DNA from: Flavobacterium johnsoniae UW101
GTDB lineage: Bacteria; Bacteroidota; Bacteroidia; Flavobacteriales; Flavobacteriaceae
Assembly: GCF_000016645.1 (NCBI RefSeq)
Contig: NC_009441.1
Span: 2,790,001 to 2,854,000 of the forward strand
DNA length: 64,000 nucleotides
Reading direction: 5' to 3'
The notes beneath the pieces were generated by a model. The model did not search any database and was not told where the DNA came from. It saw only the letters and a program-made list of their open reading frames with translations. This document shows positions 1-64,000 of the stretch, piece after piece (position 1 is the stretch's first letter; every line of letters begins with the position of its first letter). The position numbers were made by a program, and so were the translations under genes.

Positions 1-183
1 AACCAGAAATTGTCTGAGCAGAGAGCAAAAGTAGTGATGGATCTTTTAATAGAAAAAGGAGTAAATCCTGCTAACTTAACTTCAAAAGGTTACGGAGCTT
101 CAAAACCAGTAAAATCAAATAAAACAGCTTCTGGCAGAGCAGAAAACAGAAGAACAGAAATTGTTTATTTAGGCAATTTATAA
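1..183 (+). CDS. OmpA family protein, C-terminal fragment
   Basis: The window opens inside this gene; only the last 60 codons are present, ending in TAA at 181-183. The visible part is the end of an OmpA-like peptidoglycan-binding domain: LSEQRAK, then a GYG-x-SKP segment, and a final GRAENRRTEIVYL, which is the typical closing pattern of the family. Such domains hold the outer membrane to the cell wall from the periplasmic side. The missing N-terminus could be a beta-barrel, a lipoprotein or a TPR/WD40 module, so the full architecture is unknown. A terminator hairpin follows closely, so this is the last gene of its transcription unit. Confidence 0.9.
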   Translation, partial: NQKLSEQRAKVVMDLLIEKGVNPANLTSKGYGASKPVKSNKTASGRAENRRTEIVYLGNL

Positions 184-203
184 TCTGTAGATAATATATA
201 CCC

Positions 204-237
204 AAAAAGCCATTCTTAATTGAGTGGCTTTTTTTAT
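204..237 (+). terminator. Rho-independent terminator after the OmpA-like gene
   Basis: An AAAAGCCA arm and its complement TGGCTTTT flank a short AT loop, and a T run follows. It lies 20 bp after the stop of the OmpA-like gene and about 60 bp before pyrF. Confidence 0.8.
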
Positions 238-295
238 TTTTGCATACTTTTTAAAAAGAATCATTTCTTTGAAACAGAAGTTCTAAAAAACTAAT

Positions 296-1117
296 ATGAC
301 AACACAACAACTACACGAACAAATTCTTCAAAAAAAATCATTTTTATGCGTTGGCTTAGATCCTGATTTAAGCAAAATTCCAGCTCATTTATTAGAAACC
401 GAAGATCCTATTTTCGAATTTAATAAAGCCATAATCGATGCTACTCACGATTTAACTGTTGGCTACAAACCTAATACGGCTTTCTTTGAAGCTTATGGAA
501 TCAAAGGATGGATGTCTCTGCAGAAAACGATCAATTACATCAACGAAAATTATCCTGATATTTTTACGATTGCCGATGCAAAACGCGGTGATATCGGAAA
601 TACTTCAAGCATGTATGCAAAAGCTTTTTTTGAAGATTTAAATTTTGACAGTGTAACCGTTGCTCCTTATATGGGAAAAGATTCTGTTGAACCTTTTCTG
701 GCTTTCGAAAACAAACATACCATTATGCTGGCACTGACTTCTAACGAAGGCGCTTTCGATTTTCAGACTTTAAATACAAACGGAACAGAATTATACAAAC
801 AAGTTTTGGAAACGTCTAAAACGTGGAAAAACAGCCAAAATTTAATGTATGTAGTGGGTGCTACAAAAGCAGAATATTTTGCTGATATAAGAAAAATTGT
901 TCCAGATAGTTTTTTATTAGTTCCGGGAATTGGAGCACAGGGCGGAAGCTTGTCTGAAGTATGCAAATACGGAATGAATGATAAAATTGGACTTTTAGTA
1001 AATTCTGCAAGAGCTATTATATACGCTTCAAAAGGAACTGACTTTGCTGAAAAGGCCAGGGAAGAAGCTTTGAAAGTACAGCAGGAAATGGCTGAGATTA
1101 TTGATTCTAAGTTTTAA
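296..1117 (+). CDS. pyrF: Orotidine 5'-phosphate decarboxylase
   Basis: PyrF converts OMP to UMP, the last step of de novo pyrimidine synthesis, in the cytoplasm. At 273 aa it matches the longer type 2 form of the family rather than the roughly 230-aa type 1 enzyme. FLCVGLDPD (residues 16-24) is the N-terminal substrate-binding strand, and [10 protein letters not shown] (94-103) carries the catalytic Asp-Lys-Asp cluster with Lys96 as the proton donor. VPGIGAQGG near residue 210 is the phosphate-binding loop. The ATG at 296 begins directly at the conserved N-terminus. No other pyrimidine gene is adjacent. A palindromic intergenic repeat follows it. Confidence 0.96.
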
Positions 1118-1138
1118 ATAACTTTATAAATAGATTAA

Positions 1139-1223
1139 CCGCAAAGTTCGCTAAGGTTTTTCGCAAGGTTCGCAAAGAAAAACTTTGCGTTCATCGCGTA
1201 AATCTTTGCGAACTTTGCGGTTA
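1139..1223. repeat. Palindromic intergenic repeat, 'aaccgcaaag' family
   Basis: The segment begins with AACCGCAAAGTTCGC and ends with GCGAACTTTGCGGTTA, which are reverse complements, with further internal copies of CGCAAAG and CTTTGCG. It can fold into a long hairpin. The same family occurs at about 4213-4345 and 4598-4674. Here it separates pyrF from the BtuF-like gene. Confidence 0.8.
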
Positions 1224-1239
1224 AAAAAAAATCTAAATA

Positions 1240-2040
1240 ATGAAACAACTAAAAGACCAGCTTGGTGCTTTACATTCTTTTGAAACTGCTCCAAAACGAA
1301 TTATTTCGCTTGTACCTTCTCAAACCGAATTATTGTATGATTTAGGCTTAGAAGAGAAAATCATCGGAATTACAAAGTTTTGCGTTCATCCGTTTCATTT
1401 TAAATCTACCAAAAAGATTGTAGGCGGAACGAAGAAAATTCATTTCGAAAAAATAAAACTTCTTGAACCGGATATTATTATTTGCAATAAAGAAGAAAAC
1501 ACAGAAGAAATTGTAAACCAATTAAAGGAAATTTGTCCGGTTTGGGTTACAAATATTATTTCTATAGAAGATAATTTTCAGATGATTTCAGATTTTGGTC
1601 AGTTGTTCAATTGCAGAACCGAAGCGCAGAAATGGAATGATAAACTGACTTTCGCCTTGAGCGATTTCAAAAAATACATTCAAGATATTGAAATCAAAAA
1701 GGCAGCTTATTTTATTTGGAAAGATCCGTACATGGTTGCAGGAAACGATACTTATATAAATGAATTATTAAAGCTGAATCATTTTAAAAATATCTACGAA
1801 GACAAAGGACGTTATCCTGAAATAGAACTCAAAAAAATGCGCTTAGAAGGCGATCCGGATATTGTTTTTCTTTCTTCAGAACCGTACCCTTTTAAAGAAG
1901 AAGATGCTTTTGAAATAGGAAGATTTACGCATCACGCCAAAACCATTTTCGTCGACGGAGAAATGTTCTCTTGGCACGGCAGCCGATTGTTAAAGGCTTT
2001 CTCGTATTTTAAATTACTTCACGAAAGGTTGAAAAATTAA
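1240..2040 (+). CDS. BtuF-like helical-backbone metal/cobalamin-binding protein
   Basis: A 266-aa protein with the periplasmic-binding fold of the BtuF/FecB class. The N-terminal strand RIISLVPSQTELLYDLGL, the KIVGGTKKIHFEKIKLLEPDIII block and the later WKDPYMVAGNDTYINELL block are typical of cobalamin-binding BtuF-like proteins. Family members usually carry corrinoids or iron chelates to an ABC importer. No signal peptide or lipobox is visible: the protein starts MKQLKDQLG. No permease or ATPase gene is nearby. Either export uses another route, the true start is missed, or the protein works in the cytoplasm. It is convergent with the AraC gene and their ends overlap by 4 bp. Confidence 0.8.
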   Translation: MKQLKDQLGALHSFETAPKRIISLVPSQTELLYDLGLEEKIIGITKFCVHPFHFKSTKKIVGGTKKIHFEKIKLLEPDIIICNKEENTEEIVNQLKEICPVWVTNIISIEDNFQMISDFGQLFNCRTEAQKWNDKLTFALSDFKKYIQDIEIKKAAYFIWKDPYMVAGNDTYINELLKLNHFKNIYEDKGRYPEIELKKMRLEGDPDIVFLSSEPYPFKEEDAFEIGRFTHHAKTIFVDGEMFSWHGSRLLKAFSYFKLLHERLKN

Positions 2041-2957
2041 TTAAATGAATTTCTAAATTCTAAAGGTGAAAGGTCGGTTTTACTTTTGAAAAGTTTATTA
2101 AAAGATTGCGGATATTCGAAACCTAATTTATAAGCAGTTTCACTTACACTCAGGGTAGTTGTGGTAAGAAGTTCTTTTGCCTTTTCAATAATTTTATTAT
2201 GAATATGATGCTGTGTGCTTTGTCCGGTCAGCGAGCGCAGCATATCGCTGAGATAATTTGGCGTAACATTTAATTGTTCTGAAATATACGCGACAGTTGG
2301 TAATCCTAATTTCTCAACTTTATCACTTTCAAAATATTCAGAAAGAAGAAGTTCCAGTTTAGTTAAAAGCGTATTGTTTGCATTTTTTCGGGTAATAAAC
2401 TGTCGGTTGTAAAAACGATTGCAATAATTAAGAAGCAGTTCAATATGAGAAACCATTACATCTTGACTGAAAGCATCAATAGAAGACAGGTACTCTTGTT
2501 CGATATTCTGCATAATTCCTGTAATCATTGTTTCTTCTTTTTCTGAAAGATGCAATGCCTCATTAACAGCATAAGAGAAATATCCGTACTCTTTTATTTT
2601 TTTTGCCAAAGCATAATTCTGAATAAAATCAGGATGAATGACTAACATTGAGCCAGATACCGAAGAATCCATTGGCACTTCTGTAGAAATAACTTGGCCT
2701 GGCCCCATAAATGTCATAACTCCTTCATCAAAATCATAATAATTTTGACCGTATCTCATTTTTCCTTTAAATCCTCTTTTTATCGAAATCGTATAGAAGT
2801 TATAAATCACACTCTTTAAATTATTATCAAATTGACAACTTATATCTCTCATATTCACAAAACTTACCAAAGGATGATCTGGTTTTGGAATTTGTAACAA
2901 TTGATGTAATTCTGAAATAGAGGTAATGTTATACGGAGTATGATCTTCTTTCTTCAT
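2037..2957 (-). CDS. AraC family transcriptional regulator
   Basis: A 306-aa regulator. The N-terminal 190 residues resemble the cupin-like sensor of AraC proteins (YNFYTISIKRGFKGKMRYG, then FDEGVMTFMGPGQV). The C-terminal 100 residues hold two helix-turn-helix motifs: VAYISEQLNVTPNYLSDMLR, and LSVSETAYKLGFEYPQSFNKLFK followed by LSPLEFR. It lies 69 bp downstream of the aldo/keto reductase on the same strand, a common pairing in which the regulator controls the reductase in response to a small molecule. The effector cannot be read from the sequence. Its stop overlaps the stop of the convergent BtuF-like gene. Confidence 0.92.
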   Translation of the reverse strand: MKKEDHTPYNITSISELHQLLQIPKPDHPLVSFVNMRDISCQFDNNLKSVIYNFYTISIKRGFKGKMRYGQNYYDFDEGVMTFMGPGQVISTEVPMDSSVSGSMLVIHPDFIQNYALAKKIKEYGYFSYAVNEALHLSEKEETMITGIMQNIEQEYLSSIDAFSQDVMVSHIELLLNYCNRFYNRQFITRKNANNTLLTKLELLLSEYFESDKVEKLGLPTVAYISEQLNVTPNYLSDMLRSLTGQSTQHHIHNKIIEKAKELLTTTTLSVSETAYKLGFEYPQSFNKLFKSKTDLSPLEFRNSFN

Positions 2958-3026
2958 CGCTTTAGGTTTAATACAGGAAAAGCTGTCATAAAGATAACTT
3001 TTCCTGTAGATTTTTTTTCTGATTTC

Positions 3027-4037
3027 TTATAGATTAACAGATTTCATTCCAGATTCATCATAACGATTTCCGGTAATCGTTCCTAGAGGAATAATGTTTT
3101 CCAATCTGTTCAACTCTTCAGTAGTCAGGACAAGCTGAGCGGCCTCGATATTTTGCTCTACATATTTTACTCGCTTTGTACCAGGAATGGCTAAAAATCC
3201 TTTAGAAGCAACCCATGCTAAAGCCAATTGCGAAGCAGTAATTTTTCTTTCGTCGGCGATAAGTTTTATTTCATTTAAAAGTTCAATGTTTTTATAAAAT
3301 TGTTCTCCTTGAAAACGAGGAATTGATCTTCTAAAGTCATTTTCGGCTAAGTCATCCGGATGTTTTATTTCTCCCGAAATAAAACCTCTTCCCAGAGGCG
3401 AATAAGCTACTACACCAATTTGAAGCTCTTGTAATGTTTTTATAATTCCGTCTTCTTCAATACTTCTTTCAAAAAGGGAATATTCACTTTGAACTGCCGT
3501 TAGAGGGTGAATGTTGTGCGCTTTTCTAATGGTTTCAGAAGAAACCTCAGAAAGACCAATATAACCAACCTTTCCTTCTTTTACCAAATCAGACATTGCC
3601 TGAACTGTTTCCTCTATTGGAGTATTAGGATCAACACGGTGCAGGTAGTATAAATCGATATAATCTGTTCCAAGATTTTTAAGAGAACGTTCTACTGCTT
3701 TTTTTACATATTCTTTTTTGCCATTAAACTGCCAGGTAAGTTCTTCATTGTCATTAATCTCAAAACCGAATTTTGTAGCAATTATGTAAGCATCACGATT
3801 TCCTTTTATAGCTTTTGAAATTAATCTTTCATTTGCCAGCGGACCATATAAATCTGCTGTATCTAAAAAATTACCGCCTAGCTCGAGTGAGTGGTGAATT
3901 GTTTTTATAGATTCAGTTTCGTTTGCTTTACCATAAATATCATTTCCTGCAATCTGACTCATTCCCATGCAGCCTAAACCAATATTGGGAACAACAAGTC
4001 CCTGATTTCCTAAATTAACTTTTTTGATAGTACTCAT
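3027..4037 (-). CDS. Aldo/keto reductase
   Basis: A 336-aa NADPH-dependent oxidoreductase of the AKR superfamily, similar in pattern to the AKR13/YakC-like group. The catalytic tetrad is visible: Asp59 and Tyr64 in FLDTADLYG, Lys89 in IIATKFGF and His133 in YYLHRVDP. VAYSPLGRGFISG and the late IPGTKRVKYVEQN segment are the cofactor-binding signatures. It should reduce small aldehydes or ketones in the cytoplasm; the physiological substrate is not evident. It probably forms a unit with the AraC gene just downstream on the same strand. Confidence 0.93.
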   Translation of the reverse strand: MSTIKKVNLGNQGLVVPNIGLGCMGMSQIAGNDIYGKANETESIKTIHHSLELGGNFLDTADLYGPLANERLISKAIKGNRDAYIIATKFGFEINDNEELTWQFNGKKEYVKKAVERSLKNLGTDYIDLYYLHRVDPNTPIEETVQAMSDLVKEGKVGYIGLSEVSSETIRKAHNIHPLTAVQSEYSLFERSIEEDGIIKTLQELQIGVVAYSPLGRGFISGEIKHPDDLAENDFRRSIPRFQGEQFYKNIELLNEIKLIADERKITASQLALAWVASKGFLAIPGTKRVKYVEQNIEAAQLVLTTEELNRLENIIPLGTITGNRYDESGMKSVNL

Positions 4038-4212
4038 AATTACTGTTTTAATTTTAAATCAAAATTGATTTAGCAAAGATCCGTCAGTATTACTTTTATA
4101 AAGTATCTAAATCTCGTGTAGTTGTATCCAAAATGAGTATTTTTTGTTTTTAGGTTTTCTTTGTTATAGTAAGTAGACAAAATTTTGTGTCAAGTTATTG
4201 ATATATGTGCTT

Positions 4213-4345
4213 AACCGCAAAGAGCGCAATCCCGATAGCTATCGGGAACGCAAAGTTCGCAAAGTTTTTTACACAAAGCTTTGCGAACTTTGCGTTTGTA
4301 TACAAAACCTCTTGAGAAAAAAACTTTGCGCTCTTTGCTGTAAAA
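4213..4345. repeat. 'aaccgcaaag' palindromic repeat with inserted 16-bp palindrome
   Basis: Several alternating CGCAAAG and CTTTGCG words form an extended hairpin as at 1139-1223. After AACCGCAAAGAGCGCAA the repeat is interrupted by the perfect palindrome CCCGATAGCTATCGGG (4231-4246), and the repeat then resumes with ACGCAAAG. This looks like one repeat element nested in another. Confidence 0.7.
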
Positions 4346-4396
4346 TATGCTCAAAGTAAAGCAGCTTGAAACAAAGAAAACCTGAAACTAAACTTA

Positions 4397-4552
4397 TATA
4401 AAAAAAGAATGCCGACATCTCGAAGACGCCGGCATTATTTAACTAACCAAAACCAAAATAATAAATAACCAGTTTATTACATTACAAATGTCCGACATAT
4501 ATCAATCTTATGCTGTTAAGATCTTGTTATTACTTTGTTGGATATAAGTTAA
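4397..4552 (-). repeat. 156-bp duplicated element, copy 1, with terminator hairpin
   Basis: Nearly identical to 4708-4864; I count only about eight differences. Read on the minus strand, it ends with a GCCGGC-type hairpin followed by ATTCTTTTTTT, the form of a rho-independent terminator, preceded by a conserved AT-rich stretch of about 120 bp with no usable ORF. It could be a small RNA gene or the 3' end of a lost gene. In this copy one base pair of the hairpin is disrupted (GCCGACATC instead of GCCGGCATC). Confidence 0.7.
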
Positions 4553-4597
4553 TGTTTAAAAATTGCAGTTGAAGTTTCTTTTGGATTGTACTTTTTA

Positions 4598-4674
4598 ACC
4601 GCAAAGAACGCTAAGATTAGCGCAAAAGTTCGCAAAGTTTTTACATAAAGCTTAGCGTTCTTTGCGGTTAAAAT
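4598..4674. repeat. 'aaccgcaaag' palindromic repeat
   Basis: The left arm AACCGCAAAGAACGCTAAG and the right arm CTTAGCGTTCTTTGCGGTT are perfect reverse complements, spaced by about 38 bp. Third copy of the family in the window. Confidence 0.8.
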
Positions 4675-4707
4675 TATGTTCAAAATAAGTTAACCTGAAA
4701 CAAAAGA

Positions 4708-4864
4708 TTATAAAAAAAGAATGCCGGCATCTCGAAGACGCCGGCATCATTTAACTAACCAAAACCAAAATAATAAATAACCAGTTTATTACATTACAAA
4801 TGTCCGACATATATCAATCTTATGCTGTTAAGGTTTTGTTATTACTTTGTTGACCATAAGTTAA
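4708..4864 (-). repeat. 156-bp duplicated element, copy 2, with terminator hairpin
   Basis: Second copy, 311 bp after the first. Here the hairpin has a perfect 8-bp stem (ATGCCGGC with GCCGGCAT) and a T run on the minus strand. The conserved portion continues away from the hairpin to CATAAGTTAA, so more than the terminator is maintained. Confidence 0.7.
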
Positions 4865-5048
4865 GATTTTTGGTTTTAGAAAAGATGGCGCATTTTTGAC
4901 CCTGAAGTAATTCCAGAAAGAAGAATGCATGTCTGGTGTTCATGAAGTAAATGCTTTTAATGACCCTGGATTGGCAATTGCAGCCAGATAAAAAGATGCT
5001 AAGATTCTGAGATGCTAAGGGACTAAGTTTCAGAATTATTTAAATAAT

Positions 5049-5083
5049 AAACCCGACAGGTTTTAAAAACCTGTCGGGTTTAA
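5049..5083. terminator. Strong bidirectional hairpin downstream of purU
   Basis: A near-perfect inverted repeat, AAACCCGACAGGTTTT with AAAACCTGTCGGGTTT, flanked by AT-rich sequence. It lies about 70 bp after the purU stop on the minus strand and could terminate purU. Confidence 0.7.
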
Positions 5084-5151
5084 TTTTATTGTCAGACTGA
5101 GCGAAGTCGAAGTCTTTTTAGGTAAAGAAAAACCTTTGTCCCTTTGAACCT

Positions 5152-6006
5152 TTAAGAAAAAACAACTGTCTTATTACTGTAAACCATTGTTTTTCTCTCA
5201 GAATGTAATTTTATAGCTCTTGCCAGAACGATACGTTCTAAGTCACGGCCTTTCATGATAAAATCTTCAACAGAGTGAATATGAGAAACTCTGGCAATAT
5301 CCTGTTCAATAATTGGGCCTTCGTCTAATTCTTCGGTTACGTAGTGGCTTGTTGCCCCAATAATTTTTACTCCGCGTTTAAAAGCTGAGTGATAGGGCTT
5401 AGCACCCGGAAAAGCAGGTAAAAATGAATGGTGGATATTTATAATTCTATTTTCGTAAAGTTCAATCAATTTTGGCGTAATAATCTGCATATAGCGCGCC
5501 AAAACAATAAAGTTGATTTCATATCGCTTTAATAGTTCAATTTGTTTGGCTTCACCTTCTTCCTTATTGTCTTTTGTAAAAGGCACACAATGAAACGGAA
5601 TGTCAAAACGTTCTGCAATCGATCTTAAATCATTATGATTACTTATGATAACCGGAATTTCTACATTTAATTCGCCCGCGCTGTATCTTCCTAAAATATC
5701 AAACAAGCAATGATCGTATTTAGAAACAAACAATGCCATTTTTGGTTTTTGTTCCTGATTGTACAAATCCCATGACATATTAAAATCAGCGGCGAGGGTT
5801 TTATCAAATTCTTCTTTTAAGCTTTCAATGGTAATTTTATGATTGGCGAATTCGCATTCCAATCGCATAAAAAATACATTTTGCTCCACATCAACGTGCT
5901 GGTCGATGTACATAATATTTCCTTCTACTCTCGCAATAAAAGTAGTCACTGCAGCAATAATACCTTTTTGGTCTTTACAGTGAATAAGAATGGTTATTTT
6001 TTGCAT
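5152..6006 (-). CDS. purU: Formyltetrahydrofolate deformylase
   Basis: PurU hydrolyses 10-formyl-THF to THF and formate, balancing the one-carbon pool for purine and glycine metabolism. The 284-aa protein has the usual two parts: an N-terminal ACT-type regulatory domain (ITILIHCKDQKGIIAAVTTFI, residues 4-24) and a C-terminal formyltransferase domain. The hydrolase triad is present: Asn190 and His192 in INIHHSFLPAFPGAKPY, and Asp228 in TEELDEGPIIEQD. Length and order fit the family. It is a single gene, with a DUF4197 lipoprotein gene upstream on the same strand. Confidence 0.96.
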   Translation of the reverse strand: MQKITILIHCKDQKGIIAAVTTFIARVEGNIMYIDQHVDVEQNVFFMRLECEFANHKITIESLKEEFDKTLAADFNMSWDLYNQEQKPKMALFVSKYDHCLFDILGRYSAGELNVEIPVIISNHNDLRSIAERFDIPFHCVPFTKDNKEEGEAKQIELLKRYEINFIVLARYMQIITPKLIELYENRIINIHHSFLPAFPGAKPYHSAFKRGVKIIGATSHYVTEELDEGPIIEQDIARVSHIHSVEDFIMKGRDLERIVLARAIKLHSERKTMVYSNKTVVFS

Positions 6007-6027
6007 TTTTGGTTATTTTGGTTAGTG

Positions 6028-6100
6028 ACAAAGTTGCAAAGATTCAGAGTTACAAAGGTTTCTCTGCCCCTTTGTAACTTTGTTCCTTTGTAACTTCAGA
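6028..6100. repeat. 'ttgcaaag/ctttgtaac' imperfect palindromic spacer repeat
   Basis: Words of the form TTGCAAAG, TTACAAAGG, CCTTTGTAAC and CTTTGTTCCTTTGTAAC alternate on both strands between purU and the upstream gene. Similar words occur at 5136-5155, 35753-35800 and 56025-56162. This appears to be a family of low-complexity palindromic spacers. Confidence 0.55.
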
Positions 6101-6106
6101 AAAAAA

Positions 6107-6826
6107 CTATTTTCCGTCCTGCATTGCAAAAACGCTTTTTAATAAAGGCGTTGTTCTTGCACTGATATTGTTACGGATTTCTTTTTCTTCAACAGCAATC
6201 ATTTTAAAAACACCAGATAAAGCCTGAGTTGTCGTATAATCAGTTAAATCTGGATTTACTTTTTTAACTAATGGAATTGTGTTGTATTTGTTAATGATTT
6301 TTGTCCAGACTACATCGGCACCTACTTTTTCAAAAGAACTTTTAATTACCGGATTAAATTTTCCGTATAAAGCAGTTGTGGTGCTTCCTTGTAAATAACT
6401 TGTTGCAGCGCTGTCGTTTCCTAATAAGATGTTCTTAGCATCTGTAAACGACATATTTTTTACAGCCGAAACAAATATTGGAGTTGCTTCTTTTACCGCA
6501 TCTTCGGCAGCGCGGTTCAGCATTTTAATTCCTTCATCAGCAAGAGAACTCAAACCTACTTTACGTAAAGTGGCATCAACTTTTTGTAATTCTTCCGGCA
6601 TTAAAATTTTTACAGCTTCATTTTTATAAAAGCCGTCTACAGCGGTTAATTTACTCACTTGTTCAGTAATTCCTTTATTAAGGGCTTCTTTTAGTCCAGA
6701 AGCAATGTCAACACCTCCAACTCCAGGAATCTGAGATGACAGCTGAGGTAATTGATTTAGAGTTTGTTGTACCTGCGCACAAGAAGTAAGTGAAAATGTT
6801 ACGGCTAATAGTAAAATCTTTTTCAT
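6107..6826 (-). CDS. DUF4197 domain lipoprotein
   Basis: A 239-aa protein with a lipoprotein signal (MKKILLLAVTFSLTSC, lipobox LTSC with the lipidated Cys at residue 16). The body (GLKEALNKGITEQVSKL, then VDGFYKNEAVKILMPEEL, then LLGNDSAATSYLQGSTTTALYGKF) matches the DUF4197 family as I remember it, widespread in Bacteroidota and Proteobacteria. The function of the family is unknown. The mature protein should be anchored at the periplasmic face of a membrane. It is an isolated gene with a consensus -7 promoter box 24 bp upstream of the ATG. Confidence 0.88.
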   Translation of the reverse strand: MKKILLLAVTFSLTSCAQVQQTLNQLPQLSSQIPGVGGVDIASGLKEALNKGITEQVSKLTAVDGFYKNEAVKILMPEELQKVDATLRKVGLSSLADEGIKMLNRAAEDAVKEATPIFVSAVKNMSFTDAKNILLGNDSAATSYLQGSTTTALYGKFNPVIKSSFEKVGADVVWTKIINKYNTIPLVKKVNPDLTDYTTTQALSGVFKMIAVEEKEIRNNISARTTPLLKSVFAMQDGK

Positions 6827-6849
6827 TAGTAGGGGATTTGTTTAAGTTT

Positions 6850-6857
6850 CAAAAATA
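6850..6857 (-). promoter_or_regulatory. -7 box of the DUF4197 gene
   Basis: On the minus strand TATTTTTG fits the Bacteroidota -7 consensus TAnnTTTG exactly. Transcription would begin near 6845 and leave a leader of about 19 nt before the ATG at 6826. Confidence 0.6.
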
Positions 6858-6969
6858 CTACTTATTCAAAAACAAAGCCACAATTTTATTTAAAGCGAAC
6901 TAACATTTTGTTGTAAACTTAACATCACAAGTTTTAGCAGCTTAGAATTGCAGTTTCTTAACAACTTAT

Positions 6970-7533
6970 CTAGGGCCAGGACATTCGAATAGTATAATCC
7001 CAGTACGATTTGCTTGAAATGTAATCAGGCTGTAACTGCATTATTGGTCTATTAGCAGCATCAAAATATCGAACACGAATAATTTTTTCTTTCGAATCAT
7101 CTTTCATTTCGATATTTCCTTCGGCATCATCAATTAGTTTCTTTTTCTTTAAGTACAAAGCAGGTTTTTCGATTGTGAATTCTATTACGGCTTCTTCTTT
7201 TAGTTTTAGTTTACAGCCAATTAAATTTCCATTGCTGTCAAGAGATTCAATTTTTCTTAAATAATTATTTTCATAATAATAGATTTCAAAAGCAATGCTG
7301 CATACTCCTTTTTGAAGTTTGTTATCAGACAATCTAAAACGAAGTATTTGATTTTTTTGATTTGTAAATTCAATAGAGCCATTTCCCTGAGCATCCACAT
7401 CGTTGCGCAAAACTCTCACAGGTTTTGAGAACTGTTTAATTCGATCAATATAAACTTGGTAATTTCCCGCAGATTGTGCAAATGAAGAAACGCACAGGAA
7501 AAGCCCGGCGAATAGAAAGAAAAAAGATTTCAT
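6970..7533 (-). CDS. Hypothetical secreted protein
   Basis: 187 aa with a clear signal peptide (hydrophobic FFFLFAGLFLCVSSFA, cleavage probably after the Ala before Gln20). The mature part is rich in beta-strand patterns (YQVYIDRIKQFSKPVRVLRN, AVIEFTIEKPALYLKKKKL) with no motif I recognise. It contains two or three Cys, one at the pair GVCSIAFEIYY. It lies 32 bp downstream of the Coa1-like membrane protein on the same strand, so the two may be cotranscribed. Function unknown. Confidence 0.75.
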   Translation of the reverse strand: MKSFFFLFAGLFLCVSSFAQSAGNYQVYIDRIKQFSKPVRVLRNDVDAQGNGSIEFTNQKNQILRFRLSDNKLQKGVCSIAFEIYYYENNYLRKIESLDSNGNLIGCKLKLKEEAVIEFTIEKPALYLKKKKLIDDAEGNIEMKDDSKEKIIRVRYFDAANRPIMQLQPDYISSKSYWDYTIRMSWP

Positions 7534-7565
7534 TTATGAGATTGTTGTTTGGTTCAATAGATTTT

Positions 7566-7982
7566 TTATTTCTGCAGTAAATCTATTTCTTCTTCGGTTT
7601 TTTCAATGTAAACAGTTAGTTCACTGTATTTCCACTTTCCTCTTTTTTCTGCTGTAACAAACAAAGTTCCTTTTCCTTTTGGACCTTTGAGCGGAATTTC
7701 TAAATTGCAATTACCACTATTATTTGCCGTGCTGATATTGCCAGAAACCATTCCGTCAGTTTCAATTGGACTTCCTAGTTTTTCAATCACTAATTTATTG
7801 TTTTGAGCGGCAGCTATAGATTCTTTATAAGCATCAGAATCTTTCATCATTGAGGTAACGCCAAAAAATATTCCGGCAATGAAAAGGCCAAAAAGAGTAA
7901 GAAGACCTAAACATCCGGTTGGAACGAACCATTTCCAGTTTCTGTCCCACCAATTTTTTTGAGGCTGATGATCGTTTTGCAT
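7566..7982 (-). CDS. Coa1-family small membrane protein
   Basis: 138 aa. A short basic N-terminus rich in Trp (NWWDRNWKWF) leads into one transmembrane helix (LGLLTLFGLFIAGIFFGV, about residues 23-40). A periplasmic domain follows with NNKLVIEKLGSPIETDGMVSGNIS and KGKGTLFVTAEKRGKWKYSELTVYIE. This pattern resembles the cytochrome c oxidase assembly factor Coa1 family, whose bacterial members are uncharacterised single-helix proteins. A role in respiratory enzyme assembly is only suggested by the family name. It probably forms a pair with the secreted protein just downstream. Confidence 0.75.
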   Translation of the reverse strand: MQNDHQPQKNWWDRNWKWFVPTGCLGLLTLFGLFIAGIFFGVTSMMKDSDAYKESIAAAQNNKLVIEKLGSPIETDGMVSGNISTANNSGNCNLEIPLKGPKGKGTLFVTAEKRGKWKYSELTVYIEKTEEEIDLLQK

Positions 7983-8088
7983 AGTTAAAAAGGCTTAGTT
8001 TAGAAAATTTTATAAGCCCGAAATATACAATTATTCTTCTTAATCTTAGAAGTTTAATTACCTGCTAAAAAAAGATTTTAATTATACT

Positions 8089-8430
8089 TTAAAAAATCAT
8101 ATCAGGATTATAGACTGGATTCTTTTGGTTTAAATCTTCAAGAATTGTCTGTGTATAATCTTTTCCGCCTTTTATTAAATAATACAAAGATTTCACGACA
8201 TAGACTGGCCCTAATGGGAACATTTTCCAGCTGACGGTTAAATTTAAAAAGAAGTGTTTTAAGGCATATTTAAACGTATTTTCTTCGGGACGAACAAAAT
8301 AAATATTAGAACGTTTAAATTTTTTAAAAAGTTTTGAAATAGTATTCGGAAAAACTACAAATCGTCCGCCCTGTTGTACTAATACGTTTATTTCAAACAT
8401 TGTTAGACCTTCTGTATTATTGGTTTTCAT
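8089..8430 (-). CDS. Hypothetical protein, 113 aa
   Basis: I place the start at the ATG at 8430 (MKTNNTEGLTMFEINVL) rather than 39 bp upstream, because the extra residues look like noncoding sequence. The protein has no signal peptide. Its basic, aromatic-rich body (SKLFKKFKRSNIYFVRP, then KHFFLNLTVSWKMFPLGPVYVVKSLYYLIKGG) includes a hydrophobic stretch that could associate with membrane. It lies downstream of the L,D-transpeptidase gene, beyond that gene's terminator, so it is probably transcribed separately. I do not recognise the family. Confidence 0.65.
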   Translation of the reverse strand: MKTNNTEGLTMFEINVLVQQGGRFVVFPNTISKLFKKFKRSNIYFVRPEENTFKYALKHFFLNLTVSWKMFPLGPVYVVKSLYYLIKGGKDYTQTILEDLNQKNPVYNPDMIF

Positions 8431-8520
8431 GGCTAAAAATTTTTGCAAAGTTCTAAAAAAGTAAACCATTTTTTTGCTCCTAAAAGTTTTAAAAATAATA
8501 AATTAAGGTTAATTTTTAGG

Positions 8521-8560
8521 AGAAAAAAAATCGGAAACCCAACTAAATGAGTTTCCGATA
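8521..8560 (-). terminator. Terminator of the L,D-transpeptidase gene
   Basis: ATCGGAAAC and GTTTCCGAT form a 9-bp stem; on the minus strand a run of T follows. It lies 20 bp after the stop codon of the L,D-transpeptidase gene. Confidence 0.8.
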
Positions 8561-8580
8561 TATTCTGTGTTCTGAATAAA

Positions 8581-10140
8581 TTAATTGACAGTAAGAGCAG
8601 TCTGCGGAGCTGACTCAGCATCTTTTTCATAAACATCCTGAAAGAAACCAATTTGACCGTTTTCATTTACCAAAGAGGTAAAATAAGTGATATAGATTGG
8701 CACTTTTTTAGAAAGTTTAAAACTGCTTTCTACTTTACCTTCCATAGCTTTATCAATTTTTGCCTGAGTCCATTCAGGATAATCTTTCAGCATGGCAACG
8801 GCTAATTCTTTGGCCATTTTTACGTTAATACAACCGTGGCTGAAAGTTCTTTTTTCGAAATCGAATAAAGTTTTAGAAGGCGTATCGTGCATGTAAATAT
8901 CGTCTGAGTTTGGAAACATAAATTTAACCAAACCTAAAGAGTTATCAGGACCTGGTTTTTGTCGTACTTGTCCGTTTACCATTTCCATATTTTTTTCTGC
9001 AAGGTAATTTGGATCTGCAGCAATTTTAGATCTTAACTCATTTTGAACAATACTTTGAGGTACTGTCCAATACGGACTAAAAACGATTCTGTCAATCTGC
9101 CCGTTAAAAATGGTAGTTTTAGTTAAAGGAGAACCAACAAAAACGCTTGATGTTAATTCTATTTTTCCGTTTTTAACATAAATCAATTCATACGAAGGCA
9201 CATTTACCAGAACATATTCGTCATTGTTGACTAATTCTGGAGAAATAGCGCGAATTCTTTCCATGTTAAGCATCAAAGTTTTTACTTTATCCGAAACTGG
9301 AATATTCATTTCTTTAATATGTTCTTCTGCTAAAATATAATTTGGTTTAAAACCGTTACGAACTTTGTATTTCATAACGCCGTCCATTAGTTCACGATCA
9401 TAAAAATCGCTTTTAGAATCTTGTTTTAAATCGCCCAATAAATACAAACGGGTTCTAACCTGAGCGATAGTAGGTGAAACAGCATCAGGTCGCAAATCTT
9501 TATAAGGAGTTTCTGCAACAATAGGTTTCCATTTACTTGATTTTTCAAGTTTTTTGTATTGTTTTAAAACACCTTGCAGTTTGTAATATTGGTCATAAAG
9601 ATTTCCATCATCTTCAACTTTTGCAGTAGCTTCTTCGATTGTGCTGTAATTTAAAAAATCTTTCAGCATGGCATCATAAGACAATTTTTTCTTGTCTGAA
9701 TTGCTTTTTTTGGCGTATAGAACATACAAAGAGCTTAAAAGCATATCCGCATCAGTTTTAGAAATGTTATTTTCTGATGAAGAATCAAAAAGCTGGTCGA
9801 TTTCTTTTTGGTATGGAATAACCAAATCGTTTGTTTTTTTTGCTTTTTCATACAATACAGAACCAAATTCGTTGATTTCATCTTCATCAAACCAAATAGT
9901 TCCCAGAGTTCTGTTTTTGTATAATGACATTACTTCAGATTTATACTTTTTTAAATCAGTATATTTTTTGAAGAATTCATTTGAAACGCTTTCTTTTACA
10001 GCATCATTATCTGAATTGTAAAAGATTGAGGTGTTAGATTTATGCTCTTTAGTATCGGTGCTTTCATATTTACTAAAAGATACGACGCTAAAACTTAGAG
10101 CTAAAATAATGCTTAGTGAATATAAAGTTTTCATTTTCAT
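8581..10140 (-). CDS. L,D-transpeptidase (YcbB-like, murein cross-linking)
   Basis: A 519-aa exported enzyme expected to make or edit 3-3 peptide cross-links in peptidoglycan. The N-terminus has a signal peptide (LYSLSIILALSFSVVSFS). A peptidoglycan-binding-like region lies near residue 220 (SPTIAQVRTRLYLLGDL), and the catalytic YkuD domain fills the C-terminal half. The active-site motif SHGCINV is at 434-440, with Cys437 as nucleophile and the upstream His in DIYMHDTP. The length and order (long helical N-terminal part, binding repeat, catalytic domain) resemble the YcbB/LdtD group. The start could be the second Met of MKMKTLY. Single-gene unit with its own terminator. Confidence 0.92.
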   Translation of the reverse strand: MKMKTLYSLSIILALSFSVVSFSKYESTDTKEHKSNTSIFYNSDNDAVKESVSNEFFKKYTDLKKYKSEVMSLYKNRTLGTIWFDEDEINEFGSVLYEKAKKTNDLVIPYQKEIDQLFDSSSENNISKTDADMLLSSLYVLYAKKSNSDKKKLSYDAMLKDFLNYSTIEEATAKVEDDGNLYDQYYKLQGVLKQYKKLEKSSKWKPIVAETPYKDLRPDAVSPTIAQVRTRLYLLGDLKQDSKSDFYDRELMDGVMKYKVRNGFKPNYILAEEHIKEMNIPVSDKVKTLMLNMERIRAISPELVNNDEYVLVNVPSYELIYVKNGKIELTSSVFVGSPLTKTTIFNGQIDRIVFSPYWTVPQSIVQNELRSKIAADPNYLAEKNMEMVNGQVRQKPGPDNSLGLVKFMFPNSDDIYMHDTPSKTLFDFEKRTFSHGCINVKMAKELAVAMLKDYPEWTQAKIDKAMEGKVESSFKLSKKVPIYITYFTSLVNENGQIGFFQDVYEKDAESAPQTALTVN

Positions 10141-10428
10141 TTAAATTTTTACGTTACTACTTAGATTTCAAGTTTTGGGTAAAAATCTGGGGCCTTTTCT
10201 ACATTGCTAAATTACTTTAGGAAGCGGCGAAACATGTTTATTGATTTTATTTAAATGTTGCGAAATTGCCATGTCTTTAAGCTTTCTTTAACTATATCAG
10301 CTAGTTAGCGAAATTGTTACCCTATAAGTCAACGAAATCGATATATTTTGGAAAACATAAATAGAGAAGTATAAACAAATATTAAAATATTTTGTAAATT
10401 GGTCGCTTAAAATTATCATATTCATAAA

Positions 10429-13400
10429 ATGGAACAGCAAATACCATATATTCCTAAAAATAAAGTAAGAATTGTCACAGCGGCTTCGCTTTTTGACGGA
10501 CATGATGCAGCCATTAATATCATGCGCCGTATCATTCAGTCAACCGGTGTAGAGGTAATACATTTGGGGCATGACCGAAGTGTAGAAGAAGTTGTAAATA
10601 CCGCAATTCAGGAAGATGCCAATGCAATTGCCATGACTTCTTACCAAGGCGGACACAATGAATACTTTAAATATATGTATGATCTGCTTCGCGAAAAAGG
10701 AGTGGGACATATTAAAATCTTCGGGGGCGGGGGCGGAGTGATCCTGCCAAGCGAAATTGAAGAATTACACGAATATGGTATTACAAGAATTTATTCTCCA
10801 GACGACGGACGTTCTTTAGGACTTCAGGGAATGATTAATGATTTGGTACAGCGTGCTGATTTTCCTATTGGAGATAAACTAAACGGAGAAATCGATCATA
10901 TCGAAAATAAAATCCCAACGGCAATTGCCCGTTTGATTTCTTCTGCAGAAAATTTCCCTGAAATTGCAAAACCAGTTTTTGATAAAATTCACGAAAGTAA
11001 TGCAAGTTCTAAAATTCCGGTTTTGGGAATTACAGGAACAGGAGGAGCAGGAAAATCATCTTTGGTTGACGAATTGGTTCGCCGATTTTTAATTGATTTT
11101 CCAGAAAAAACAATCGGATTAGTTTCTGTCGATCCTTCTAAGAGAAAAACGGGAGGAGCACTTTTAGGAGACAGGATCCGTATGAATGCCATTAATAATC
11201 CTCGTGTGTATATGCGTTCGCTGGCGACACGTCAGTCAAATTTGGCTTTGTCTAAATATGTAGCCGAAGCGATTCAGGTTTTAAAAGCAGCAAAATACGA
11301 TTTGATTATTCTGGAAACTTCGGGAATTGGTCAGTCTGATACCGAGATTATGGATCATTCTGATGTATCCTTATATGTAATGACACCAGAATTTGGAGCG
11401 GCAACACAATTGGAAAAAATCGACATGCTTGATTTTGCCGATTTAGTGGCTTTAAATAAATTTGATAAACGCGGCGCACTTGACGCTTTACGCGATGTAA
11501 AAAAACAATATCAAAGAAACCATAATCTTTGGGATAAAAATCCTGATGAAATGCCAGTTTTCGGAACGATTGCTTCACAGTTTAACGATCCTGGAATGAA
11601 CACGCTTTATAAAGCGATTATGGATAAAGTGGTTGAAAAAACGGCTTCAGATTTGAAATCGACTTTTGAAATCACTAAAGAAATGAGCGAGAAAATCTTC
11701 GTGATTCCGCCGGGAAGAACACGTTATTTATCTGAAATTGCAGAGAATAACAGATCTTATGATGAAATCGCACTTTCGCAGCAAAAAGTCGCTCAAAAAC
11801 TATACGGAATTTTCAAAACCATCGAATCGGTTTCTGGAAAAGTACCGCAGATTACAAAAGCAGGAATTGACGATTCTACAGTTTTACCAAGCGGAATCGC
11901 AGAGCACGACGAAAACAGAATCTTTTTAAATCTTTTACTAAATCAGTTTGATAAAGTAAAAATGGATTTAGATCCGTACAATTGGGAAATTATCCTGAAT
12001 TGGGATGAAAAAGTAGCCAAATATAAAAATCCGGTTTACTCGTTTAAAGTTCGTGATAAAGAAATCAAGATTGCAACGCATTCTGAAAGTTTATCGCATT
12101 TACAGATTCCGAAAATTGCTTTGCCTAAATATGAAGGTTGGGGCGATATCTTGCGTTGGAATTTACAGGAAAATGTTCCTGGAGAATTTCCTTTTGCTTC
12201 TGGATTATATCCGTTTAAACGTGAAGGCGAAGATCCGTCGAGAATGTTTGCGGGCGAGGGCGGACCAGAAAGAACCAACAAACGTTTTCATTATGTAAGC
12301 GCAGGAATGCCTGCAAAACGTCTATCTACGGCTTTTGACAGCGTAACTTTGTACGGAAACGATCCAGATTTACGTCCAGATATTTACGGAAAAATCGGAA
12401 ATGCAGGGGTTTCAATCTGCTGTTTAGATGATGCTAAAAAACTATATTCAGGTTTCGATTTGGTTCATGCTTTAACTTCGGTAAGTATGACGATTAATGG
12501 GCCTGCGCCAATGCTGTTGGGTTTCTTTATGAATGCCGCAATCGATCAGCAATGTGAGATTTACATCAAAGCAAATGATTTAGAAAAAGAAGTTGAAGCT
12601 AAAATCAACAAATTATATAAAGATAAAGGAATCGAAAGACCGAAATACCAAGGTGAACTTCCTGCCGGAAACAACGGTTTAGGATTAATGCTTTTGGGAG
12701 TTACGGGAGATCAGGTTTTACCTTTGGAAGTGTATAACGAAATAAAAGTAAAAACGTTAGCTCAAGTTCGTGGAACAGTTCAGGCTGATATTTTAAAAGA
12801 AGATCAGGCGCAGAATACTTGTATTTTTTCAACCGAATTTGCTTTGCGATTAATGGGCGACGTTCAGGAATATTTTATTACTAAAAACGTTCGTAATTTC
12901 TATTCGGTTTCGATTTCAGGATATCATATTGCCGAGGCGGGAGCAAATCCAATTACGCAATTGGCATTTACGCTTTCAAATGGTTTCACTTATGTGGAAT
13001 ATTATTTGAGCCGCGGCATGAACATCAACGATTTTGGTCCGAATTTATCATTCTTCTTCTCAAACGGAGTAGATCCAGAATATTCGGTTATTGGTCGTGT
13101 GGCACGTAAAATTTGGGCAAAAGCCATGAAAAATAAATACGGAGCCAACGAAAGAGCACAAATGCTGAAATATCATATCCAAACTTCTGGACGTTCATTA
13201 CACGCGCAGGAAATTGATTTTAACGATATTAGAACGACTTTGCAGGCTTTGTATGCCATTTACGATAACTGTAATTCATTGCATACAAATGCTTACGACG
13301 AAGCGATTACAACGCCAACAGAAGAATCTGTGCGTCGTGCTATGGCAATTCAGTTGATTATTAATAAAGAATTAGGTTTAGCGAAAAACGAAAACCCAAT

Positions 13401-13869
13401 TCAAGGTTCGTTCATCATCGAAGAATTAACCGATTTAGTTGAAGCTGCAGTTCTTCAGGAATTCGACAGAATTACAGAACGTGGCGGTGTTCTTGGCGCA
13501 ATGGAAACCATGTACCAACGTTCTAAAATTCAGGAAGAAAGCTTGTATTACGAAACCTTAAAACACAACGGCGATTTCCCAATTGTGGGTGTAAATACGT
13601 TCCTGAGTTCAAAAGGTTCGCCAACCGTAATTCCAGCTGAGGTTATTCGTGCTACAGAAGAAGAAAAACAGTATCAAATTACGATGCTGGATAACTTGCA
13701 TAATTTCCACGAAGCAAAAGTAAACGAGCATTTAAATACGTTACAGCAAGCCGCTATTAAAAATGAAAACTTATTCGACCATTTAATGGAAGCAACAAAG
13801 GTTTGTTCTTTAGGTCAGATTACTTCGGCTTTGTTTGAAGTGGGAGGGCAGTATAGAAGGAATATGTAG
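10429..13869 (+). CDS. icmF: Fused acyl-CoA mutase (isobutyryl-CoA mutase, IcmF type)
   Basis: 1146 aa with three modules in the IcmF order: a B12-binding domain (residues 1-150, [14 protein letters not shown] with His25 as cobalt ligand), a MeaB-like G-protein chaperone (P-loop GTGGAGKS at 203-210, later [12 protein letters not shown] with the NKxD motif), and a mutase barrel (about 560-1146). IcmF interconverts isobutyryl-CoA and n-butyryl-CoA by an adenosylcobalamin radical mechanism, the GTPase part loading and protecting the cofactor. [20 protein letters not shown] is the IcmF-like substrate pocket, with Phe where methylmalonyl-CoA mutase has Tyr. Family members are often annotated simply as methylmalonyl-CoA mutase, so substrate is inferred. 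Stand-alone gene with a terminator after it. Confidence 0.88.
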
Positions 13870-13890
13870 AATTTACTTTTTATAGATTTA

Positions 13891-13925
13891 AGAAACCTCT
13901 CAAGATTTTTTGGGAGGTTTTTTTG
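13891..13925. terminator. Terminator after icmF
   Basis: AAACCTC and GAGGTTT arms about 13 bp apart, then a long T run. It separates icmF from the reverse transcriptase island. Confidence 0.8.
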
Positions 13926-13981
13926 TTTTTATTTTATTGTTTACGGTTTACCGTAATTTTTTCAGGAAGGTTTTTTATATG

Positions 13982-14012
13982 TTTGCTCAATATCAGTTTC
14001 TTAATATTTAGG
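13982..14012 (+). promoter_or_regulatory. Candidate promoter of the RT-associated ncRNA
   Basis: TTTG at 13982-13985, a 19-bp spacer, then TATTTAGG at 14005-14012, which fits the Bacteroidota -33/-7 pattern except in two positions of the -7 box. Transcription would start near 14017-14019 and run through the structured region into the reverse transcriptase gene. No other TAnnTTTG-like box with correct spacing was seen between the icmF terminator and the RT. Confidence 0.45.
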
Positions 14013-14018
14013 CAAAAC

Positions 14019-14392
14019 AAAGATTATGCTTTAAATGAAAAAAGAATATTTTAAAATGAAATCAAATATGGGCCAGAAGGTCAGAATGTTACGTTTTACT
14101 CGGTAATACCTTCTAAGATATACGTTAGTCGGGAAAGAAAATACCAATTTCCAAATTTCCCTTTAAATAAATAGAGAGAAGTAAAGAAATGGTTGCTAAC
14201 AGTGTTAAAGCTGTTTGCTTCTTGAGGTTGAATCTGAAGAATCTATTTCTAAGCATTTTAATGATGTTTAAGTGATTTATTACAAAGATAACAATTTCGA
14301 TACCTGAAGAGAGTAGTGTTGAAATAGCATTTTATGTGAAAGCTTCGAAAGGCATGTGCATTCTAAACCTGCTACTATTAATCTGGCCCTCC
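14019..14392 (+). ncRNA. Probable template ncRNA of a DRT2-type reverse transcriptase
   Basis: The stretch before the RT has no good gene but much pairing potential. GGGCCAGA (14070-14077) is exactly complementary to TCTGGCCC (14382-14389), closing a domain of about 320 nt that ends 11 bp before the RT start codon. Inside are AGAAGGT/ACCTTCT (14075-14081 with 14108-14114), GGGAAA/TTTCCC (14131-14136 with 14156-14161), a GCTAAC hairpin (about 14194-14210), TCTTGAGGT/ACCTGAAGA with one mismatch (14220-14228 with 14302-14310) and AGTAG/CTACT (14312-14316 with 14372-14376). DRT2 systems carry an ncRNA of comparable size and place. The right arm is followed by CCTCC and a T run, so partial termination before the RT is possible. 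Exact ends are unknown. Confidence 0.6.
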
Positions 14393-14400
14393 TTTTTTAT

Positions 14401-15918
14401 ATGGAAATAGAAGAATGGTTTAAATTAAAACGTTATCCTCATATTGGAGAACCAATAACACAAAAAGATTATAAATGGATTAAGAGGTATGTGCAAGATG
14501 AAAACTGCATTAAAAAGCATAGTTTTTTACCCTTAGTACATAAATGTATTGTTCAAAGAAAATATCGTGCTGATTTATCTACAAATACCAGAAATCCTAG
14601 TGGAAAAAGAAGACGAATTATAGGAACTCCTAAAATCAGAAACATTTATTATTCATCTCATTTAGATTCTTTGATATTTTCATATTACAATTATCTACTA
14701 AGTGAAAATTATAAAGAATTGATGAAATTAAAAAATTTCAATAATTCAATCGTAGCTTATCGCAAAATTCCCCTTTTTGAGGGTTCAGAGAAAAACAAAT
14801 GTAATATTGATTTTGCGAAAGATACTTTTGAATATATTGAAAAGAATAAAGAGAAAAAACTCAGTGTAATTGTTGCAGATGTAACATCTTTTTTTGATAA
14901 TTTAAACCATAAAATATTAAAAAAACAGTGGAGTAGACTACTAAATGAGAAAACCTTGCCAGACTGCCATTTTAATGTATTTAAAGCACTTACAAACCTA
15001 CGATACGTAGAATCAGATCAATTATTTAATAGTTATTTTGGAACTATGATTGTGGAAAAAGGTATTCCTAATTCAGATAAAAAAGAATACAAAAGAATAA
15101 AAATTAATTCTAATAAATATTTCAAAGAAAAAAATGCTGTTGCTTATTGTAGTAAAAGTGATTTTTTAAAGAATAATTTAAATCTTATTATCTCTGCCAA
15201 TAGTACTAAAGGAATACCTCAAGGTAGTCCAATAAGCGCAACATTAGCGAATGTTTATATGATGGATTTTGATCAGGAGGTATATGATAAGATTGTATCG
15301 AACAAAGGTTTTTATCAAAGATACAGCGATGATTTAATTATTATTTGCGAACAAGAATTTGAAGATGATATAATTAAGTTTGTTAGAGACAGAATTCAGA
15401 ATTTAGTAAAATTAGAAATTAGTGAAAGTAAAACTAAGGTTTACAGATTTGAAGAATTAAATGGAAAATTTTTAGGCTTTGAAATAGATGAAAAAACAAA
15501 AGAACCTAATTTTAATAAAACTTTAGAGTATTTAGGTTTTGAATATAATGGGCAAAAAATTTTAGTTAAAACTTCGGGTTTCTCTAAGTTTTATAGATCA
15601 ATGAAAAGATCTTTTAAAAAATCTACATCTTTGGCAATTAACAGTAAAAATCCAGATAGAGACATTTTCAAATCTAGATTATATAAAAGATTTACATATA
15701 AAGGGGCAAGAAGAAAATTAATTTTTCGCCCATCAAAAGATAATCCAAGATTGTACTTGAAAACAAAAGAATATTATTGGGGAAATTATTTAAGTTATCT
15801 TTATAAAGCAAATGATAGCATGAAATCAATAAATAGATCTGATGCCATAAAAAGACAAAGTAAAAAAATTTGGAAAAGTTTTCATAGATTGATGAGATAT
15901 CATGAAAGTCGATTATGA
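14401..15918 (+). CDS. drt2: DRT2/UG2-like antiviral reverse transcriptase
   Basis: 505 aa from the ATG at 14401; an upstream in-frame ATG at 14356 lies inside the structured RNA region, and MEIEEWFKLKRYPHIGEPIT is the natural-looking N-terminus. RT motifs are intact: motif A VADVTSFFDNLNH (Asp160), motif B GIPQGSPISATLANVYM (271-287), motif C RYSDDLIII (Asp310, Asp311) and motif E KFLGFE. There is no maturase, HNH endonuclease or integrase part, against a group II intron. The YPHIG and KHSFLPLVHK start and the ASH-like SSHLDSLIFSYY segment are what I remember of the UG2/DRT2 defence class. Known members reverse-transcribe an upstream ncRNA into concatemeric cDNA that, on phage attack, encodes a toxic repeat protein. 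Very AT-rich, unlike icmF beside it, which suggests transfer. Confidence 0.75.
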   Translation: MEIEEWFKLKRYPHIGEPITQKDYKWIKRYVQDENCIKKHSFLPLVHKCIVQRKYRADLSTNTRNPSGKRRRIIGTPKIRNIYYSSHLDSLIFSYYNYLLSENYKELMKLKNFNNSIVAYRKIPLFEGSEKNKCNIDFAKDTFEYIEKNKEKKLSVIVADVTSFFDNLNHKILKKQWSRLLNEKTLPDCHFNVFKALTNLRYVESDQLFNSYFGTMIVEKGIPNSDKKEYKRIKINSNKYFKEKNAVAYCSKSDFLKNNLNLIISANSTKGIPQGSPISATLANVYMMDFDQEVYDKIVSNKGFYQRYSDDLIIICEQEFEDDIIKFVRDRIQNLVKLEISESKTKVYRFEELNGKFLGFEIDEKTKEPNFNKTLEYLGFEYNGQKILVKTSGFSKFYRSMKRSFKKSTSLAINSKNPDRDIFKSRLYKRFTYKGARRKLIFRPSKDNPRLYLKTKEYYWGNYLSYLYKANDSMKSINRSDAIKRQSKKIWKSFHRLMRYHESRL

Positions 15919-15935
15919 TATTTTCTTTGTTTCCC

Positions 15936-15998
15936 CGCTAGCGCGAGCGTCTCGCTCGTGAACACAAAGAAATGCACGAGCGAGACGCTCGCGCCAGC
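15936..15998. repeat. GC-rich palindromic repeat after the RT gene
   Basis: The arms at 15937-15960 and 15975-15998 are 24-bp reverse complements with one mismatch, built around GCGAGCGTCTCGCTCG. GC content is far above the surroundings. It starts 18 bp after the RT stop codon and could act as its transcription end, though no T run follows on the plus strand. Confidence 0.8.
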
Positions 15999-15999
15999 A

Positions 16000-16190
16000 A
16001 AAAAATAAAATTCTATAAAGTTTGTCATTTCGACGTAAGGAGAAATCTCTACGCGCTGAGCACGCACTGTTGTCGAGTTTCTTGCGAAGATTTCTCCTTC
16101 GTCGAAATGACAAGATTGCGGTTAATATTGAAGAAGTTCCAAAGGAACAAAGCATATTGTAGGGATGGATTTTAATCCGTCCAAGACAAA
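16000..16190. repeat. Composite intergenic repeat, copy A
   Basis: It begins AAAATAAAATTCTATAAAG, contains a palindrome with arms at 16024-16048 and 16088-16111 (GTCATTTCGACG...GGAGAAATCT and its complement), then a degenerate GAAGTTCC stretch and the small palindrome GGATGGATTTTAATCCGTCC (16163-16182). The whole order of parts recurs at about 17350-17555. The pair flanks the 105-aa gene and the XRE gene. Confidence 0.75.
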
Positions 16191-16250
16191 GAAATTCCGT
16201 AACCAAAATCCATTATCATAAGCAAAACAAAAATCCAATTATCAGATATA

Positions 16251-16321
16251 ACCCGTGGTTTCAACCACGGGTACACAATACGAGCAAGACAATATTACGT
16301 TCCCGTGGTTGAAACCACGGG
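16251..16321. repeat. Pair of perfect CCCGTGG palindromes
   Basis: ACCCGTGGTTTCAACCACGG plus GT (16251-16272) and CCCGTGGTTGAAACCACGGG (16302-16321) are perfect or nearly perfect palindromes facing each other 29 bp apart, so they can also pair with one another. They are repetitive extragenic palindromes, not CRISPR repeats: there are two copies only, in opposite arrangement, and the space between is too short and unlike a spacer series. Confidence 0.8.
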
Positions 16322-16358
16322 CTATGTTTATATCGTTTTGAAATAACAAAAAAGAAAA

Positions 16359-16676
16359 TCATTCCCCGGCAATCTCGCCAACATATCCCAAAAACTCCAT
16401 TTCGTCTAAAGGAAATAGTTGCAGAACAGTTTCTAAAATAAGGCTTACGTTTATAGATTGGTTTTTCTTTTCGGGAACGTTGTGCATATCATGATCGAGT
16501 GCGAGAATGCAGAGTTTTAGCAAATCGGTTATAATACAGCCGAGTTCAAAATGGTTTTGAATTTTAATTTGAGCGAAATATTCGTTTGAGTTGTCAGTTC
16601 TGGGTTTTAGGGTTTTGAAATAAAGAGTAGTTAATCGTTTTAGGTTTTTTACAATTTCAGGTTCATTTGTTTCCAT
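16359..16676 (-). CDS. Hypothetical protein, 105 aa
   Basis: A small acidic, probably helical cytoplasmic protein (EIVKNLKRLTTLYFKTLKP, then LGCIITDLLKLCILALDHDM, ending LDEMEFLGYVGEIAGE). No signal peptide and no motif I recognise. It is divergent from the XRE regulator, with about 200 bp between their starts, and both sit between the two composite repeats. It could be a regulated partner of the XRE protein, but nothing in the sequence shows this directly. Confidence 0.65.
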   Translation of the reverse strand: METNEPEIVKNLKRLTTLYFKTLKPRTDNSNEYFAQIKIQNHFELGCIITDLLKLCILALDHDMHNVPEKKNQSINVSLILETVLQLFPLDEMEFLGYVGEIAGE

Positions 16677-16866
16677 AAGGCGTATATTTATTTTGTTTGA
16701 TAATTAGTTTACGATTTGGCTTTTATAAATTATTATAAGAAAAATTGTACTTTTGTTTTGATTCGGCGAAGGAAGAAATAGATTTTTATGTGTCCTATCA
16801 ATTTTTTGTGTTTACTACACGATTAAATATGTTTTTTACATCTCGCAGATTCTTACACTAAATTAT

Positions 16867-16874
16867 TATCTTTG
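16867..16874 (+). promoter_or_regulatory. -7 box overlapping the start of the XRE gene
   Basis: TATCTTTG is an exact TAnnTTTG box ending 4 bp before the ATG at 16879. Typical spacing would put the transcription start on or next to the ATG, so the message may be leaderless. No clear TTG lies at the -33 position. Confidence 0.4.
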
Positions 16875-16878
16875 AATT

Positions 16879-17286
16879 ATGAGCACACTAACAAAACCAA
16901 ATCATATAGGGCGAAAAATAAGCCGTATTCGTGAACTTCGTGATATGAAGCAGGAAGCTTTGGCGCAGGCTTTAGGAACAAATCAACAGGCGATTTCTAT
17001 TTTAGAAAATAGTGAAACGATTGATGAAGATAAACTTATTGCAATTGCAAAAGCATTGGGTGTAACAGCAGAAGCAATTAAAAACTTTTCAGAAGAAGGT
17101 GTGATTAATTATTTTAATACGTTTAACGATTCAGATAATAATTTTAATAGTTATAATACTTGTACTTTCAATCCATTGGATAAACTAGTAGAATCTTTTG
17201 AGGAAAATAAAAAGCTTTACGAGCGTTTGCTTCAGTCAGAAAAAGATAAAATAGAATATTTAGAAAAATTGCTAAAAGAGAAATAA
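16879..17286 (+). CDS. XRE family transcriptional regulator with C-terminal coiled coil
   Basis: 135 aa. Residues 10-70 are a Cro/C1-type helix-turn-helix: ISRIRELRDMKQEALAQAL, then TNQQAISILENS with the recognition helix, then LIAIAKALGV. A linker rich in Asn and Ser (FNDSDNNFNSYN) leads to a C-terminal helix (ENKKLYERLLQSEKDKIEYL and onwards) that should dimerise as a coiled coil. Many Flavobacterium genomes hold such regulators next to mobile or stress genes. Targets are unknown; the divergent 105-aa gene is the nearest candidate. A good terminator follows. Confidence 0.9.
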   Translation: MSTLTKPNHIGRKISRIRELRDMKQEALAQALGTNQQAISILENSETIDEDKLIAIAKALGVTAEAIKNFSEEGVINYFNTFNDSDNNFNSYNTCTFNPLDKLVESFEENKKLYERLLQSEKDKIEYLEKLLKEK

Positions 17287-17306
17287 TTAGTATTTTTAAA
17301 ATATAG

Positions 17307-17338
17307 AAAACCTCTCAGAAATGAGAGGTTTTTATTTT
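17307..17338 (+). terminator. Terminator of the XRE gene
   Basis: AACCTCTCA and TGAGAGGTT form a 9-bp stem with a GAA(A) loop, followed by a T run. Confidence 0.85.
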
Positions 17339-17349
17339 TGATAGAGAGT

Positions 17350-17555
17350 TAAAGAATAAAATTCTATACAGTTTGTCATTTCGACGAAGGAGAAATCTTC
17401 GCAAGTAACTCCGCAGCGAAGAGTTCAATCTTTGTCGAGCTTCTTACGGAGATTTCTCCTTCGTCGAAATGACAATATTGGGGGTTATACAGTTCTAAGG
17501 AAGTTCCGAAGAAACGATGCATATTGTAGAGATGGATTTTAATCCATCATAAATA
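17350..17555. repeat. Composite intergenic repeat, copy B
   Basis: Same order of parts as copy A (16000-16190): AATAAAATTCTATA, then a GTCATTTCGACG palindrome with arms at 17374-17398 and 17450-17473, a GAAGTTCC stretch, ATATTGTAGAGATGG and ATGGATTTTAATCCAT. A third, partial and more diverged copy of the palindrome is at 19885-19995. Apart from this repeat and two terminators, the 17287-17618 gap holds nothing I can identify. Confidence 0.75.
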
Positions 17556-17600
17556 AAAAAAAGCAGCTCCATCTTATAGAGCTGCTTTTCTAATTTTTTT
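17556..17600. terminator. Bidirectional terminator before the first small paralog
   Basis: AGCAGCTC and GAGCTGCT arms with a 9-bp loop; A run on the left and T run on the right. On the minus strand it ends the transcript of the gene at 17619-18005. Confidence 0.8.
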
Positions 17601-17618
17601 GTGGGGCAAAAAAAGTGG

Positions 17619-18005
17619 TTAACGACGAAATCCTGGACTATGGTTTACAGTTTCGTCTAATTTTACAGTTTTTGCCTTTTTAGCAGCAACTTTAATCTCG
17701 TGTTTCGCAACTTTGTCGTTTGCTGTTACTTCAAGTACATAAGTTCCGGCAGGAAAACCTTCCAGGCTTATTGTTTTTGAAACTTCTAATTTGTTTGCTG
17801 CAGATTCTCCCGCATAAAGTAAATTGTGGTTTTCGTCGTAGATCGAAAAAGATGATTTTTCAACTGTGTCTAAAGTAAAGCTGACTACTTTTCCGTTTCC
17901 AGTTTGAATGTGTAAAATGTAATCGCCTTTTCCATCAATGGCGTAAGTAAATACTGTTGCTAAAAAAAAGGCAGCAACTAAACCTGTCTTGGTAAATTTT
18001 GTCAT
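17619..18005 (-). CDS. Small secreted protein, most divergent member of a four-paralog family
   Basis: 128 aa with a signal peptide (VAAFFLATVFTYA, cut before IDGKGDY). The mature part has the family pattern: YILHIQTGNGKVVSFTLD, then SIYDENHNLLYAGES, then EGFPAGTYVLEVTAND, then KHEIKV. This strand order, with a bend rich in Gly and Tyr before the last strands, recalls the small beta-sandwich of type IX secretion tails, but the gene encodes nothing else. It is the most diverged of the four tandem genes and lacks the conserved upstream block shared by the other three. Function unknown; possibly an exported structural or adhesion protein. Confidence 0.8.
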   Translation of the reverse strand: MTKFTKTGLVAAFFLATVFTYAIDGKGDYILHIQTGNGKVVSFTLDTVEKSSFSIYDENHNLLYAGESAANKLEVSKTISLEGFPAGTYVLEVTANDKVAKHEIKVAAKKAKTVKLDETVNHSPGFRR

Positions 18006-18385
18006 GTTTTTTTTAAATTATTATTTTTATTACTTAATGTGGAACGGTCAAAACTACAAATAGAATTTTAATTTTTTATCAAAAAACCTGTCTTTTTTGA
18101 GGTTTAAAATGCTGAATTAAAACCTTTTCTGTGTTTTGTCTACGCTATGTACGTAAATACGGGACTTGCGGTTTTATCTTTTTTAAAATTATTTTTTAAC
18201 AAAAAAAAGCGGCTTTAATAATTATTAAGAATAATTTTTCAAAAAAGTTAAAGAGAGTTTTTTTCTTCGGTTAAAAGCATAAAAAAACAGCTCAATAACC
18301 ACAAAGAGCTGTTTTTAAAACAATCACAGTTTTAACTTTACTAACTATCTAACCTTATTTATACTTTATGAGAAGTATAACTTTT
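18006..18385. other. Intergenic region between the first and second paralog
   Basis: 380 bp without an ORF. It holds the leader of the 17619-18005 gene, an AT-rich stretch, and on the other side the terminator of the 18386 gene (18281-18317) with the conserved TTTACTAACTATCTAACC tail shared with the other two paralogs. I see no copy of the upstream block found near the other genes. Confidence 0.6.
18281..18317 (-). terminator. Shared-type terminator of paralog 2
   Basis: AACAGCTC and GAGCTGTT arms with a loop AATAACCACAAA, T run on the minus strand. The same hairpin and loop recur at 19072-19107 and 20085-20122, showing that the duplicated units include the 3' untranslated region. Confidence 0.8.
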
Positions 18386-18790
18386 TTAGCGCACTGCTAC
18401 GCTTGTATTTTTAGCAGCATATCCTGCTTTATAAACTGTCGAAATAGCTTTTGCAGATAAAACTGTAGCCTCATCTGTAATTTTAATTTCGTGTCTAACT
18501 TTTTTTACATTGTCTTCTGCTTCTAAAAAGTAAGTTCCTTCCGGAAATTCTTCTAAGCTGAAGGTTCTTAATATTCCATCTTTACCTGAAGCAGTTTCAG
18601 AATAAATTAGAGATCCGTCTTTGTCGTAAATTGCAAGGTTTGCTTTTTGTACTCTGTTAAGAGCAAATGTTATAAGCTTTCCGTTTGCTTTTATTACATG
18701 AAGATTAAAATCTTCGTTCCCATCAATTGCATACGTACTTCCTGTAAAAAGTACAGCACATACTAAACTCAATTTTAAAATCTTTTTCAT
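18386..18790 (-). CDS. Small secreted protein, paralog 2 of 4
   Basis: 134 aa. Signal peptide (KILKLSLVCAVLFTGSTYA) then the mature start IDGNEDFNLHVIKANGK. The central block ANLAIYDKDGSLIYSETASG and EEFPEGTYFLEAEDN is almost the same as in the genes at 19222 and 20190, with the final KNTSVAVR shared with the 20190 gene. Conserved Gly, Tyr and Asp positions suggest a small all-beta domain. It is transcribed from a leader that carries the 106-bp conserved block at 18865-18970. No catalytic residues are apparent. Exported, function unknown. Confidence 0.85.
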   Translation of the reverse strand: MKKILKLSLVCAVLFTGSTYAIDGNEDFNLHVIKANGKLITFALNRVQKANLAIYDKDGSLIYSETASGKDGILRTFSLEEFPEGTYFLEAEDNVKKVRHEIKITDEATVLSAKAISTVYKAGYAAKNTSVAVR

Positions 18791-18864
18791 AGTTCTTAGT
18801 TTTTAAATTATTAGTTTAATTCTCTGATGTAAAATTACTTAAGGACTACAAAAAAAGTATCTGC

Positions 18865-18970
18865 TCTATTTTCCAATTTCGATGCTGTATTCTCATTTAC
18901 GAAACCGTTATAGGTTAAAATTTGAATTATATTTATCGTTTTGGTTAATTCGGTTATTATTTTTCAACGT
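18865..18970. promoter_or_regulatory. Conserved upstream block, copy 1 (candidate operator)
   Basis: About 106 bp conserved with 19651-19760 and 20663-20770, starting CTATTTTCCAATTTCGATG, through TTCTCATTTACGAAACCG, TTATAGGTTAAAATTTGA, to GTTATTATTTTTCAACG. The core AACCGTTATAGGTT is a short palindrome (AACC/GGTT). It lies 75-180 bp upstream of the gene start. The gene-proximal edge has TTGG on the minus strand that could be the -33 element. The 431-bp gap at 18791-19221 holds only this block and the terminator of the next gene. Confidence 0.65.
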
Positions 18971-19071
18971 TTTTGCAAAAATGTAAATTTACCTTTATCT
19001 TACAATTTCGTAATATTTGATGCAAAAAACAGGTCGTTGTATTAATTGATTTTTACCGAAAAGTAAAGCAC

Positions 19072-19107
19072 AAAAAAAACAGCTCAATAACCACAAAGAG
19101 CTGTTTC
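19072..19107 (-). terminator. Shared-type terminator of paralog 3
   Basis: Same stem and loop as at 18281-18317, followed on the gene side by the conserved TTTACTAACTATCTAACC word. Confidence 0.8.
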
Positions 19108-19221
19108 TAAAACTTTCGTTTTTAAACTTTACTAACTATCTAACCTCATTTTTATACTGTATGCGAGTATAAATTTTTACAACGCATGAGTGCGTTTATA
19201 TTGTTTGCAGAAATCTGCTTA

Positions 19222-19575
19222 TTAAAGTGCTTTTGAAGACAAAACAGAAGTTTCGTTTGTAATTTTAATTTCGTGTCTTGCTTTTTTATTGTTGTCTTCG
19301 ATTTCAAGGAAATAAGTTCCTTCTGGAAATTCTTCTAAACTGAATGTTCTTAAAATACCTTCTTTTCCAGAAGCATTTTCAGAATAAATTAAACTTCCAT
19401 TTTTGTCATATATGCTAATGCTTGCTTTTTGAACCTGGTTTAAAGCAAAAGTGATCATTTTACCATTTGCTTTCATAACGTGCATATTAAAAACGTTACC
19501 TCCGTCTATTGCATAAGTACTTAATCCTGATAAAAGTACAGCACATACTAAACTCAATTTTAAATTCTTTTTCAT
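19222..19575 (-). CDS. Small secreted protein, paralog 3 of 4, shortened C-terminus
   Basis: 117 aa. Signal peptide (KLSLVCAVLLSGLSTYA) and mature start IDGGNVFNMHVMKANGK, then SISIYDKNGSLIYSENASG and EEFPEGTYFLEIEDNNKK as in its neighbours. It stops after SVLSSKAL, where the other two continue for about 16-18 residues to NTSVAVR. Downstream sequence still shows GC-rich remains, so the tail may have been lost by a frameshift. The core domain is intact, so it may still be functional. Conserved block copy 2 lies upstream. Confidence 0.82.
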   Translation of the reverse strand: MKKNLKLSLVCAVLLSGLSTYAIDGGNVFNMHVMKANGKMITFALNQVQKASISIYDKNGSLIYSENASGKEGILRTFSLEEFPEGTYFLEIEDNNKKARHEIKITNETSVLSSKAL

Positions 19576-19650
19576 ACTATTTTATTTTAATGTTTTTATC
19601 TCTAATTCTCTGATGTAAAATTACTTTAGATATATATGTTTTTTATCAAC

Positions 19651-19760
19651 TCTATTTTCCAATTTCGATGCTGTATTCTCATTTACGAAACCGTTATAGG
19701 TTAAAATTTGAATTATCTTTATCGTTTTCGTTAATTCAGTTGTTATTTTTCAAGGTTTTT
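19651..19760. promoter_or_regulatory. Conserved upstream block, copy 2 (candidate operator)
   Basis: Nearly identical to copy 1 over TCTATTTTCCAATTTCGATG, ATTCTCATTTACGAAACC and GTTATAGGTTAAAATTTG, then the looser TTTATCGTTTTCGTTAATTC and GTTATTTTTCAAGG. It is 75-185 bp upstream of the paralog 3 start. Confidence 0.65.
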
Positions 19761-20084
19761 GCTTTTTCCGGAAAGGTAAAGAGGCAGAGGTTCAAAGAGA
19801 AAAAGAGACAGAGGATTGAAAAGGAATTTAGGTATTAAATAAACTTTGATTAAAGTTCATTTTTGAAGTTATTATGCGTGTTTTTGTCATTTCGATCCCG
19901 AGGCTTCGGAAGAGAAATCTCCACGAGAAACTCGACAAAGATTAGAATTTCGTTACGGAGTTACTTGCGAAGATTTCTCCTTACGTCGAAATGACAATGA
20001 TTGTTGAGACTGCGTGAAATTAAAACTACTATAATATATAGGTATGAAATAAGATTAAATACAAAATTTAGAAAAGTTTAGAGC

Positions 20085-20122
20085 AAAAAAAAACAGCCCA
20101 ATAACCACAAAGAGCTGTTTTA
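20085..20122 (-). terminator. Shared-type terminator of paralog 4
   Basis: Stem AACAGCcC / GAGCTGTT with one mismatch and the same AATAACCACAAA loop as the other copies; T run on the minus strand. Confidence 0.75.
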
Positions 20123-20189
20123 AAACTTACGTTTTTAACTTTACTAACTATCTAACCTTAGTTTTATACTTATGAGAAGTATAACTTGT

Positions 20190-20588
20190 TTAGCGTACTG
20201 CTACGCTTGTATTTTTTTCAGTTGTTTTGTAAACTGATGATATTGCTTTTGAAGATAAAGTTGTAACTTCATTATTTACGTTGATTTCGTATCTTACTTT
20301 TTTAGCGTTGTCTTCAACTTCTAAAAAGTAAACTCCATCAGGAAAATCCTGTAAGTTGAAAGTTCTTAAAATTCCATCTTTACCTGAAGCAATTTCAGAA
20401 TAGAATAATGTACCTTCTTTATCGTATATAGCCAATTTTGCTCTTTGTACTTGATTAAGACCAAAAGTGATATTTTTTCCGTTTTTTAATACATGAAGAT
20501 TAAAGTCCTCATTTCCATCAATCGCATAAGTACTGAAACCTGATAAAAGCACCGCACATACTAAACTTAATTTTACAATCTTTTTCAT
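20190..20588 (-). CDS. Small secreted protein, paralog 4 of 4
   Basis: 132 aa. Signal peptide (KLSLVCAVLLSGFSTYA) then IDGNEDFNLHVLKNGKN. It has the family core AKLAIYDKEGTLFYSEIASG, RTFNLQDFPDGVYFLEVEDN and the full C-terminal tail KNTSVAVR. It lacks two residues in the LHVLK-NGK loop relative to paralogs 2 and 3. Conserved block copy 3 (20663-20770) lies upstream, and the AraC gene starts 450 bp away on the other strand. Export with an unknown role, as for its paralogs. Confidence 0.85.
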   Translation of the reverse strand: MKKIVKLSLVCAVLLSGFSTYAIDGNEDFNLHVLKNGKNITFGLNQVQRAKLAIYDKEGTLFYSEIASGKDGILRTFNLQDFPDGVYFLEVEDNAKKVRYEINVNNEVTTLSSKAISSVYKTTEKNTSVAVR

Positions 20589-20662
20589 AGTATTTGTTTT
20601 TTAAATTATATCTCTAATTCTCTGATGTAAAATTACTATGACTGTATTGTTTTTATATCAAC

Positions 20663-20770
20663 TCTATTTTCCAATTTATGTGCTATATTCTCATTTACGA
20701 AACCGTTATAGGTTAAAATTTGATTTTTTTTAGGTGTTTTTGTTAATTCAGCTATTATTTTTCAAATATT
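20663..20770. promoter_or_regulatory. Conserved upstream block, copy 3 (candidate operator)
   Basis: TCTATTTTCCAATTTATGTG, then ATTCTCATTTACGAAACCGT, TATAGGTTAAAATTTG, and TTTTTGTTAATTCAGC followed by TATTATTTTTCAA. Same position relative to its gene as copies 1 and 2. Confidence 0.65.
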
Positions 20771-20946
20771 TTTAAATGTTAAGATTTTTTAAAACTTCCA
20801 ATATTCTTACAGAAATAATAAATGTCTATAAAAAAGGTCGATTTAATACGATATATTAAAAAAATCAGGAAAAAAAATATTGGTCGTTTAAAAAACGGGC
20901 ATTTTGCGATTGATTAAAGTTTGGCTTTTTGCTTATTTTGATGAAA

Positions 20947-21027
20947 AATTCTCATTTGCGAAACCGTTGTAGGTTAATTTTTAAATTATATTAGGTATTT
21001 TTGTTAAATTTGCTATTATTTTTTAAA
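20947..21027. promoter_or_regulatory. Conserved block variant in front of the AraC gene
   Basis: ATTCTCATTTGCGAAACCGT then TGTAGGTTAATTTTTAAA and TTTTTGTTAAATTTGCTATT: clearly the same block, with several changes and without the CTATTTTCC part. It overlaps a perfect -7 box TATTTTTG at 20996-21003, from which the AraC gene would be transcribed with a leader of about 30 nt. A regulator binding here would control its own gene and the paralogs. Confidence 0.6.
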
Positions 21028-21037
21028 AGGATTTATC

Positions 21038-21910
21038 ATGAAAACAATTGCCCCAGCTCTTGAAGTGATAACTAACTCATACGGAAGTTCTTTTACCTAC
21101 ACGAAACACGCCGAAAAGACCAATAGCAAAGCTCATTTATGGCATTATCATCCTGAGATTGAGTTGGTTTATATAAACGGCGGGGCAGGAAAAAGACAAA
21201 TAGGAAGCCATGTTTCCTATTACACAAATGGTAGTTTGATCTTGATAGGCTCTAATTTGCCGCATTGCGGTTTTACGAATGAACAAACGGGAAACGTAAA
21301 CGAAACGGTTATTCATATTAAACCTGAGTTTTTGGGGAATGGCTTTTTTGGAGTACCGGAAATGAGAAAGATTCAAAATGTTTTGAGTCAGTCAAAAGGC
21401 GGAATTGCTTTTGGAGGCGAAACAAAAAAACAAATTGGAAAGAAAATAGAAATGATGGAGCATCAGCTTCCGTTCGAACGTCTGCTTACACTTTTAAGTA
21501 TTTTGGATGAGTTAGATTCATCTGAAGAATACACAATGCTGAATGCAGATGGTTTTGCAATGGAGCTTCAAACTCAAGATAACGATCGTATGAATGTTGT
21601 TTTTAATTATGTAAAAGATAATTTTCAGCAGTCTATCGCTATCGACGAGGTTTCCAGCCTGGTAAGTATGACAACTCCTTCGTTTTGTCGTTATTTTAAA
21701 AAAATATCTAATAAAACATTTACTGAATTTGTAAACGAATATCGTTTGGTACATGCTTCAAAACTTTTGGCCGAAAAACCAATAAGTATAAACGAGGTTT
21801 GTTATGAAAGCGGTTTTAATAATTTCAGCCACTTTAGTAAATCGTTTAAACAATATACCGGAAAAAGCGCATCGCAATACCGCCACGAACACAAGATTAT
21901 AATTAGTTAA
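21038..21910 (+). CDS. AraC family regulator with cupin sensor
   Basis: 290 aa. The N-terminal cupin-type sensor is seen in HLWHYHPEIELVYINGG and GSLILIGSNLPHCGF, which holds several His residues often used to bind ligand or metal. The C-terminal AraC DNA-binding domain has two helix-turn-helix motifs: SIAIDEVSSLVSMTTPSFCR, and SINEVCYESGFNNFSHFSKSFK followed by KSASQYR. Length and order are usual for AraC regulators of sugar or carbohydrate genes. Its leader carries a variant of the block found in front of three neighbouring secreted-protein genes, so it is the best candidate for their regulator. A strong terminator follows. Confidence 0.9.
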   Translation: MKTIAPALEVITNSYGSSFTYTKHAEKTNSKAHLWHYHPEIELVYINGGAGKRQIGSHVSYYTNGSLILIGSNLPHCGFTNEQTGNVNETVIHIKPEFLGNGFFGVPEMRKIQNVLSQSKGGIAFGGETKKQIGKKIEMMEHQLPFERLLTLLSILDELDSSEEYTMLNADGFAMELQTQDNDRMNVVFNYVKDNFQQSIAIDEVSSLVSMTTPSFCRYFKKISNKTFTEFVNEYRLVHASKLLAEKPISINEVCYESGFNNFSHFSKSFKQYTGKSASQYRHEHKIIIS

Positions 21911-21936
21911 TATTTGTTAAAGGTTAAATTTTATCA

Positions 21937-21980
21937 GCCTCGAATTCATGAATTTAATTCATTGAATTCGAGGCTTTTCT
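21937..21980 (+). terminator. Terminator of the AraC gene
   Basis: GCCTCGAATTC and GAATTCGAGGC form an 11-bp perfect stem, with a loop that can pair further (ATGAATT/AATTCAT), followed by TTTTCT. Confidence 0.85.
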
Positions 21981-22125
21981 GTTGCTAAAGAAAAATCATT
22001 TCAACCTGTGTAATCTGTGACAAAAAATCGAGGGGCTTTGTTCTTAGAAAATCAGTGAGATTTTTCATATAGTTATTCGGAAAAAAGTATATTTACATTC
22101 CTTTTAATCGAAAAAAACTATCAAA

Positions 22126-22995
22126 ATGAAAAACCTTAAAATTTTACTATTCGCCGTTTTTCTGTGTCTTTCGTCAATGTCATACGCAGCAAAAGTAGAC
22201 ACTTTACAAATTGCAAGTGCAGCCATGAGTAAAACTTACAAAGCTGCAGTTGTTTTGCCAAATTCTTATGCTAAAAGTAAAACCGCTTTTCCAGTAATGT
22301 ATTTACTGCACGGTGCATACGGACATTTTAGCGATTGGCTGAAAAATACGCCAAACAAAAAACTCGTTCAAAATTTATCAGATCAATACAATCTTATTAT
22401 TGTAATGCCAGAAGGCGAGACCTTTAGCTTTTATCTGGATAGTCCGGTAAATAAAGAAAGTCAGTTTGAAACTTTTATTACACAGGAAGTAATTCAAAAA
22501 GTAGATAAAACCTACCGAACAATAAGTAATAGAAACGGAAGAGTAATTACAGGTCTGTCAATGGGAGGGCATGGTGCTTTGTATCTTTCGACAAGACATC
22601 CTGATTTATTTTGCGCGGCAGGAAGTATGAGCGGTGCAGTAGATATGGGTACAATGCTTAATCGTGAATCATCGGCTCAGGTCGTAAAATTAATGCAGCC
22701 TGTTTTTGGAGATAAAAGTGATAGTTCTGAAATGTACGCACAGCACGCTGTTATGGGAATGCTCGATAAAATAAAAGCAAACAAACTGCCTTTAGTTATA
22801 GATTGTGGTGTAGATGATTTCCTAATAGAGCCAAACAGAGAATTGCACCGCCGATTAGTATATAATAAAGTAGAACACGATTACACCGAACGTCCGGGTG
22901 CGCATACTTGGGACTACTGGGAAAATTCACTGCCATATCACGTTTTGTTCTTCAATAAAATTTTGCTTAAAAATCAAGTAGTTACTAAGAAATAG
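22126..22995 (+). CDS. Secreted esterase of the esterase D / S-formylglutathione hydrolase-like group
   Basis: 289 aa with a signal peptide (LLFAVFLCLSSMSYA). The alpha/beta-hydrolase core shows FPVMYLLHGAYGHFSDWLKN (oxyanion-hole region), the nucleophile elbow GLSMGGHGALY, an acid residue in CGVDDFLIE and the catalytic His in RPGAHTWDYWE. This is the Pfam Esterase family, which includes acyl-ester and feruloyl-type hydrolases acting on carbohydrate esters; the substrate is not evident. It is exported to the periplasm or outside. It is a single gene separated from the lipoprotein gene by about 90 bp, so cotranscription is possible. Confidence 0.9.
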   Translation: MKNLKILLFAVFLCLSSMSYAAKVDTLQIASAAMSKTYKAAVVLPNSYAKSKTAFPVMYLLHGAYGHFSDWLKNTPNKKLVQNLSDQYNLIIVMPEGETFSFYLDSPVNKESQFETFITQEVIQKVDKTYRTISNRNGRVITGLSMGGHGALYLSTRHPDLFCAAGSMSGAVDMGTMLNRESSAQVVKLMQPVFGDKSDSSEMYAQHAVMGMLDKIKANKLPLVIDCGVDDFLIEPNRELHRRLVYNKVEHDYTERPGAHTWDYWENSLPYHVLFFNKILLKNQVVTKK

Positions 22996-23086
22996 GTAAA
23001 AAATATCGAATTTTTAAACCTTAAGATTTTTTTTGGTTTGATTTTTGGAATACCTTTATAGTACAAACCTTAAAAAAGATAATATT

Positions 23087-23605
23087 ATGAAAAAGATACT
23101 TACACTATTCGCAGTTGTTGGGTTAATTGCATTTACAAGCTGTGAAGGGCCAGAAGGGCCTCCGGGACAAGATGGAGGAGTTTTGCTTCCTTATGTTTAT
23201 GAAATGAATAATGTTAATTTTGCTGGACCAGATTTTGCTGTTACCAGTACACCGTCAGGTATGTTGTCTGGAGATAATGTTTTGGTGTATGAGTTAGTTA
23301 GTGCTCCAAATGCAGTAGACAGCTGGGCATTGTTACCTCAGATATATTACTTTAATGATGGTTTAGAAACTGCTCAGTATAATTTTAACTTTTCTAAAAA
23401 TAGAGTTACGGTTTTTATTGATGGAAGTTTGAGTGATTTATCTCAGTTGCCAAGTAGTTTTAGACTTGGAAAAACATTTAGAGTTGTTATTATTCCTGGA
23501 GATGACGGGTTAAATGCAAAAAAAGCAAAAGCTGATTATTCAGATTATAATGCTGTAATTAAAAAATATAACATTGATGATAGCAATGTTAAGCAATTAA
23601 ACTAA
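23087..23605 (+). CDS. Lipoprotein with a short collagen-like Gly-x-y motif
   Basis: I start at the ATG at 23087 because MKKILTLFAVVGLIAFTSC is a perfect lipoprotein signal (lipobox FTSC); the frame is open 42 bp further upstream but adds no sensible residues. Right after the lipidated Cys comes EGPEGPPGQDGG, a short collagen-like Gly-x-y run. The rest (YVYEMNNVNFAGPDFAVTST, then WALLPQIYYFNDGLETAQYN) is probably beta-rich. Similar lipoproteins are common in Flavobacteriaceae; function unknown. A hairpin terminator follows. Confidence 0.8.
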   Translation: MKKILTLFAVVGLIAFTSCEGPEGPPGQDGGVLLPYVYEMNNVNFAGPDFAVTSTPSGMLSGDNVLVYELVSAPNAVDSWALLPQIYYFNDGLETAQYNFNFSKNRVTVFIDGSLSDLSQLPSSFRLGKTFRVVIIPGDDGLNAKKAKADYSDYNAVIKKYNIDDSNVKQLN

Positions 23606-23621
23606 TTCTGAAATGAATTAA

Positions 23622-23660
23622 TAAAAAAAAAAGGAAATCTTACGATTTCCTTTTTTTTAT
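23622..23660. terminator. Bidirectional terminator between the lipoprotein and TerC genes
   Basis: AAGGAAATC and GATTTCCTT with a TTAC loop; A run before and T run after, so it can serve both convergent genes. Confidence 0.85.
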
Positions 23661-23679
23661 ACCTAATATATTAGAACTA

Positions 23680-24654
23680 TTAATGCTGATCTAAATCAGA
23701 ATCAGTTAATACTTTTTCTTTTCCGAATTTAAGCGAAACCAAGATTCCTACTAAAAGTGAAAGTGCAATAAATCCTAAAGATGCCCATTCTGGAACGTGT
23801 ATCCAATCGTGTAAAAGCATTTTTAAACCAACAAAAGCTAAAATGGCAACTAAGCTATATTCTAAATAACTGAATTTTGCCAGCATATTTGCCAGGAAAA
23901 AATACATAGAACGTAATCCCAGAATTGCAAAAATATTAGAACTGAATACTAAAAACGGATCTTTAGTAATAGCAAGAATTGCAGGAACACTATCTACAGC
24001 AAATAAAACGTCCATTACCTCAATTACAATCAAAGCTACGAAAAGCGGGGTAGCGGCTTTTTTTCCTTTTTCGGTTAAAATGAAAAATTTCTCACCATCC
24101 ATTTCTGATGTAATAGGAATAATTTTTCCTAAAGCTTTGTAAACAAAAGAGTCTTTTGGGTGAAAGTCTTCTTCTTCGCCGGAAAATAACATTTTTACGG
24201 CTGTAAATATTAAGAAGATTCCAAAGATATAAGTAGTCCACGCAAACTTATTGATAAGCATTACTCCGAAGAAAATCATTAATCCGCGGAATACAATTGC
24301 GCCCAGAATTCCCCAGAATAAAACACGGTGTTGGTATTTTTGCGGGATTTTAAACGATGCAAAAATGATCGCAATTACAAAGATATTATCGACACTTAAA
24401 GATAACTCGATTAAATAACCGGTAATAAACTTCATTGAAGCTACTGCAGGTTTTAAACCATCAGGGTTTTCGATATAATCTGTAGTGTAAAGCCAATAAA
24501 TTACTCCTGAAAAAAGAAAGGATAAAGTAACCCAAATTAAGGTCCATTTGCTGGCTTCTTTGGTGCTTATAATATGAGGTGTTTTGTTAAATACACCTAA
24601 ATCTAAAGCAAGAATAAAAACTACGGCCAGCAAAAAGAGAGTCCAGACTATCAT
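23680..24654 (-). CDS. TerC family integral membrane protein
   Basis: 324 aa with about nine transmembrane helices (first at IVWTLFLLAVVFILALDLGVF). LSVDNIFVIAIIFASFKIP, with its membrane Asp, and VDVLFAVDSVPAILAITKDP, with further membrane Asp residues, are the TerC signatures. TerC/Alx proteins move metal ions such as Mn2+ and support the export and metal loading of exoenzymes; tellurite resistance is a historical label. No ter operon partners are adjacent. The -7 box TATCTTTG lies about 20 bp upstream of the start. Confidence 0.93.
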   Translation of the reverse strand: MIVWTLFLLAVVFILALDLGVFNKTPHIISTKEASKWTLIWVTLSFLFSGVIYWLYTTDYIENPDGLKPAVASMKFITGYLIELSLSVDNIFVIAIIFASFKIPQKYQHRVLFWGILGAIVFRGLMIFFGVMLINKFAWTTYIFGIFLIFTAVKMLFSGEEEDFHPKDSFVYKALGKIIPITSEMDGEKFFILTEKGKKAATPLFVALIVIEVMDVLFAVDSVPAILAITKDPFLVFSSNIFAILGLRSMYFFLANMLAKFSYLEYSLVAILAFVGLKMLLHDWIHVPEWASLGFIALSLLVGILVSLKFGKEKVLTDSDLDQH

Positions 24655-24676
24655 GTTGATTTTTTTAAATGATTTA

Positions 24677-24684
24677 CAAAGATA
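24677..24684 (-). promoter_or_regulatory. -7 box of the TerC gene
   Basis: TATCTTTG on the minus strand fits TAnnTTTG exactly; transcription near 24672 gives a leader of about 18 nt. Confidence 0.55.
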
Positions 24685-24831
24685 AGTTTTGATGTTTAAC
24701 TTAAAAATTAAATTTAGTCCTAAAATTAAGGAATATTTGTTATTTGTAAAATGTTAATTATTATAGAGTTATGAGGTTTCTGTGTGTGTAAAATTCAAAA
24801 TGTTTTTAAAATTTGCAGAGTTTAATGCATA

Positions 24832-24862
24832 AAAAAATGCCAGCAAGAATGCCGGCATTTTT
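24832..24862 (-). terminator. Terminator of the GSII gene
   Basis: ATGCC(A)GCA and TGC(C)GGCAT arms form a short stem with one mismatch, with A and T runs on either side; 23 bp beyond the stop codon. Confidence 0.75.
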
Positions 24863-24884
24863 ATAATATATTGTAAGTTTTGAA

Positions 24885-25901
24885 TTATAGAGCTGATTTA
24901 ACAGTTTTGATAATTCTAGCAGCAATTTTGTAAGGGTCTCCGTTTGAAGCTGGTCTTCTGTCTTCCAGCCATCCTTTCCATCCTTTTTGAACAGTCATTA
25001 AAGGAATTCTGATAGAACATCCTCTGTCTGAAACTCCATAAGAGAAATCGTGAATAGAAGCTGTTTCGTGTTTACCAGTTAAACGTTGGTCATTGTAAGC
25101 TCCGTAAACTGCGATGTGCTCAGCAGTAACAGGACGGAAAGCTTCGCAAATTCTTTCGTAAGTAGCCTGGTCTCCACATGTTCTTAAAACTTCGTTAGAG
25201 AAGTTAGCATGCATTCCAGAACCATTCCAGTCTGTATCTCCTAGAGGTTTTGGGTGATATTCAATATAGTAACCATATTTCTCAGTTAAACGGTCTAATA
25301 AGTAACGAGCAACCCAGATTTCGTCTCCTGCTTTTTTAGCACCTTTAGCGAATAATTGGAATTCCCATTGTCCGCAGGCAACCTCTTGGTTGATTCCTTC
25401 AAAGTTGATTCCTGCAGCGATACATAAATCAGCGTGTTCTTCAACTAATTTTCTACCGTGAGTGTTTTTTCCACCTACTGAACAGTAGTACATCCCTTGT
25501 GGAGCAGGGTATCCTCCAACTGGGAAACCAAGTGGAAGTTGTGTTTTAGTATCCATGATGAAATACTCTTGTTCGAAACCAAACCAAAAATCATCATTAT
25601 CATCATCAATTGTGGCTCTTCCGTTAGATGGGTGCGGAGTTCCATCAGCATACATAACTTCAGACATTACTAACCATCCGTTAATACGAGTTGGATCTGG
25701 ATAGATTGCAACTGGAACTAATAAACAGTCAGAAGATCCACCTTCAGCTTGTTTTGTTGACGAACCGTCAAATGACCAATTTCCAAGTTCTTCTAATGTT
25801 CCTTTGAAATTTTCGTGCTCTTCAACTTTAGTTTTACTTCTAAGATTTTGAGTTGGTTCATATCCGTCTAACCAAATGTACTCTAACTTAATTTTAGCCA
25901 T
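24885..25901 (-). CDS. glnII: Glutamine synthetase, GSII type
   Basis: 338 aa, the length of type II (eukaryote-like) glutamine synthetase, which joins ammonia to glutamate with ATP. The beta-grasp part holds NWSFDGSSTKQAEGGSSDC and the catalytic barrel holds GINQEVACGQWEFQLF, the glutamate site NGSGMHANFS and the ATP-binding region RGCSIRIP. Type II enzymes are about a third shorter than bacterial type I. It is transcribed away from a second, unrelated GSIII gene at 26329. No P-II or amt gene is in the window. Confidence 0.93.
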   Translation of the reverse strand: MAKIKLEYIWLDGYEPTQNLRSKTKVEEHENFKGTLEELGNWSFDGSSTKQAEGGSSDCLLVPVAIYPDPTRINGWLVMSEVMYADGTPHPSNGRATIDDDNDDFWFGFEQEYFIMDTKTQLPLGFPVGGYPAPQGMYYCSVGGKNTHGRKLVEEHADLCIAAGINFEGINQEVACGQWEFQLFAKGAKKAGDEIWVARYLLDRLTEKYGYYIEYHPKPLGDTDWNGSGMHANFSNEVLRTCGDQATYERICEAFRPVTAEHIAVYGAYNDQRLTGKHETASIHDFSYGVSDRGCSIRIPLMTVQKGWKGWLEDRRPASNGDPYKIAARIIKTVKSAL

Positions 25902-25939
25902 AATAATATAAATTTATTTTTTTTGTTTTTTCGCTGGGT

Positions 25940-25947
25940 CAAATATA
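25940..25947 (-). promoter_or_regulatory. -7 box of GSII
   Basis: TATATTTG on the minus strand (perfect TAnnTTTG); TTTT sits 19 bp upstream as a weak -33 element. The leader would be about 35 nt. Confidence 0.6.
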
Positions 25948-26272
25948 GATTTATTTTTTTAGTCCTAAAAATTAGGGGGCTATTTTGTTTTATGAAGTAC
26001 TATTTTTTTGAGAAGCGCAATTTTGGCAGGGGTATATTTTAAAAAAAGTAATTTTTAACGCTATAAAAAAATAAATTCGTAAAAATATGGTGTTGTTTTT
26101 GAATTTTAGGGTTAAGAAATTATGAAAAAATGTTTATTTAATGAATAATATTGAGGTTTTTTGTTATATTTCTTTACATCATCTTTATTATTCTTTAAAA
26201 AAAGCTTCATCTGTTGAAAAATCCTCGTATAAAAATCTCGAATTTAAGTTTAAAACAGGGTTATTTATTGTT

Positions 26273-26280
26273 TATATTTG
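26273..26280 (+). promoter_or_regulatory. -7 box of GSIII
   Basis: TATATTTG, the same box as for GSII, with TTTA about 20 bp upstream. The leader would be roughly 44 nt. Confidence 0.6.
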
Positions 26281-26328
26281 TCGATCATTTTTCAATGAAA
26301 ATTATTACGAATTTTTAAAATTATAGAC

Positions 26329-28518
26329 ATGTCAACATTACGTTTCCAAGCGCTAAAAGAAGCTTCTACCAGAAAGCCGGTGCATTTTGAAGAAATTGAT
26401 AGAAAATCTAATCTTTTTGGTTCAAATGTGTTTAATGAAAAAGCAATGAAGCAGTATTTAACTTCTGATGCTTTAAAAGGAGTAAGAGATGCCATTCAAC
26501 ATGGAACGAAGATAGAACGAAAACTGGCAGATTATATCGCCATGGGAATGAAAGAATGGGCATTATCAAAAGGTGTTACACATTATACACACTGGTTTCA
26601 GCCGCTTACAGGAACAACAGCAGAAAAACATGATGCTTTTTTTGAAACGTCTTATGACGGCAATGAGTCTGTAGAAAAATTTGGCGGTGCACAATTAGTA
26701 CAGCAGGAACCAGATGCATCAAGTTTCCCAAATGGTGGAATTAGAAATACATTTGAAGCAAGAGGTTATACAGCCTGGGATCCAACTTCGCCTGCTTTTA
26801 TATATGGTACAACTTTATGTATTCCAACTGTATTCATCGCTTATACTGGTGAAGCTTTAGATAATAAGATACCTTTATTAAGAGCATTATCTGCAATTGA
26901 CGAAGCAGCTACAGAAGTTTGTAAATATTTTGACAAAAACGTAAAAAAGGTAACGGCAACATTAGGATGGGAGCAGGAATATTTCCTGATCGACAAAGCT
27001 TTGGCAAATTCTCGTCCAGACTTAATGATGACAGGAAGAACCTTATTAGGTCATACTTCTGCAAAAGGACAGCAGTTAGACGATCACTATTTTGGATCTA
27101 TCCCAACCCGCGCGCTTACTTATATGAGAGATTTAGAGCAGGAATGTATGTTATTGGGTATTCCGGTAAAAACGCGTCATAATGAGGTTGCGCCAAATCA
27201 GTTTGAGTTAGCACCAATTTTTGAAGAAACAAATCTTGCTGTAGATCATAACTCTTTATTAATGGATGTAATGCAGAGAGTAGCAGAACGTCACGACTTT
27301 AAAGTATTATTTCACGAAAAACCATTTAAAGGTGTAAACGGTTCTGGTAAACACAATAACTGGTCGCTGGCAACAGATACAGGAGTTAATTTATTGAGTC
27401 CGAGCAAAACGCCAATGAGCAATTTACAATTTTTGACTTTCTTTATTAATACAATAAAAGCAGTAAACGATAACGAAACTTTATTAAGAGCTTCTATCGC
27501 AACAGCAAGTAACGATCACAGGTTAGGAGCAAACGAAGCGCCTCCGGCAATTATGTCTGTATTTATTGGAGCGCAATTAACAAAAGTATTGTCTGAGTTA
27601 GAAAGTGTAACAACAGGAAAACTTTCTCCAGAAGAAAAAACAGATCTTAAATTAAATGTAGTTGGGAAAATTCCAGACGTATTATTAGACAATACAGATC
27701 GCAACAGAACTTCGCCTTTTGCTTTTACAGGAAATAAATTTGAGTTTAGAGCCGTAGGTTCAAATTCAAACTGTTCAAACGCAATGACCACTTTGAATGC
27801 GATTGTAGCAAAACAATTAATAGACTTTAAAAATGAAGTAGAGAACCTAATTGAGTCGAAAGACATGAAAAAGGACGATGCTATTTTTAATGTTTTAAGA
27901 GAATACATCAAACAATCTAAAAAAATCCTTTTTGAAGGAGACGGTTACAGCGAAGCTTGGGAAAAAGAAGCAGCAAAAAGAGGCTTAAGCAACTTTAAAA
28001 CTACTCCGGAAGCTATTAAGGCAAAAGTATCAAAACAAGCTTTGGAGTTATTTGCTGAACTTGGAATTTTTAACCACGTTGAAGCCGAAGCCCGTTACGA
28101 AATTGAATTGGAAGAATACACAAAGAAAATCCAGATTGAAGGCAGAGTTTTAGGTGATATTGCCAGAAACCATGTAATTCCAACAGCAATTCGTTATCAG
28201 AATACTTTAATTGAAAATGTAAAAGGTTTAAAAGAAATCTTTGGAAAAGAATTTGAAACCATTGCAAAAGAACAAATTACTTTAATAAAAGAAATTTCAG
28301 GTCATATTGAAGGAATCAATTCTAAAGTATTGGCAATGACTAATGAAAGAAAAAAAGCAAACCAATTGACTGATGCCCAAAAAATGGCCGAAGCATATTG
28401 CAATAAAGTAAAACCTTATTTTGATGAAATTCGTAATCACTGTGATAAATTAGAATTATTAGTTGATGACGAAAGCTGGACACTAACAAAATATAGAGAA
28501 TTACTGTTCACGAAATAA
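26329..28518 (+). CDS. glnN: Glutamine synthetase, GSIII type
   Basis: 729 aa, the length typical of type III glutamine synthetase, common in Bacteroidota and cyanobacteria. Same reaction as GSII but from a distant subfamily. Signatures include WFQPLTGTTAEKHDAFFE near residue 88 and CIPTVFIAYTGEALD, the core RHNEVAPNQFELAPIFEETN with ATP/glutamate site residues, VNGSGKHNNWS and RNRTSPFAF. The C-terminal 150 residues are a charged helical region (KEAAKRGLSNFKTTPEAIKA) usual for the type. Transcribed divergently from GSII, so nitrogen control of both is plausible. Terminator at 28540. Confidence 0.95.
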   Translation: MSTLRFQALKEASTRKPVHFEEIDRKSNLFGSNVFNEKAMKQYLTSDALKGVRDAIQHGTKIERKLADYIAMGMKEWALSKGVTHYTHWFQPLTGTTAEKHDAFFETSYDGNESVEKFGGAQLVQQEPDASSFPNGGIRNTFEARGYTAWDPTSPAFIYGTTLCIPTVFIAYTGEALDNKIPLLRALSAIDEAATEVCKYFDKNVKKVTATLGWEQEYFLIDKALANSRPDLMMTGRTLLGHTSAKGQQLDDHYFGSIPTRALTYMRDLEQECMLLGIPVKTRHNEVAPNQFELAPIFEETNLAVDHNSLLMDVMQRVAERHDFKVLFHEKPFKGVNGSGKHNNWSLATDTGVNLLSPSKTPMSNLQFLTFFINTIKAVNDNETLLRASIATASNDHRLGANEAPPAIMSVFIGAQLTKVLSELESVTTGKLSPEEKTDLKLNVVGKIPDVLLDNTDRNRTSPFAFTGNKFEFRAVGSNSNCSNAMTTLNAIVAKQLIDFKNEVENLIESKDMKKDDAIFNVLREYIKQSKKILFEGDGYSEAWEKEAAKRGLSNFKTTPEAIKAKVSKQALELFAELGIFNHVEAEARYEIELEEYTKKIQIEGRVLGDIARNHVIPTAIRYQNTLIENVKGLKEIFGKEFETIAKEQITLIKEISGHIEGINSKVLAMTNERKKANQLTDAQKMAEAYCNKVKPYFDEIRNHCDKLELLVDDESWTLTKYRELLFTK

Positions 28519-28539
28519 GTTATATACTTAGAAATGTTA

Positions 28540-28571
28540 AAAACCTGTCTTGATAAAGACAGGTTTTTTTA
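28540..28571 (+). terminator. Terminator of GSIII
   Basis: AAACCTGTCT and AGACAGGTTT form a 10-bp stem with a TGATAA loop, followed by a T run. Confidence 0.9.
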
Positions 28572-28912
28572 TGATAAAATGAAAAATTGGTCTAATTGAT
28601 ACTCATTTTAATAAATGTTAGCCCTTAAATGTAAATAAATTGTAATAATAAAGTAATTTCCTACTTAAATTTTTCGTCGTTTTAGTAGTTCATCGAGATA
28701 GTTTTACATTTCATCGAAAAGAAGTTAAGTAATTGGAAAATAGCTAATTCTACATGAATCGTGTATCAATAAGTTTTCTAATTTTGGTCAAGAGAAAAGG
28801 AAATAAAGATTCAATTTTTGTTTTCAAATGAAGATGTAAAGCCCCCAGACTTTCCCCCCAAATCAAAACCTGCATAATAAGTTGTATTAATAACCAATTA
28901 AATATATTTATT
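28572..28912. other. Intergenic region upstream of the curli cluster
   Basis: 341 bp. A 61-codon minus-strand ORF here lacks coding character. A purine-poor CCCCCCAGACTTTCCCCCC stretch (about 28843-28859) is unusual in this AT-rich genome and lies 50 bp before the first curli gene. No exact TAnnTTTG box was seen next to it; the promoter of the cluster remains unplaced. Confidence 0.5.
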
Positions 28913-29758
28913 ATGAAAAAAGTAATTCTAAGCATCTCAGCGATGCTGTTTGTGGGAGTAGCGGCAATCGCTCAAGGTAACACTTCATCAGTGAACCAAG
29001 TCGGAAATTCTGACACCGGTATTGTGAATCAAAACGGACAAACAAATGATTCTAAAATTGACCAGTTAGGAGATTCAAACAAATCAGAAGTTTATCAGGG
29101 AATTCAACCGGCAACTTACAATGCAGTAAACAATAAAGCTGATGTAAAACAAGACGGTAACAGCAATGGTGCATTTATTTCTCAAAGCAACCATGATAAC
29201 CAAGCTTATCAAACTCAAAAAGGAAACAGCAACTCTGCTACAATCTGGCAAGATCAAATTGTTAATGCACCAAGCTCAACTGGTGGATTTGACAAAGCCT
29301 GGCAGACACAAACTGGTAACAACAACACTGCAACTGTAGATCAAGGTACTACTGGTAACGAAAAACCAACGGGAGCTCCTTTTACAGCTGCTCAAATTGG
29401 ACATGTGAATGGTGTAGCTGTTCCGGTTGGTCCTCACAGCAAAAATGAGGCTACTCAAACTCAAAAAGGAGATAATAACGTAGCTTATGCCAGCCAAGGT
29501 GGTGTTTCTAACAAATCATGGCAGACACAAACTTCTCCAAGCGGTACTACTGCAGCAAACAAAAATGTTTCAAACCACTATCAATATGGTGATGAAAACC
29601 AAGCTACATCTGTACAAAACGGTACTAAGTTAACAGAAAACACATTACAGATTGGAAACAAAAATACAGCAACTGTAACTCAAACTGGTGCAGCACACAG
29701 CAGTATTGCTTTCTCTAAAGGAAACATGAATGTAATCACTGTTACTCAAAGCAACTAA
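28913..29758 (+). CDS. Major curlin-like amyloid subunit
   Basis: 281 aa with a signal peptide (SISAMLFVGVAAIA). The mature protein is a series of roughly 20-residue units with Asn, Gln and Gly at regular places (SSVNQVGNSDTGIVNQNGQ; KADVKQDGNSNGAFISQSN; AYQTQKGNSNSATIWQ; NTLQIGNKNTATVTQTG), the curlin repeat of CsgA/CsgB. Some spacer parts between repeats are longer than in E. coli CsgA. These repeats stack into a beta-helix amyloid. The downstream csg secretion genes strongly support the call. A strong hairpin just after the gene (29774-29806) could keep its transcript more abundant than that of the rest. Confidence 0.88.
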   Translation: MKKVILSISAMLFVGVAAIAQGNTSSVNQVGNSDTGIVNQNGQTNDSKIDQLGDSNKSEVYQGIQPATYNAVNNKADVKQDGNSNGAFISQSNHDNQAYQTQKGNSNSATIWQDQIVNAPSSTGGFDKAWQTQTGNNNTATVDQGTTGNEKPTGAPFTAAQIGHVNGVAVPVGPHSKNEATQTQKGDNNVAYASQGGVSNKSWQTQTSPSGTTAANKNVSNHYQYGDENQATSVQNGTKLTENTLQIGNKNTATVTQTGAAHSSIAFSKGNMNVITVTQSN

Positions 29759-29773
29759 GGGTTAAAATACAAA

Positions 29774-29806
29774 TGTGATAGTCGTAGAACGGCTATCACA
29801 TTTTTT
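29774..29806 (+). terminator. Hairpin terminator between the two curlin-like genes
   Basis: TGTGATAG and CTATCACA arms with an inner CG/CG pair, followed by TTTTTT. It would make the major subunit mRNA separate from, or more abundant than, the downstream genes. Confidence 0.8.
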
Positions 29807-29824
29807 AATTTTAAATGTATCAAG

Positions 29825-30349
29825 ATGAAAACTTTCATTCTCTCTATACTATTATTAATTCTTTACTGTCCTGCCTTTTACGGCCAGAATAATAAAGAAG
29901 ACAATTCACAATTCAGCCATTACAGTTCCTCACTTTTTAATTCAAAAGAAACCGCAATGAGCGTGGTTTCGGTTTTAGATAAAAAGGAACAAAATGAGCT
30001 AAACTCAAAAATCCAGCCTGGTGTTCAAATTCAGCAGATTGGAGATTTAAACAAAGTAAAAGCCAATTTACAATCAAATGAAACCAAAGTTTCTGTTGAC
30101 CAAAAAGGAAATGTAAACGAATTGCTTTTGGATAAAAAGGCCAAAACGATTACACAAAATATGATTCAAAAAGGAAACAATAATAAAATTTCTGATTTTA
30201 CATTAAACACAAATTATAATGTAAATATGGAAATGATTCAAAAAGGCGATAATCAAAACATTCAGAATATTGGAACCAATTCCCTTTCAAAAAACATGAA
30301 AATTACACAAACAGGAAATGGAGCTTCAATAATTCTTATTAATAAATAA
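29825..30349 (+). CDS. Minor curlin-like protein (CsgB-type candidate)
   Basis: 174 aa. A signal peptide (TFILSILLLILYCPAFYG) is followed by a nonrepetitive region of about 60 residues. Fewer, weaker curlin-like units follow: VQIQQIGDLNKVKANLQ; TKVSVDQKGNVNELLL; MIQKGNNNKISDF; MEMIQKGDNQNIQNIG; MKITQTGNGASIILI. The Q-x-G-x-x-N spacing and position between the major subunit and the secretion genes suggest a nucleator like CsgB, though it could also be a second fibre component. It ends 8 bp before the csgH-like gene, so it belongs to the same operon. Confidence 0.78.
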   Translation: MKTFILSILLLILYCPAFYGQNNKEDNSQFSHYSSSLFNSKETAMSVVSVLDKKEQNELNSKIQPGVQIQQIGDLNKVKANLQSNETKVSVDQKGNVNELLLDKKAKTITQNMIQKGNNNKISDFTLNTNYNVNMEMIQKGDNQNIQNIGTNSLSKNMKITQTGNGASIILINK

Positions 30350-30357
30350 ATTGAAAC

Positions 30358-30768
30358 ATGCGTTTTTTAAACAGACATACTATAACCTTAGTCCTTTTTT
30401 ATACTACTATGGCTTTCTTCGGGCAGGTCCCGCAGGACAAAATAAAAGCTAAAATTGAAGTAGAAAACATTGAAGGAAATGTAAAAATTACCGGTACAGC
30501 CGAGAATCTCACCGATGTTATGAGAAGTGCTGCATACAGGTTGTCTGTTATAAAAAATAATAATAAAAGTAATAATCAGTCAAATAATGACCAGATTGGA
30601 ATATTTACCCTGCAGCCAAATGAAATACAAAAACTGTCAACCTCTCAAATCAATCTTCTTGAAGATGATGAAGTAATTGTACTGCTTTTGTTTTACGATG
30701 AAAACAAGCAGATAATTGCAAAAGACCGCGTGGTTTTGGGTGAAGAAAAAAAAAAGAAGATCCAATAA
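30358..30768 (+). CDS. csgH: CsgH-like curli chaperone domain, 0-frame part of a csgH-csgE unit
   Basis: 136 aa in the zero frame. Signal peptide (TLVLFYTTMAFFG), then a beta-sandwich-like domain: KAKIEVENIEGNVKITGTAE, YRLSVIKNN, IFTLQPNEIQKLST, and LLEDDEVIVLLLFYD with KDRVVLG. The order fits CsgH, a periplasmic protein that holds curlin subunits and blocks early amyloid formation. Reading runs into a stretch of ten A (30746-30755), then stops at 30766-30768. A -1 shift at A-AAA-AAG (30750-30756) would continue straight into the CsgE part, giving a fusion of about 244 aa. See the finding on this junction. Confidence 0.7.
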   Translation: MRFLNRHTITLVLFYTTMAFFGQVPQDKIKAKIEVENIEGNVKITGTAENLTDVMRSAAYRLSVIKNNNKSNNQSNNDQIGIFTLQPNEIQKLSTSQINLLEDDEVIVLLLFYDENKQIIAKDRVVLGEEKKKKIQ

Positions 30769-31091
30769 TTCTTCCTGCTGACGGATTTGTTTTGCGGGGA
30801 ATTATTACAGATGATACCAAAACCAAAATGGGAAAAGATTTTTATGACAGGTATTATTACAAGTACAATGATATTGGAATCAACGCTGATAAAATAGTCA
30901 CAATAGGTGAAGAATATAGTTTTGCGAGAAACACCGCTATAACCGTTTCTATAGATAACGAAGTTATATACGAGTTTCTGGCCAGACCAGACGACGAATT
31001 TTTAGACGCTGTTGCAGAAGAATCTGTAAATGCAACCTTCACTTATTTGAAAGAAAAAGAAAAAGAGCGCAAATATTTCACTCAGTATTAA
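30756..31091 (+). CDS. csgE: CsgE domain, -1 frame relative to csgH
   Basis: In E. coli, CsgE is the periplasmic adaptor that caps CsgG and directs curlin subunits to the export pore. Here the -1 frame reads EDPIILPADGFVLRGIITDD, then GKDFYDRYYYKY, FARNTAITVSIDNEVIYEF and DDEFLDAVAEESV, matching CsgE along its length. The only start-like codons in this frame are a TTG at 30792, inside the domain, and later ATGs; there is no signal peptide of its own. So CsgE is either made as a CsgH-CsgE fusion by frameshift or transcript slippage, or the locus holds an indel or sequencing error in the A run. 16 bp separate it from csgF. Confidence 0.8.
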   Translation, partial: EDPIILPADGFVLRGIITDDTKTKMGKDFYDRYYYKYNDIGINADKIVTIGEEYSFARNTAITVSIDNEVIYEFLARPDDEFLDAVAEESVNATFTYLKEKEKERKYFTQY

Positions 31092-31107
31092 TTTTATTAT
31101 TAACGAC

Positions 31108-31512
31108 ATGAAATTTATATCCATCCTCGCAGTATTCCTGCTTATTTCTCCATTTATAAATGCGCAGGCTTTAGTTTATAAACCTGTAAATCCTGCATTT
31201 GGCGGAGACACTTTTAATTATCAATGGCTTTTGAGCAGTGCCGAGGCTCAAAATAAGCAAAAGGATAAAACAGCCGAAACAAAAGAACAAACAGACCTAG
31301 AACGGTTTAAAGCCAATTTAAATTCGCAGCTCTTAAGTCAGATTTCGAGTACGCTTTATAAACAGCAATTTGGTACTGACGGTATTAAAGAAGGCTCTTA
31401 TACCTTCGGAAGTTATTCTGTCGACGTTTATCCATCAGCAGATGGACTCACACTTAATATTTTAGATACTAATACAGGCGAACAAACTCAGGTAATCATC
31501 CCAAATCAATAA
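31108..31512 (+). CDS. csgF: Curli assembly protein CsgF
   Basis: 134 aa. After the signal peptide (SILAVFLLISPFINA) the mature N-terminus QALVYKPVNPAFGGDTFNY is the CsgF signature: this segment binds inside the CsgG pore and forms a second constriction. LLSSAEAQNKQKD follows, then a helix (TDLERFKANLNSQLLSQISS) and a C-terminal beta part. CsgF moves outside and links the exporter to the nucleator. Its stop and the csgG start are only 1 bp apart, so translation is probably coupled. Confidence 0.93.
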   Translation: MKFISILAVFLLISPFINAQALVYKPVNPAFGGDTFNYQWLLSSAEAQNKQKDKTAETKEQTDLERFKANLNSQLLSQISSTLYKQQFGTDGIKEGSYTFGSYSVDVYPSADGLTLNILDTNTGEQTQVIIPNQ

Positions 31513-31513
31513 C

Positions 31514-32878
31514 ATGAGATTACATTACTACTTATTTATTCTGATCGCATTTCTTTTTGCGGGCTGCGGTGCTTATTACAATCAGCCGACCGGAGTGCAA
31601 AAAGCAATTTTGGGAGAAAGCACTCCTGCGACATCTTTATTAAAAGACCTGCCAAAACCAAAAGAGCAGGTTGTAGTTGGGGTTTATAAATTCCGTGACC
31701 AAACAGGACAATATAAACCGCAGGAAAACGGAAGCAGTTTTAGTACAGCCGTAACCCAGGGAGCAACTTCAATTTTAATAAAGGCTTTAGAAGATTCAAA
31801 ATGGTTTATCCCAATTGAACGCGAAAACATTGGAAACCTGCTTCAGGAACGAAACCTTATTCGTGCTACAAGACAGGAATATGTAAAAAATGCCAATCCA
31901 AACGAACCACAGTTGACCCCATTATTGTATGCCGGAGTTTTGCTCGAAGGCGGTATTGTTTCGTATGATTCTAATATTATTACCGGAGGTTTTGGTGCTA
32001 GATATTTTGGTGCCGGAGCATCAGTAAAATACCGTCAGGATCGTGTTACCATTTATTTAAGGATGATTTCAACATCAAACGGAAAAATTTTAAAATCGGT
32101 TTATATCTCGAAAACCATTTTATCGCAGGCAATTGATGAAAGTTTGTTTCGATATGTAAATTTTAAAAGACTTTTGGAAGTTGAAACAGGTTATACAACA
32201 AATGAGCCCGTACACATGGCGGTTACCGAAGCCATAGAAAAAGCTGTAGAATCTTTAGTCTTAGAAGGACTTCAGGATAATATTTGGGAAGCCGATGCAC
32301 CAAAATGGCAGGTCGATAATTTGATAAAAGCCTATAATGAAGAAAATAAAACTGCCGATGTAACAGGACTTTACGGAAGAGTTTTAGAAAACAGAAGAGG
32401 CAAATATGCCATAGAAGTTTCGGGAGGAGCTGCTTTAATGGACGGAGATTATCGTGATCCGCTTTTAAGACCTTTTGGGCGAGGTGCATTAAAATTCTTT
32501 TTAACACCTTCCTTTAATATAAGTGCTTCTACAAATGTTGTAAATCTGGCCAACAAAAATTTGCTCGATGTAGGATATATAACATACGATCTTAATCTGG
32601 AATGGATTTTACTTCCAAAAGACCGATTAACACCATATTTATATGGCGGCGGCGGACTTGCCATGAATCGGAAATTTGAAAACACATACGGAAAACTGCA
32701 GTATGGAGCGGGACTCGAATATTTGGTTTCAGACCAAATTGGACTAAAATTATTTGCTGAACAAAACATCAATTTTAGTGATAATGTCGATTATATAAAA
32801 GCCGGAACCAGAGACGATTATTATTACAAGTTTGGTTTTGGACTTACTTATTATTTTGGTAAAAAGAAGAACAAGTAA
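31514..32878 (+). CDS. csgG: Curli secretion channel CsgG with a C-terminal beta-barrel-like extension
   Basis: 454 aa; the E. coli protein is 277 aa. Lipobox LFAGC with Cys18, then the CsgG core: LKDLPKPKEQVVVGVYKFRD, ERENIGNLLQERNLIR, YAGVLLEGGIVSYDSN and YLRMISTSNGKILKSVYISK. CsgG forms a nonameric outer-membrane pore. After about residue 285 there is an added part (GKYAIEVSGGAALMDGDYRD, then GALKFFLTPSFNISAST, YLYGGGGLAMNRKFEN, ending YYYKFGFGLTYYFGKKK) that looks like a small outer-membrane beta-barrel. Similar extensions occur in Bacteroidota members as I remember. The extension's role is not known. Confidence 0.92.
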   Translation: MRLHYYLFILIAFLFAGCGAYYNQPTGVQKAILGESTPATSLLKDLPKPKEQVVVGVYKFRDQTGQYKPQENGSSFSTAVTQGATSILIKALEDSKWFIPIERENIGNLLQERNLIRATRQEYVKNANPNEPQLTPLLYAGVLLEGGIVSYDSNIITGGFGARYFGAGASVKYRQDRVTIYLRMISTSNGKILKSVYISKTILSQAIDESLFRYVNFKRLLEVETGYTTNEPVHMAVTEAIEKAVESLVLEGLQDNIWEADAPKWQVDNLIKAYNEENKTADVTGLYGRVLENRRGKYAIEVSGGAALMDGDYRDPLLRPFGRGALKFFLTPSFNISASTNVVNLANKNLLDVGYITYDLNLEWILLPKDRLTPYLYGGGGLAMNRKFENTYGKLQYGAGLEYLVSDQIGLKLFAEQNINFSDNVDYIKAGTRDDYYYKFGFGLTYYFGKKKNK

Positions 32879-32930
32879 GGAGATCAAATCTGAAATATAA
32901 AATGAAATTTAAATTTAAAAAAAAGGAATA

Positions 32931-34415
32931 ATGAAGTATTTATACAAAATAGCAAGTGTACTTTTTTTATTGTTTTTGGTTTCGTGCAGTGAAGAAAAAA
33001 TAGGAGAGTCGGAGTTTGGAACCGTTACCGGAAAAGTAGTTTCGGCAGATACTTTTGAGCCGATGGAAAACGTAAAAATATTATCCAGCCCAACATCAAG
33101 TACCGTATTTACAGATGAAACCGGGAAATTTACAGTTTCAAATGTAAAAGTAGGCGAATATTCTTTTCAGGCTCAAAAAGACGGATATGTTGCAAAATTT
33201 GAAGCCGTAACCATTACAGCAAATAATACATCTGAAATTGTTTTTGAACTCAGTAAATCAACGGCAAATAATAAACCGCCAACAGTTCCGGTGTTAGTAA
33301 GTCCAATTGATAACAGTACAGCACAAGCTGTTTCGCTTGATTTAACCTGGACGGCTACAGATCCTAATAATGATGTGCTGACCTTTAAAGTAACGCTTAG
33401 AAATGACAGTAATAGTGATGTAAAAACTTTTGAAAATATAAAAGAGAAAAAAATAACCTTAACAGATCTTTTATTCGGAACAAAATATTACTGGCAGGTT
33501 GAGGTTAATGACGGTATAAATACACCTGTTTTGAGTACTATCAGCGCTTTTACAACTTTACAATTTCCAACAACACGTTATTTGTTTGTAAAAAAGATAA
33601 GCGATAACAATGTAATTTTTGCCGCAGATGATGCCGGAAAACAATATCAGTTAACCAGTTCCGATAAAAATTCCTGGCGTCCGAGGAGAAATAATCAGGC
33701 GCAAAAAATTGCTTTTATTGCCACAAACGGTTCGCAAAATGATATTTACACAATGAATTTTGACGGAACAGGAATAAAAAAAGTAACCAGTTCAGTGCCA
33801 ATCGCAGGTTTCAATTCAGATTATATAGGTTATTCCTGGAATGCTTCGGGAAGTGAGTTTATTTATCCGAGTTTTGATAAACTGTACAGAATTAACAGTG
33901 ATGGAAGCGGTTTAACCAAAATATTCCAAACACCAAACGGCAAATTTATATCAGAATGCGACTGGAGTGCCGACGGAACTAAAATTGCCTTAAAAGTAAA
34001 TGATGCCAATGGTTATAATGCAGAGGTGTATGTTATTGATACTTCGGGTACGATAACAGCTTCAATACTTTCCGGACAACCAGGCGCAGTAGGCGGTTTA
34101 AATTTCTCTGTTACTGGATTAAAATTAATTTACACCAGAGATATAACCGGTTTTGAAAATTCGACTTACCGCCAGCTTGATACCAGAATTTTCGAATATA
34201 GTTTTGTAACATCATCGTCTTATCAAATTGTAACTGAGAAAATTTCGGGAACCAACGATTTGGATGTACGATATGCTCCAAACGAATCAGAATTAATTTT
34301 TACCAATACATCAAATGATGGTATTTCGGTAAAAAATATTCTAAAAACCAGTATAGGAGTTGCAAATTCCAGAGTTGTATTATTCTCCGGAACTTCAATG
34401 CCAGACTGGGAATAA
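32931..34415 (+). CDS. Curli-cluster lipoprotein with FN3-like and beta-propeller parts
   Basis: 494 aa. Lipoprotein signal with LVSC (Cys19). Domains in order: a carboxypeptidase-regulatory-like beta sandwich (about 26-110, GTVTGKVVSADTFEPMENVK), a fibronectin type III-like domain (about 118-210, KPPTVPVLVSP to TKYYWQVEVNDGINTP), and a C-terminal part with TolB/WD40-like propeller words (IYTMNFDGTGIKKVTSS, LYRINSDGSGLTKIFQ, EVYVIDTSGTITAS). It closes the curli cluster, 53 bp after csgG. An adhesion or anchoring role at the cell surface is inferred; no experimental counterpart is known to me. A good terminator follows. Confidence 0.8.
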   Translation: MKYLYKIASVLFLLFLVSCSEEKIGESEFGTVTGKVVSADTFEPMENVKILSSPTSSTVFTDETGKFTVSNVKVGEYSFQAQKDGYVAKFEAVTITANNTSEIVFELSKSTANNKPPTVPVLVSPIDNSTAQAVSLDLTWTATDPNNDVLTFKVTLRNDSNSDVKTFENIKEKKITLTDLLFGTKYYWQVEVNDGINTPVLSTISAFTTLQFPTTRYLFVKKISDNNVIFAADDAGKQYQLTSSDKNSWRPRRNNQAQKIAFIATNGSQNDIYTMNFDGTGIKKVTSSVPIAGFNSDYIGYSWNASGSEFIYPSFDKLYRINSDGSGLTKIFQTPNGKFISECDWSADGTKIALKVNDANGYNAEVYVIDTSGTITASILSGQPGAVGGLNFSVTGLKLIYTRDITGFENSTYRQLDTRIFEYSFVTSSSYQIVTEKISGTNDLDVRYAPNESELIFTNTSNDGISVKNILKTSIGVANSRVVLFSGTSMPDWE

Positions 34416-34455
34416 AGAGAAAATACCATAATAACCAACATAATTTAATCGGAGA

Positions 34456-34490
34456 AAATCGGCAGTATTCAAAATCTGCCGATTTTTTTA
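34456..34490 (+). terminator. Terminator at the end of the curli cluster
   Basis: AAATCGGCAG and CTGCCGATTT form a perfect 10-bp stem, with a loop of about ten nucleotides and a T run. Confidence 0.88.
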
Positions 34491-34534
34491 TGAATCATAC
34501 AGACGAATCAATCGAAGAATTTAAAAAAAGGGAT

Positions 34535-34542
34535 TATCTTTG
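34535..34542 (+). promoter_or_regulatory. -7 box of purM
   Basis: TATCTTTG, a perfect TAnnTTTG; no clear -33 TTG at the usual distance. The leader to the ATG at 34569 would be about 22 nt. Confidence 0.55.
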
Positions 34543-34568
34543 CACCACATCAACACAAACTAATTTTC

Positions 34569-35747
34569 ATGAGTTCAGATTCTAGCAAAAGATATGCACA
34601 AAGAGGTGTTTCGGCATCAAAAGAAGACGTACATAACGCTATAAAAAATATTGACAAAGGTTTATTTCCGCAGGCATTTTGTAAAATTGTCCCAGATTAT
34701 TTAACTCAGGACAATGAGCACTGCTTAATTATGCATGCTGACGGAGCGGGTACAAAATCATCTTTAGCTTATATGTACTGGAAAGAAACCGGAGATCTTT
34801 CGGTTTGGAAAGGAATTGCTCAGGATGCCTTAATCATGAATATTGACGATTTGTTATGTGTTGGCGCAACAGATAATATCTTGCTTTCTTCAACTATTGG
34901 AAGAAATAAAAACTTAATTCCTGCTGAAGTTATCTCAGCAATTATTAACGGAACAGAGGAATTAATAAACGAATTAAAATCATTTGGCGTAACAATTCAT
35001 TCAACAGGAGGAGAAACTGCTGACGTTGGAGATGTTGTTCGTACCATTATTGTAGATTCAACTGTTACCGCTCGTATGAAACGTGAGGATGTTGTAGACA
35101 ATGCTAATATTAAAGCTGGAGATGTAATTGTTGGTTTGGCTTCTTTTGGTCAGGCTTCTTACGAAAAAGGATATAACGGAGGAATGGGAAGTAACGGATT
35201 AACTTCTGCCCGTCATGATGTTTTTGGTAAATATTTAGCAAAAAAATATCCTGAAAGTTACGATGCAGCTGTTCCAGAAGAATTAATTTATTCTGGTCAG
35301 GTAAATTTAACCGATGCTGTTGAAAACAGTCCAATAAATGCAGGTCAGCTGGTACTTTCACCAACAAGAACTTACGCACCAATTATCAAGAAAATTTTAG
35401 ACAAATACACACCAAAAGACATTCACGGAATGGTGCATTGCAGCGGTGGTGCGCAGACTAAAATTTTACATTTCGTAAAAGACTTACACGTTATAAAAGA
35501 CAATTTATTTCCGGTGCCGCCATTGTTCAAGTTAATTCAGGAACAATCAAAAACAGATTGGAAAGAAATGTATCAGGTTTTTAACTGCGGTCACAGAATG
35601 GAGCTTTACGTTCCGGAAAATATCGCACAGGATATTATCGAAATTTCAAAATCATTCAATGTTGATGCACAAATCGTGGGTAGAGTAGAAGCTTCAGATT
35701 CTAAAAAACTTACAATTACAAGCGAATACGGAACATTTGAATATTAA
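34569..35747 (+). CDS. purM: Phosphoribosylformylglycinamidine cyclo-ligase (AIR synthase), long form
   Basis: 392 aa; Proteobacterial PurM is about 345 aa and the longer form is usual in Bacteroidota. PurM closes the imidazole ring of the purine precursor (FGAM to AIR) with ATP. Motifs: GLFPQAFCKIVP in the N-terminal domain, HADGAGTKSSLAYMYW with the glycine-rich ATP loop, INDLL-like MNIDDLLCVGA, GGETADVGD, and GLASFGQASYE, which is the AIRS signature. HGMVHCSGGAQTKI lies in the C-terminal domain. Other purine genes are not adjacent here. Confidence 0.93.
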   Translation: MSSDSSKRYAQRGVSASKEDVHNAIKNIDKGLFPQAFCKIVPDYLTQDNEHCLIMHADGAGTKSSLAYMYWKETGDLSVWKGIAQDALIMNIDDLLCVGATDNILLSSTIGRNKNLIPAEVISAIINGTEELINELKSFGVTIHSTGGETADVGDVVRTIIVDSTVTARMKREDVVDNANIKAGDVIVGLASFGQASYEKGYNGGMGSNGLTSARHDVFGKYLAKKYPESYDAAVPEELIYSGQVNLTDAVENSPINAGQLVLSPTRTYAPIIKKILDKYTPKDIHGMVHCSGGAQTKILHFVKDLHVIKDNLFPVPPLFKLIQEQSKTDWKEMYQVFNCGHRMELYVPENIAQDIIEISKSFNVDAQIVGRVEASDSKKLTITSEYGTFEY

Positions 35748-35752
35748 TTTTT

Positions 35753-35800
35753 AAAGTTACAAAGGTTCAAAGGTTCAGAGTTGCAAAGACTTTGAAACTT
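35753..35800. repeat. 'caaaggttcaaagg' spacer repeat
   Basis: GTTACAAAGGTTCAAAGG and CAGAGTTGCAAAGACTTTG between purM and its terminator: another copy of the low-complexity family also seen at 6028-6100 and 56025-56162. Confidence 0.5.
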
Positions 35801-35819
35801 TTAAAATAATTATTAAATT

Positions 35820-35852
35820 TAGAGATGCATAATTGTGCATCTCTATGTTTTT
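35820..35852 (+). terminator. Terminator of purM
   Basis: AGAGATGCA and TGCATCTCT with a short loop (TAATTG), then ATGTTTTTTT. Confidence 0.8.
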
Positions 35853-35867
35853 TTAACACATTATATT

Positions 35868-36224
35868 ATGTACGAATTACTTTTTTGGAAATATCTGGAC
35901 GAAATTTACCTGAACAATCAGGAAGTTTATGAAGCGCTTGTAGAAAAACAAGATGTTGAAGGTCTTGCAGTACTTCAAATTGAAGTAATCGTAAACAGAA
36001 TTAATTCTGTCTTTTCAGATTGGGAAAGAGTTGACGATAACAGCTGGAAAAATCCAAAAGGAAAAGGCGCATTTCAAGTTATTACAACACCGCAGAGTAT
36101 AAAAATTGACTGCTACGGGACAGAAGGTAAAACCATGAATAAATTAGTAGATATCATGGAAGAATTTAAATGTCCGCTTTACGATCCGCAGGTTCCGGAA
36201 CGTTATGATGAAATGAGTGAATAA
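35868..36224 (+). CDS. Hypothetical protein, 118 aa
   Basis: The ATG at 35868 (MYELLFWKYLDEIYLNNQEV) is preferred; the open frame continues 33 bp upstream but into the purM terminator. A small acidic cytoplasmic protein with an alpha-helical start and a beta part (KGAFQVITTPQSIKIDCYG, then GKTMNKLVDIMEEFKCPLYD). No recognised motif. It is 32 bp from the acetyltransferase gene on the same strand, so a two-gene unit is likely. Confidence 0.75.
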   Translation: MYELLFWKYLDEIYLNNQEVYEALVEKQDVEGLAVLQIEVIVNRINSVFSDWERVDDNSWKNPKGKGAFQVITTPQSIKIDCYGTEGKTMNKLVDIMEEFKCPLYDPQVPERYDEMSE

Positions 36225-36256
36225 GTTTTCTCAAAGATTTTCAAAAAACATAAGCC

Positions 36257-36877
36257 ATGTCAAAATCAAATTTCAGTTTTTCGGATAATATAATTTTAGA
36301 AGACGATGCTGTTTTACTGCGTTCACTTCAAGAATCAGACGTAGAAAATTTACTTGAAATTTCGATCAACGAACCAGAAACCTGGAAATATTCCTTAGTG
36401 GGTGCTGACGGAAAAGAAAATTTGATCCATTATATTCAATTGGCAGTTAAGGCAAGAGAAAACCAAAAAGAATTTCCATTTATAGTTTTCGATAAAAAAT
36501 CCCAAAAATACGCTGGTTCAACACGTTTTTATGATATCAACCTTGATTTTCAAACCTTACAGTTAGGATATACCTGGTACGGATCTGCGTTTAGAGGAAC
36601 CGGACTAAATAAACACTGCAAATATCTATTACTACAATTTGCTTTCGAAACCCTTGGAATGGAACGAGTAGAATTCCGCGCCGATAATAATAACGAACGT
36701 AGCATTGCCGCAATGAAAAGCATTGGCTGTAAAGTAGAAGGCGTTTTAAGAAGCCACATGCCAACACGAGACAGCGATGTTCGCCGAGATTCTATTGTTT
36801 TAAGTATTCTAAAAAATGAATGGTTCGATGAGGTAAAAGAAAATCTAGAGAAAAAACTTTATAGAATTAACAATTAA
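36257..36877 (+). CDS. GNAT family N-acetyltransferase
   Basis: 206 aa, RimJ/RimL-type (Acetyltransf_3 pattern). LRSLQESDVENLLEISIN begins the fold; the acetyl-CoA pyrophosphate loop is in YTWYGSAFRGTGLNKHCKYL, and RVEFRADNNNERSIAAMKSI followed by GCKVEGVLR is the typical later strand-helix pair. It should acetylate a small molecule or a protein N-terminus; the substrate is unknown. Short AACAATTA repeats (about 36867-36890) separate it from the next, convergent gene. Confidence 0.9.
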   Translation: MSKSNFSFSDNIILEDDAVLLRSLQESDVENLLEISINEPETWKYSLVGADGKENLIHYIQLAVKARENQKEFPFIVFDKKSQKYAGSTRFYDINLDFQTLQLGYTWYGSAFRGTGLNKHCKYLLLQFAFETLGMERVEFRADNNNERSIAAMKSIGCKVEGVLRSHMPTRDSDVRRDSIVLSILKNEWFDEVKENLEKKLYRINN

Positions 36878-36894
36878 CAATTAACAATTAATTC

Positions 36895-37518
36895 TTATCC
36901 GTTTTTCAATAATAGATTCTGTTCTTTTCTTAATTTGATTAGTAATTGATCGATATTTAATTTAATCTTTTGTGGTAAAGAATTCCAATTTGCATCTTTT
37001 TTAAAACTTCTGCAATAGTCCAAATCACATTCTACAGCACGAATAACATATTTTTTGTTATTGTAAATTGTAATAATTTTTACTCTCCTGATTTCTCCAT
37101 ATTCCGTTCTCGTTCCGTAAACAATTACCGGATCAATATAACCATCGCCGTCAATATCTTTAGTGCTGCAGTATTTTGTCCAAAACCAGATATTAGTTTC
37201 TTTCGGTTCATAATCTTCAAGCAAATCATTTATTCTCCATTTTTCTAAAAAACCACCATGATCATTCATGACACAAATCGCCTGAATTTTAGTGTTTAAA
37301 GTATCTTTTTTCGAAATATTTTTTTGATTTTCGGTTAAAATCAAATTCGTAACGCCGCCTTTATCGCTGTATTCAAAAGCTCGATAAATAGGAAAATCGG
37401 CAATCTCATTAAGTTCTCTTTGAGCAATTTGTTCTTTTGACAGTTTATAGCTTTCGGTTTTTTGAGAAAAAGTAAATACAGAGTATAAGAGAAACAAAAA
37501 CAGCGTTATTTTTTTCAT
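36895..37518 (-). CDS. Secreted protein with a DxDGDGxxD calcium-binding-like motif
   Basis: 207 aa from ATG 37518; an ATG 24 bp upstream is unlikely because the -7 box TATCTTTG lies at 37540-37547. Signal peptide (KITLFLFLLYSVFTFS). AICVMNDHGGFLEKWRIND and YCSTKDIDGDGYIDPVIVYG are present, the latter an EF-hand-like calcium loop, followed by EIRRVKIITIYNNKKYVIRA. The pattern recalls a Flavobacteriaceae family annotated with surface polysaccharide biosynthesis (the M949_RS01915 family), but I am not certain. Function unknown. Confidence 0.72.
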   Translation of the reverse strand: MKKITLFLFLLYSVFTFSQKTESYKLSKEQIAQRELNEIADFPIYRAFEYSDKGGVTNLILTENQKNISKKDTLNTKIQAICVMNDHGGFLEKWRINDLLEDYEPKETNIWFWTKYCSTKDIDGDGYIDPVIVYGTRTEYGEIRRVKIITIYNNKKYVIRAVECDLDYCRSFKKDANWNSLPQKIKLNIDQLLIKLRKEQNLLLKNG

Positions 37519-37539
37519 TTGGGCATTTATTAGAAAAAT

Positions 37540-37547
37540 CAAAGATA
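37540..37547 (-). promoter_or_regulatory. -7 box of the 36895-37518 gene
   Basis: TATCTTTG on the minus strand (CAAAGATA on plus); a leader of about 17 nt. It supports the shorter start codon. Confidence 0.55.
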
Positions 37548-37582
37548 TTTAAACCGAATTTGATTTTACTATTTGTAAGTTT

Positions 37583-38035
37583 TTAAATTTGTATATCAAT
37601 ATTTTTAAATTTTATACCTGATTTTAAAAGATCGATAATTAGCAGGAATGATTCTTCAATTATGTAATCATTCAAATTGTCATATAAATTCCAATTGTTA
37701 GATGATATTATTTTGAATTTACTTTGATTTAATTCAGGTCTAGGAGCGAATTTTTTTTCGTTAATTCCCCATACAATTTCTTTGCTAAATGGAACCGAAA
37801 GAAATATAGAATGACTTCTTATTGATAATGAAGATGTTGTTGTTCCTTTTTTGTAAATTCCATTCCAATTACCTTTTCCCAAAAGTATATAAAATTCAAT
37901 GGTCCATTCTGGCAGCTCATTTATGAACTTATATTCATTTGCTATTTCATTAATGCGTTTCTCTAATAATAATCTTTCATTGTGTAGATTAGGAAAATCA
38001 ATTATTGCAGGACTTATAACTACTTTTAGTTTCAT
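37583..38035 (-). CDS. Hypothetical protein, possible Imm39-like immunity protein
   Basis: 150 aa, cytoplasmic. Parts such as ERLLLEKRINEIANEYKFIN and LPEWTIEFYILLGKGNWNGI followed by YKKGTTTSS recall, from memory, the Imm39 group of immunity proteins that protect against polymorphic toxins. No toxin gene lies beside it: the neighbours are a secreted EF-hand-like protein and a GH92 glycosidase. It may be an orphan immunity gene kept as protection, or an unrelated family. It has its own -7 box (38050-38057). Confidence 0.5.
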   Translation of the reverse strand: MKLKVVISPAIIDFPNLHNERLLLEKRINEIANEYKFINELPEWTIEFYILLGKGNWNGIYKKGTTTSSLSIRSHSIFLSVPFSKEIVWGINEKKFAPRPELNQSKFKIISSNNWNLYDNLNDYIIEESFLLIIDLLKSGIKFKNIDIQI

Positions 38036-38049
38036 TATTATACTTTTTT

Positions 38050-38057
38050 CAAAGATA
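38050..38057 (-). promoter_or_regulatory. -7 box of the 37583-38035 gene
   Basis: TATCTTTG on the minus strand, 14 bp before the ATG. Confidence 0.5.
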
Positions 38058-38172
38058 TTAAAAACATAGGAAAATACTTACTTTTAGTTTATCAAGTAGT
38101 TTAAAATTTAAATTTTTAAAAAGGCTAATTTTATTGTAATTTTCTAGACTTAAAAAAACTTAATAAAACCAC

Positions 38173-40509
38173 ATGAATATTCTGCTGCAATCTAATTTTC
38201 GTTTTATAATTGGAGTTTTACTATTTTCTTTTACAGTAAACTGTAATGCGCAAAAAAAGACAGACAATAAAAATTTAATTCAATATGTTGATCCAATGAT
38301 TGGAACGGCAAAAATGGGACATACTTATCCTGGTGCAACAGTTCCGTTTGGCAGTGTGCAGTTAAGTCCGGAAACCGATACAATTGCGTATAGTTTAAAC
38401 GGAAAATACAATGGAGAAGTTTATAAATACTGTGCGGGATATCAATATGAAGATAAAACCATTGTAGGATTCAGCCACACACATTTTAGCGGAACAGGCC
38501 ATTCAGATTTAGGAGATTTTCTAATTATGCCAACCACAGGAAAACTGCAATTGAATCCAGGCGTGGCATCAAAACCATTGTCAGGATATCGATCAGCATT
38601 TTCTCATTCAACAGAAAAAGCAGAGCCGGCTTATTACAGCGTTCTTCTGGAAGATCACAATATTAAAGCAGAACTTACTGCAACAACCAGAGTTGGAATG
38701 CATCAATACACATTTCCAAAATCAGATGATGCCCATATTATTCTCGATTTAACTTCTGGAATTTATAATTACGATAAAAAGAATGTTTGGACTTTTGTGC
38801 GTGTAGAAAACGATACTCTGATTACAGGTTATCGCCAAACAAACGGCTGGGCAAGAACCAGAACGGTTTATTTTGCCATGTCTTTTAGCAAACCAATAAA
38901 AAGCTACGGACAGGCTGTGCAGGAAAAAAGCGTTTACAGAGGTTTTTGGGGAAGATTTGATCAAACAAAAAATTTCCCTGAAATGGCAGGACAAAACCTG
39001 AAATTGTTTTTTGATTTTGATACCAATGAAGGAGAAAAAATTAAAATTAAAATGGCTTTATCGCCTGTAAGTTCTGCAGGAGCCTTAGAAAACATGAAAA
39101 AAGAAACTCCAAACTGGGATTTTGAACAAGTTAAAAAACAAAGTCAGGAAGTATGGAACAAAGAATTGAATAAAATTCAGGTTGAAACCATTCAAAAAGA
39201 AGATTTGGTAAACTTTTATACCGCAATGTATCATGCTTTTCTTGGCCCGACAGAATACATGGATTTAGACCGAAATTATAAAGGTTTGGATATGAATGTT
39301 CATAAAGCTGAAATCTTTACCAATTATACCAGTTATTCACTTTGGGATACTTATAGAGCATTACATCCATTCTTTAATATTGTACAGCCTAAAAGAAATG
39401 CCGATATGGTAAGTTCAATGCTGGCACATTCTGATCAAAGTGTGCATAAAATGCTGCCAATTTGGTCACATTATGCTAACGAAAACTGGTGTATGATTGG
39501 GTATCATTCCGTTTCGGTTGTGGCAGATGCCATTGTAAAAGGTAATGTTAGTTTTGATGCCGAAAAAGCGCTTCAGGCTTGTGTTAATACAGCAAAAGTA
39601 CCTTATTATGACGGATTAGAATATTATATGAAAAAAGGATATGTTCCTGAAGATAAAAATGGTTCATCTGTTTCTAAAACCTTAGAATATGCTTATGACG
39701 ACTGGGCAATTGCACAGGCAGCAAAGAAACTGGGTAAAACAGACGTTTATAATGAATTTATCGAAAGATCTAAAAATTATAAAAACGTTTACGATGAGAA
39801 AACCGGATTTATGCGTCCTAAATTAAACGACGGAACTTTTAAAAAAGAATTTGATCCGCTTGATACACACGGACAGGGATTTATTGAAGGAAATTCATGG
39901 AATTACAGTTTGTATGTACCGCAGGATCCCGCAGATATGATTAAAATGATGGGAGGAAATGAGAAATTTAAAATTCGTCTAGATTCACTTTTCAATATGC
40001 ATTTACCAGATAAGTATTTCGAAAATACAGAAGATATTACAAGAGAAGGAATTATTGGAAATTATGTTCATGGAAACGAACCTTCGCATCATGTTGTTTA
40101 TTTATACAACTGGACAGATTCGGCTTGGAAATCGCAAGACAAAATTAGAATGATCCTGAAAAAAATGTACAGAAATGGGGCAGATGGTTTAGGAGGAAAT
40201 GACGATTTCGGACAAATGAGTGCCTGGTATATTTTCAGCAGTTTAGGATTTTATCCTGTTGCTCCGGGTTCTGATGAATATGCTTTAGGAAGTCCGCTTG
40301 TTAAAAAAGGTATTTTTAATTTAGAAAACGGAAAAATATTTGAAGTTGAAACCGTAAACCAGTCCAATAAAAATGTGTTCGTAAGTAAAGTTTTGCTGAA
40401 TGGAAAACAGCTTGATAAACCATTTTTAAAACATGCTGATGTTATAAATGGCGGGAAAATTACGTTTTATATGAGTTCAAAACCCAATAAGAAACAATAT
40501 CAAAATTAG
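38173..40509 (+). CDS. GH92 family alpha-mannosidase, exported
   Basis: 778 aa with a signal peptide (FIIGVLLFSFTVNCNA; the Cys in VNCNA makes lipidation possible but not certain). The GH92 N-terminal signature VDPMIGTAKMGHTYPGATVP, then FGSVQLSPETD, is followed by GFSHTHFSGTGHSDLGDF. The catalytic (alpha/alpha)6 part has YTSYSLWDTYRALHPFFN, EGNSWNYSLYVPQD, GNEPSHHVVYLYNW and GGNDDFGQMSAWY, typical of calcium-dependent alpha-1,2-mannosidases acting on N-glycan or fungal mannan. No SusC/SusD pair is adjacent, so it is not in an obvious utilisation locus. Confidence 0.94.
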   Translation: MNILLQSNFRFIIGVLLFSFTVNCNAQKKTDNKNLIQYVDPMIGTAKMGHTYPGATVPFGSVQLSPETDTIAYSLNGKYNGEVYKYCAGYQYEDKTIVGFSHTHFSGTGHSDLGDFLIMPTTGKLQLNPGVASKPLSGYRSAFSHSTEKAEPAYYSVLLEDHNIKAELTATTRVGMHQYTFPKSDDAHIILDLTSGIYNYDKKNVWTFVRVENDTLITGYRQTNGWARTRTVYFAMSFSKPIKSYGQAVQEKSVYRGFWGRFDQTKNFPEMAGQNLKLFFDFDTNEGEKIKIKMALSPVSSAGALENMKKETPNWDFEQVKKQSQEVWNKELNKIQVETIQKEDLVNFYTAMYHAFLGPTEYMDLDRNYKGLDMNVHKAEIFTNYTSYSLWDTYRALHPFFNIVQPKRNADMVSSMLAHSDQSVHKMLPIWSHYANENWCMIGYHSVSVVADAIVKGNVSFDAEKALQACVNTAKVPYYDGLEYYMKKGYVPEDKNGSSVSKTLEYAYDDWAIAQAAKKLGKTDVYNEFIERSKNYKNVYDEKTGFMRPKLNDGTFKKEFDPLDTHGQGFIEGNSWNYSLYVPQDPADMIKMMGGNEKFKIRLDSLFNMHLPDKYFENTEDITREGIIGNYVHGNEPSHHVVYLYNWTDSAWKSQDKIRMILKKMYRNGADGLGGNDDFGQMSAWYIFSSLGFYPVAPGSDEYALGSPLVKKGIFNLENGKIFEVETVNQSNKNVFVSKVLLNGKQLDKPFLKHADVINGGKITFYMSSKPNKKQYQN

Positions 40510-40517
40510 TTTTATAT

Positions 40518-40588
40518 TTGTCACCCTGAGCGTAGTCGAAGGGTTTTTGCAACGAAAAAGGGCTTCGACTTCGCTCAGCCTGACAGAA
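40518..40588. repeat. 'ctgagcgaagtcgaag' palindromic repeat
   Basis: GTCACCCTGAGCGTAGTCGA at 40520 and the reverse CTTCGACTTCGCTCAGCCTG at 40563 are complementary arms, an extragenic palindrome. A second copy is at 41155-41230 and a half copy at 5091-5114. These two copies flank the 40700-41143 gene. Confidence 0.8.
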
Positions 40589-40699
40589 AGATTTTTCAGC
40601 CGGACAAGAGAACAAAGATTAAATTAGTATAATTCGTGAATTCGTGGCAAATAACAAAAAACTTCACGAAATTTGCACTTCAAATAAAGACAATAAAAT

Positions 40700-41143
40700 A
40701 TGAAAATAAATTTAAAATCAGGAATTGATAAACTGCTTTTCGGAATGAAGCAGAACGATGTTACAGCTGTTTTAGGAAAACCTGATAAAAACTATAAAGA
40801 TGAAGATGACAATGTGATTTTTGTATACAATGCACACAAAATCAGATTGACATTTTATGAAGAAGAAGATTTGAAATTAGGCTATCTTGTGGCTTCTAGC
40901 AATGATCTGGAAGTTTTCGGATTTAAATTAATTGGAAGAAAAATTGCCGATGTTAAAAAAGATTTTGCTGCAAAAGGAATCACAAAATACAATCAGGAAA
41001 CTTTTGATACTTTCGAAAACTATTTCAATGAAGACAACTGGTTTATTCTTCAAACAGAATTTGATGAGGTTGTAAAATTCGAAATAGGAGCGATCATCAA
41101 TAATAAAGATGAATTTGACTGGAAATTTCCTGTGAAGAAATAA
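40700..41143 (+). CDS. Hypothetical protein, 147 aa
   Basis: A cytoplasmic beta-rich protein (KSGIDKLLFGMKQNDVTAVL, GKPDKNYKDEDDNVIFVY, KIRLTFYEEEDLKLGYLVAS). The opening GIDKLLFGMKQNDVTAVLGKPD is a pattern seen in small bacterial proteins of unknown function that begin with a BamE/SmpA-like 'G-M-s-x-x-e-V-x-x-x-L-G-x-P' loop. Whether it shares that fold cannot be shown here. It is isolated between two palindromic repeats. Confidence 0.75.
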   Translation: MKINLKSGIDKLLFGMKQNDVTAVLGKPDKNYKDEDDNVIFVYNAHKIRLTFYEEEDLKLGYLVASSNDLEVFGFKLIGRKIADVKKDFAAKGITKYNQETFDTFENYFNEDNWFILQTEFDEVVKFEIGAIINNKDEFDWKFPVKK

Positions 41144-41154
41144 ACTATTTTTTT

Positions 41155-41230
41155 GTCAGGCTGAGCGAAGTCGAAGCCCAACCCAATGCAGATTTAACTT
41201 GCGAAGGCTTCGACTTCGCTCAGCCTGACA
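41155..41230. repeat. 'ctgagcgaagtcgaag' palindromic repeat, long copy
   Basis: Arms GTCAGGCTGAGCGAAGTCGA and its exact complement at the right end, enclosing about 30 bp. Same family as 40518-40588. Confidence 0.85.
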
Positions 41231-41253
41231 ACCTTAATAAAGTTCCAGTATAA

Positions 41254-41286
41254 AAAAAACCGACAATCACTTGTCGGTTTTTTTAT
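41254..41286. terminator. Bidirectional terminator before the M61 peptidase
   Basis: AAACCGACAA and TTGTCGGTTT arms with a TCAC loop, A run left and T run right; it can end both the 40700 gene and the convergent peptidase gene. Confidence 0.88.
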
Positions 41287-41299
41287 GGGTTAGAAAGGA

Positions 41300-43153
41300 T
41301 TATCCTTTTAACCATGCATTTTTAATTTTGTCTTTTGAAGCATCAGTCGCTTTAAAAGTTTCAGTTTCTTCAAACGGAAGTTTAACGGTTCCTTTTATGG
41401 TTTCTTCTTTACCGCCGCGTTTTACTTTTAAAGTAATAGGATCATTTTCTTTCCAGTTTTCACTTTCAGTAATAAGATCATAAATGTTTTCTAAAGAATA
41501 TGCTTTGTTGTTTACTGCTAAAATTTTATCGCCTCCTTTTAAGTTAAGATTTTTAAAGAATGCACTTGGTTCAATATCAGAACGAACAGCAATTTCTTTT
41601 GTTTGTTTATCAATTGTGATGTATGGAGTTTGACCTTTTAAGAAAATTGGACCTGCCTTTTTTTCTTTTGATTTTGTTACTCCTGCTTTAGCCAGATAAA
41701 AATCGTAAGGAATTGGTGTAGTTCCTGCTACATATTTGTTTAGGAATTCGCCCACTTCAGGATAAGTTAAAGACGTTATTTTAGCAAAAAGCTCATCATC
41801 ATTAAATGGTTTATTAACGCCATATTCTTCAGAAAGTTTGTGCATTAAATCAAGAATCCCTCTTTCTCCGTTGCTTTTTTCTCTAATGATAATGTCAATG
41901 CACATACCTATTAAAGCACCTTTTTGATATACATTTAAGTATTGATCTTTATATGGCTGCTCTAATACATTTTTACTCATTACAGTAAATGACATAGTAT
42001 CATCTAAAGTTTTTGCCTGCTCAATTTTATCAGCAATACGAGAATAGAACTCAGCTTCATCAATTAATCCCTGATTAATTTGGAAAAGGTTGGCAAAATA
42101 CTCTGTTACACCTTCATACATCCATAAATGTTCAGACATTTTTGGTGCGTTATAATCAAAATACTGAATTTCTTTTGAGTGAATGGTTAATGGAGTTACA
42201 ATATGAAAGAATTCGTGAGAAACCACATCTTTCATAGATTCTACCAGTTTTTCTTTCGGCATAGTCTCAGGAAGTACTACTGTAGTTGCTGTTGGGTGTT
42301 CTAAAGCTCCAAAACCGTGTGCATCGTCTTTAGCCATGCTTGATAAGTACAGTAAAACGGTATATTTTTTAGTAGAGTTTACTTTTCCTAAAAAGTTTTT
42401 CTGAGCCGTCATCATTGTTTTCATTTCCGGAGTAATACTTTCTGCAGTAAATTTTCCAGTTGGAGAATAAACCGCAATTAAAATATCCATTCCGTTAACG
42501 TTAAATGTTGTATAATCTGGTTTAGAATACATAATTGGATTTTCTACCAATACCGCATAACGAGGTGTTGTAAAAACATCGCTTGTTTTGCTTGCATCTT
42601 CATCTGTCATTGAAGTTGCTCCCCAAAGTGTTTCAGGATGTGTAATGGTCACTTTGTAAGGAACTTCTAAATTATCTTTAAAATAACCTACAAAACCATG
42701 TGTATTTACCATGAAATTTACACCTGCATTGATATTTGTTCCCGCTGGAGAGAAAACATCATCATTACCAAATCCGGTTCCTTTTTCAGTATCAAAAGTA
42801 TCATTAACTAAATAGGTAATTTTTGCCAGCGCTTTTGCATTTGAAATAGACCATGAATTATCGTCAAGTCTTTTTACAGTTAAAGGATTTCCTTTAACAT
42901 CAAATGCTTTAAAATCTTCAGAATATTTTCCGTAGTTGTCTGTAGAATACGTTCCTGGGACTGTTTTTGGAATGCTGTAAACGATTTCATCTGTTTTAAT
43001 TTTTGGCGGTGTTACCGTTACTAAAACCTTATCATCTTTTACATCAGTTAAATTAATATTAACATCTACCACATTGCTTTTTCCAGCAGTGCTACCTGTT
43101 TTACAGCTCCAAAGCGTTACGGCAAGAGCTAATGTGTAAAGTATTTTTTTCAT
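41300..43153 (-). CDS. M61 family metallopeptidase with PDZ domain, lipoprotein
   Basis: 617 aa from the ATG at 43153, where MKKILYTLALAVTLWSC is a lipoprotein signal (Cys17); the frame is open 108 bp further but through the terminator region of the next gene. The zinc motif HEFFH (313-317) with the downstream Glu in MYEGVTEYFANL is the M61 active site. The C-terminal part has a PDZ-like domain (LNLKGGDKILAVNNKAYSLE). M61 enzymes are aminopeptidases with preference for Gly/Ala. It is expected at the outer membrane or periplasm. Monocistronic by the terminators on both sides. Confidence 0.92.
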   Translation of the reverse strand: MKKILYTLALAVTLWSCKTGSTAGKSNVVDVNINLTDVKDDKVLVTVTPPKIKTDEIVYSIPKTVPGTYSTDNYGKYSEDFKAFDVKGNPLTVKRLDDNSWSISNAKALAKITYLVNDTFDTEKGTGFGNDDVFSPAGTNINAGVNFMVNTHGFVGYFKDNLEVPYKVTITHPETLWGATSMTDEDASKTSDVFTTPRYAVLVENPIMYSKPDYTTFNVNGMDILIAVYSPTGKFTAESITPEMKTMMTAQKNFLGKVNSTKKYTVLLYLSSMAKDDAHGFGALEHPTATTVVLPETMPKEKLVESMKDVVSHEFFHIVTPLTIHSKEIQYFDYNAPKMSEHLWMYEGVTEYFANLFQINQGLIDEAEFYSRIADKIEQAKTLDDTMSFTVMSKNVLEQPYKDQYLNVYQKGALIGMCIDIIIREKSNGERGILDLMHKLSEEYGVNKPFNDDELFAKITSLTYPEVGEFLNKYVAGTTPIPYDFYLAKAGVTKSKEKKAGPIFLKGQTPYITIDKQTKEIAVRSDIEPSAFFKNLNLKGGDKILAVNNKAYSLENIYDLITESENWKENDPITLKVKRGGKEETIKGTVKLPFEETETFKATDASKDKIKNAWLKG

Positions 43154-43225
43154 TTGTTTATGTTTAGTTATGTGTATTGGACTTAAAAATTGTTTAAAAG
43201 TTACAATAAATTTAAAAATATAAAA

Positions 43226-43250
43226 AAAACTCCCGAAATCAGGAGTTTTA
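43226..43250 (-). terminator. Terminator of the DUF2805 gene
   Basis: AACTCC and GGAGTT arms with T run on the minus strand, directly after the stop of the 43254-43532 gene. Confidence 0.75.
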
Positions 43251-43253
43251 ATC

Positions 43254-43532
43254 TTAGTCAAATTTATTTTTTATATAATATTTTCCGTCCAAATCTTCGT
43301 CAAAATCATCAATTTTAATTGGTTTTGGTTTAGGTTTATTTGCAATAGCCTTCTTTTTCCACATCTCAAATTTTTCAAGAGGCATTTTCTTTTTCATGAT
43401 TTCAAGAACTTCTTTTTCTGCCAATCCAAATTCTTTTTTTATAATTTCAAATGGATTTCTTTCTTCTAAGGCTAACGAAACAAGTTTTTCCGTTTGTTCC
43501 CAATTCAACTCTTTGCGGTTACTCTTTTTCAT
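43254..43532 (-). CDS. DUF2805 / TIGR03643 family protein
   Basis: 92 aa. LNWEQTEKLVSLALEERNPF, then EIIKKEFGLAEKEVLEIMKK and MPLEKFEMWKKKA match the DUF2805 family, which reads like a small helix-turn-helix-type protein conserved in marine and aquatic bacteria. The C-terminus is acidic (DDFDEDLDGKYY). Function not known. It is transcribed as its own small unit; a terminator separates it from the M61 peptidase gene downstream. Confidence 0.85.
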   Translation of the reverse strand: MKKSNRKELNWEQTEKLVSLALEERNPFEIIKKEFGLAEKEVLEIMKKKMPLEKFEMWKKKAIANKPKPKPIKIDDFDEDLDGKYYIKNKFD

Positions 43533-43645
43533 CTCGTGAAAATTAATTCAAAATAGAGGGTTAATGATTAATAGATTGATTTTCATTTTATATATCAATA
43601 TTAATAAAAAAAATAATTAGTTGTTTCGATGGACTATAATTTTTT

Positions 43646-44482
43646 TTATTGATTTTTAGTGTTTTTAACAGATCTGGATTTTTGAAACGGAATTTGAAGT
43701 AAATTTTTTAATTCGTTGTTTTCTTCACGCTTCATGTGCGTATCTACGCCATAAATTAACTGATCTTTTGGTAAAGTGGTAAATGTGCCGAAAAGCCTGT
43801 CCCAAACCGAAAAAATATTACCATAATTACTGTCTGTATAAGGTAAAACATAATGATGATGTACTTTGTGCATATTAGGAGAAACAATAAAATAGCTCAG
43901 AAAAACATCTAATTTATGTGGCAGGGAAATATTAGCATGATTGAATTGTGAGGCAACCACAGAAAGTGACTGATAAAGAAAAACCATCCACATAGGGCTT
44001 CCTACAATTAAAACGCCAAGTGTAGTAAAAGCGAAACGTATTACGCTTTCGCCGGGATGATGCCGGTTTGCTGTTGTGGTGTCAATCCAGGTATCGGTAT
44101 GGTGTATAAGATGAAAACGCCACAAAAACTTTACTTTATGTTCGATTAAATGTACTAAATAAGCGCCTATTAAATCCAATAAAAGCAAACCTATAATGGT
44201 ATAGAGCCAAATTGACATTTGAGGAAGCCATTGCAGAATTCCAAAATGATTTTCTGTTGTCCAGGCAGCTGTTTTTATTAGAATAAAAGCCAGAATAAAA
44301 TTTACGATAATTGTGGTAATGGTAAAGAAAATATTGATTCCGGCATGATGCCATTTTTTGTACTGCATTTGAAACAGTGGAAATGTATTTTCAATTAACC
44401 AAAAAATGGTAATACCGCCCACTAAAATTAAGCTCCGGTGTGAAGACGGAATAGTACTGAAGTAAGAAATAATTTCGTTCAT
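43646..44482 (-). CDS. Sterol desaturase / fatty acid hydroxylase family protein
   Basis: 278 aa with four or more membrane helices (LILVGGITIFWLIENTF at the start). The histidine clusters that bind two irons are present: HLIEH near residue 110, FHLIHHTDTWIDTTTANRHH near 123-142 and HKVHHHYVLPYTD near 204-216. Such enzymes hydroxylate or desaturate lipids; in Flavobacteriaceae the substrate is often a carotenoid or an unusual fatty acid, but none is shown here. It lies 120 bp downstream of the GlsB-like gene on the same strand. Confidence 0.9.
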   Translation of the reverse strand: MNEIISYFSTIPSSHRSLILVGGITIFWLIENTFPLFQMQYKKWHHAGINIFFTITTIIVNFILAFILIKTAAWTTENHFGILQWLPQMSIWLYTIIGLLLLDLIGAYLVHLIEHKVKFLWRFHLIHHTDTWIDTTTANRHHPGESVIRFAFTTLGVLIVGSPMWMVFLYQSLSVVASQFNHANISLPHKLDVFLSYFIVSPNMHKVHHHYVLPYTDSNYGNIFSVWDRLFGTFTTLPKDQLIYGVDTHMKREENNELKNLLQIPFQKSRSVKNTKNQ

Positions 44483-44602
44483 AACAATTAGATTTGAGTT
44501 AGAAAGAAGCTTTTCCTTTTTGATTTTATCTAAAGAAAAAGAGAAAACCTAATATAAATATATCTGATTTTCTCTTTAAATTTTATAATTGGTTAAATAT
44601 TT

Positions 44603-44845
44603 TTATGCTTTTTTTATCAAACTGATAATAAATAATAATATCCAGGCACCTCCTACAGCAATTAAAATCTGCCATAAAAGTCCGCCGCCGCCAATACCAA
44701 GTTTGCCTGCCAGCCATCCGCCAAATATACCGCCAATTATTCCAACAATTATATTACCAATTAGTCCGAAACCTGCACCTTTCCAAATTTGGCCAGCCAG
44801 CCATCCCGAAATTGCTCCAATAAGTAAAAAATATAAAAAACTCAT
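44603..44845 (-). CDS. GlsB/YeaQ/YmgE family stress-response membrane protein
   Basis: 80 aa, three transmembrane helices rich in Gly and Ile (FLYFLLIGAISGWLAGQIW; GLIGNIIVGIIGGIFGGWLA; ILIAVGGAWILLFIISLI). The repeated GGxxxG-type pattern is diagnostic of the transglycosylase-associated / GlsB family. Members are induced by envelope or acid stress, but their mechanism is unknown. It lies 18 bp downstream of the aquaporin gene, so the two are almost surely cotranscribed. Confidence 0.93.
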   Translation of the reverse strand: MSFLYFLLIGAISGWLAGQIWKGAGFGLIGNIIVGIIGGIFGGWLAGKLGIGGGGLLWQILIAVGGAWILLFIISLIKKA

Positions 44846-44863
44846 GATATAATAAATTTTGTT

Positions 44864-45580
44864 TTAGTTTGTATGATCTTGTGTATGATTTTGTAATAAT
44901 GATTTGTAAATAAATCCGGCTGTAATTGCGCCTAAAATCGGTGCTGCCCAAAACACCCAAACCTGAGTAAGAGGCGTTCCGCCTACAAATATAGCCTGAG
45001 ATAATGATCTGGCAGGATTTACAGATGTATTGGTAATTGGAATACTAATTAAATGAATTAAGGTTAAGGCAAGACCTATTGCTATGCCGGCAAATCTTCC
45101 GTTTGCAAACTTATCTGTAGCACCTAAAATTACCAGTAAGAAAAATAAAGTCAATACAAATTCGGCAATAAAAGCAGCCTGAAATGAATATCCATCAGGA
45201 GAAAAAGCACCAAAACCATTTGAGGCAAAAGCTCCGGCTTTAGTATTATCAATTACAAACCCAGCTTTTCCAGATGCAATTGTATATAAGGTTCCTGCTG
45301 CTGTTATTGCACCAACACACTGGGCAGCAATGTAAGGAAGAAGATCTTTGGCAGAAAATCGTCCGCCAGCCCATAAACCAAATGAAACAGCAGGATTAAA
45401 ATGTCCGCCTGAGATGTGCCCAACGGCATAAGCCATTGTTAAAACCGTTAAACCAAATGCCAAGGCAACACCAGCAAACCCAATTCCCAGAGTAGGATAT
45501 CCGGCAGCAAAGACAGCGCTTCCGCATCCTCCAAAAACCAGCCAATAAGTTCCGAAGAACTCAGCAAATAATTTTTTCAT
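44864..45580 (-). CDS. aqpZ: Aquaporin Z
   Basis: 238 aa with six transmembrane helices and two half-helices carrying the NPA motifs ([16 protein letters not shown], and [17 protein letters not shown]). The second includes the arginine of the selectivity filter. AqpZ-type channels pass water rather than glycerol; the residues near [20 protein letters not shown] in the first helix fit this. The gene begins the pair with the GlsB-like gene, followed on the same strand by the sterol desaturase-like gene. Confidence 0.94.
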
Positions 45581-45613
45581 AATAAAATAATTTTAGATTA
45601 ATAGATTTGATTG

Positions 45614-45970
45614 TTAAAGGGTATATTGGAATGCCCAAATAATCAAAACTAATTGTAAGGGCAAACGTACAAATAAAATCCATTTTGGCAAGTTAAAACC
45701 TGCTTTTTTATTTTGAAACATATAAAGATTTGCAGGGAATATCGCGATTAAAAGTGCAATAATTCCCCATGCGGCATATTGTGTTGTAAGGGTAAACATC
45801 AGTAAGATGCCTAATACAATTTCGGCAATACCGCTTACAGCATTTATTAATTTTGGGCTTTTAAAAAAAGGAGGAATGATTTTGATGTACATTCCGGGAT
45901 TACGAAAATGATTGAATCCGGCAAGTATATAAAGTATCGCCATTAAATATAAATGCCAGGGTAAGTTCAT
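45614..45970 (-). CDS. DoxX-like membrane protein
   Basis: 118 aa with four predicted helices (WHLYLMAILYILAGFNHF; INAVSGIAEIVLGILLMFTL; AWGIIALLIAIFPANLYMF; LPLQLVLIIWAFQ). The short length, the GFNHFRNPGMYIKIIPP opening and GIAEIVLGI pattern fit the DoxX/DoxD-like family, whose members often act in redox or envelope stress but lack a firm biochemical role. It lies 33 bp upstream of aqpZ on the same strand, so it may start the operon. Confidence 0.88.
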   Translation of the reverse strand: MNLPWHLYLMAILYILAGFNHFRNPGMYIKIIPPFFKSPKLINAVSGIAEIVLGILLMFTLTTQYAAWGIIALLIAIFPANLYMFQNKKAGFNLPKWILFVRLPLQLVLIIWAFQYTL

Positions 45971-46057
45971 GATAGTTAATTATTTATAACGAAATTATAA
46001 AAAAATTAACACTTATTGCATTACAAGGCAGTTTTTTTTAATAAGGCGCAAAAAATC

Positions 46058-46954
46058 TTAAATTTTACGTTTGAAATTTATATTCATGATAATGATTGCA
46101 AGAATGATCAGAATAATTCCGATCCATTGCGTAAGAATTACTTTTTCATTCAAAAGAACAAATGCCATCATAACAGAAACCGGCAGTTCCAGAGCCGAAA
46201 CAATACTTCCTAATCCAATTCCGGTTAACGGGAAACCTAAATTCATAAGGATTGGAGGAATTATAGTTCCAAACAAAGACAAAATAATTCCCCATTTTAG
46301 GAAAATTGCCAGATTGAAAGGTGTAACCTGAGTAATAAATCCAAATGTAAATACAATGATAGAACCTCCTAAAAGCATAAATAAGCTTCTTTGTGCTGGT
46401 GAAATTTCGGTTGCTACACGATTGGCAGTAAACATTGTTGTTGTAAAAGAAGCTGCAGCTAAAACACCCCAGACAATTCCTCTCCAGTCAAGCGCGATAT
46501 CATTTTTAAGAATATTTGTAGCTAAAACAGTTCCAAAAAGAACTATAAAAACAGCAATCACTTTTTGCTTTGAAGGTAATTTTTTTTCTAAAATCATTTC
46601 CAGTAAAACTCCCATCCAAACAGTCTGCATTAATAAAACGATTCCAATAGAAACCGGAATAAATTTTACTGCCAGATAATAAAACAAACTCGTCATTCCT
46701 AACGATGTTCCGGCAAGCATTAAACTGAAAATATTTTTTGGAGTAGCTTTTACTACTTTATCTTTATTTTTTAATTTTTGAAAGGTATTAATAATCAAAA
46801 CGCCGATAATTCCAAGTATAAATTGAGATGTTGTTACCTCTGCTGTAGTATATCCTTCTGAATAAGCCATTTTTACGAAAGTAGCTAACATTCCGTAAGT
46901 TGTAGCTCCTAAAGCAACTAAAATTACCCCTTTTAATACGTTGTTTTGTGACAT
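46058..46954 (-). CDS. EamA/DMT family transporter
   Basis: 299 aa from ATG 46954 (MSQNNVLKGVILVALGATTY); the frame is open 27 bp further up, but the -7 box TACCTTTG at 46988-46995 would then leave almost no leader. About ten membrane helices in two EamA halves, the first around VILVALGATTYGMLATFVKM, the second around GIVWGVLAAASFTTTMFTAN. DMT transporters move amino acids, nucleotides or other metabolites across the inner membrane; substrate unknown. It lies 88 bp upstream of the DoxX-like gene. Confidence 0.9.
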   Translation of the reverse strand: MSQNNVLKGVILVALGATTYGMLATFVKMAYSEGYTTAEVTTSQFILGIIGVLIINTFQKLKNKDKVVKATPKNIFSLMLAGTSLGMTSLFYYLAVKFIPVSIGIVLLMQTVWMGVLLEMILEKKLPSKQKVIAVFIVLFGTVLATNILKNDIALDWRGIVWGVLAAASFTTTMFTANRVATEISPAQRSLFMLLGGSIIVFTFGFITQVTPFNLAIFLKWGIILSLFGTIIPPILMNLGFPLTGIGLGSIVSALELPVSVMMAFVLLNEKVILTQWIGIILIILAIIIMNINFKRKI

Positions 46955-46987
46955 TTTGATTGTTTGTTTTAAAAAATTCAAGCCGGC

Positions 46988-46995
46988 AAAGGTAA
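46988..46995 (-). promoter_or_regulatory. -7 box of the EamA transporter gene
   Basis: TACCTTTG on the minus strand, consistent with TAnnTTTG; leader about 29 nt to the ATG at 46954. Confidence 0.5.
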
Positions 46996-47102
46996 GCTAT
47001 TTTATTTAGGAATTAATAGAAAATATACGCAAACGTTATCATTGTGCCTGCCTGAAGTGCCTTATTTGGTTTTACTTTAAAGATTTAGCAGAATACGGAA
47101 AT

Positions 47103-47137
47103 AAAAAAGCCGTCAACTTTTAATTGACGGCTTTTTA
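47103..47137 (-). terminator. Terminator of the first peptidyl-prolyl isomerase gene
   Basis: AAAGCCGTCAA and TTGACGGCTTT, a perfect 11-bp stem, with T run on the minus strand. Confidence 0.9.
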
Positions 47138-47156
47138 TATATTTTAAGTAAAAGAA

Positions 47157-48275
47157 TTATTTTACCGGTTGATTTTGATAAGTTTCGATTTCGAAAATCA
47201 AAGTTGCATTTGGCGGAATTACACCCCCGGCACCTTTTTCTCCATAAGCTAAATTAGAGGGCAGGAAGAAAATGGCTTTTTCTCCGTCTGTCATCATATC
47301 CAGAGCTTCAATAAATCCCGGAATCATACCGTCTTTTTTACCCACTGTAAAAGGAAAAGCTTTATATCCTCCTTGTGCATCTCTGTTTGGATCGTATTTT
47401 CCGTAAGCTTTTGCAACTTCGGCCATACTGCTGTCAAAAAGAGTTCCGTCTTCAAAATATCCAGCGTAATGGAAATAGATTGTAGAACCTTCAGCACCTT
47501 TTACGCCAGTTCCTTTTTTAGTAATTACATATTTTAAGTTTGATGGTGTTGTAGTTGCTTTAGCTTTTGTTGCTGCAAAATAAGCTGCTTTTGCAGCTAC
47601 TACTTTTTTAGCTTCTTCTTTTTTAGCCGCTTCTTTTTTTACATCGTCGCTTAAAACTTTTAAAGCATCAAATTTCTTTGCTGCTGCACCTTTGCGTGTA
47701 ATAACAATTTTTGTCATAACATCATCCTGAACAATTTTATTTACATTGTCCATTCCAGAAACTACGTGTCCAAAAATGGTATGTTTTCCATTTAACCACG
47801 GAGTGTCTTTATGTGTAATAAAAAATTGGCTTCCGTTTGTTGCAGGACCAGAATTTGCCATGGCTAAAACACCGCCTTTTTCAAATTTTAAATCGTCTAC
47901 AAATTCATCTTTAAAAGAAAAACCAGGACCTCCAGAACCATTTCCGTCTGGGTCACCTCCCTGAATCATGAAATCATTAATAACTCTGTGAAATTTTAAC
48001 CCGTTATAAAATGGTTTTCCTTTAAGGGATGCCTTAACATTAGGATTTGTTCCTTCTGCCAAAGTAATAAAGTTTGCTACTGTTACCGGAGCTTTTACAT
48101 ATTCTAATGATAAAACAATATCTCCTTTTGTTGTAGAGATTGTAGCAAAAATACCATCGTTTGGATCTGTTGCTGCAACAGTTTTTGCAGGAGCTGTTTT
48201 TGCTGCCGGTTTTTTAGTTTGTGCCTGAATGTTTAATACAGCCAGACAAAATAAAAATAGAAATTTAAATTTCAT
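47157..48275 (-). CDS. Peptidyl-prolyl isomerase, cyclophilin-FKBP fusion (copy 1)
   Basis: 372 aa, exported (signal peptide FLFLFCLAVLNIQA). An N-terminal cyclophilin domain holds FHRVINDFMIQGGDPDGNGS, GVLAMANSGPATNGSQFFIT and WLNGKHTIFGHVVSGM. A charged helical linker rich in Lys/Ala (KKEAAKKEEAKKVVAAKA) leads to an FKBP domain (VYFHYAG-type AGYFEDGTLFDSS, MIPGFIEALDMM, YGEKGAGGVIPPNATLIFEI). Both folds catalyse proline cis-trans isomerisation in envelope protein folding. A sister copy lies just upstream (48323), then gldI. Three foldases in a row suggest service to secreted or gliding proteins. Confidence 0.93.
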   Translation of the reverse strand: MKFKFLFLFCLAVLNIQAQTKKPAAKTAPAKTVAATDPNDGIFATISTTKGDIVLSLEYVKAPVTVANFITLAEGTNPNVKASLKGKPFYNGLKFHRVINDFMIQGGDPDGNGSGGPGFSFKDEFVDDLKFEKGGVLAMANSGPATNGSQFFITHKDTPWLNGKHTIFGHVVSGMDNVNKIVQDDVMTKIVITRKGAAAKKFDALKVLSDDVKKEAAKKEEAKKVVAAKAAYFAATKAKATTTPSNLKYVITKKGTGVKGAEGSTIYFHYAGYFEDGTLFDSSMAEVAKAYGKYDPNRDAQGGYKAFPFTVGKKDGMIPGFIEALDMMTDGEKAIFFLPSNLAYGEKGAGGVIPPNATLIFEIETYQNQPVK

Positions 48276-48322
48276 CGTATCTAGAATTTAAGTCTATAAT
48301 ATAATTACTAGTTATGTAATAA

Positions 48323-49396
48323 TTATGGTTTCTCTAATAATTGAACTTCAAAAATAATATTTGCATTTGGCGGGATAACTCCTCCTGCACCAGTTGCTCC
48401 ATAAGCTAAATGAGATGGAATAAAAAGAACCGCTTTGTCTCCAAAAGAAAGTTTTTCGATACCTTCGATAAATCCAGGAATTAAACCGTCTTTGCGTCCT
48501 GCCTGAAATGGAATTGGCTGATAACCTTTTGCTTCGGCTCTGGCAGCGTCAAATTTTCCAAATGTTTTATTAACATCTTCTATACTTGAATCAAATAAAG
48601 TTCCGTCTTCAAGAAAACCGGCATAATGAATATAAACCTGAGCTCCAGTTGCTGGTTTTTTACCAGAACCTTTTTCAGTAATAACATATTCTAAACCGCT
48701 TGAAGTTTTTGTTGCTTTTGGTTTTATTGAAGCATAATAATCTACTTTTTCTTTTTGAGCTCCTGCAAATTTGCTTTTTTCTTTAGCTGCTTCTGCAAAA
48801 TAGTCGTGAAATACTTTTACAGCATCAAATTTTTTAGCAGCTTCACCATTTCTGATAATGCTTACAGAAACGATTGTATCGCCCTGAACCACTTTATTTA
48901 CAACTTCTTGTCCTTTTTCGTCAACAACATGTCCAAATATAGTGTGTTTATTGTCTAACCATGGAGTATCAACATGTGTAATAAAAAATTGGCTGCTGTT
49001 TGTTCCAGGACCATTATTTGCCATGGCTAAAATACCCGCTTTATCAAATTTTAAATCTGAAAATTCGTCTTTAAATTTGTATCCTGCATCTCCAGATCCA
49101 GTTCCTTCCGGATCTCCAGATTGAATCATGAAATTTTCAATAACTCTGTGAAATTTTAATCCGTTGTAAAAAGGTTTGCTTTTTAAATAATCTTTGGTAA
49201 CAAATTCGTTTTTACCTTCGGCTAACGTTACAAAATTAGCAACAGTTATTGGTGCTTTTTTATAATCTAATTCAACAATAATATGTCCTTTATTAGTTTC
49301 GATATCAGCATATAAACCATCTGGCAGATTACTGTGTTCGTTCTTGCATGAATAAAACGAGCTAACGGCTAATAACAATAGAAAAATCTTCTTCAT
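48323..49396 (-). CDS. Peptidyl-prolyl isomerase, cyclophilin-FKBP fusion (copy 2), lipoprotein
   Basis: 357 aa with a lipobox (LLAVSSFYSC). Same architecture as the gene at 47157: cyclophilin domain (FHRVIENFMIQSGDPEGTGS, GILAMANNGPGTNSSQFFIT, WLDNKHTIFGHVVDEKG), a short linker and an FKBP domain (AGFLEDGTLFDSSIEDV, LIPGFIEGIEKL, YGATGAGGVIPPNANIIFEV). The shorter linker and the lipidated N-terminus distinguish it from copy 1. It lies 16 bp from the end of gldI and 48 bp from copy 1, so the three form an operon, the paralogs arising by tandem duplication. Confidence 0.93.
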   Translation of the reverse strand: MKKIFLLLLAVSSFYSCKNEHSNLPDGLYADIETNKGHIIVELDYKKAPITVANFVTLAEGKNEFVTKDYLKSKPFYNGLKFHRVIENFMIQSGDPEGTGSGDAGYKFKDEFSDLKFDKAGILAMANNGPGTNSSQFFITHVDTPWLDNKHTIFGHVVDEKGQEVVNKVVQGDTIVSVSIIRNGEAAKKFDAVKVFHDYFAEAAKEKSKFAGAQKEKVDYYASIKPKATKTSSGLEYVITEKGSGKKPATGAQVYIHYAGFLEDGTLFDSSIEDVNKTFGKFDAARAEAKGYQPIPFQAGRKDGLIPGFIEGIEKLSFGDKAVLFIPSHLAYGATGAGGVIPPNANIIFEVQLLEKP

Positions 49397-49411
49397 TTTT
49401 TAAAACGTTTT

Positions 49412-50068
49412 TTATGGGTTTAATGTATCTTTTTTAGTTTGAGCTGCAGGTTTTGAAACAGCAGGTTTTGCTGCTGCAGGTTTAGTTTGTGCCGCTGGAG
49501 CAGCAACAGAGCTTTGCGCCGGATCCGGAACAAAGTTTCTTAAGGTAACAGTACAAATCAAAGACTGATTAGGACCAATTTTTTTGTTATCTCCATGATA
49601 TCCATAAGCCATATGTGATGGAAAAAGAAAAGTAACAGTTTCATTTTTTTTCATGTACTTAATCCCGTCACGTAATCCCATCATGATGTCTTGTTTGTCA
49701 ACATAATAAGTCTGCGGGCCAAGATCAGCTTCTGAATAAATTACTTTACCTTCAATATCTTTAACTTCTAAATTAAAGTAAGCGATATCTCCTTTTCGCG
49801 GTGCAGTGGTTTCGGTGTTATTTTTTTCATCATAACTAAACCAATATCCTTTTTTTGTGGCGTAATATTTTACTTTCGGATTGCTTTTGATGATTTTTTT
49901 AATCACATCTTCTTCGCTGGCTACTAATTTTTTGTTTCTGTCGGCTGATTTTTTCATAAAAGTCCCCGAAGCTCTGGAAATTGGCCTGCGCGCTTCTTCA
50001 TGATGCTTACAGCCCGCCAATAAAACTGCAAAAAGCAGTGAATAAATGCTGATTTTTAAGTAGTTCAT
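49412..50068 (-). CDS. gldI: Gliding motility lipoprotein GldI, FKBP-type isomerase
   Basis: 218 aa. Lipoprotein signal with LLAGC (Cys20), then HHEEARRPISRASGTFMKKS, which I recognise from F. johnsoniae GldI. The FKBP-like domain shows GDIAYFNLEVKDIEGKVIYS, MMGLRDGIKYMKKNETVTFL and FPSHMAYGYHGDNKKIGPNQ followed by SLICTVTLR. The C-terminal tail is low complexity (Pro, Ala, Lys). GldI is needed for gliding and the type IX secretion machinery in Flavobacterium, presumably as a periplasmic folding helper. It is followed by nrnA upstream on the same strand with 7 bp between, and by two more PPIases downstream. Confidence 0.93.
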   Translation of the reverse strand: MNYLKISIYSLLFAVLLAGCKHHEEARRPISRASGTFMKKSADRNKKLVASEEDVIKKIIKSNPKVKYYATKKGYWFSYDEKNNTETTAPRKGDIAYFNLEVKDIEGKVIYSEADLGPQTYYVDKQDIMMGLRDGIKYMKKNETVTFLFPSHMAYGYHGDNKKIGPNQSLICTVTLRNFVPDPAQSSVAAPAAQTKPAAAKPAVSKPAAQTKKDTLNP

Positions 50069-50075
50069 ATTGGTT

Positions 50076-51080
50076 TTATAATTTTAGTTTAGTTACTAAA
50101 TCTTCGAATTTTTTAACTGTTTCTTCCATTGAAACTTCAGATCTTCCGCCAGCTGCATTTATGTGTCCGCCTCCATTAAAATGGTCTCTTGCAAATTGGT
50201 TAACATCAAATCCTCCTTGAGAACGGAAAGAAATTTTAATTATTTTTTCGTCTCTATTTTCGATAAAGATAGCTGTAAAAACAATTCCGCGTATGCTTAA
50301 ACCATAATTAACAATTCCTTCGGTATCGCCTTTTACATAATTAAAAGAATCTAACTCTTCCTGAGTCAAAGTCATGTAAGACGTTTTATGCTCTTCAAAA
50401 ATTTTCATGTTTTGTAAAGCACGGCCTAATAACTGCAAACGGCTGAATGAGCTGTTATCGTATAACAAAACCGGAATTTGAGTATTCTCAACTCCTAAGT
50501 CAATTAGTTCAGCAATAATTCGGTGTGTGTTTCCTGTAGTTCCCGGAAAGCGAAAAGAGCCGGAATCAGTTAAAATTCCAGTATATATGCAGGTTGCAAT
50601 ATTTTTATCAATATCTTCCTTTTTGTTCAGGAAAGTAATAAAGTTGTAAACCATTTCACAAGTCGATCCGTATGTTGGGTCAGAATATGTGTAAAGGGCA
50701 TAATCATGCGGTTTTTCATGATGATCGATCATGATATACGGAGCCGTTAATCTGGCTAACGTATGTTCCATTTCGCCTGTTCGGTGAAAAGCATTAAAAT
50801 CAAGCGTAAAAATTAATTCGGCTTCTTCTAATATTTTGATGCAGTTTTCAGTGTCTTTTTCAAATATTTTTACCGTTTCAGAACCTGGAAGCCAAGCCAG
50901 AAAATCAGGAAAATCATTAGGAGCAATTACTGTTGCCTGATGATTGTTTTTTAATAAAAAATGGTATAATGCAAGAGTAGAACCCATAGCGTCGCCGTCT
51001 GGGCCTCTGTGCGGAATTATTACAATTTTCTTTGGAGCAGCAAGCAATAATTGAATTGCCTGAATATCTTGTATTTTCAT
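50076..51080 (-). CDS. Bifunctional oligoribonuclease / PAP phosphatase NrnA-like (DHH family)
   Basis: 334 aa. The DHH phosphoesterase pattern is clear: KIVIIPHRGPDGDAMGSTLA (Asp/His metal sites), LDFNAFHRTGEM with its Asp, YIMIDHHEKPHDY (the DHH motif) and the DHHA1 end GGGHINAAGGRSE. NrnA-type enzymes degrade short RNA pieces and the sulfation by-product pAp. It heads the operon with gldI and the two PPIases; the neighbourhood resembles the gldI locus of F. johnsoniae as I remember it. Cytoplasmic, no signal. Confidence 0.9.
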   Translation of the reverse strand: MKIQDIQAIQLLLAAPKKIVIIPHRGPDGDAMGSTLALYHFLLKNNHQATVIAPNDFPDFLAWLPGSETVKIFEKDTENCIKILEEAELIFTLDFNAFHRTGEMEHTLARLTAPYIMIDHHEKPHDYALYTYSDPTYGSTCEMVYNFITFLNKKEDIDKNIATCIYTGILTDSGSFRFPGTTGNTHRIIAELIDLGVENTQIPVLLYDNSSFSRLQLLGRALQNMKIFEEHKTSYMTLTQEELDSFNYVKGDTEGIVNYGLSIRGIVFTAIFIENRDEKIIKISFRSQGGFDVNQFARDHFNGGGHINAAGGRSEVSMEETVKKFEDLVTKLKL

Positions 51081-51194
51081 AGTGTGCGAATTTACATTTT
51101 TTTAATGTAATGCTGAAAATAATTTTAGTTTTCAGTCACAGTCGCAGTAATCAGTTCAGTTTTTGAATTTAAAATTCAAAACTTGGAATTTATT

Positions 51195-52451
51195 TTACAA
51201 ATTTTGAAGTTCTTTTTTCTGAAATCTTTGGTACAATTTATACTTCGCACCTTTAACGATTTGTGATTTGTAAATACCAACAGAACCTGAAGAAAAATAC
51301 GCTATTGTACATCCTAGAGCAATGAAAATTCCGGGCTGAATGCCAAATAATTCCATTCCCATAATAGTGCAGGCAATAGGAGTGTGGGTTGCACCAGAAA
51401 AAACAGACACGAAACCAACTCCGGCTAAAAGCGCAATAGGCATTGGGATAAATATTGATAATGCGCTTCCTAATGTGGCGCCGACAAAGAATAAAGGTGT
51501 TACTTCTCCGCCTTTAAAGCCTGCTCCCAAAGTGAATCCTGTAAATAGAATTTTGAGCAGAAAATCATACCATTCACTTGGATTTGAAAATGAGTCAACA
51601 ATAACTGGCACACCAAGTCCGGAGAATTTAGTAAAACCTAAACCGGCAATAGCAACAGCTAAAACGACACCGCCAATAACTGGACGAAGCGGCGGATATT
51701 TGATGTTTTTAGAGAAAAGTGAACCCCAGAAATGTGTGCTTCTCGAAAATAATAACGCAGCAAAGCCTGAAAGAAGTCCGAGTAATATGGTATAAAATAT
51801 AGTGTCGAAATTAAGTTCGGGAACAACCGGAATACTGTAATGTGTGTGTTTTATTTTCCAGAATTCTACCGTAAAATAAGCAGCATAAGCAACTACAAAA
51901 GAAAGTAAAGCGCTTTTAAAATTGATTTTACTGAAGTACAAAACTTCTAAAGCAAAAACAGCGCCTGCTAAGGGTGTTCCAAAAACAGAGGCAAAACCTG
52001 CGCTGATACCCAGAATAATAAGAATTCGGCGTTCTGCATTATCTAAGTTAAAAATTTTAGTGAATTGATCTGCGATTGCGCCTCCCATTTGTACGGCTGT
52101 ACCTTCGCGTCCGGCTGAACCTCCAAACAAATGAGTAAGTAAAGTGCCTAAAAGAACCAAAGGTGCCATTTTAAACGGAATGACTTTTTTGGGTTTTTCG
52201 TATTCTTCAAGCAATAAATTGTTGCCTTTTACAACCGATTCTCCCCAATAATAATAACTCAAACCAACCAATAATCCGCCAAAAGGCAAAAGCCAGATAA
52301 TCCAGTCGTGCTGAATTCTAAACTGTGTTACCCATTCTAAAGATACAAGAAAAAAAGCAGATGCAGATCCTGATAAAATACCAATTAAAGCACAGATAAG
52401 AATCCATTTTGGAAGAGAAAGAAGGAATTGTTTAGTGTTTTGAGAAGTCAT
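51195..52451 (-). CDS. Voltage-gated ClC family chloride channel / antiporter
   Basis: 418 aa with about ten to eleven helices. Motifs: GSAGREGTAVQMGG (the ClC GxxGREGP region with its gating Glu; here the usual Pro is Thr), SAGFASVFGTPLAGAVFALE, and GGEVTPLFFVGATLGSALS in place of the GxFxP loop, keeping the Pro. It starts MTSQNTKQFLLSLPKWILI. It may be a chloride/proton antiporter or fluoride-type exchanger; the sequence alone does not decide. Single gene; the gap upstream holds a palindrome. Confidence 0.9.
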   Translation of the reverse strand: MTSQNTKQFLLSLPKWILICALIGILSGSASAFFLVSLEWVTQFRIQHDWIIWLLPFGGLLVGLSYYYWGESVVKGNNLLLEEYEKPKKVIPFKMAPLVLLGTLLTHLFGGSAGREGTAVQMGGAIADQFTKIFNLDNAERRILIILGISAGFASVFGTPLAGAVFALEVLYFSKINFKSALLSFVVAYAAYFTVEFWKIKHTHYSIPVVPELNFDTIFYTILLGLLSGFAALLFSRSTHFWGSLFSKNIKYPPLRPVIGGVVLAVAIAGLGFTKFSGLGVPVIVDSFSNPSEWYDFLLKILFTGFTLGAGFKGGEVTPLFFVGATLGSALSIFIPMPIALLAGVGFVSVFSGATHTPIACTIMGMELFGIQPGIFIALGCTIAYFSSGSVGIYKSQIVKGAKYKLYQRFQKKELQNL

Positions 52452-52469
52452 TCAAAGAGTAAAATTATT

Positions 52470-52540
52470 TCAGCCACGAATTTCACGATTTTTCACAGAT
52501 TAAATGGATTAAAAATGATTTTTTTTAAAATTCGTGGCTG
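52470..52540. repeat. Inverted repeat 'gccacgaattt', with internal run
   Basis: CAGCCACGAATTT (from 52473) and AAATTCGTGGCTG (to 52538) are perfect 13-bp arms separated by about 40 bp that include TTTCACAGATTAAATGGATT. The same words (TTCGTGGC, TTCACGAA) recur near 40630-40675, so this is another extragenic palindrome family. Confidence 0.7.
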
Positions 52541-52546
52541 CTAAAA

Positions 52547-52930
52547 TTACTGAACTACAGCTGTAAATTCAATTTCAACCAAATATTCAGGAGCAACTAA
52601 TTTACTGATTTCATAAAAGCCTGTAGTTGGTTTTACATCTTTAAAAAAAGCAGAGTGTGCTCTTGCAACTTCCTCAAAAGTATCAACATTTGTTGTAAAA
52701 ATGCGTGTTCTGATTACGTCTTTAATTCCAACATTTAAGTCTTGCAGCACTTTTTCAACGCGTTCAATTATATTATAAGTCTGAGCATAAGCATCGTCGG
52801 CTTTTACCTTATCGCCGTCAACAATTGCTACTGTGCCCGAAACTTCGATGATATTGCCAATTCTTACAGCGCGGCAGTATCCCATTTTGTCTTCCCACGG
52901 CGATCCTGTTAAGATGTTTTCTCTTTTCAT
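52547..52930 (-). CDS. RidA family deaminase
   Basis: 127 aa; RidA/YjgF proteins hydrolyse reactive enamine/imine intermediates made by PLP enzymes. Residues NILTGSPWEDKMGYCRAVRI, then IEVSGTVAI, and the late strand DVIRTRIFTT carry the conserved Arg that binds the substrate carboxylate. FFKDVKPTTGFYEISKLVAP and PEYLVEIEFTAVV end the domain. The sequence resembles the subgroup with the longer loop (SPWEDKMGYCRAVRIGN) rather than canonical RidA. Single gene downstream of the cbpM/cbpA pair. Confidence 0.88.
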   Translation of the reverse strand: MKRENILTGSPWEDKMGYCRAVRIGNIIEVSGTVAIVDGDKVKADDAYAQTYNIIERVEKVLQDLNVGIKDVIRTRIFTTNVDTFEEVARAHSAFFKDVKPTTGFYEISKLVAPEYLVEIEFTAVVQ

Positions 52931-53084
52931 TTTATGAGTTTTTTCGAATTGTTTTATGAGATTTTTAAAAACAAATTCAGGTTAATTAATGCGCTGCAAT
53001 TTATGAAATAAGCTTGGCAAAAAGAATTATAAAGACTTGAAATCATTTTGAAAATCCTATTTTTTTGTGATATTTCAATACGCT

Positions 53085-53390
53085 TTAATCGGTTTGGTTT
53101 TCCTCGTAAATTCTAAGCTTATTTTGTGTATTGGTAAGATGCTGCTGTAGTGTTTCAATTTTATTCAATAAATGATAAATGGCATCAATACCTTCTAAAT
53201 TGATATTAAGGTCATAATGCATTCGAATCATTTTTTCTAATGCAGGCAGTTGTTCCGGCTGTAAATATTCGTCATCTTTTTCAATTATAATTTCTACTAA
53301 ACCATAACTGTTAAGTTCTTTTATAAAGGTGTTTTCAATTTCATGATACACACAAAATTGTTTTATTTGGATTAAGTTTTTATTACTCAT
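53085..53390 (-). CDS. cbpM: Chaperone modulator CbpM-like protein
   Basis: 101 aa. Helical, MerR-like small protein ([40 protein letters not shown] and a C-terminal helix [19 protein letters not shown]). CbpM binds the J domain of CbpA and blocks its action with DnaK. The gene overlaps cbpA by 8 bp, which couples translation and fits an inhibitor made with its target. Its sequence is less conserved than CbpA, so the name rests partly on position. Confidence 0.82.
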
Positions 53391-54303
53391 GATTTCTTAG
53401 TTTAGATAATTCGGCAAACAACTCTTTTTCTTTTTGAGATAATTGGGTGGGAATTTTCAAATTGTACGTTACGTATAAATCCCCAAACTGATTGTCTTTT
53501 TTGTAAATCGGAAAACCTTTTCCTTTTAATTTGACTTTTGTTCCGGTTTGAGTTTCGGCAGGAACTTTGATTTTTACTTTTCCATCAAAAGTTTTGATAT
53601 TGATTTCACCTCCTAAAACAGCTGTATAAAGGTCTAAATCAACATTAGAATATAAATTGTTTCCTTCTCGTTTAAAATCAGAATTGTTTTCGATTATAAA
53701 AGTGATATACAAATCGCCGTTAGGTCCTCCGTTTGCTCCGGGGCCTCCATGACCCGGAATTTTAATTACCTGGCCGTTTTCTACTCCGGCAGGAATTGTA
53801 ATTCGGATATTTTTGCCGTTTACGGTTAAACTTTGTTTGTGTGTTGTATAAGCAGAAGCAAGATCTAATTGTAATTCAGCATTAAAATCCTGTCCTCTGT
53901 ATTTCGACTGGCCTCGGCTGCTTCTGCCGGAAGAACCGTACATCGAATTAAAAAAATCTGAAAAATCACTTCCTGAAAAATCTCCTCCTCCAAAACCAGA
54001 AAAATCCTGACCGCTGCTCTGTTGTCTTGTATATTGCTGCTGATTAGGATCGTAACCTGCTTTTTCAAATTCGTCAGCATGTTTCCAGTCTTTTCCGTAT
54101 TTATCGTATTTTTTACGATTTTCGGGATTGCTTAAAACTTCGTTTGCTTCGTTTATTTCCTTGAATTTTTTCTCGGCTTCTTTATCATTCGGATTCAAAT
54201 CGGGATGATATTTTCTGGCCAGTTTTCGATATGCTTTTTTAATCTCGGCTTCTGTTGCTGATTTTGAAACGTCTAATGTTTTATAATAGTCGATATAATC
54301 CAT
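53383..54303 (-). CDS. cbpA: Curved-DNA-binding / J-domain chaperone CbpA
   Basis: 306 aa. The J domain (residues 4-69, [20 protein letters not shown] and [20 protein letters not shown]) holds the HPD motif that activates DnaK. A Gly/Ser/Phe-rich linker ([20 protein letters not shown]) is followed by the C-terminal client-binding domain ([38 protein letters not shown]). There is no zinc-finger region, which separates it from DnaJ. Paired with cbpM as in Proteobacteria. Confidence 0.92.
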
Positions 54304-54499
54304 CTTTTTTGAAATTTAAGATAAAATAAAATGAGGTATTGAAGTTAATAATAAGTTGTTAACTATCAAAGTGGTGAAGGCTATTTTAGGAGAAATTTAT
54401 TACTCTATAAATTTAAAATATTTTAAAGTATGGTATTTTTTTTGGCAGGTTTTTTGATTCCAAAAATTAGCCTAATATATTGTTATAATAGTCTTAAAG

Positions 54500-54531
54500 T
54501 TGTCGCGCCAAACTTATTTATGTTATTTTTG
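54500..54531 (+). promoter_or_regulatory. Promoter of the 54591-55298 gene
   Basis: TTG at 54500-54502, a 21-bp spacer, then the perfect -7 box TATTTTTG at 54524-54531. One of the clearest complete promoters in the window; the leader to the ATG at 54591 is about 55 nt. Confidence 0.7.
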
Positions 54532-54590
54532 TGAAGCTATACTTTATTACAGATAAAAAATTTTTAAGCCGATTCGATAATCTCTTTTCA

Positions 54591-55298
54591 ATGAAGCATA
54601 TTTTATTTTTCATATTATTTTTTGCCGCTGTCAGTGTTTCAGCGCAAGAATTTGGTACAAAATACAAACCTATTCCTGCACCAAAGTTTAGCACCAAGAA
54701 AAAAACGCCGCTTCCGCAGGTTAAAGACCCGCAGGCAGAAACTGCTGATATTCCGGGAATAAAAACACCTAATGTTTTTGATAATACAACAATAACTCCA
54801 AAATCTCAATTTCAGATTGGTGAGGAAAAAAGCAAATTTTCGATGTATCAGCAAAATGATTTTGCTAATCCGGGAGATTTGTATGTAGATAAAATGGAGA
54901 AAGATTTAAACAAAGCATTAAAAGATGCCGGTTTAAGAGAGGGAAGAGGAACATTGGTCAAGAAGAATATTTCACTGGGTGATTTTAAAACCAAATCAGA
55001 ATATTTTATTGTCAAACTTCGTGACTTTGGGGCTATCGACGGAGATTTGGTCAAAGTTTCTTCAAATGAAGTGGTAATCGCAAGCCAGATATTATTAGAT
55101 GCCAACTTTAAACAGGTAAAAATAAATCTTGCAGAAGGTTTTAATAAATTAGATTTTGAGGCTTTAAATATTGGTACTCTGGGAGGAAACACAGCCGAAA
55201 TTCAGATTTATGATGACAAAGGCCAGTTAGTAACAAATGATTACTGGGATAATCTTGCAGCAGGATTTAAGGCTTCGGTAGTTGTTACGAAAGAGTGA
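54591..55298 (+). CDS. Hypothetical secreted protein
   Basis: 235 aa from the ATG at 54591, whose signal peptide (ILFFILFFAAVSVSA) is clean; the GTG 60 bp upstream overlaps the promoter -7 box, so it is not the start. The mature part opens with a Lys/Pro-rich stretch (KYKPIPAPKFSTKKKTPLPQ), then a region of secreted beta-like strands (FIVKLRDFGAIDGDLVKVSS, KQVKINLAEGFNKLDFEAL, and AEIQIYDDKGQLVTNDYW). No known family recognised. It may be a periplasmic or surface structural protein. A strong terminator follows. Confidence 0.78.
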   Translation: MKHILFFILFFAAVSVSAQEFGTKYKPIPAPKFSTKKKTPLPQVKDPQAETADIPGIKTPNVFDNTTITPKSQFQIGEEKSKFSMYQQNDFANPGDLYVDKMEKDLNKALKDAGLREGRGTLVKKNISLGDFKTKSEYFIVKLRDFGAIDGDLVKVSSNEVVIASQILLDANFKQVKINLAEGFNKLDFEALNIGTLGGNTAEIQIYDDKGQLVTNDYWDNLAAGFKASVVVTKE

Positions 55299-55350
55299 TT
55301 TTTTTAGCTTCTAAGTTTCTGAGTTTTTACTTTGAAAGGAAAAATATAAT

Positions 55351-55390
55351 AAAAAAAAGAGGTTCTAATTTTAGAACCTCTTTTTTTATT
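55351..55390. terminator. Terminator after the 54591-55298 gene
   Basis: GAGGTTCTA and TAGAACCTC arms with an AT loop (ATTT), A run left and T run right. Confidence 0.88.
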
Positions 55391-55434
55391 GTGTCTAAAT
55401 CCTTAAAATAAACTTAGCACCTTAGAACCTTAAA

Positions 55435-55962
55435 TTAAAAAGGATCTGCAGTAACTTTAAACTTCATATCAGCTTTAACCGTTACATCTTTAGTAAGAGT
55501 TTCTTTAAGAGTAACCTTAGTTCTAATTTTATAGCTGTCAGCTTTAATGTACTGGTCTAATCTTGCATCAGTACAAACCAAATCAATTTCGCTGCTTGAT
55601 GAGTTGATGTTATCCAGATAAGCCAATTCTATTTCGTCAGAATTAGTAGTCGATATATATATGTGAACCGATTTTAAAAAAGTAAAAGTTTTATCTGAAG
55701 GATCAGAAATAGAAAGCTTAAGCGATTTGATATGTACATCTTTTACCAGATTGGCTTTGGTTTTGTTGTTTTCAAATTCAGCAGTAGAATTAGTAGTAAC
55801 ATCCGGAGTGATTATTTCCGACGGCAGATTAATAGGTGATGTGCTTTGAATTTTTATCGAAGTGTTATTCGATATAGTAAACGTCAATAAATCATCAACA
55901 GCATCACAAGAAGTAAAAAAGATTGATAAACAAGCTGTCAAGGTAATAAGTTTTGATTTCAT
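55435..55962 (-). CDS. Hypothetical lipoprotein
   Basis: 175 aa. Signal LITLTACLSIFFTSC with the lipidated Cys19 (FTSC). The mature part is rich in Ser, Thr, Asp and repeated beta-strand patterns (FTISNNTSIKIQSTSPINLP, KDVHIKSLKLSISDPSDKTF, SVHIYISTTNSDEIELAYLD). No motif I recognise; the composition is like extracellular or surface proteins. It is convergent with the preceding gene and separated from guaA by a repeat-rich region. Confidence 0.75.
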   Translation of the reverse strand: MKSKLITLTACLSIFFTSCDAVDDLLTFTISNNTSIKIQSTSPINLPSEIITPDVTTNSTAEFENNKTKANLVKDVHIKSLKLSISDPSDKTFTFLKSVHIYISTTNSDEIELAYLDNINSSSSEIDLVCTDARLDQYIKADSYKIRTKVTLKETLTKDVTVKADMKFKVTADPF

Positions 55963-56024
55963 AGTTTAATTTAAATAGGTTTTTCTACAGATACGAATTT
56001 TTGGATTGTTTGGTTTTTTGTTTT

Positions 56025-56162
56025 TTTTCAAAGATGCAAAGGTTCAAAGGAACAAAGCAAATAATGTTTTAAAAAAAATAAGGATCAAAGGTTCAAAGTC
56101 CCAAAGGTGCAAAGCAAAATAAAAAACTCTGAACCTTTGTCTCTCTAAGCCTTTGAACCTAA
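56025..56162. repeat. 'caaaggttcaaagg' repeat cluster upstream of guaA
   Basis: CAAAGGTTCAAAGGAACAAAG (20 of it at 56036-56055) and several inverted copies (CTTTGAACC, CTCTGAACCTTTG) stand in opposite orientation within about 120 bp. Same family as 6028-6100 and 35753-35800. A 68-codon ORF on the minus strand is produced by the repeat. Confidence 0.6.
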
Positions 56163-56213
56163 AAATTGGAACAATGAAAAAAAAATATTTTTTTTCATTG
56201 TTCCAATTTTTCA
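56161..56213. terminator. Long perfect hairpin upstream of guaA
   Basis: AAATTGGAACAATGAAAAAA and its exact complement TTTTTTCATTGTTCCAATTT form a stem of over 20 bp around a TAT loop. No T run at the loop side is needed; the arm itself has a T run. It could terminate in either direction or regulate guaA. Confidence 0.75.
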
Positions 56214-56230
56214 ATTTCGAATATAAAAAG

Positions 56231-56238
56231 TATTTTTG
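56231..56238 (+). promoter_or_regulatory. -7 box directly before the guaA start
   Basis: TATTTTTG is a perfect -7 box and ends 3 bp before the ATG at 56242. With usual spacing transcription begins at about 56243, so the guaA message would be leaderless or almost so, or another promoter is used. Confidence 0.45.
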
Positions 56239-56241
56239 CGC

Positions 56242-57771
56242 ATGCAACACAACGTACTTATTTTAGATTTCGGATCGCAATATACTCAGCTTATTGCGCG
56301 TAGAGTTCGCGAATTAAATATATTCTGCGAAATTTTTCCTTACAATCACATTCCAAGTGATTTATCAAGTTATAAAGCCGTAATTTTAGGAGGAAGCCCT
56401 TTCTCTGTTAGAGGAGAAGATGCGCCGCATCCTGATTTATCACAAATTAGAGGTAAAATGCCTTTGCTTGCTGTTTGTTACGGAGCTCAATATTTAGCTC
56501 ATTTCAGCGGTGGAGAAGTGGCAGCTTCTAATACAAGAGAATACGGAAGAGCAAATTTGTCTTATATTAAAGAAGGCGAGACTTTCTTCGAAGGAGTTTC
56601 AGAAAACAGCCAGGTTTGGATGAGCCACAGCGATAGTATCAAAGCGCTTCCAACAAATGCTGTAAAATTAGCAAGCACGCATGACGTAGAATACGCAGCT
56701 TATAAAATTGAAGGCGAAACTACTTATGCTATTCAATATCACCCAGAAGTTTACCATTCAACAGATGGTAAAAAAATGCTGGAAAACTTCTTGGTAAAAA
56801 TTGCTGAAGTTCCTCAAAACTTTACTCCAAATGCTTTCGTTGACGAAATGGTGGCAGAATTAAAAGAAAAATTAGGAAACGATAAAGTGGTTCTTGGTTT
56901 ATCTGGAGGAGTAGATTCTACTGTAGCAGCAGTTTTATTAAACAAAGCAATCGGACAAAATTTATATTGCATCTTCGTTAACAACGGACTTTTACGTAAA
57001 AACGAATTCCAAAATGTATTAGATCAATACAAAGGAATGGGATTAAATGTAAAAGGTGTAGATGCCGGAGATCGTTTCCTTGGCGAATTAGCAGGAATCA
57101 GCGATCCAGAAACAAAACGTAAAACAATTGGTCGTGTATTTATCGAAGTTTTTGATGATGAATCACACTTATTAGAAGACGTAAAATGGTTAGCGCAGGG
57201 AACAATTTACCCAGACGTAATTGAGTCTGTTTCGGTAAAAGGACCATCAGCAACTATTAAATCGCACCACAATGTGGGTGGATTGCCGGATTATATGAAA
57301 TTAAAAATTGTAGAACCGCTTAGAATGTTGTTTAAAGACGAAGTTCGTAGAGTTGGAGCTACATTAGGAATAGATCCTGAATTATTAGGAAGACACCCTT
57401 TCCCAGGACCAGGATTATCAATTAGAATTTTAGGAGATATTACGCCGGAGAAAGTACAAATTTTACAAGATGTCGATTCTGTATTTATAGAAGGATTAAA
57501 ATCTTGGGGATTATATGACAAAGTTTGGCAGGCGGGAGCCATTTTGCTTCCAGTAAACAGTGTTGGAGTTATGGGCGATGAGCGTACTTACGAAAAAGTA
57601 GTAGCGCTTAGAGCAGTAGAATCAACAGATGGTATGACTGCTGACTGGGTTCACTTACCGTATGATTTCTTGATGAAAGTATCAAATGATATTATCAATA
57701 AGGTAAAAGGCGTGAATCGTGTAGTTTACGATATTAGTTCAAAACCACCTGCAACAATTGAGTGGGAATAG
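56242..57771 (+). CDS. guaA: GMP synthase (glutamine-hydrolysing)
   Basis: 509 aa (start at ATG 56242: [16 protein letters not shown]; an in-frame TTG two codons earlier is unlikely). GuaA makes GMP from XMP with ATP and glutamine. The N-terminal glutamine amidotransferase has [13 protein letters not shown], the nucleophile [19 protein letters not shown] (Cys in AVCYGAQ) and [14 protein letters not shown] [11 protein letters not shown]. The ATP pyrophosphatase part has [20 protein letters not shown] (P-loop), then [12 protein letters not shown] and the dimerisation domain ending PPATIEWE. Full length and intact. Terminator at 57787. Confidence 0.97.
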
Positions 57772-57786
57772 CAGCGTATTTTAAAA

Positions 57787-57822
57787 TTAAGGTCTTACAT
57801 TTGTAAGGCCTTAATTTTTTAT
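57787..57822 (+). terminator. Terminator of guaA
   Basis: TTAAGG(T)CTTAC and GTAAG(G)CCTTAA arms around an ATTT loop, then a T run. Confidence 0.88.
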
Positions 57823-57834
57823 AACCTACTATTT

Positions 57835-59739
57835 ATGAGAGAACTTTTAACGATTTCTCTTGTGTTTGTTTTGTCTTTTAACAAAATCACTGCACAAGAT
57901 TCAATAATTGAGCACAAAATTCAAAAAGGAGAAACTGCTTATTTCATTGCCCAAAAATACAAGGTTTCTGTAGAGGAGATTTACAAACTCAACCCCGAAT
58001 CGCAAAACGGAATCAAAGACAGTCAAATTATTAAGATTCCCGTTCATTCTTCAGAAAAAACAAATTCAGACCAGCAGATTACCCACATAGTTGGAGAAAA
58101 AGAAACGCTGTACGGTTTATCAAAACAATACCATGTTTCGGTAGAAGCTATTCAAAATGCCAATCAGGCGATTTTGATAAACGGACTTCAAGTGGGGCAG
58201 GAATTAAATATTCCAAATTCTTCAAATTTATCTAAAACTGAAACAGCAGGTTCATCAAAAGTGACACATCAGGTTGTGGCAAAAGAATCTTTGTTTAGTA
58301 TTGCCAGACAATACAATGTTTCGGTTCAGGATTTAGAAAATCTCAACAAAGATATTTTGATTAACGGATTGCAGATTGGGCAGACAATCGCTATTCCGAA
58401 TAAAAGAAAAACCTTAGACGGAAGAGTCCGCGTTATAAATCAGGAAACAGTTTTTCATGTGGTTGAACCAAAAGAAACTAAATTTTCGATTTCTAAAAAA
58501 TACGGTATTTCAATCGGACAGTTAGAATCTCAAAATCCGGAAATTGTAAACGGATTAATTGTTGGAAACAAATTAGCGATCAATACAAAAGAAATAAAGC
58601 CAGCAAACGAAAGCGAAGAGTTAATGCTTGCCCTTGCCGAAAAACAAGTTGTAGTTGAGAAAACAAAAGCCAAAACGGTTGAAATAGAAGATTTAAAAGA
58701 CAGATTGGTTGTTCAAAAAGAAATGAATCAGAAGATCATAAAGATTAATGATTTAAAAGTGAATCTAAATGATATGAATGGTTCTAAAGAAAACTCGGTA
58801 GAAAAACTGCGTTTGGTTTTAGAAGCCAATAAAAATGTTCAGGACGTTTTAATGGCTAAATTAGATTCATTGGTAAATACGATGAATAATGATTTGAAAG
58901 AATTAAAACGAATGGATATTTTAAATGTTGATGAATCGAAACGTTTAGAAAAACAATCGTATGAAAGCATCGGAAAAACCAGTGAATTATCTTCTCAATT
59001 GAAAAAAGAACTTGCTGAAAACCGTAAAGCTTATGCAGGATTAATGAATAAAGTTGAGAAAATTGCTGTAGAAGAAAATCAGGAATACAAAAAGAAAATC
59101 CGAGAAAGCGAAAAAAATAATAATGTTACTTCAATTCAGCAGAGACTTTCTTTAGAAGAAATTAAACGTTATAAAATCGAGCAGGAACAGGGTGATGCCA
59201 AAAATCAGCTGCTGATTTCTAAAATTGATTCGCTGGACACTCAAAAACAAATTGAAGTAAAACGTCATATCAGCAAAGCATCTTATTATAGTATGGAAGC
59301 CCGAAAATTTGATGATAAACTGGCTTTGGTAAAATTAAAGAAATACCAGGATGAAGCTGTTAAAAAATCAAACGGTGCAGAAACTTCAAAAATAGTTTCA
59401 TTAGAAGAGATGCGTCGGGAGCTGAAAGAGAATCCTTTAAAGAATGAAAAAAATATAAAGATCGAAGTTTATGATAATCTTAAAGAAGTTTCGAACGGCT
59501 ATTACTTAGTTTTAGGTATATTTACAGACGCAGTACCAAGAGATAAGTTAATTATGCAGCTTATTGATTCAGGTAACTTTAACGCTGGTTTTTTCTTTAA
59601 TATAAACAGCCTTTCTTATTATGTATATGCTGATAAGTTCCAAAATATGGACGAAGTTTTATATCAGTGCAAGAAAAAGGAAGAAGATGAGTTATATAAG
59701 AATATTGTTATTACGAAGTTAGAAATTGATCTTCGATAG
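57835..59739 (+). CDS. Exported LysM-repeat protein with coiled-coil region and SPOR-like C-terminus
   Basis: 634 aa with a signal peptide (ISLVFVLSFNKITA). Four LysM repeats at about 26-70, 82-127, 141-187 and 205-250 (for example IQKGETAYFIAQKYKVSVEE and IVGEKETLYGLSKQYHVSVE). LysM binds glycan in peptidoglycan. A long helical, Lys/Glu-rich segment (260-520) likely forms coiled coil. The C-terminus (NGYYLVLGIFTDAVPRDKLI) is SPOR-like but degenerate. This suggests a periplasmic cell-wall scaffold. The next gene is another LysM protein, 95 bp on, so they are probably expressed together. Confidence 0.86.
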   Translation: MRELLTISLVFVLSFNKITAQDSIIEHKIQKGETAYFIAQKYKVSVEEIYKLNPESQNGIKDSQIIKIPVHSSEKTNSDQQITHIVGEKETLYGLSKQYHVSVEAIQNANQAILINGLQVGQELNIPNSSNLSKTETAGSSKVTHQVVAKESLFSIARQYNVSVQDLENLNKDILINGLQIGQTIAIPNKRKTLDGRVRVINQETVFHVVEPKETKFSISKKYGISIGQLESQNPEIVNGLIVGNKLAINTKEIKPANESEELMLALAEKQVVVEKTKAKTVEIEDLKDRLVVQKEMNQKIIKINDLKVNLNDMNGSKENSVEKLRLVLEANKNVQDVLMAKLDSLVNTMNNDLKELKRMDILNVDESKRLEKQSYESIGKTSELSSQLKKELAENRKAYAGLMNKVEKIAVEENQEYKKKIRESEKNNNVTSIQQRLSLEEIKRYKIEQEQGDAKNQLLISKIDSLDTQKQIEVKRHISKASYYSMEARKFDDKLALVKLKKYQDEAVKKSNGAETSKIVSLEEMRRELKENPLKNEKNIKIEVYDNLKEVSNGYYLVLGIFTDAVPRDKLIMQLIDSGNFNAGFFFNINSLSYYVYADKFQNMDEVLYQCKKKEEDELYKNIVITKLEIDLR

Positions 59740-59833
59740 TAATAAAAAAGATTAACAAATGGCGCGAATCTTGTATGCAGGAAATTAGTATCTTGTTTTT
59801 GAATTAGAAATTAAAATTGTTTTAAGCTTTATT

Positions 59834-61930
59834 ATGAAATATTTTTCGACATTATTATTCTTTGTTTTTTTTATAACCTGTTCTGCTTTTTCGCAGGGAA
59901 AAGTAATTAAATATACTGTATCCAGCGGAGAAACAATCAATCAGATTGCTCAAAAATTCAAAGTCACACCTTACGATATTTATGAATTAAATCCTGATGC
60001 ACGCAGCGGAGTAAAGCCTAATACCGTTTTATTGATTCCGGCTGCGGCAAATAAAAATGCGGATAAAAAAGAAACAGCTGAGGCGAAATCGACAGGTAAT
60101 TCTAAAGAAATTATTCACGAAGTACAGCCAAAAGAAACTTTTTACAGCATCGAAAAAAAATATGGCATTTCTGATGAAGCCTTAAAAGCGGCAAATCCAA
60201 TTCTTGAAAAGAACGGGGTTCAGATTGGTCAGAAACTTGTGATTCCTGCAAAAGGAGCAGCTCCTAAAAATACAGCTGCAGCAGAGAAAAAAACAAAAGA
60301 AAAAGGACCAGAAAAATATGTATACCATGAGGTTCAGGCAAAAGAAACAAAGTATTCGATTGCAAAACAATACAATACAACAGTTGAAGATTTAGAGAAA
60401 AGAAATCCTGAAATCGTTTCCAGCTTACCAGTTGGATACAGAGTTACTATAAAAGGAACTGCTCCAAAAACAGAAACTGCGGCGCCGGTTTCTAAAGCTG
60501 AAGAACCTAAGAAAACTGAATCTAAAAAAACAGTTTCTTATATGGAATATCAAGTAAAACCAAAAGAGACTTTTTATAGTTTAGGTAGAGTTTTTCATTT
60601 AACACAAGATGAGTTAGTTGCTTTAAATCCGTCATTATCAGAAGGAGTAAAAGAAGGAATGGTTCTTAAAGTTCCTGCGGGATATGTAGCACCGGCACCA
60701 ATCGTGGCTCAATCTCAGCCAGCTGAAAAAGTAGCTGTTTCTACACCGGTAGTAGTTGAAAAACCTGCAGAAAATACAGGAGGCGGTATTAAAATTATAG
60801 ATAAGGTAAAATCTGAAACTGTTTCGGCAGATCCTGAAATTGTTGAATTAACTAAGAAAAAAGGACAAAATGACCGCCAGAAATTAGTTTTATTACTTCC
60901 TTTTAATTTAGCAAAATTACAAACTGATACAACCGGAATGGCGGCACGTTTAAAAACAGACAAATTTTTAAACATGACACTTGATTTTTATTCTGGAGCC
61001 ATGATGGCAATAGACTCTGCTAAAACATTAAAACTGCCAATTGATGTTTCGATTTACGATTCGCAGGAAACTAAAACTACATCGAATATTGCTTCTTTAA
61101 TTGCGCAGAATAAATTGCAGGAAGCAGATGCAGTTGTTGGGCCGTTTTACCAAAATAATGCAGAATCTACAGCAAATTCGCTTCGTTTATACAATGTTCC
61201 GGTGATTTCGCCATTGTCAAAAGATGCGGCAAATCCTATCGATAATTTATATCAGACAGTTCCATCAAATGATGTAGTTCGAAATGCGATTTTTGATTAT
61301 ATGAGAGCTAAAAACGGAAACATTGTGGCTGTTGTAGACAAGAAAAAAGAATCGGTTATCAATTATATCAAACAAAATCAAAAAGGAGTTGTTTTTGCCG
61401 GATTAACAGAAACCGGAGGTTTAGATGCTGCCAATTTAAAAAGCCTTTTACTGCCGACACGTTTGAATTATGTGGTAATGGAAACAGGAAATACGGCGAT
61501 GATAAAAGCAACTATAAAAGCTTTGATTGATTCTCAAAAAACATGTCAGGTGCAGTTGGTAATTCTAGAACCAAACAGTACGCTTGATACAGACGAGATT
61601 AGTTTTGATAATTTGGTTCAGTTGAAATTAATGTATCCTTCTGTAACTCGCGACAGTGACGAACAAGGAGCTGCAATTTTCAAAAAAGAATATAAATTGA
61701 AAAATAAAGCCTATCCAAATACATACGCAACAAGAGGTTTTGATGTAACTTTTGATACCATGATGCGTTTGGTTCAGGGAAAAACGTATCAGGAAACAGC
61801 AGATTTAATGACAACACAACAGGTTGACAATAAATTTCAATTTTATAAAAAAGAAGATGGCGGACACTCAAATAAAGGTGTCTACATTTTATATTACGAT
61901 TCAGACTTAACTTTAAAAGCAGCAAATTAA
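59834..61930 (+). CDS. Exported LysM-repeat protein with periplasmic-binding-like C-terminal domain
   Basis: 698 aa, signal peptide (LFFVFFITCSAFS). Four LysM repeats in the first 290 residues (such as VSSGETINQIAQKFKVTPYD and VQAKETKYSIAKQYNTTVED), joined by Lys/Thr/Pro-rich linkers. The C-terminal half (about 340-698: KLVLLLPFNLAKLQTDTTGM, YSGAMMAIDSAKTLKLPIDV, AVVGPFYQNNAESTANSLRL) resembles the type I periplasmic-binding fold of amino acid receptors such as LivK. LpoA-like cell-wall synthase activators use that fold too, so a role in peptidoglycan synthesis is possible. The stop TAA overlaps the ATG of the OsmC-like gene. Confidence 0.86.
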   Translation: MKYFSTLLFFVFFITCSAFSQGKVIKYTVSSGETINQIAQKFKVTPYDIYELNPDARSGVKPNTVLLIPAAANKNADKKETAEAKSTGNSKEIIHEVQPKETFYSIEKKYGISDEALKAANPILEKNGVQIGQKLVIPAKGAAPKNTAAAEKKTKEKGPEKYVYHEVQAKETKYSIAKQYNTTVEDLEKRNPEIVSSLPVGYRVTIKGTAPKTETAAPVSKAEEPKKTESKKTVSYMEYQVKPKETFYSLGRVFHLTQDELVALNPSLSEGVKEGMVLKVPAGYVAPAPIVAQSQPAEKVAVSTPVVVEKPAENTGGGIKIIDKVKSETVSADPEIVELTKKKGQNDRQKLVLLLPFNLAKLQTDTTGMAARLKTDKFLNMTLDFYSGAMMAIDSAKTLKLPIDVSIYDSQETKTTSNIASLIAQNKLQEADAVVGPFYQNNAESTANSLRLYNVPVISPLSKDAANPIDNLYQTVPSNDVVRNAIFDYMRAKNGNIVAVVDKKKESVINYIKQNQKGVVFAGLTETGGLDAANLKSLLLPTRLNYVVMETGNTAMIKATIKALIDSQKTCQVQLVILEPNSTLDTDEISFDNLVQLKLMYPSVTRDSDEQGAAIFKKEYKLKNKAYPNTYATRGFDVTFDTMMRLVQGKTYQETADLMTTQQVDNKFQFYKKEDGGHSNKGVYILYYDSDLTLKAAN

Positions 61931-62331
61931 TGACATCAAAAGTAACTTACTTAGGCGATTTAAGAACAAAATCAATTCATATACAATCAGGAAGTGAAAT
62001 CATTTCTGATGCACCGCTTGATAATAACGGAAAAGGAGAAGCTTTTTCTCCAACAGATACAGTTGCAAATGCTTTGGCAAGCTGTATGATGACAATTATG
62101 GGCATCAAAGCTCGTGATTTAGAAGTAGATTTTACCGGCTCTACAGCCGAAGTAACAAAAATAATGAATGCTGAGCCAAGAAGAATTGGCGCAATTGAAA
62201 TTGTTTTTCAAATGAAAAGCAATGCCGATGAAAAAAGTAAAACCATTTTAGAACGTGCTGCAATGACTTGTCCGGTGTTTTTGAGTTTAAGTTCAGAAAT
62301 TGAAAAAAATGTAACCTTTAATTGGGAATAA
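61930..62331 (+). CDS. OsmC family peroxide-handling protein
   Basis: 133 aa. NNGKGEAFSPTDTVANALAS leads into the first reactive Cys in ASCMMTIMGIKARD; the second is in AAMTCPVFLSLSSE. The thiol pair reduces organic hydroperoxides in OsmC/Ohr proteins; the overall sequence fits the YhfA/OsmC-like branch. Its ATG overlaps the stop of the LysM gene (TAATG), implying translational coupling although the functions are unrelated on their face. Terminator 19 bp after the stop. Confidence 0.9.
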   Translation: MTSKVTYLGDLRTKSIHIQSGSEIISDAPLDNNGKGEAFSPTDTVANALASCMMTIMGIKARDLEVDFTGSTAEVTKIMNAEPRRIGAIEIVFQMKSNADEKSKTILERAAMTCPVFLSLSSEIEKNVTFNWE

Positions 62332-62349
62332 TTTTTTTAGAATATAGTA

Positions 62350-62382
62350 TAAAAAGCTGTCAATATTGGCAGCTTTTTTTAT
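62350..62382 (+). terminator. Terminator of the LysM-OsmC unit
   Basis: AAAGCTG(T)CAA and TTG(G)CAGCTTT arms with a TA loop, followed by a T run. Confidence 0.85.
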
Positions 62383-62427
62383 GCAATTCATATAAATGCA
62401 AAAATTAACAAAATATTCATGCCAAAT

Positions 62428-62460
62428 TTTGGGTCTTAAAAATATATTGAAGTATCTTTG
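62428..62460 (+). promoter_or_regulatory. Promoter of nagB
   Basis: TTTG at 62428-62431, a 21-bp spacer and the perfect -7 box TATCTTTG at 62453-62460. Transcription near 62465-62467 leaves a long leader before the ATG at 62757. Confidence 0.7.
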
Positions 62461-62756
62461 TCTTGCAAAAAATACGCATGTTAATGCAAAAATAACGCAG
62501 TCTTAAAAAGTGAAAACGAGAATCACTTTTTTAATATTATTTGGAATCTCTAAGTGAGATAAAAATGATATTCCAAATTCTACTCCAAATCAATAATTTA
62601 AATTTTGTTGTATTCCATTTATAAAGGTTTTATCTTTATATGGTATTGATTGCTATTATTTTAGCAATGATTTGACTTGCGTTTTTTCAATTGAAAAATG
62701 AAATTTTAGGGTTTTAACCCAGCACACATAATCTGAAGAATAAAAAAAACTATATC

Positions 62757-64000
62757 ATGTTAAAAAGTAAAATAGACAAAGCAACCGGTTTTGAAAAACG
62801 CTTCGAAAACATCAATACCGTTGTTTTTGAAAATTCAAACGAAGCTTCAAAAGCAGTTGCACAGGAAATCGCAGCTTTAATTCAATCAAAACAAAAAGAA
62901 AACAAGCCTTGTATTTTAGGTTTGGCTACAGGTTCTTCTCCAAAAGGTTTGTATGCTGAATTAGTGCGTCTGCATAAAGAAGAAGGTTTGAGTTTTAAAA
63001 ACGTAATCAGTTTTAATCTTGACGAATATTACCCGATGGAGCCAAACTCTATCAATAGTTATGTTCGTTTTATGAAAGAATTATTGTTTGATCATGTGGA
63101 TATTTTACCTGAAAATGCTCATGTTCCAGACGGACTTTTAACTAAAGAACAAATTGCAGACTACTGCCACGAATATGAGGCTAAAATTGAAGCCCTGGGC
63201 GGCATTGATTTGCAGATTCTTGGAATTGGAGGAAACGGACATATTGGTTTTAATGAATCAGGATCGCTTCAAAACTCAAAAACACGTTTAGTAGCTTTGG
63301 ATCATATTACAAGAGTTGCTGCAAGTAAAGATTTCTTCGGATTAAATAATACGCCAAGAACTGCAATTACACTTGGGGTTAAAAAAATCATGGAGGCTAA
63401 AAGAGTTATTTTATTAGCTTGGGGTGAAGGAAAAGCCAATATTGTAAAAAAATCGGTTGAAGATGAAGTTACAAACAGAGTTCCGGCTTCATTCCTGCAA
63501 GAACACGATAATGCAGTTTTTATTTTAGATAAAGAAGCTTCTTCAAAACTTACAAGTATCAACAAACCATGGCTTGTAGAGAAAATTGTCTGGACAGATA
63601 AATTAACTCGTAAAGCAGTTTTAGGATTGGCTCTGGATCTTAAAAAACCAATTTTAATGCTTACTGATGCTGATTATATCGAAAACGGAATGAGCGATTT
63701 ATTAGCAGATTCTGGTCCGGCATACGATATCAATATCAAGATATTCAATAAATTACAAAATACAATTACAGGCTGGCCGGGCGGAAAACCAAATGCAGAA
63801 GATGCAAATCGTCCTGAAAGAGCTGAGCCTGCTAAAAAGCGCGTATTGATTTTTAGTCCGCATCCAGATGATGATATTATTAGTATGGGAGGAACTTTTA
63901 TGCGTTTGCAGGAGCAGGGGCATGAAGTGCACGTAGCTTATCAGACATCAGGGAATATTGCTGTTGCCGATGATGAAGCATTGCGTTTTGCCAGATTCGT
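62757..64000 (+). CDS. nagB: Glucosamine-6-phosphate deaminase with C-terminal PIG-L domain, partial
   Basis: The gene runs off the window; 414 codons are seen. NagB turns glucosamine-6-phosphate into fructose-6-phosphate and ammonia in amino-sugar use. Motifs: ILGLATGSSPKGLYAELVRL, then VISFNLDEYYPM, GIGGNGHIGFNESGS (active-site loop with His) and ITLGVKKIM. After about residue 345 a different domain starts: KKRVLIFSPHPDDDIISMGG, the metal-binding motif of PIG-L/LmbE deacetylases. This fusion, about 640 aa when complete, is typical for Bacteroidota. The fused domain might remove the acetyl group before deamination, though this is inference. Confidence 0.92.
   Translation, partial: MLKSKIDKATGFEKRFENINTVVFENSNEASKAVAQEIAALIQSKQKENKPCILGLATGSSPKGLYAELVRLHKEEGLSFKNVISFNLDEYYPMEPNSINSYVRFMKELLFDHVDILPENAHVPDGLLTKEQIADYCHEYEAKIEALGGIDLQILGIGGNGHIGFNESGSLQNSKTRLVALDHITRVAASKDFFGLNNTPRTAITLGVKKIMEAKRVILLAWGEGKANIVKKSVEDEVTNRVPASFLQEHDNAVFILDKEASSKLTSINKPWLVEKIVWTDKLTRKAVLGLALDLKKPILMLTDADYIENGMSDLLADSGPAYDINIKIFNKLQNTITGWPGGKPNAEDANRPERAEPAKKRVLIFSPHPDDDIISMGGTFMRLQEQGHEVHVAYQTSGNIAVADDEALRFARF

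Follow-up and report, generated by a model that had tools for sequence, protein, structure and literature searches.

A DRT2-family reverse transcriptase locus of Flavobacterium johnsoniae with a predicted repeat gene and a putative Bacteroidota-type promoter formed at repeat junctions

The closest described system to the locus studied here is DRT2 (UG2) of Klebsiella pneumoniae (PMC12039810, PMC11100668). As described in PMC12039810, a pseudoknotted RNA is bound by the reverse transcriptase (RT), a short DNA primer is placed on the 3' end of this RNA, and jumping between two ACA motifs gives a concatemer that becomes double-stranded after infection; a promoter and a reading frame arise at the junctions, and the product, Neo, is toxic. 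The same account reports a hydrophobic bias of Neo, for which helices have been predicted (PMC11100668). DRT9 (UG28) is described in PMC12483538 as a hexamer that makes poly-dA from a conserved U-rich template, and the U-rich stretch is given there as universally conserved in DRT9 RNAs. In telomerase and DRT10 (PMC12632851), the nascent end realigns to a short duplicated template motif and tandem repeats result; a comparison of DRT2 with telomerase is drawn in the Discussion of PMC12039810. A passage of a 2024 preprint calls Neo annotation "more challenging" in clades beyond the Klebsiella group. In the open-licence literature, the word stems "bacteroid" and "flavobacter" are absent from the main texts of PMC12039810, PMC11100668, PMC12596737 and PMC12483538.

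The window analyzed here is a stretch of 64,000 nucleotides from the genome of F. johnsoniae UW101 (NC_009441.1, positions 2,790,001 to 2,854,000). Its features are collected in Table 1. We consider it very likely that the locus works like DRT2, with a noncoding RNA template that would be copied into a concatemeric neo gene whose Bacteroidota-type promoter exists only at the junctions. The initial annotation of this DNA had assigned the class correctly but missed the antisense repeat gene.

Table 1. Features of the RT locus, in window coordinates
Feature	Position	Strand	Basis
Conserved noncoding RNA, core as delimited by comparison	14070..14389	+	24 aligned sequences, compensatory changes
Terminal stem, 5' arm GGGCCAGA, pairs with 14382-14389	14070..14077	+	exact complement
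Second long-range stem, 5' arm, pairs with 14355-14369	14079..14093	+	helix 1
Hairpin immediately 5' of the template	14109..14132	+	helices 2 and 3
Predicted neo repeat, 53 codons, 53 aa	14140..14298	-	antisense open frame
Jump motif ATACC, 5' copy (template end)	14141..14145	+	motif repeated in homologs
Template unit, 159 nt	14141..14299	+	multiple of three; antisense stop-free over junction
-33 box TTTG, at its 20-nt spacing to the -7 box only when two units are joined	14152..14155	-	sequence comparison
Predicted neo start ATG, 26 nt past the -7 box	14254..14256	-	in-frame Met conserved
-7 box TATCTTTG of the junction promoter	14283..14290	-	sequence comparison
Jump motif ATACC, 3' copy (predicted primer/realignment site)	14300..14304	+	motif repeated in homologs
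Second long-range stem, 3' arm	14355..14369	+	helix 1
Terminal stem, 3' arm TCTGGCCC	14382..14389	+	exact complement of 14070-14077
DRT2-family RT, YSDD motif, 505 aa	14401..15918	+	ORF, profile, PDB and fold matches

The RT ORF (14401-15918) opens with ATG. Its catalytic motifs had been read as complete, and Y308, S309, D310 and D311 are indeed invariant across 19 aligned RT sequences, the window's included. Likewise, no maturase, HNH, integrase or partner domain was found when Pfam was searched at E values up to 1; RVT_1 was the sole domain above its cut-off and was accompanied by one sub-threshold match. In a PADLOC search, which the initial annotation had proposed as a check, Drt2 models scored 454 and 300 bits, far ahead of RT_UG17, the next family, at 89 bits. 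Drt2 chains ranked top in a PDB sequence search (E 2.7e-52), and a fold search with an AlphaFold2 model of the RT placed 9c0i, a DRT2 RT-RNA complex, first (E 1.6e-24) and DRT9 after it (2.9e-8); because the mean pLDDT of the model is a middling 62, this match is counted as support only. The score against the NCBIfam Drt2 equivalog NF041746 was 337.3 bits, below the cut-off of 390, unlike that of Klebsiella DRT2. On these rankings, we assign the RT to the wider DRT2 family, on a branch that the NCBIfam equivalog does not cover.

The main alternative named by the initial annotation was a DRT9-like system, in which slippage on a uridine run of the RNA would yield a homopolymer. DRT9 has the same layout of an RT with an upstream structured RNA, and its structures are the next-best fold matches. 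Nevertheless, we regard this alternative as very improbable in view of the PADLOC and fold rankings given above, with no Drt9/UG28 model among the best 25 of 52 matching PADLOC families, and of the RNA itself: it has no U-rich stretch like that of DRT9, and at most UUU stands beside the 3' jump motif in the 24 aligned RNAs.

Relatives of the RT occur in genomes of many genera. In a protein search, the 120 listed of 1843 matches were 61-88% identical to the window RT, its own protein aside, and a genome scan with the 19-sequence alignment gave 76 loci, 67 of them from Bacteroidota by record title. A match to PDLC03757 at E 1e-40 was present in 40 of 398 genomes of the window's genus, and an RT match at E 1e-60 in 17 of 299 genomes sampled from its family. 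None of 51 pattern matches in viral contigs was an RT relative; phage records yielded five RT matches at 26-32% identity. The locus had also been described as an inserted AT-rich island. The composition and the repeats on which this was based are present, with a GC content of about 25-27% in the RT versus 35-40% in icmF and palindromic repeats downstream of the RT (15938-16326). Beyond composition, however, the island reading found no support: 50 of 60 genomes, one of them that of the window, match the end of icmF, and an empty site, with the window flanks joined without the insert, was found in 0 of the 19 loci compared (1.5 kb per side). Low GC, the flanking palindromes and a weaker similarity of the RT to intron and retron RTs would suit a decayed or mobile RT, that is, a group II intron, retron or diversity-generating relic. 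Such an origin is hardly credible for a full-length ORF with invariant catalytic residues and no maturase or partner domain, with a conserved RNA upstream, and with the homologs in many genera listed above; nor are the nearest relatives of the RT those of introns, retrons or diversity-generating elements.

The upstream regions of the window and of 24 Bacteroidota loci can be aligned from the stem at 14070 to its 3' arm. Covariation was analyzed on 24 of these 25 rows, leaving out locus L038, which is near-identical to the window. Compensatory changes were found at 21 of 62 predicted pairs, a number reached by 0 of 500 shuffles, and at all 4 pairs of helix 3, which lies in the hairpin immediately 5' of the template, the positional counterpart of the "5' handle" of Klebsiella. 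Paired cells make up 96% of the true alignment versus 34-47% of six slid versions, a comparison that favours the true alignment, from which the structure was predicted. The complementary ends pointed out in the initial annotation are exact over 8 bp, and a terminal stem of at least 7 bp is kept throughout the window's clade (26 of 26 loci, counting the window). Forms of the stem include GGGCCAGA, GGGGGCAGA, GGGGTCAGA, GGGGACAG and GGAGGCAGA, among others, and every form is accompanied by its complement. For L039 and L093, the stem that scores best sits in another, A+T-rich register. Folding of the window RNA as a single sequence gave a modest gain over shuffles (z -2.25, with 1 of 100 shuffles equal). 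An Rfam search of 13850-16400 returned 15 matches, all below the gathering score and 8 of them miRNA models, and no intron match was listed. The conserved structure upstream of homologs and its covariation, together with the PADLOC, PDB and 9c0i matches, thus bear out a DRT2-class RT with an upstream structured RNA. The -33/-7 promoter proposed for the RNA found no support in the comparison: an exact TAnnTTTG lies within 105 nt before the stem in 2 of the 26 loci, at differing distances, and no conserved promoter box for the RNA itself was found in this interval of the 26 loci.

In the 25 rows of the alignment, which served as discovery set and of which one (L038) duplicates the upstream region of the window, all rows have a unit of the form ATACY...ATACCT that is 147-159 nt long and a multiple of three, and in all 25 the same antisense frame is free of stops when the unit is repeated. 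Several rows offered a second, longer motif pair, which was left unused. A CAATTTC repeat, 147 nt apart, was also considered as jump motif; it suits the window but not all aligned homologs, as ATACC does. In the 25-row alignment, every gap between about 14141 and 14304 has a length divisible by three, unlike many of the gaps beyond this stretch. Counted over the 26-locus clade, the gaps within the unit are 3, 3, 3, 6, 6 and 9 nt long, whereas outside it 5 of 22 gaps are multiples of three.

The search for units was then extended to 115 distinct upstream regions, kept after the loci had been oriented and 13 duplicates and the window's second copy removed; RT matches of fewer than 200 residues were left out, and a few of the 115 regions belong to remote RTs. 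A unit was accepted if a motif pair 120-165 nt apart was followed by the 3' scaffold signature, a rule blind to reading frame and to length modulo three. Units were set in 63 of the 115 regions, 38 with ATACC and 25 with ATTC, a second motif from another clade. The ATACC group comprises 24 loci of the discovery set and 14 held out (L012, L115 and 12 loci of clade 3); 5 of the 25 ATTC loci had already been seen to be open when the motif was discovered, and in four ATTC loci with two candidate pairs the first was taken. Unit length is a multiple of three in 63 of 63, and antisense frame 1 is open across the junction in 63 of 63, versus 3-4% of shuffled units. By comparison, sense frame 0 is open in 20 of 63, antisense frame 0 in 2, sense frame 2 in 1 and the remaining two frames in none. 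The motif rule gave no unit in 52 of the 115 regions. Four of these (L013, L017, L088 and L090) have an open unit without the scaffold signature, and 49 of the 52 belong to RTs less than 43% identical to that of the window, the rest being L084, L088 and L090. A motif-free finder reached a score of at least 13 in 86 of 115 real regions, 6 of 115 reverse-complemented and 5 of 115 shuffled ones; because the controls also score, single low-scoring matches among the 52 are not claimed.

A DRT2-type RT might use the RNA as a structural cofactor or as template for a noncoding cDNA, with the open antisense frame a by-product of base composition and of constraint on the RNA. In keeping with this, sense frame 0, which has the same register, is open in the 20 loci just mentioned, and the ratio pN/pS does not set the neo frame clearly apart in two of three clades: it is 0.76 in the window's clade versus 0.75-0.86 for the other frames, and 0.74 in the ATTC clade versus 0.63-1.05, where two other frames are lower. 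Only in clade 3 is the neo frame lowest (0.57 versus 0.66-1.33). As proof of coding, pN/pS is thus not decisive, and the sign of codon-level selection on the neo frame is weak. Against a by-product stand the openness of this frame in all 63 units, the in-unit gaps, and the stop codons. On the RT tree, which holds 62 of the 63 loci and so allows for shared ancestry, 557, 253 and 558 substitutions were counted in the three clades; if all changes are taken as equally likely, 24.6, 9.1 and 27.1 stop gains are expected (about 61 in total), and 0 were observed. High hydrophobicity is likewise confined to this antisense frame. The window repeat is a hydrophobic 53-residue peptide (GRAVY 0.78), and mean GRAVY over the 63 units is 0.92 for the neo frame versus -0.64 and 0.03 for the other antisense frames and 0.05 (sd 0.43) for shuffled units. 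One unit folded with 23 homologous units was predicted to form a single helix (mean pLDDT 78, pTM 0.34). Together with the junction promoter described below, which exists in exact form only after joining, these observations make the by-product explanation unlikely, and a repeat gene that would be read across the junctions is preferred.

Promoters of F. johnsoniae are described as having -33 and -7 boxes TTTG and TAnnTTTG, the latter refined to TAHHTTTG and the former less evident (PMC6847099), and start-site mapping in F. psychrophilum is reported to give the same -7 box (PMC9723704). When two units of the window are joined, the antisense strand reads TTTG-N20-TATCTTTG. Junctions with an exact TTTG-N20-TAnnTTTG occur in 22 of the 26 loci that make up the window's clade and in 5 of the 25 ATTC loci; the 12 loci of clade 3 have none. 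The exact sequence is found in 0 of 63 regions left unjoined and in 2 of 12600 shuffled units. With a spacer of 19-21 and at most one mismatch allowed, 48 of 63 junctions of the units, which had been set blind to promoters, have such a sequence, versus 0.6% of shuffles. In all 22 loci where the -7 box is exact, the ATG presumed to be the start codon follows it at a distance of 26 nt, and the in-frame Met is invariant in 24 aligned units. A residues at -3, -6, -12 and -13 of the start, positions at which A is reported to favour initiation in F. johnsoniae (PMC6847099), are found in 22, 16, 25 and 26 of 26 loci, respectively; the overall A content of the units is 34%. It should be noted that the RNA helices also cover bases of the start context, over which helix 10 extends, and of the promoter boxes. 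Because the same bases pair in the RNA, their conservation may be partly structural, a point that also favours the by-product explanation.

The type of promoter was compared with the host over 121 regions, on condition that the unit be open and its repeat four bases or longer. The exact Bacteroidota promoter occurred in 31 of 106 Bacteroidota regions and 0 of 15 others. When one mismatch was tolerated, a sigma-70 promoter was seen in 9 of the 106 Bacteroidota regions and in 10 of the 15 others. For L138, a control of known type that scores 590 against the NCBIfam model and so lies above the cut-off, a search guided by the sigma-70 promoter gave an ACAG motif, a 111-nt unit and a TTGACA-N17-TATAAT junction, the architecture published for Klebsiella-type DRT2 (PMC12039810). 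Among eight non-Bacteroidota controls, four had a perfect sigma-70 junction and an open frame, one of these four with a 16-nt spacer. In the RT tree (FastTree, with local support only and some long branches), four RTs of the proteobacterial Moraxellaceae (L094, from Psychrobacter, L103, L104 and L107) nest within an otherwise Bacteroidota group of 88 rows. At three of their loci, L103 being the other, the frame is open and the junction departs from the sigma-70 form by no more than one mismatch, which suggests that the junction promoter can change to suit a new host. The nine sigma-70-like Bacteroidota loci are L016 and eight of clade 3 with TTGACA-N17-TATATT, so that clade 3 appears as a clade-wide exception to host matching. 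Of its 12 loci, 7 also fit TAnnTTGY and 2 keep TAnnTTTG. The sigma-70-like joint of clade 3 may be meant for a different polymerase or for a phage; the Wilkinson paper had anticipated that some systems would carry promoters specific to phages.

The mechanism published for Klebsiella can be mapped onto the window with ATACC in the place of ACA and a Bacteroidota promoter in that of sigma-70; on the strength of this analogy we propose a primer, template jumping, a trigger, second-strand synthesis and a toxic product. The RT would bind the scaffold 14305-14389 and the hairpin 14109-14132, and a short primer ending in GGTAT would pair with ATACC at 14300-14304. Synthesis of cDNA would proceed to ATACC at 14141-14145, where the nascent GGTAT end could re-anneal at 14300-14304, and the cycle would be repeated. 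The tandem repeats so formed are predicted to have the junction ...TTTGGAAATTGGTAT followed directly by CGAAATTGTTATCTTTG.... On phage infection, the product would be made double-stranded and the host primary sigma factor would read TTTG-N20-TATCTTTG. Translation from the ATG (14256-14254) would then run through successive repeats, and the resulting hydrophobic helical protein would stop growth of the infected cell.

The window and Klebsiella DRT2 thus have in common the RT family and fold and a noncoding RNA directly upstream, a short repeated motif that brackets the template, a unit length divisible by three, one antisense frame that stays open over the junctions, a promoter sequence formed only by joining, and a hydrophobic repeat predicted to be helical. 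They differ in the jump motif (ATACC, 5 nt, versus ACA), the unit (159 nt, 147-159 in the clade, versus 120, with 111-129 published), the junction promoter (TTTG-N20-TAnnTTTG versus TTGACA-N17-TATAAT), the start (an A-rich context versus a ribosome-binding site) and the length of the RT (505 versus 425 aa). The likeness to telomerase and DRT10 is a conceptual one, and the unit of the window, in contrast, would be 159 nt long and coding.

What is new, as far as sequence comparison can tell, is that the neo logic recurs in clades outside the Klebsiella group, where the unit is longer and both the jump motif and the promoter are different. Gene-making by DRT2 is probably a portable design, in which the jump motif is free to vary (ACA, ATACC or ATTC) while the unit stays a multiple of three, its frame stays open and a promoter at the junction only is retained, the promoter being matched to the host in most resolved Bacteroidota loci and of sigma-70 type (TTGACA-N17-TATAAT) in Moraxellaceae. 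The window's clade and two more would thus share the same gene logic with different jump motifs and a mostly host-matched promoter. This reading makes exact predictions, namely a 159-bp ladder, the junction sequence and the start site. Repetition of candidate templates in silico finds such genes, and could expose others that are absent from the genome as written.

The DRT2 RT of the window is followed on its 3' side by palindromic repeats (see table). The sequence CCCGTGGTTTCAACCACGGG gave 9 forward and 8 reverse matches in the 6.1-Mb genome when up to 2 mismatches were allowed, counts in which some sites appear twice because the sequence is a near-palindrome. The repeats of the window resemble dispersed REP-type elements in this respect. 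Each member of the ORF row on the minus strand has a YAIDG motif and a hydrophobic start.

Features located 3' to the RT
Feature	Window position	Strand
Palindromic repeats	15938-16001	
Palindromic repeats	16020-16115	
Palindromic repeats	16247-16326	
4 similar consecutive ORFs, 117-134 aa	17619-20588	minus

The window's RT has icmF as a neighbor in common with a different DRT2-type RT, 34% identical, in Flavobacterium genome G023 (contig 9; L032 with L142), which is convergent and separated by about 90 nt from where the icmF match ends. The icmF-adjacent site is a possible insertion hot spot, on the basis of these two cases only. The genome that contains the window also has a second, distant RT (L007, G000:C1:4416753-4417040), which was matched only over residues 267-367, with 32% identity.

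In the ATTC clade, a stretch resembling TGGTACAATTTGTGA recurs 5' to the RNA (for example in L067, L071 and L075) and may be the RNA's own promoter. At the junction of predicted template units, TTGACA-N17-TATATT replaces TTTG-N20-TAnnTTTG in 8 of the 12 clade 3 loci (L058, L059, L061, L062, L066, L070, L074 and L105). A TAnnTTGY box, ascribed in PMC9723704 to a separate sigma motif, SM5, is also matched by 7 of the 12, and TATCTTTG is retained in L060 and L073. The DRT2 RTs of three Moraxellaceae loci (L094, L104 and L107) were placed within the Bacteroidota RTs, and their junction promoters appear, from their sequences, to be of the sigma-70 type. This pattern is as expected for inter-phylum transfer accompanied by promoter replacement.
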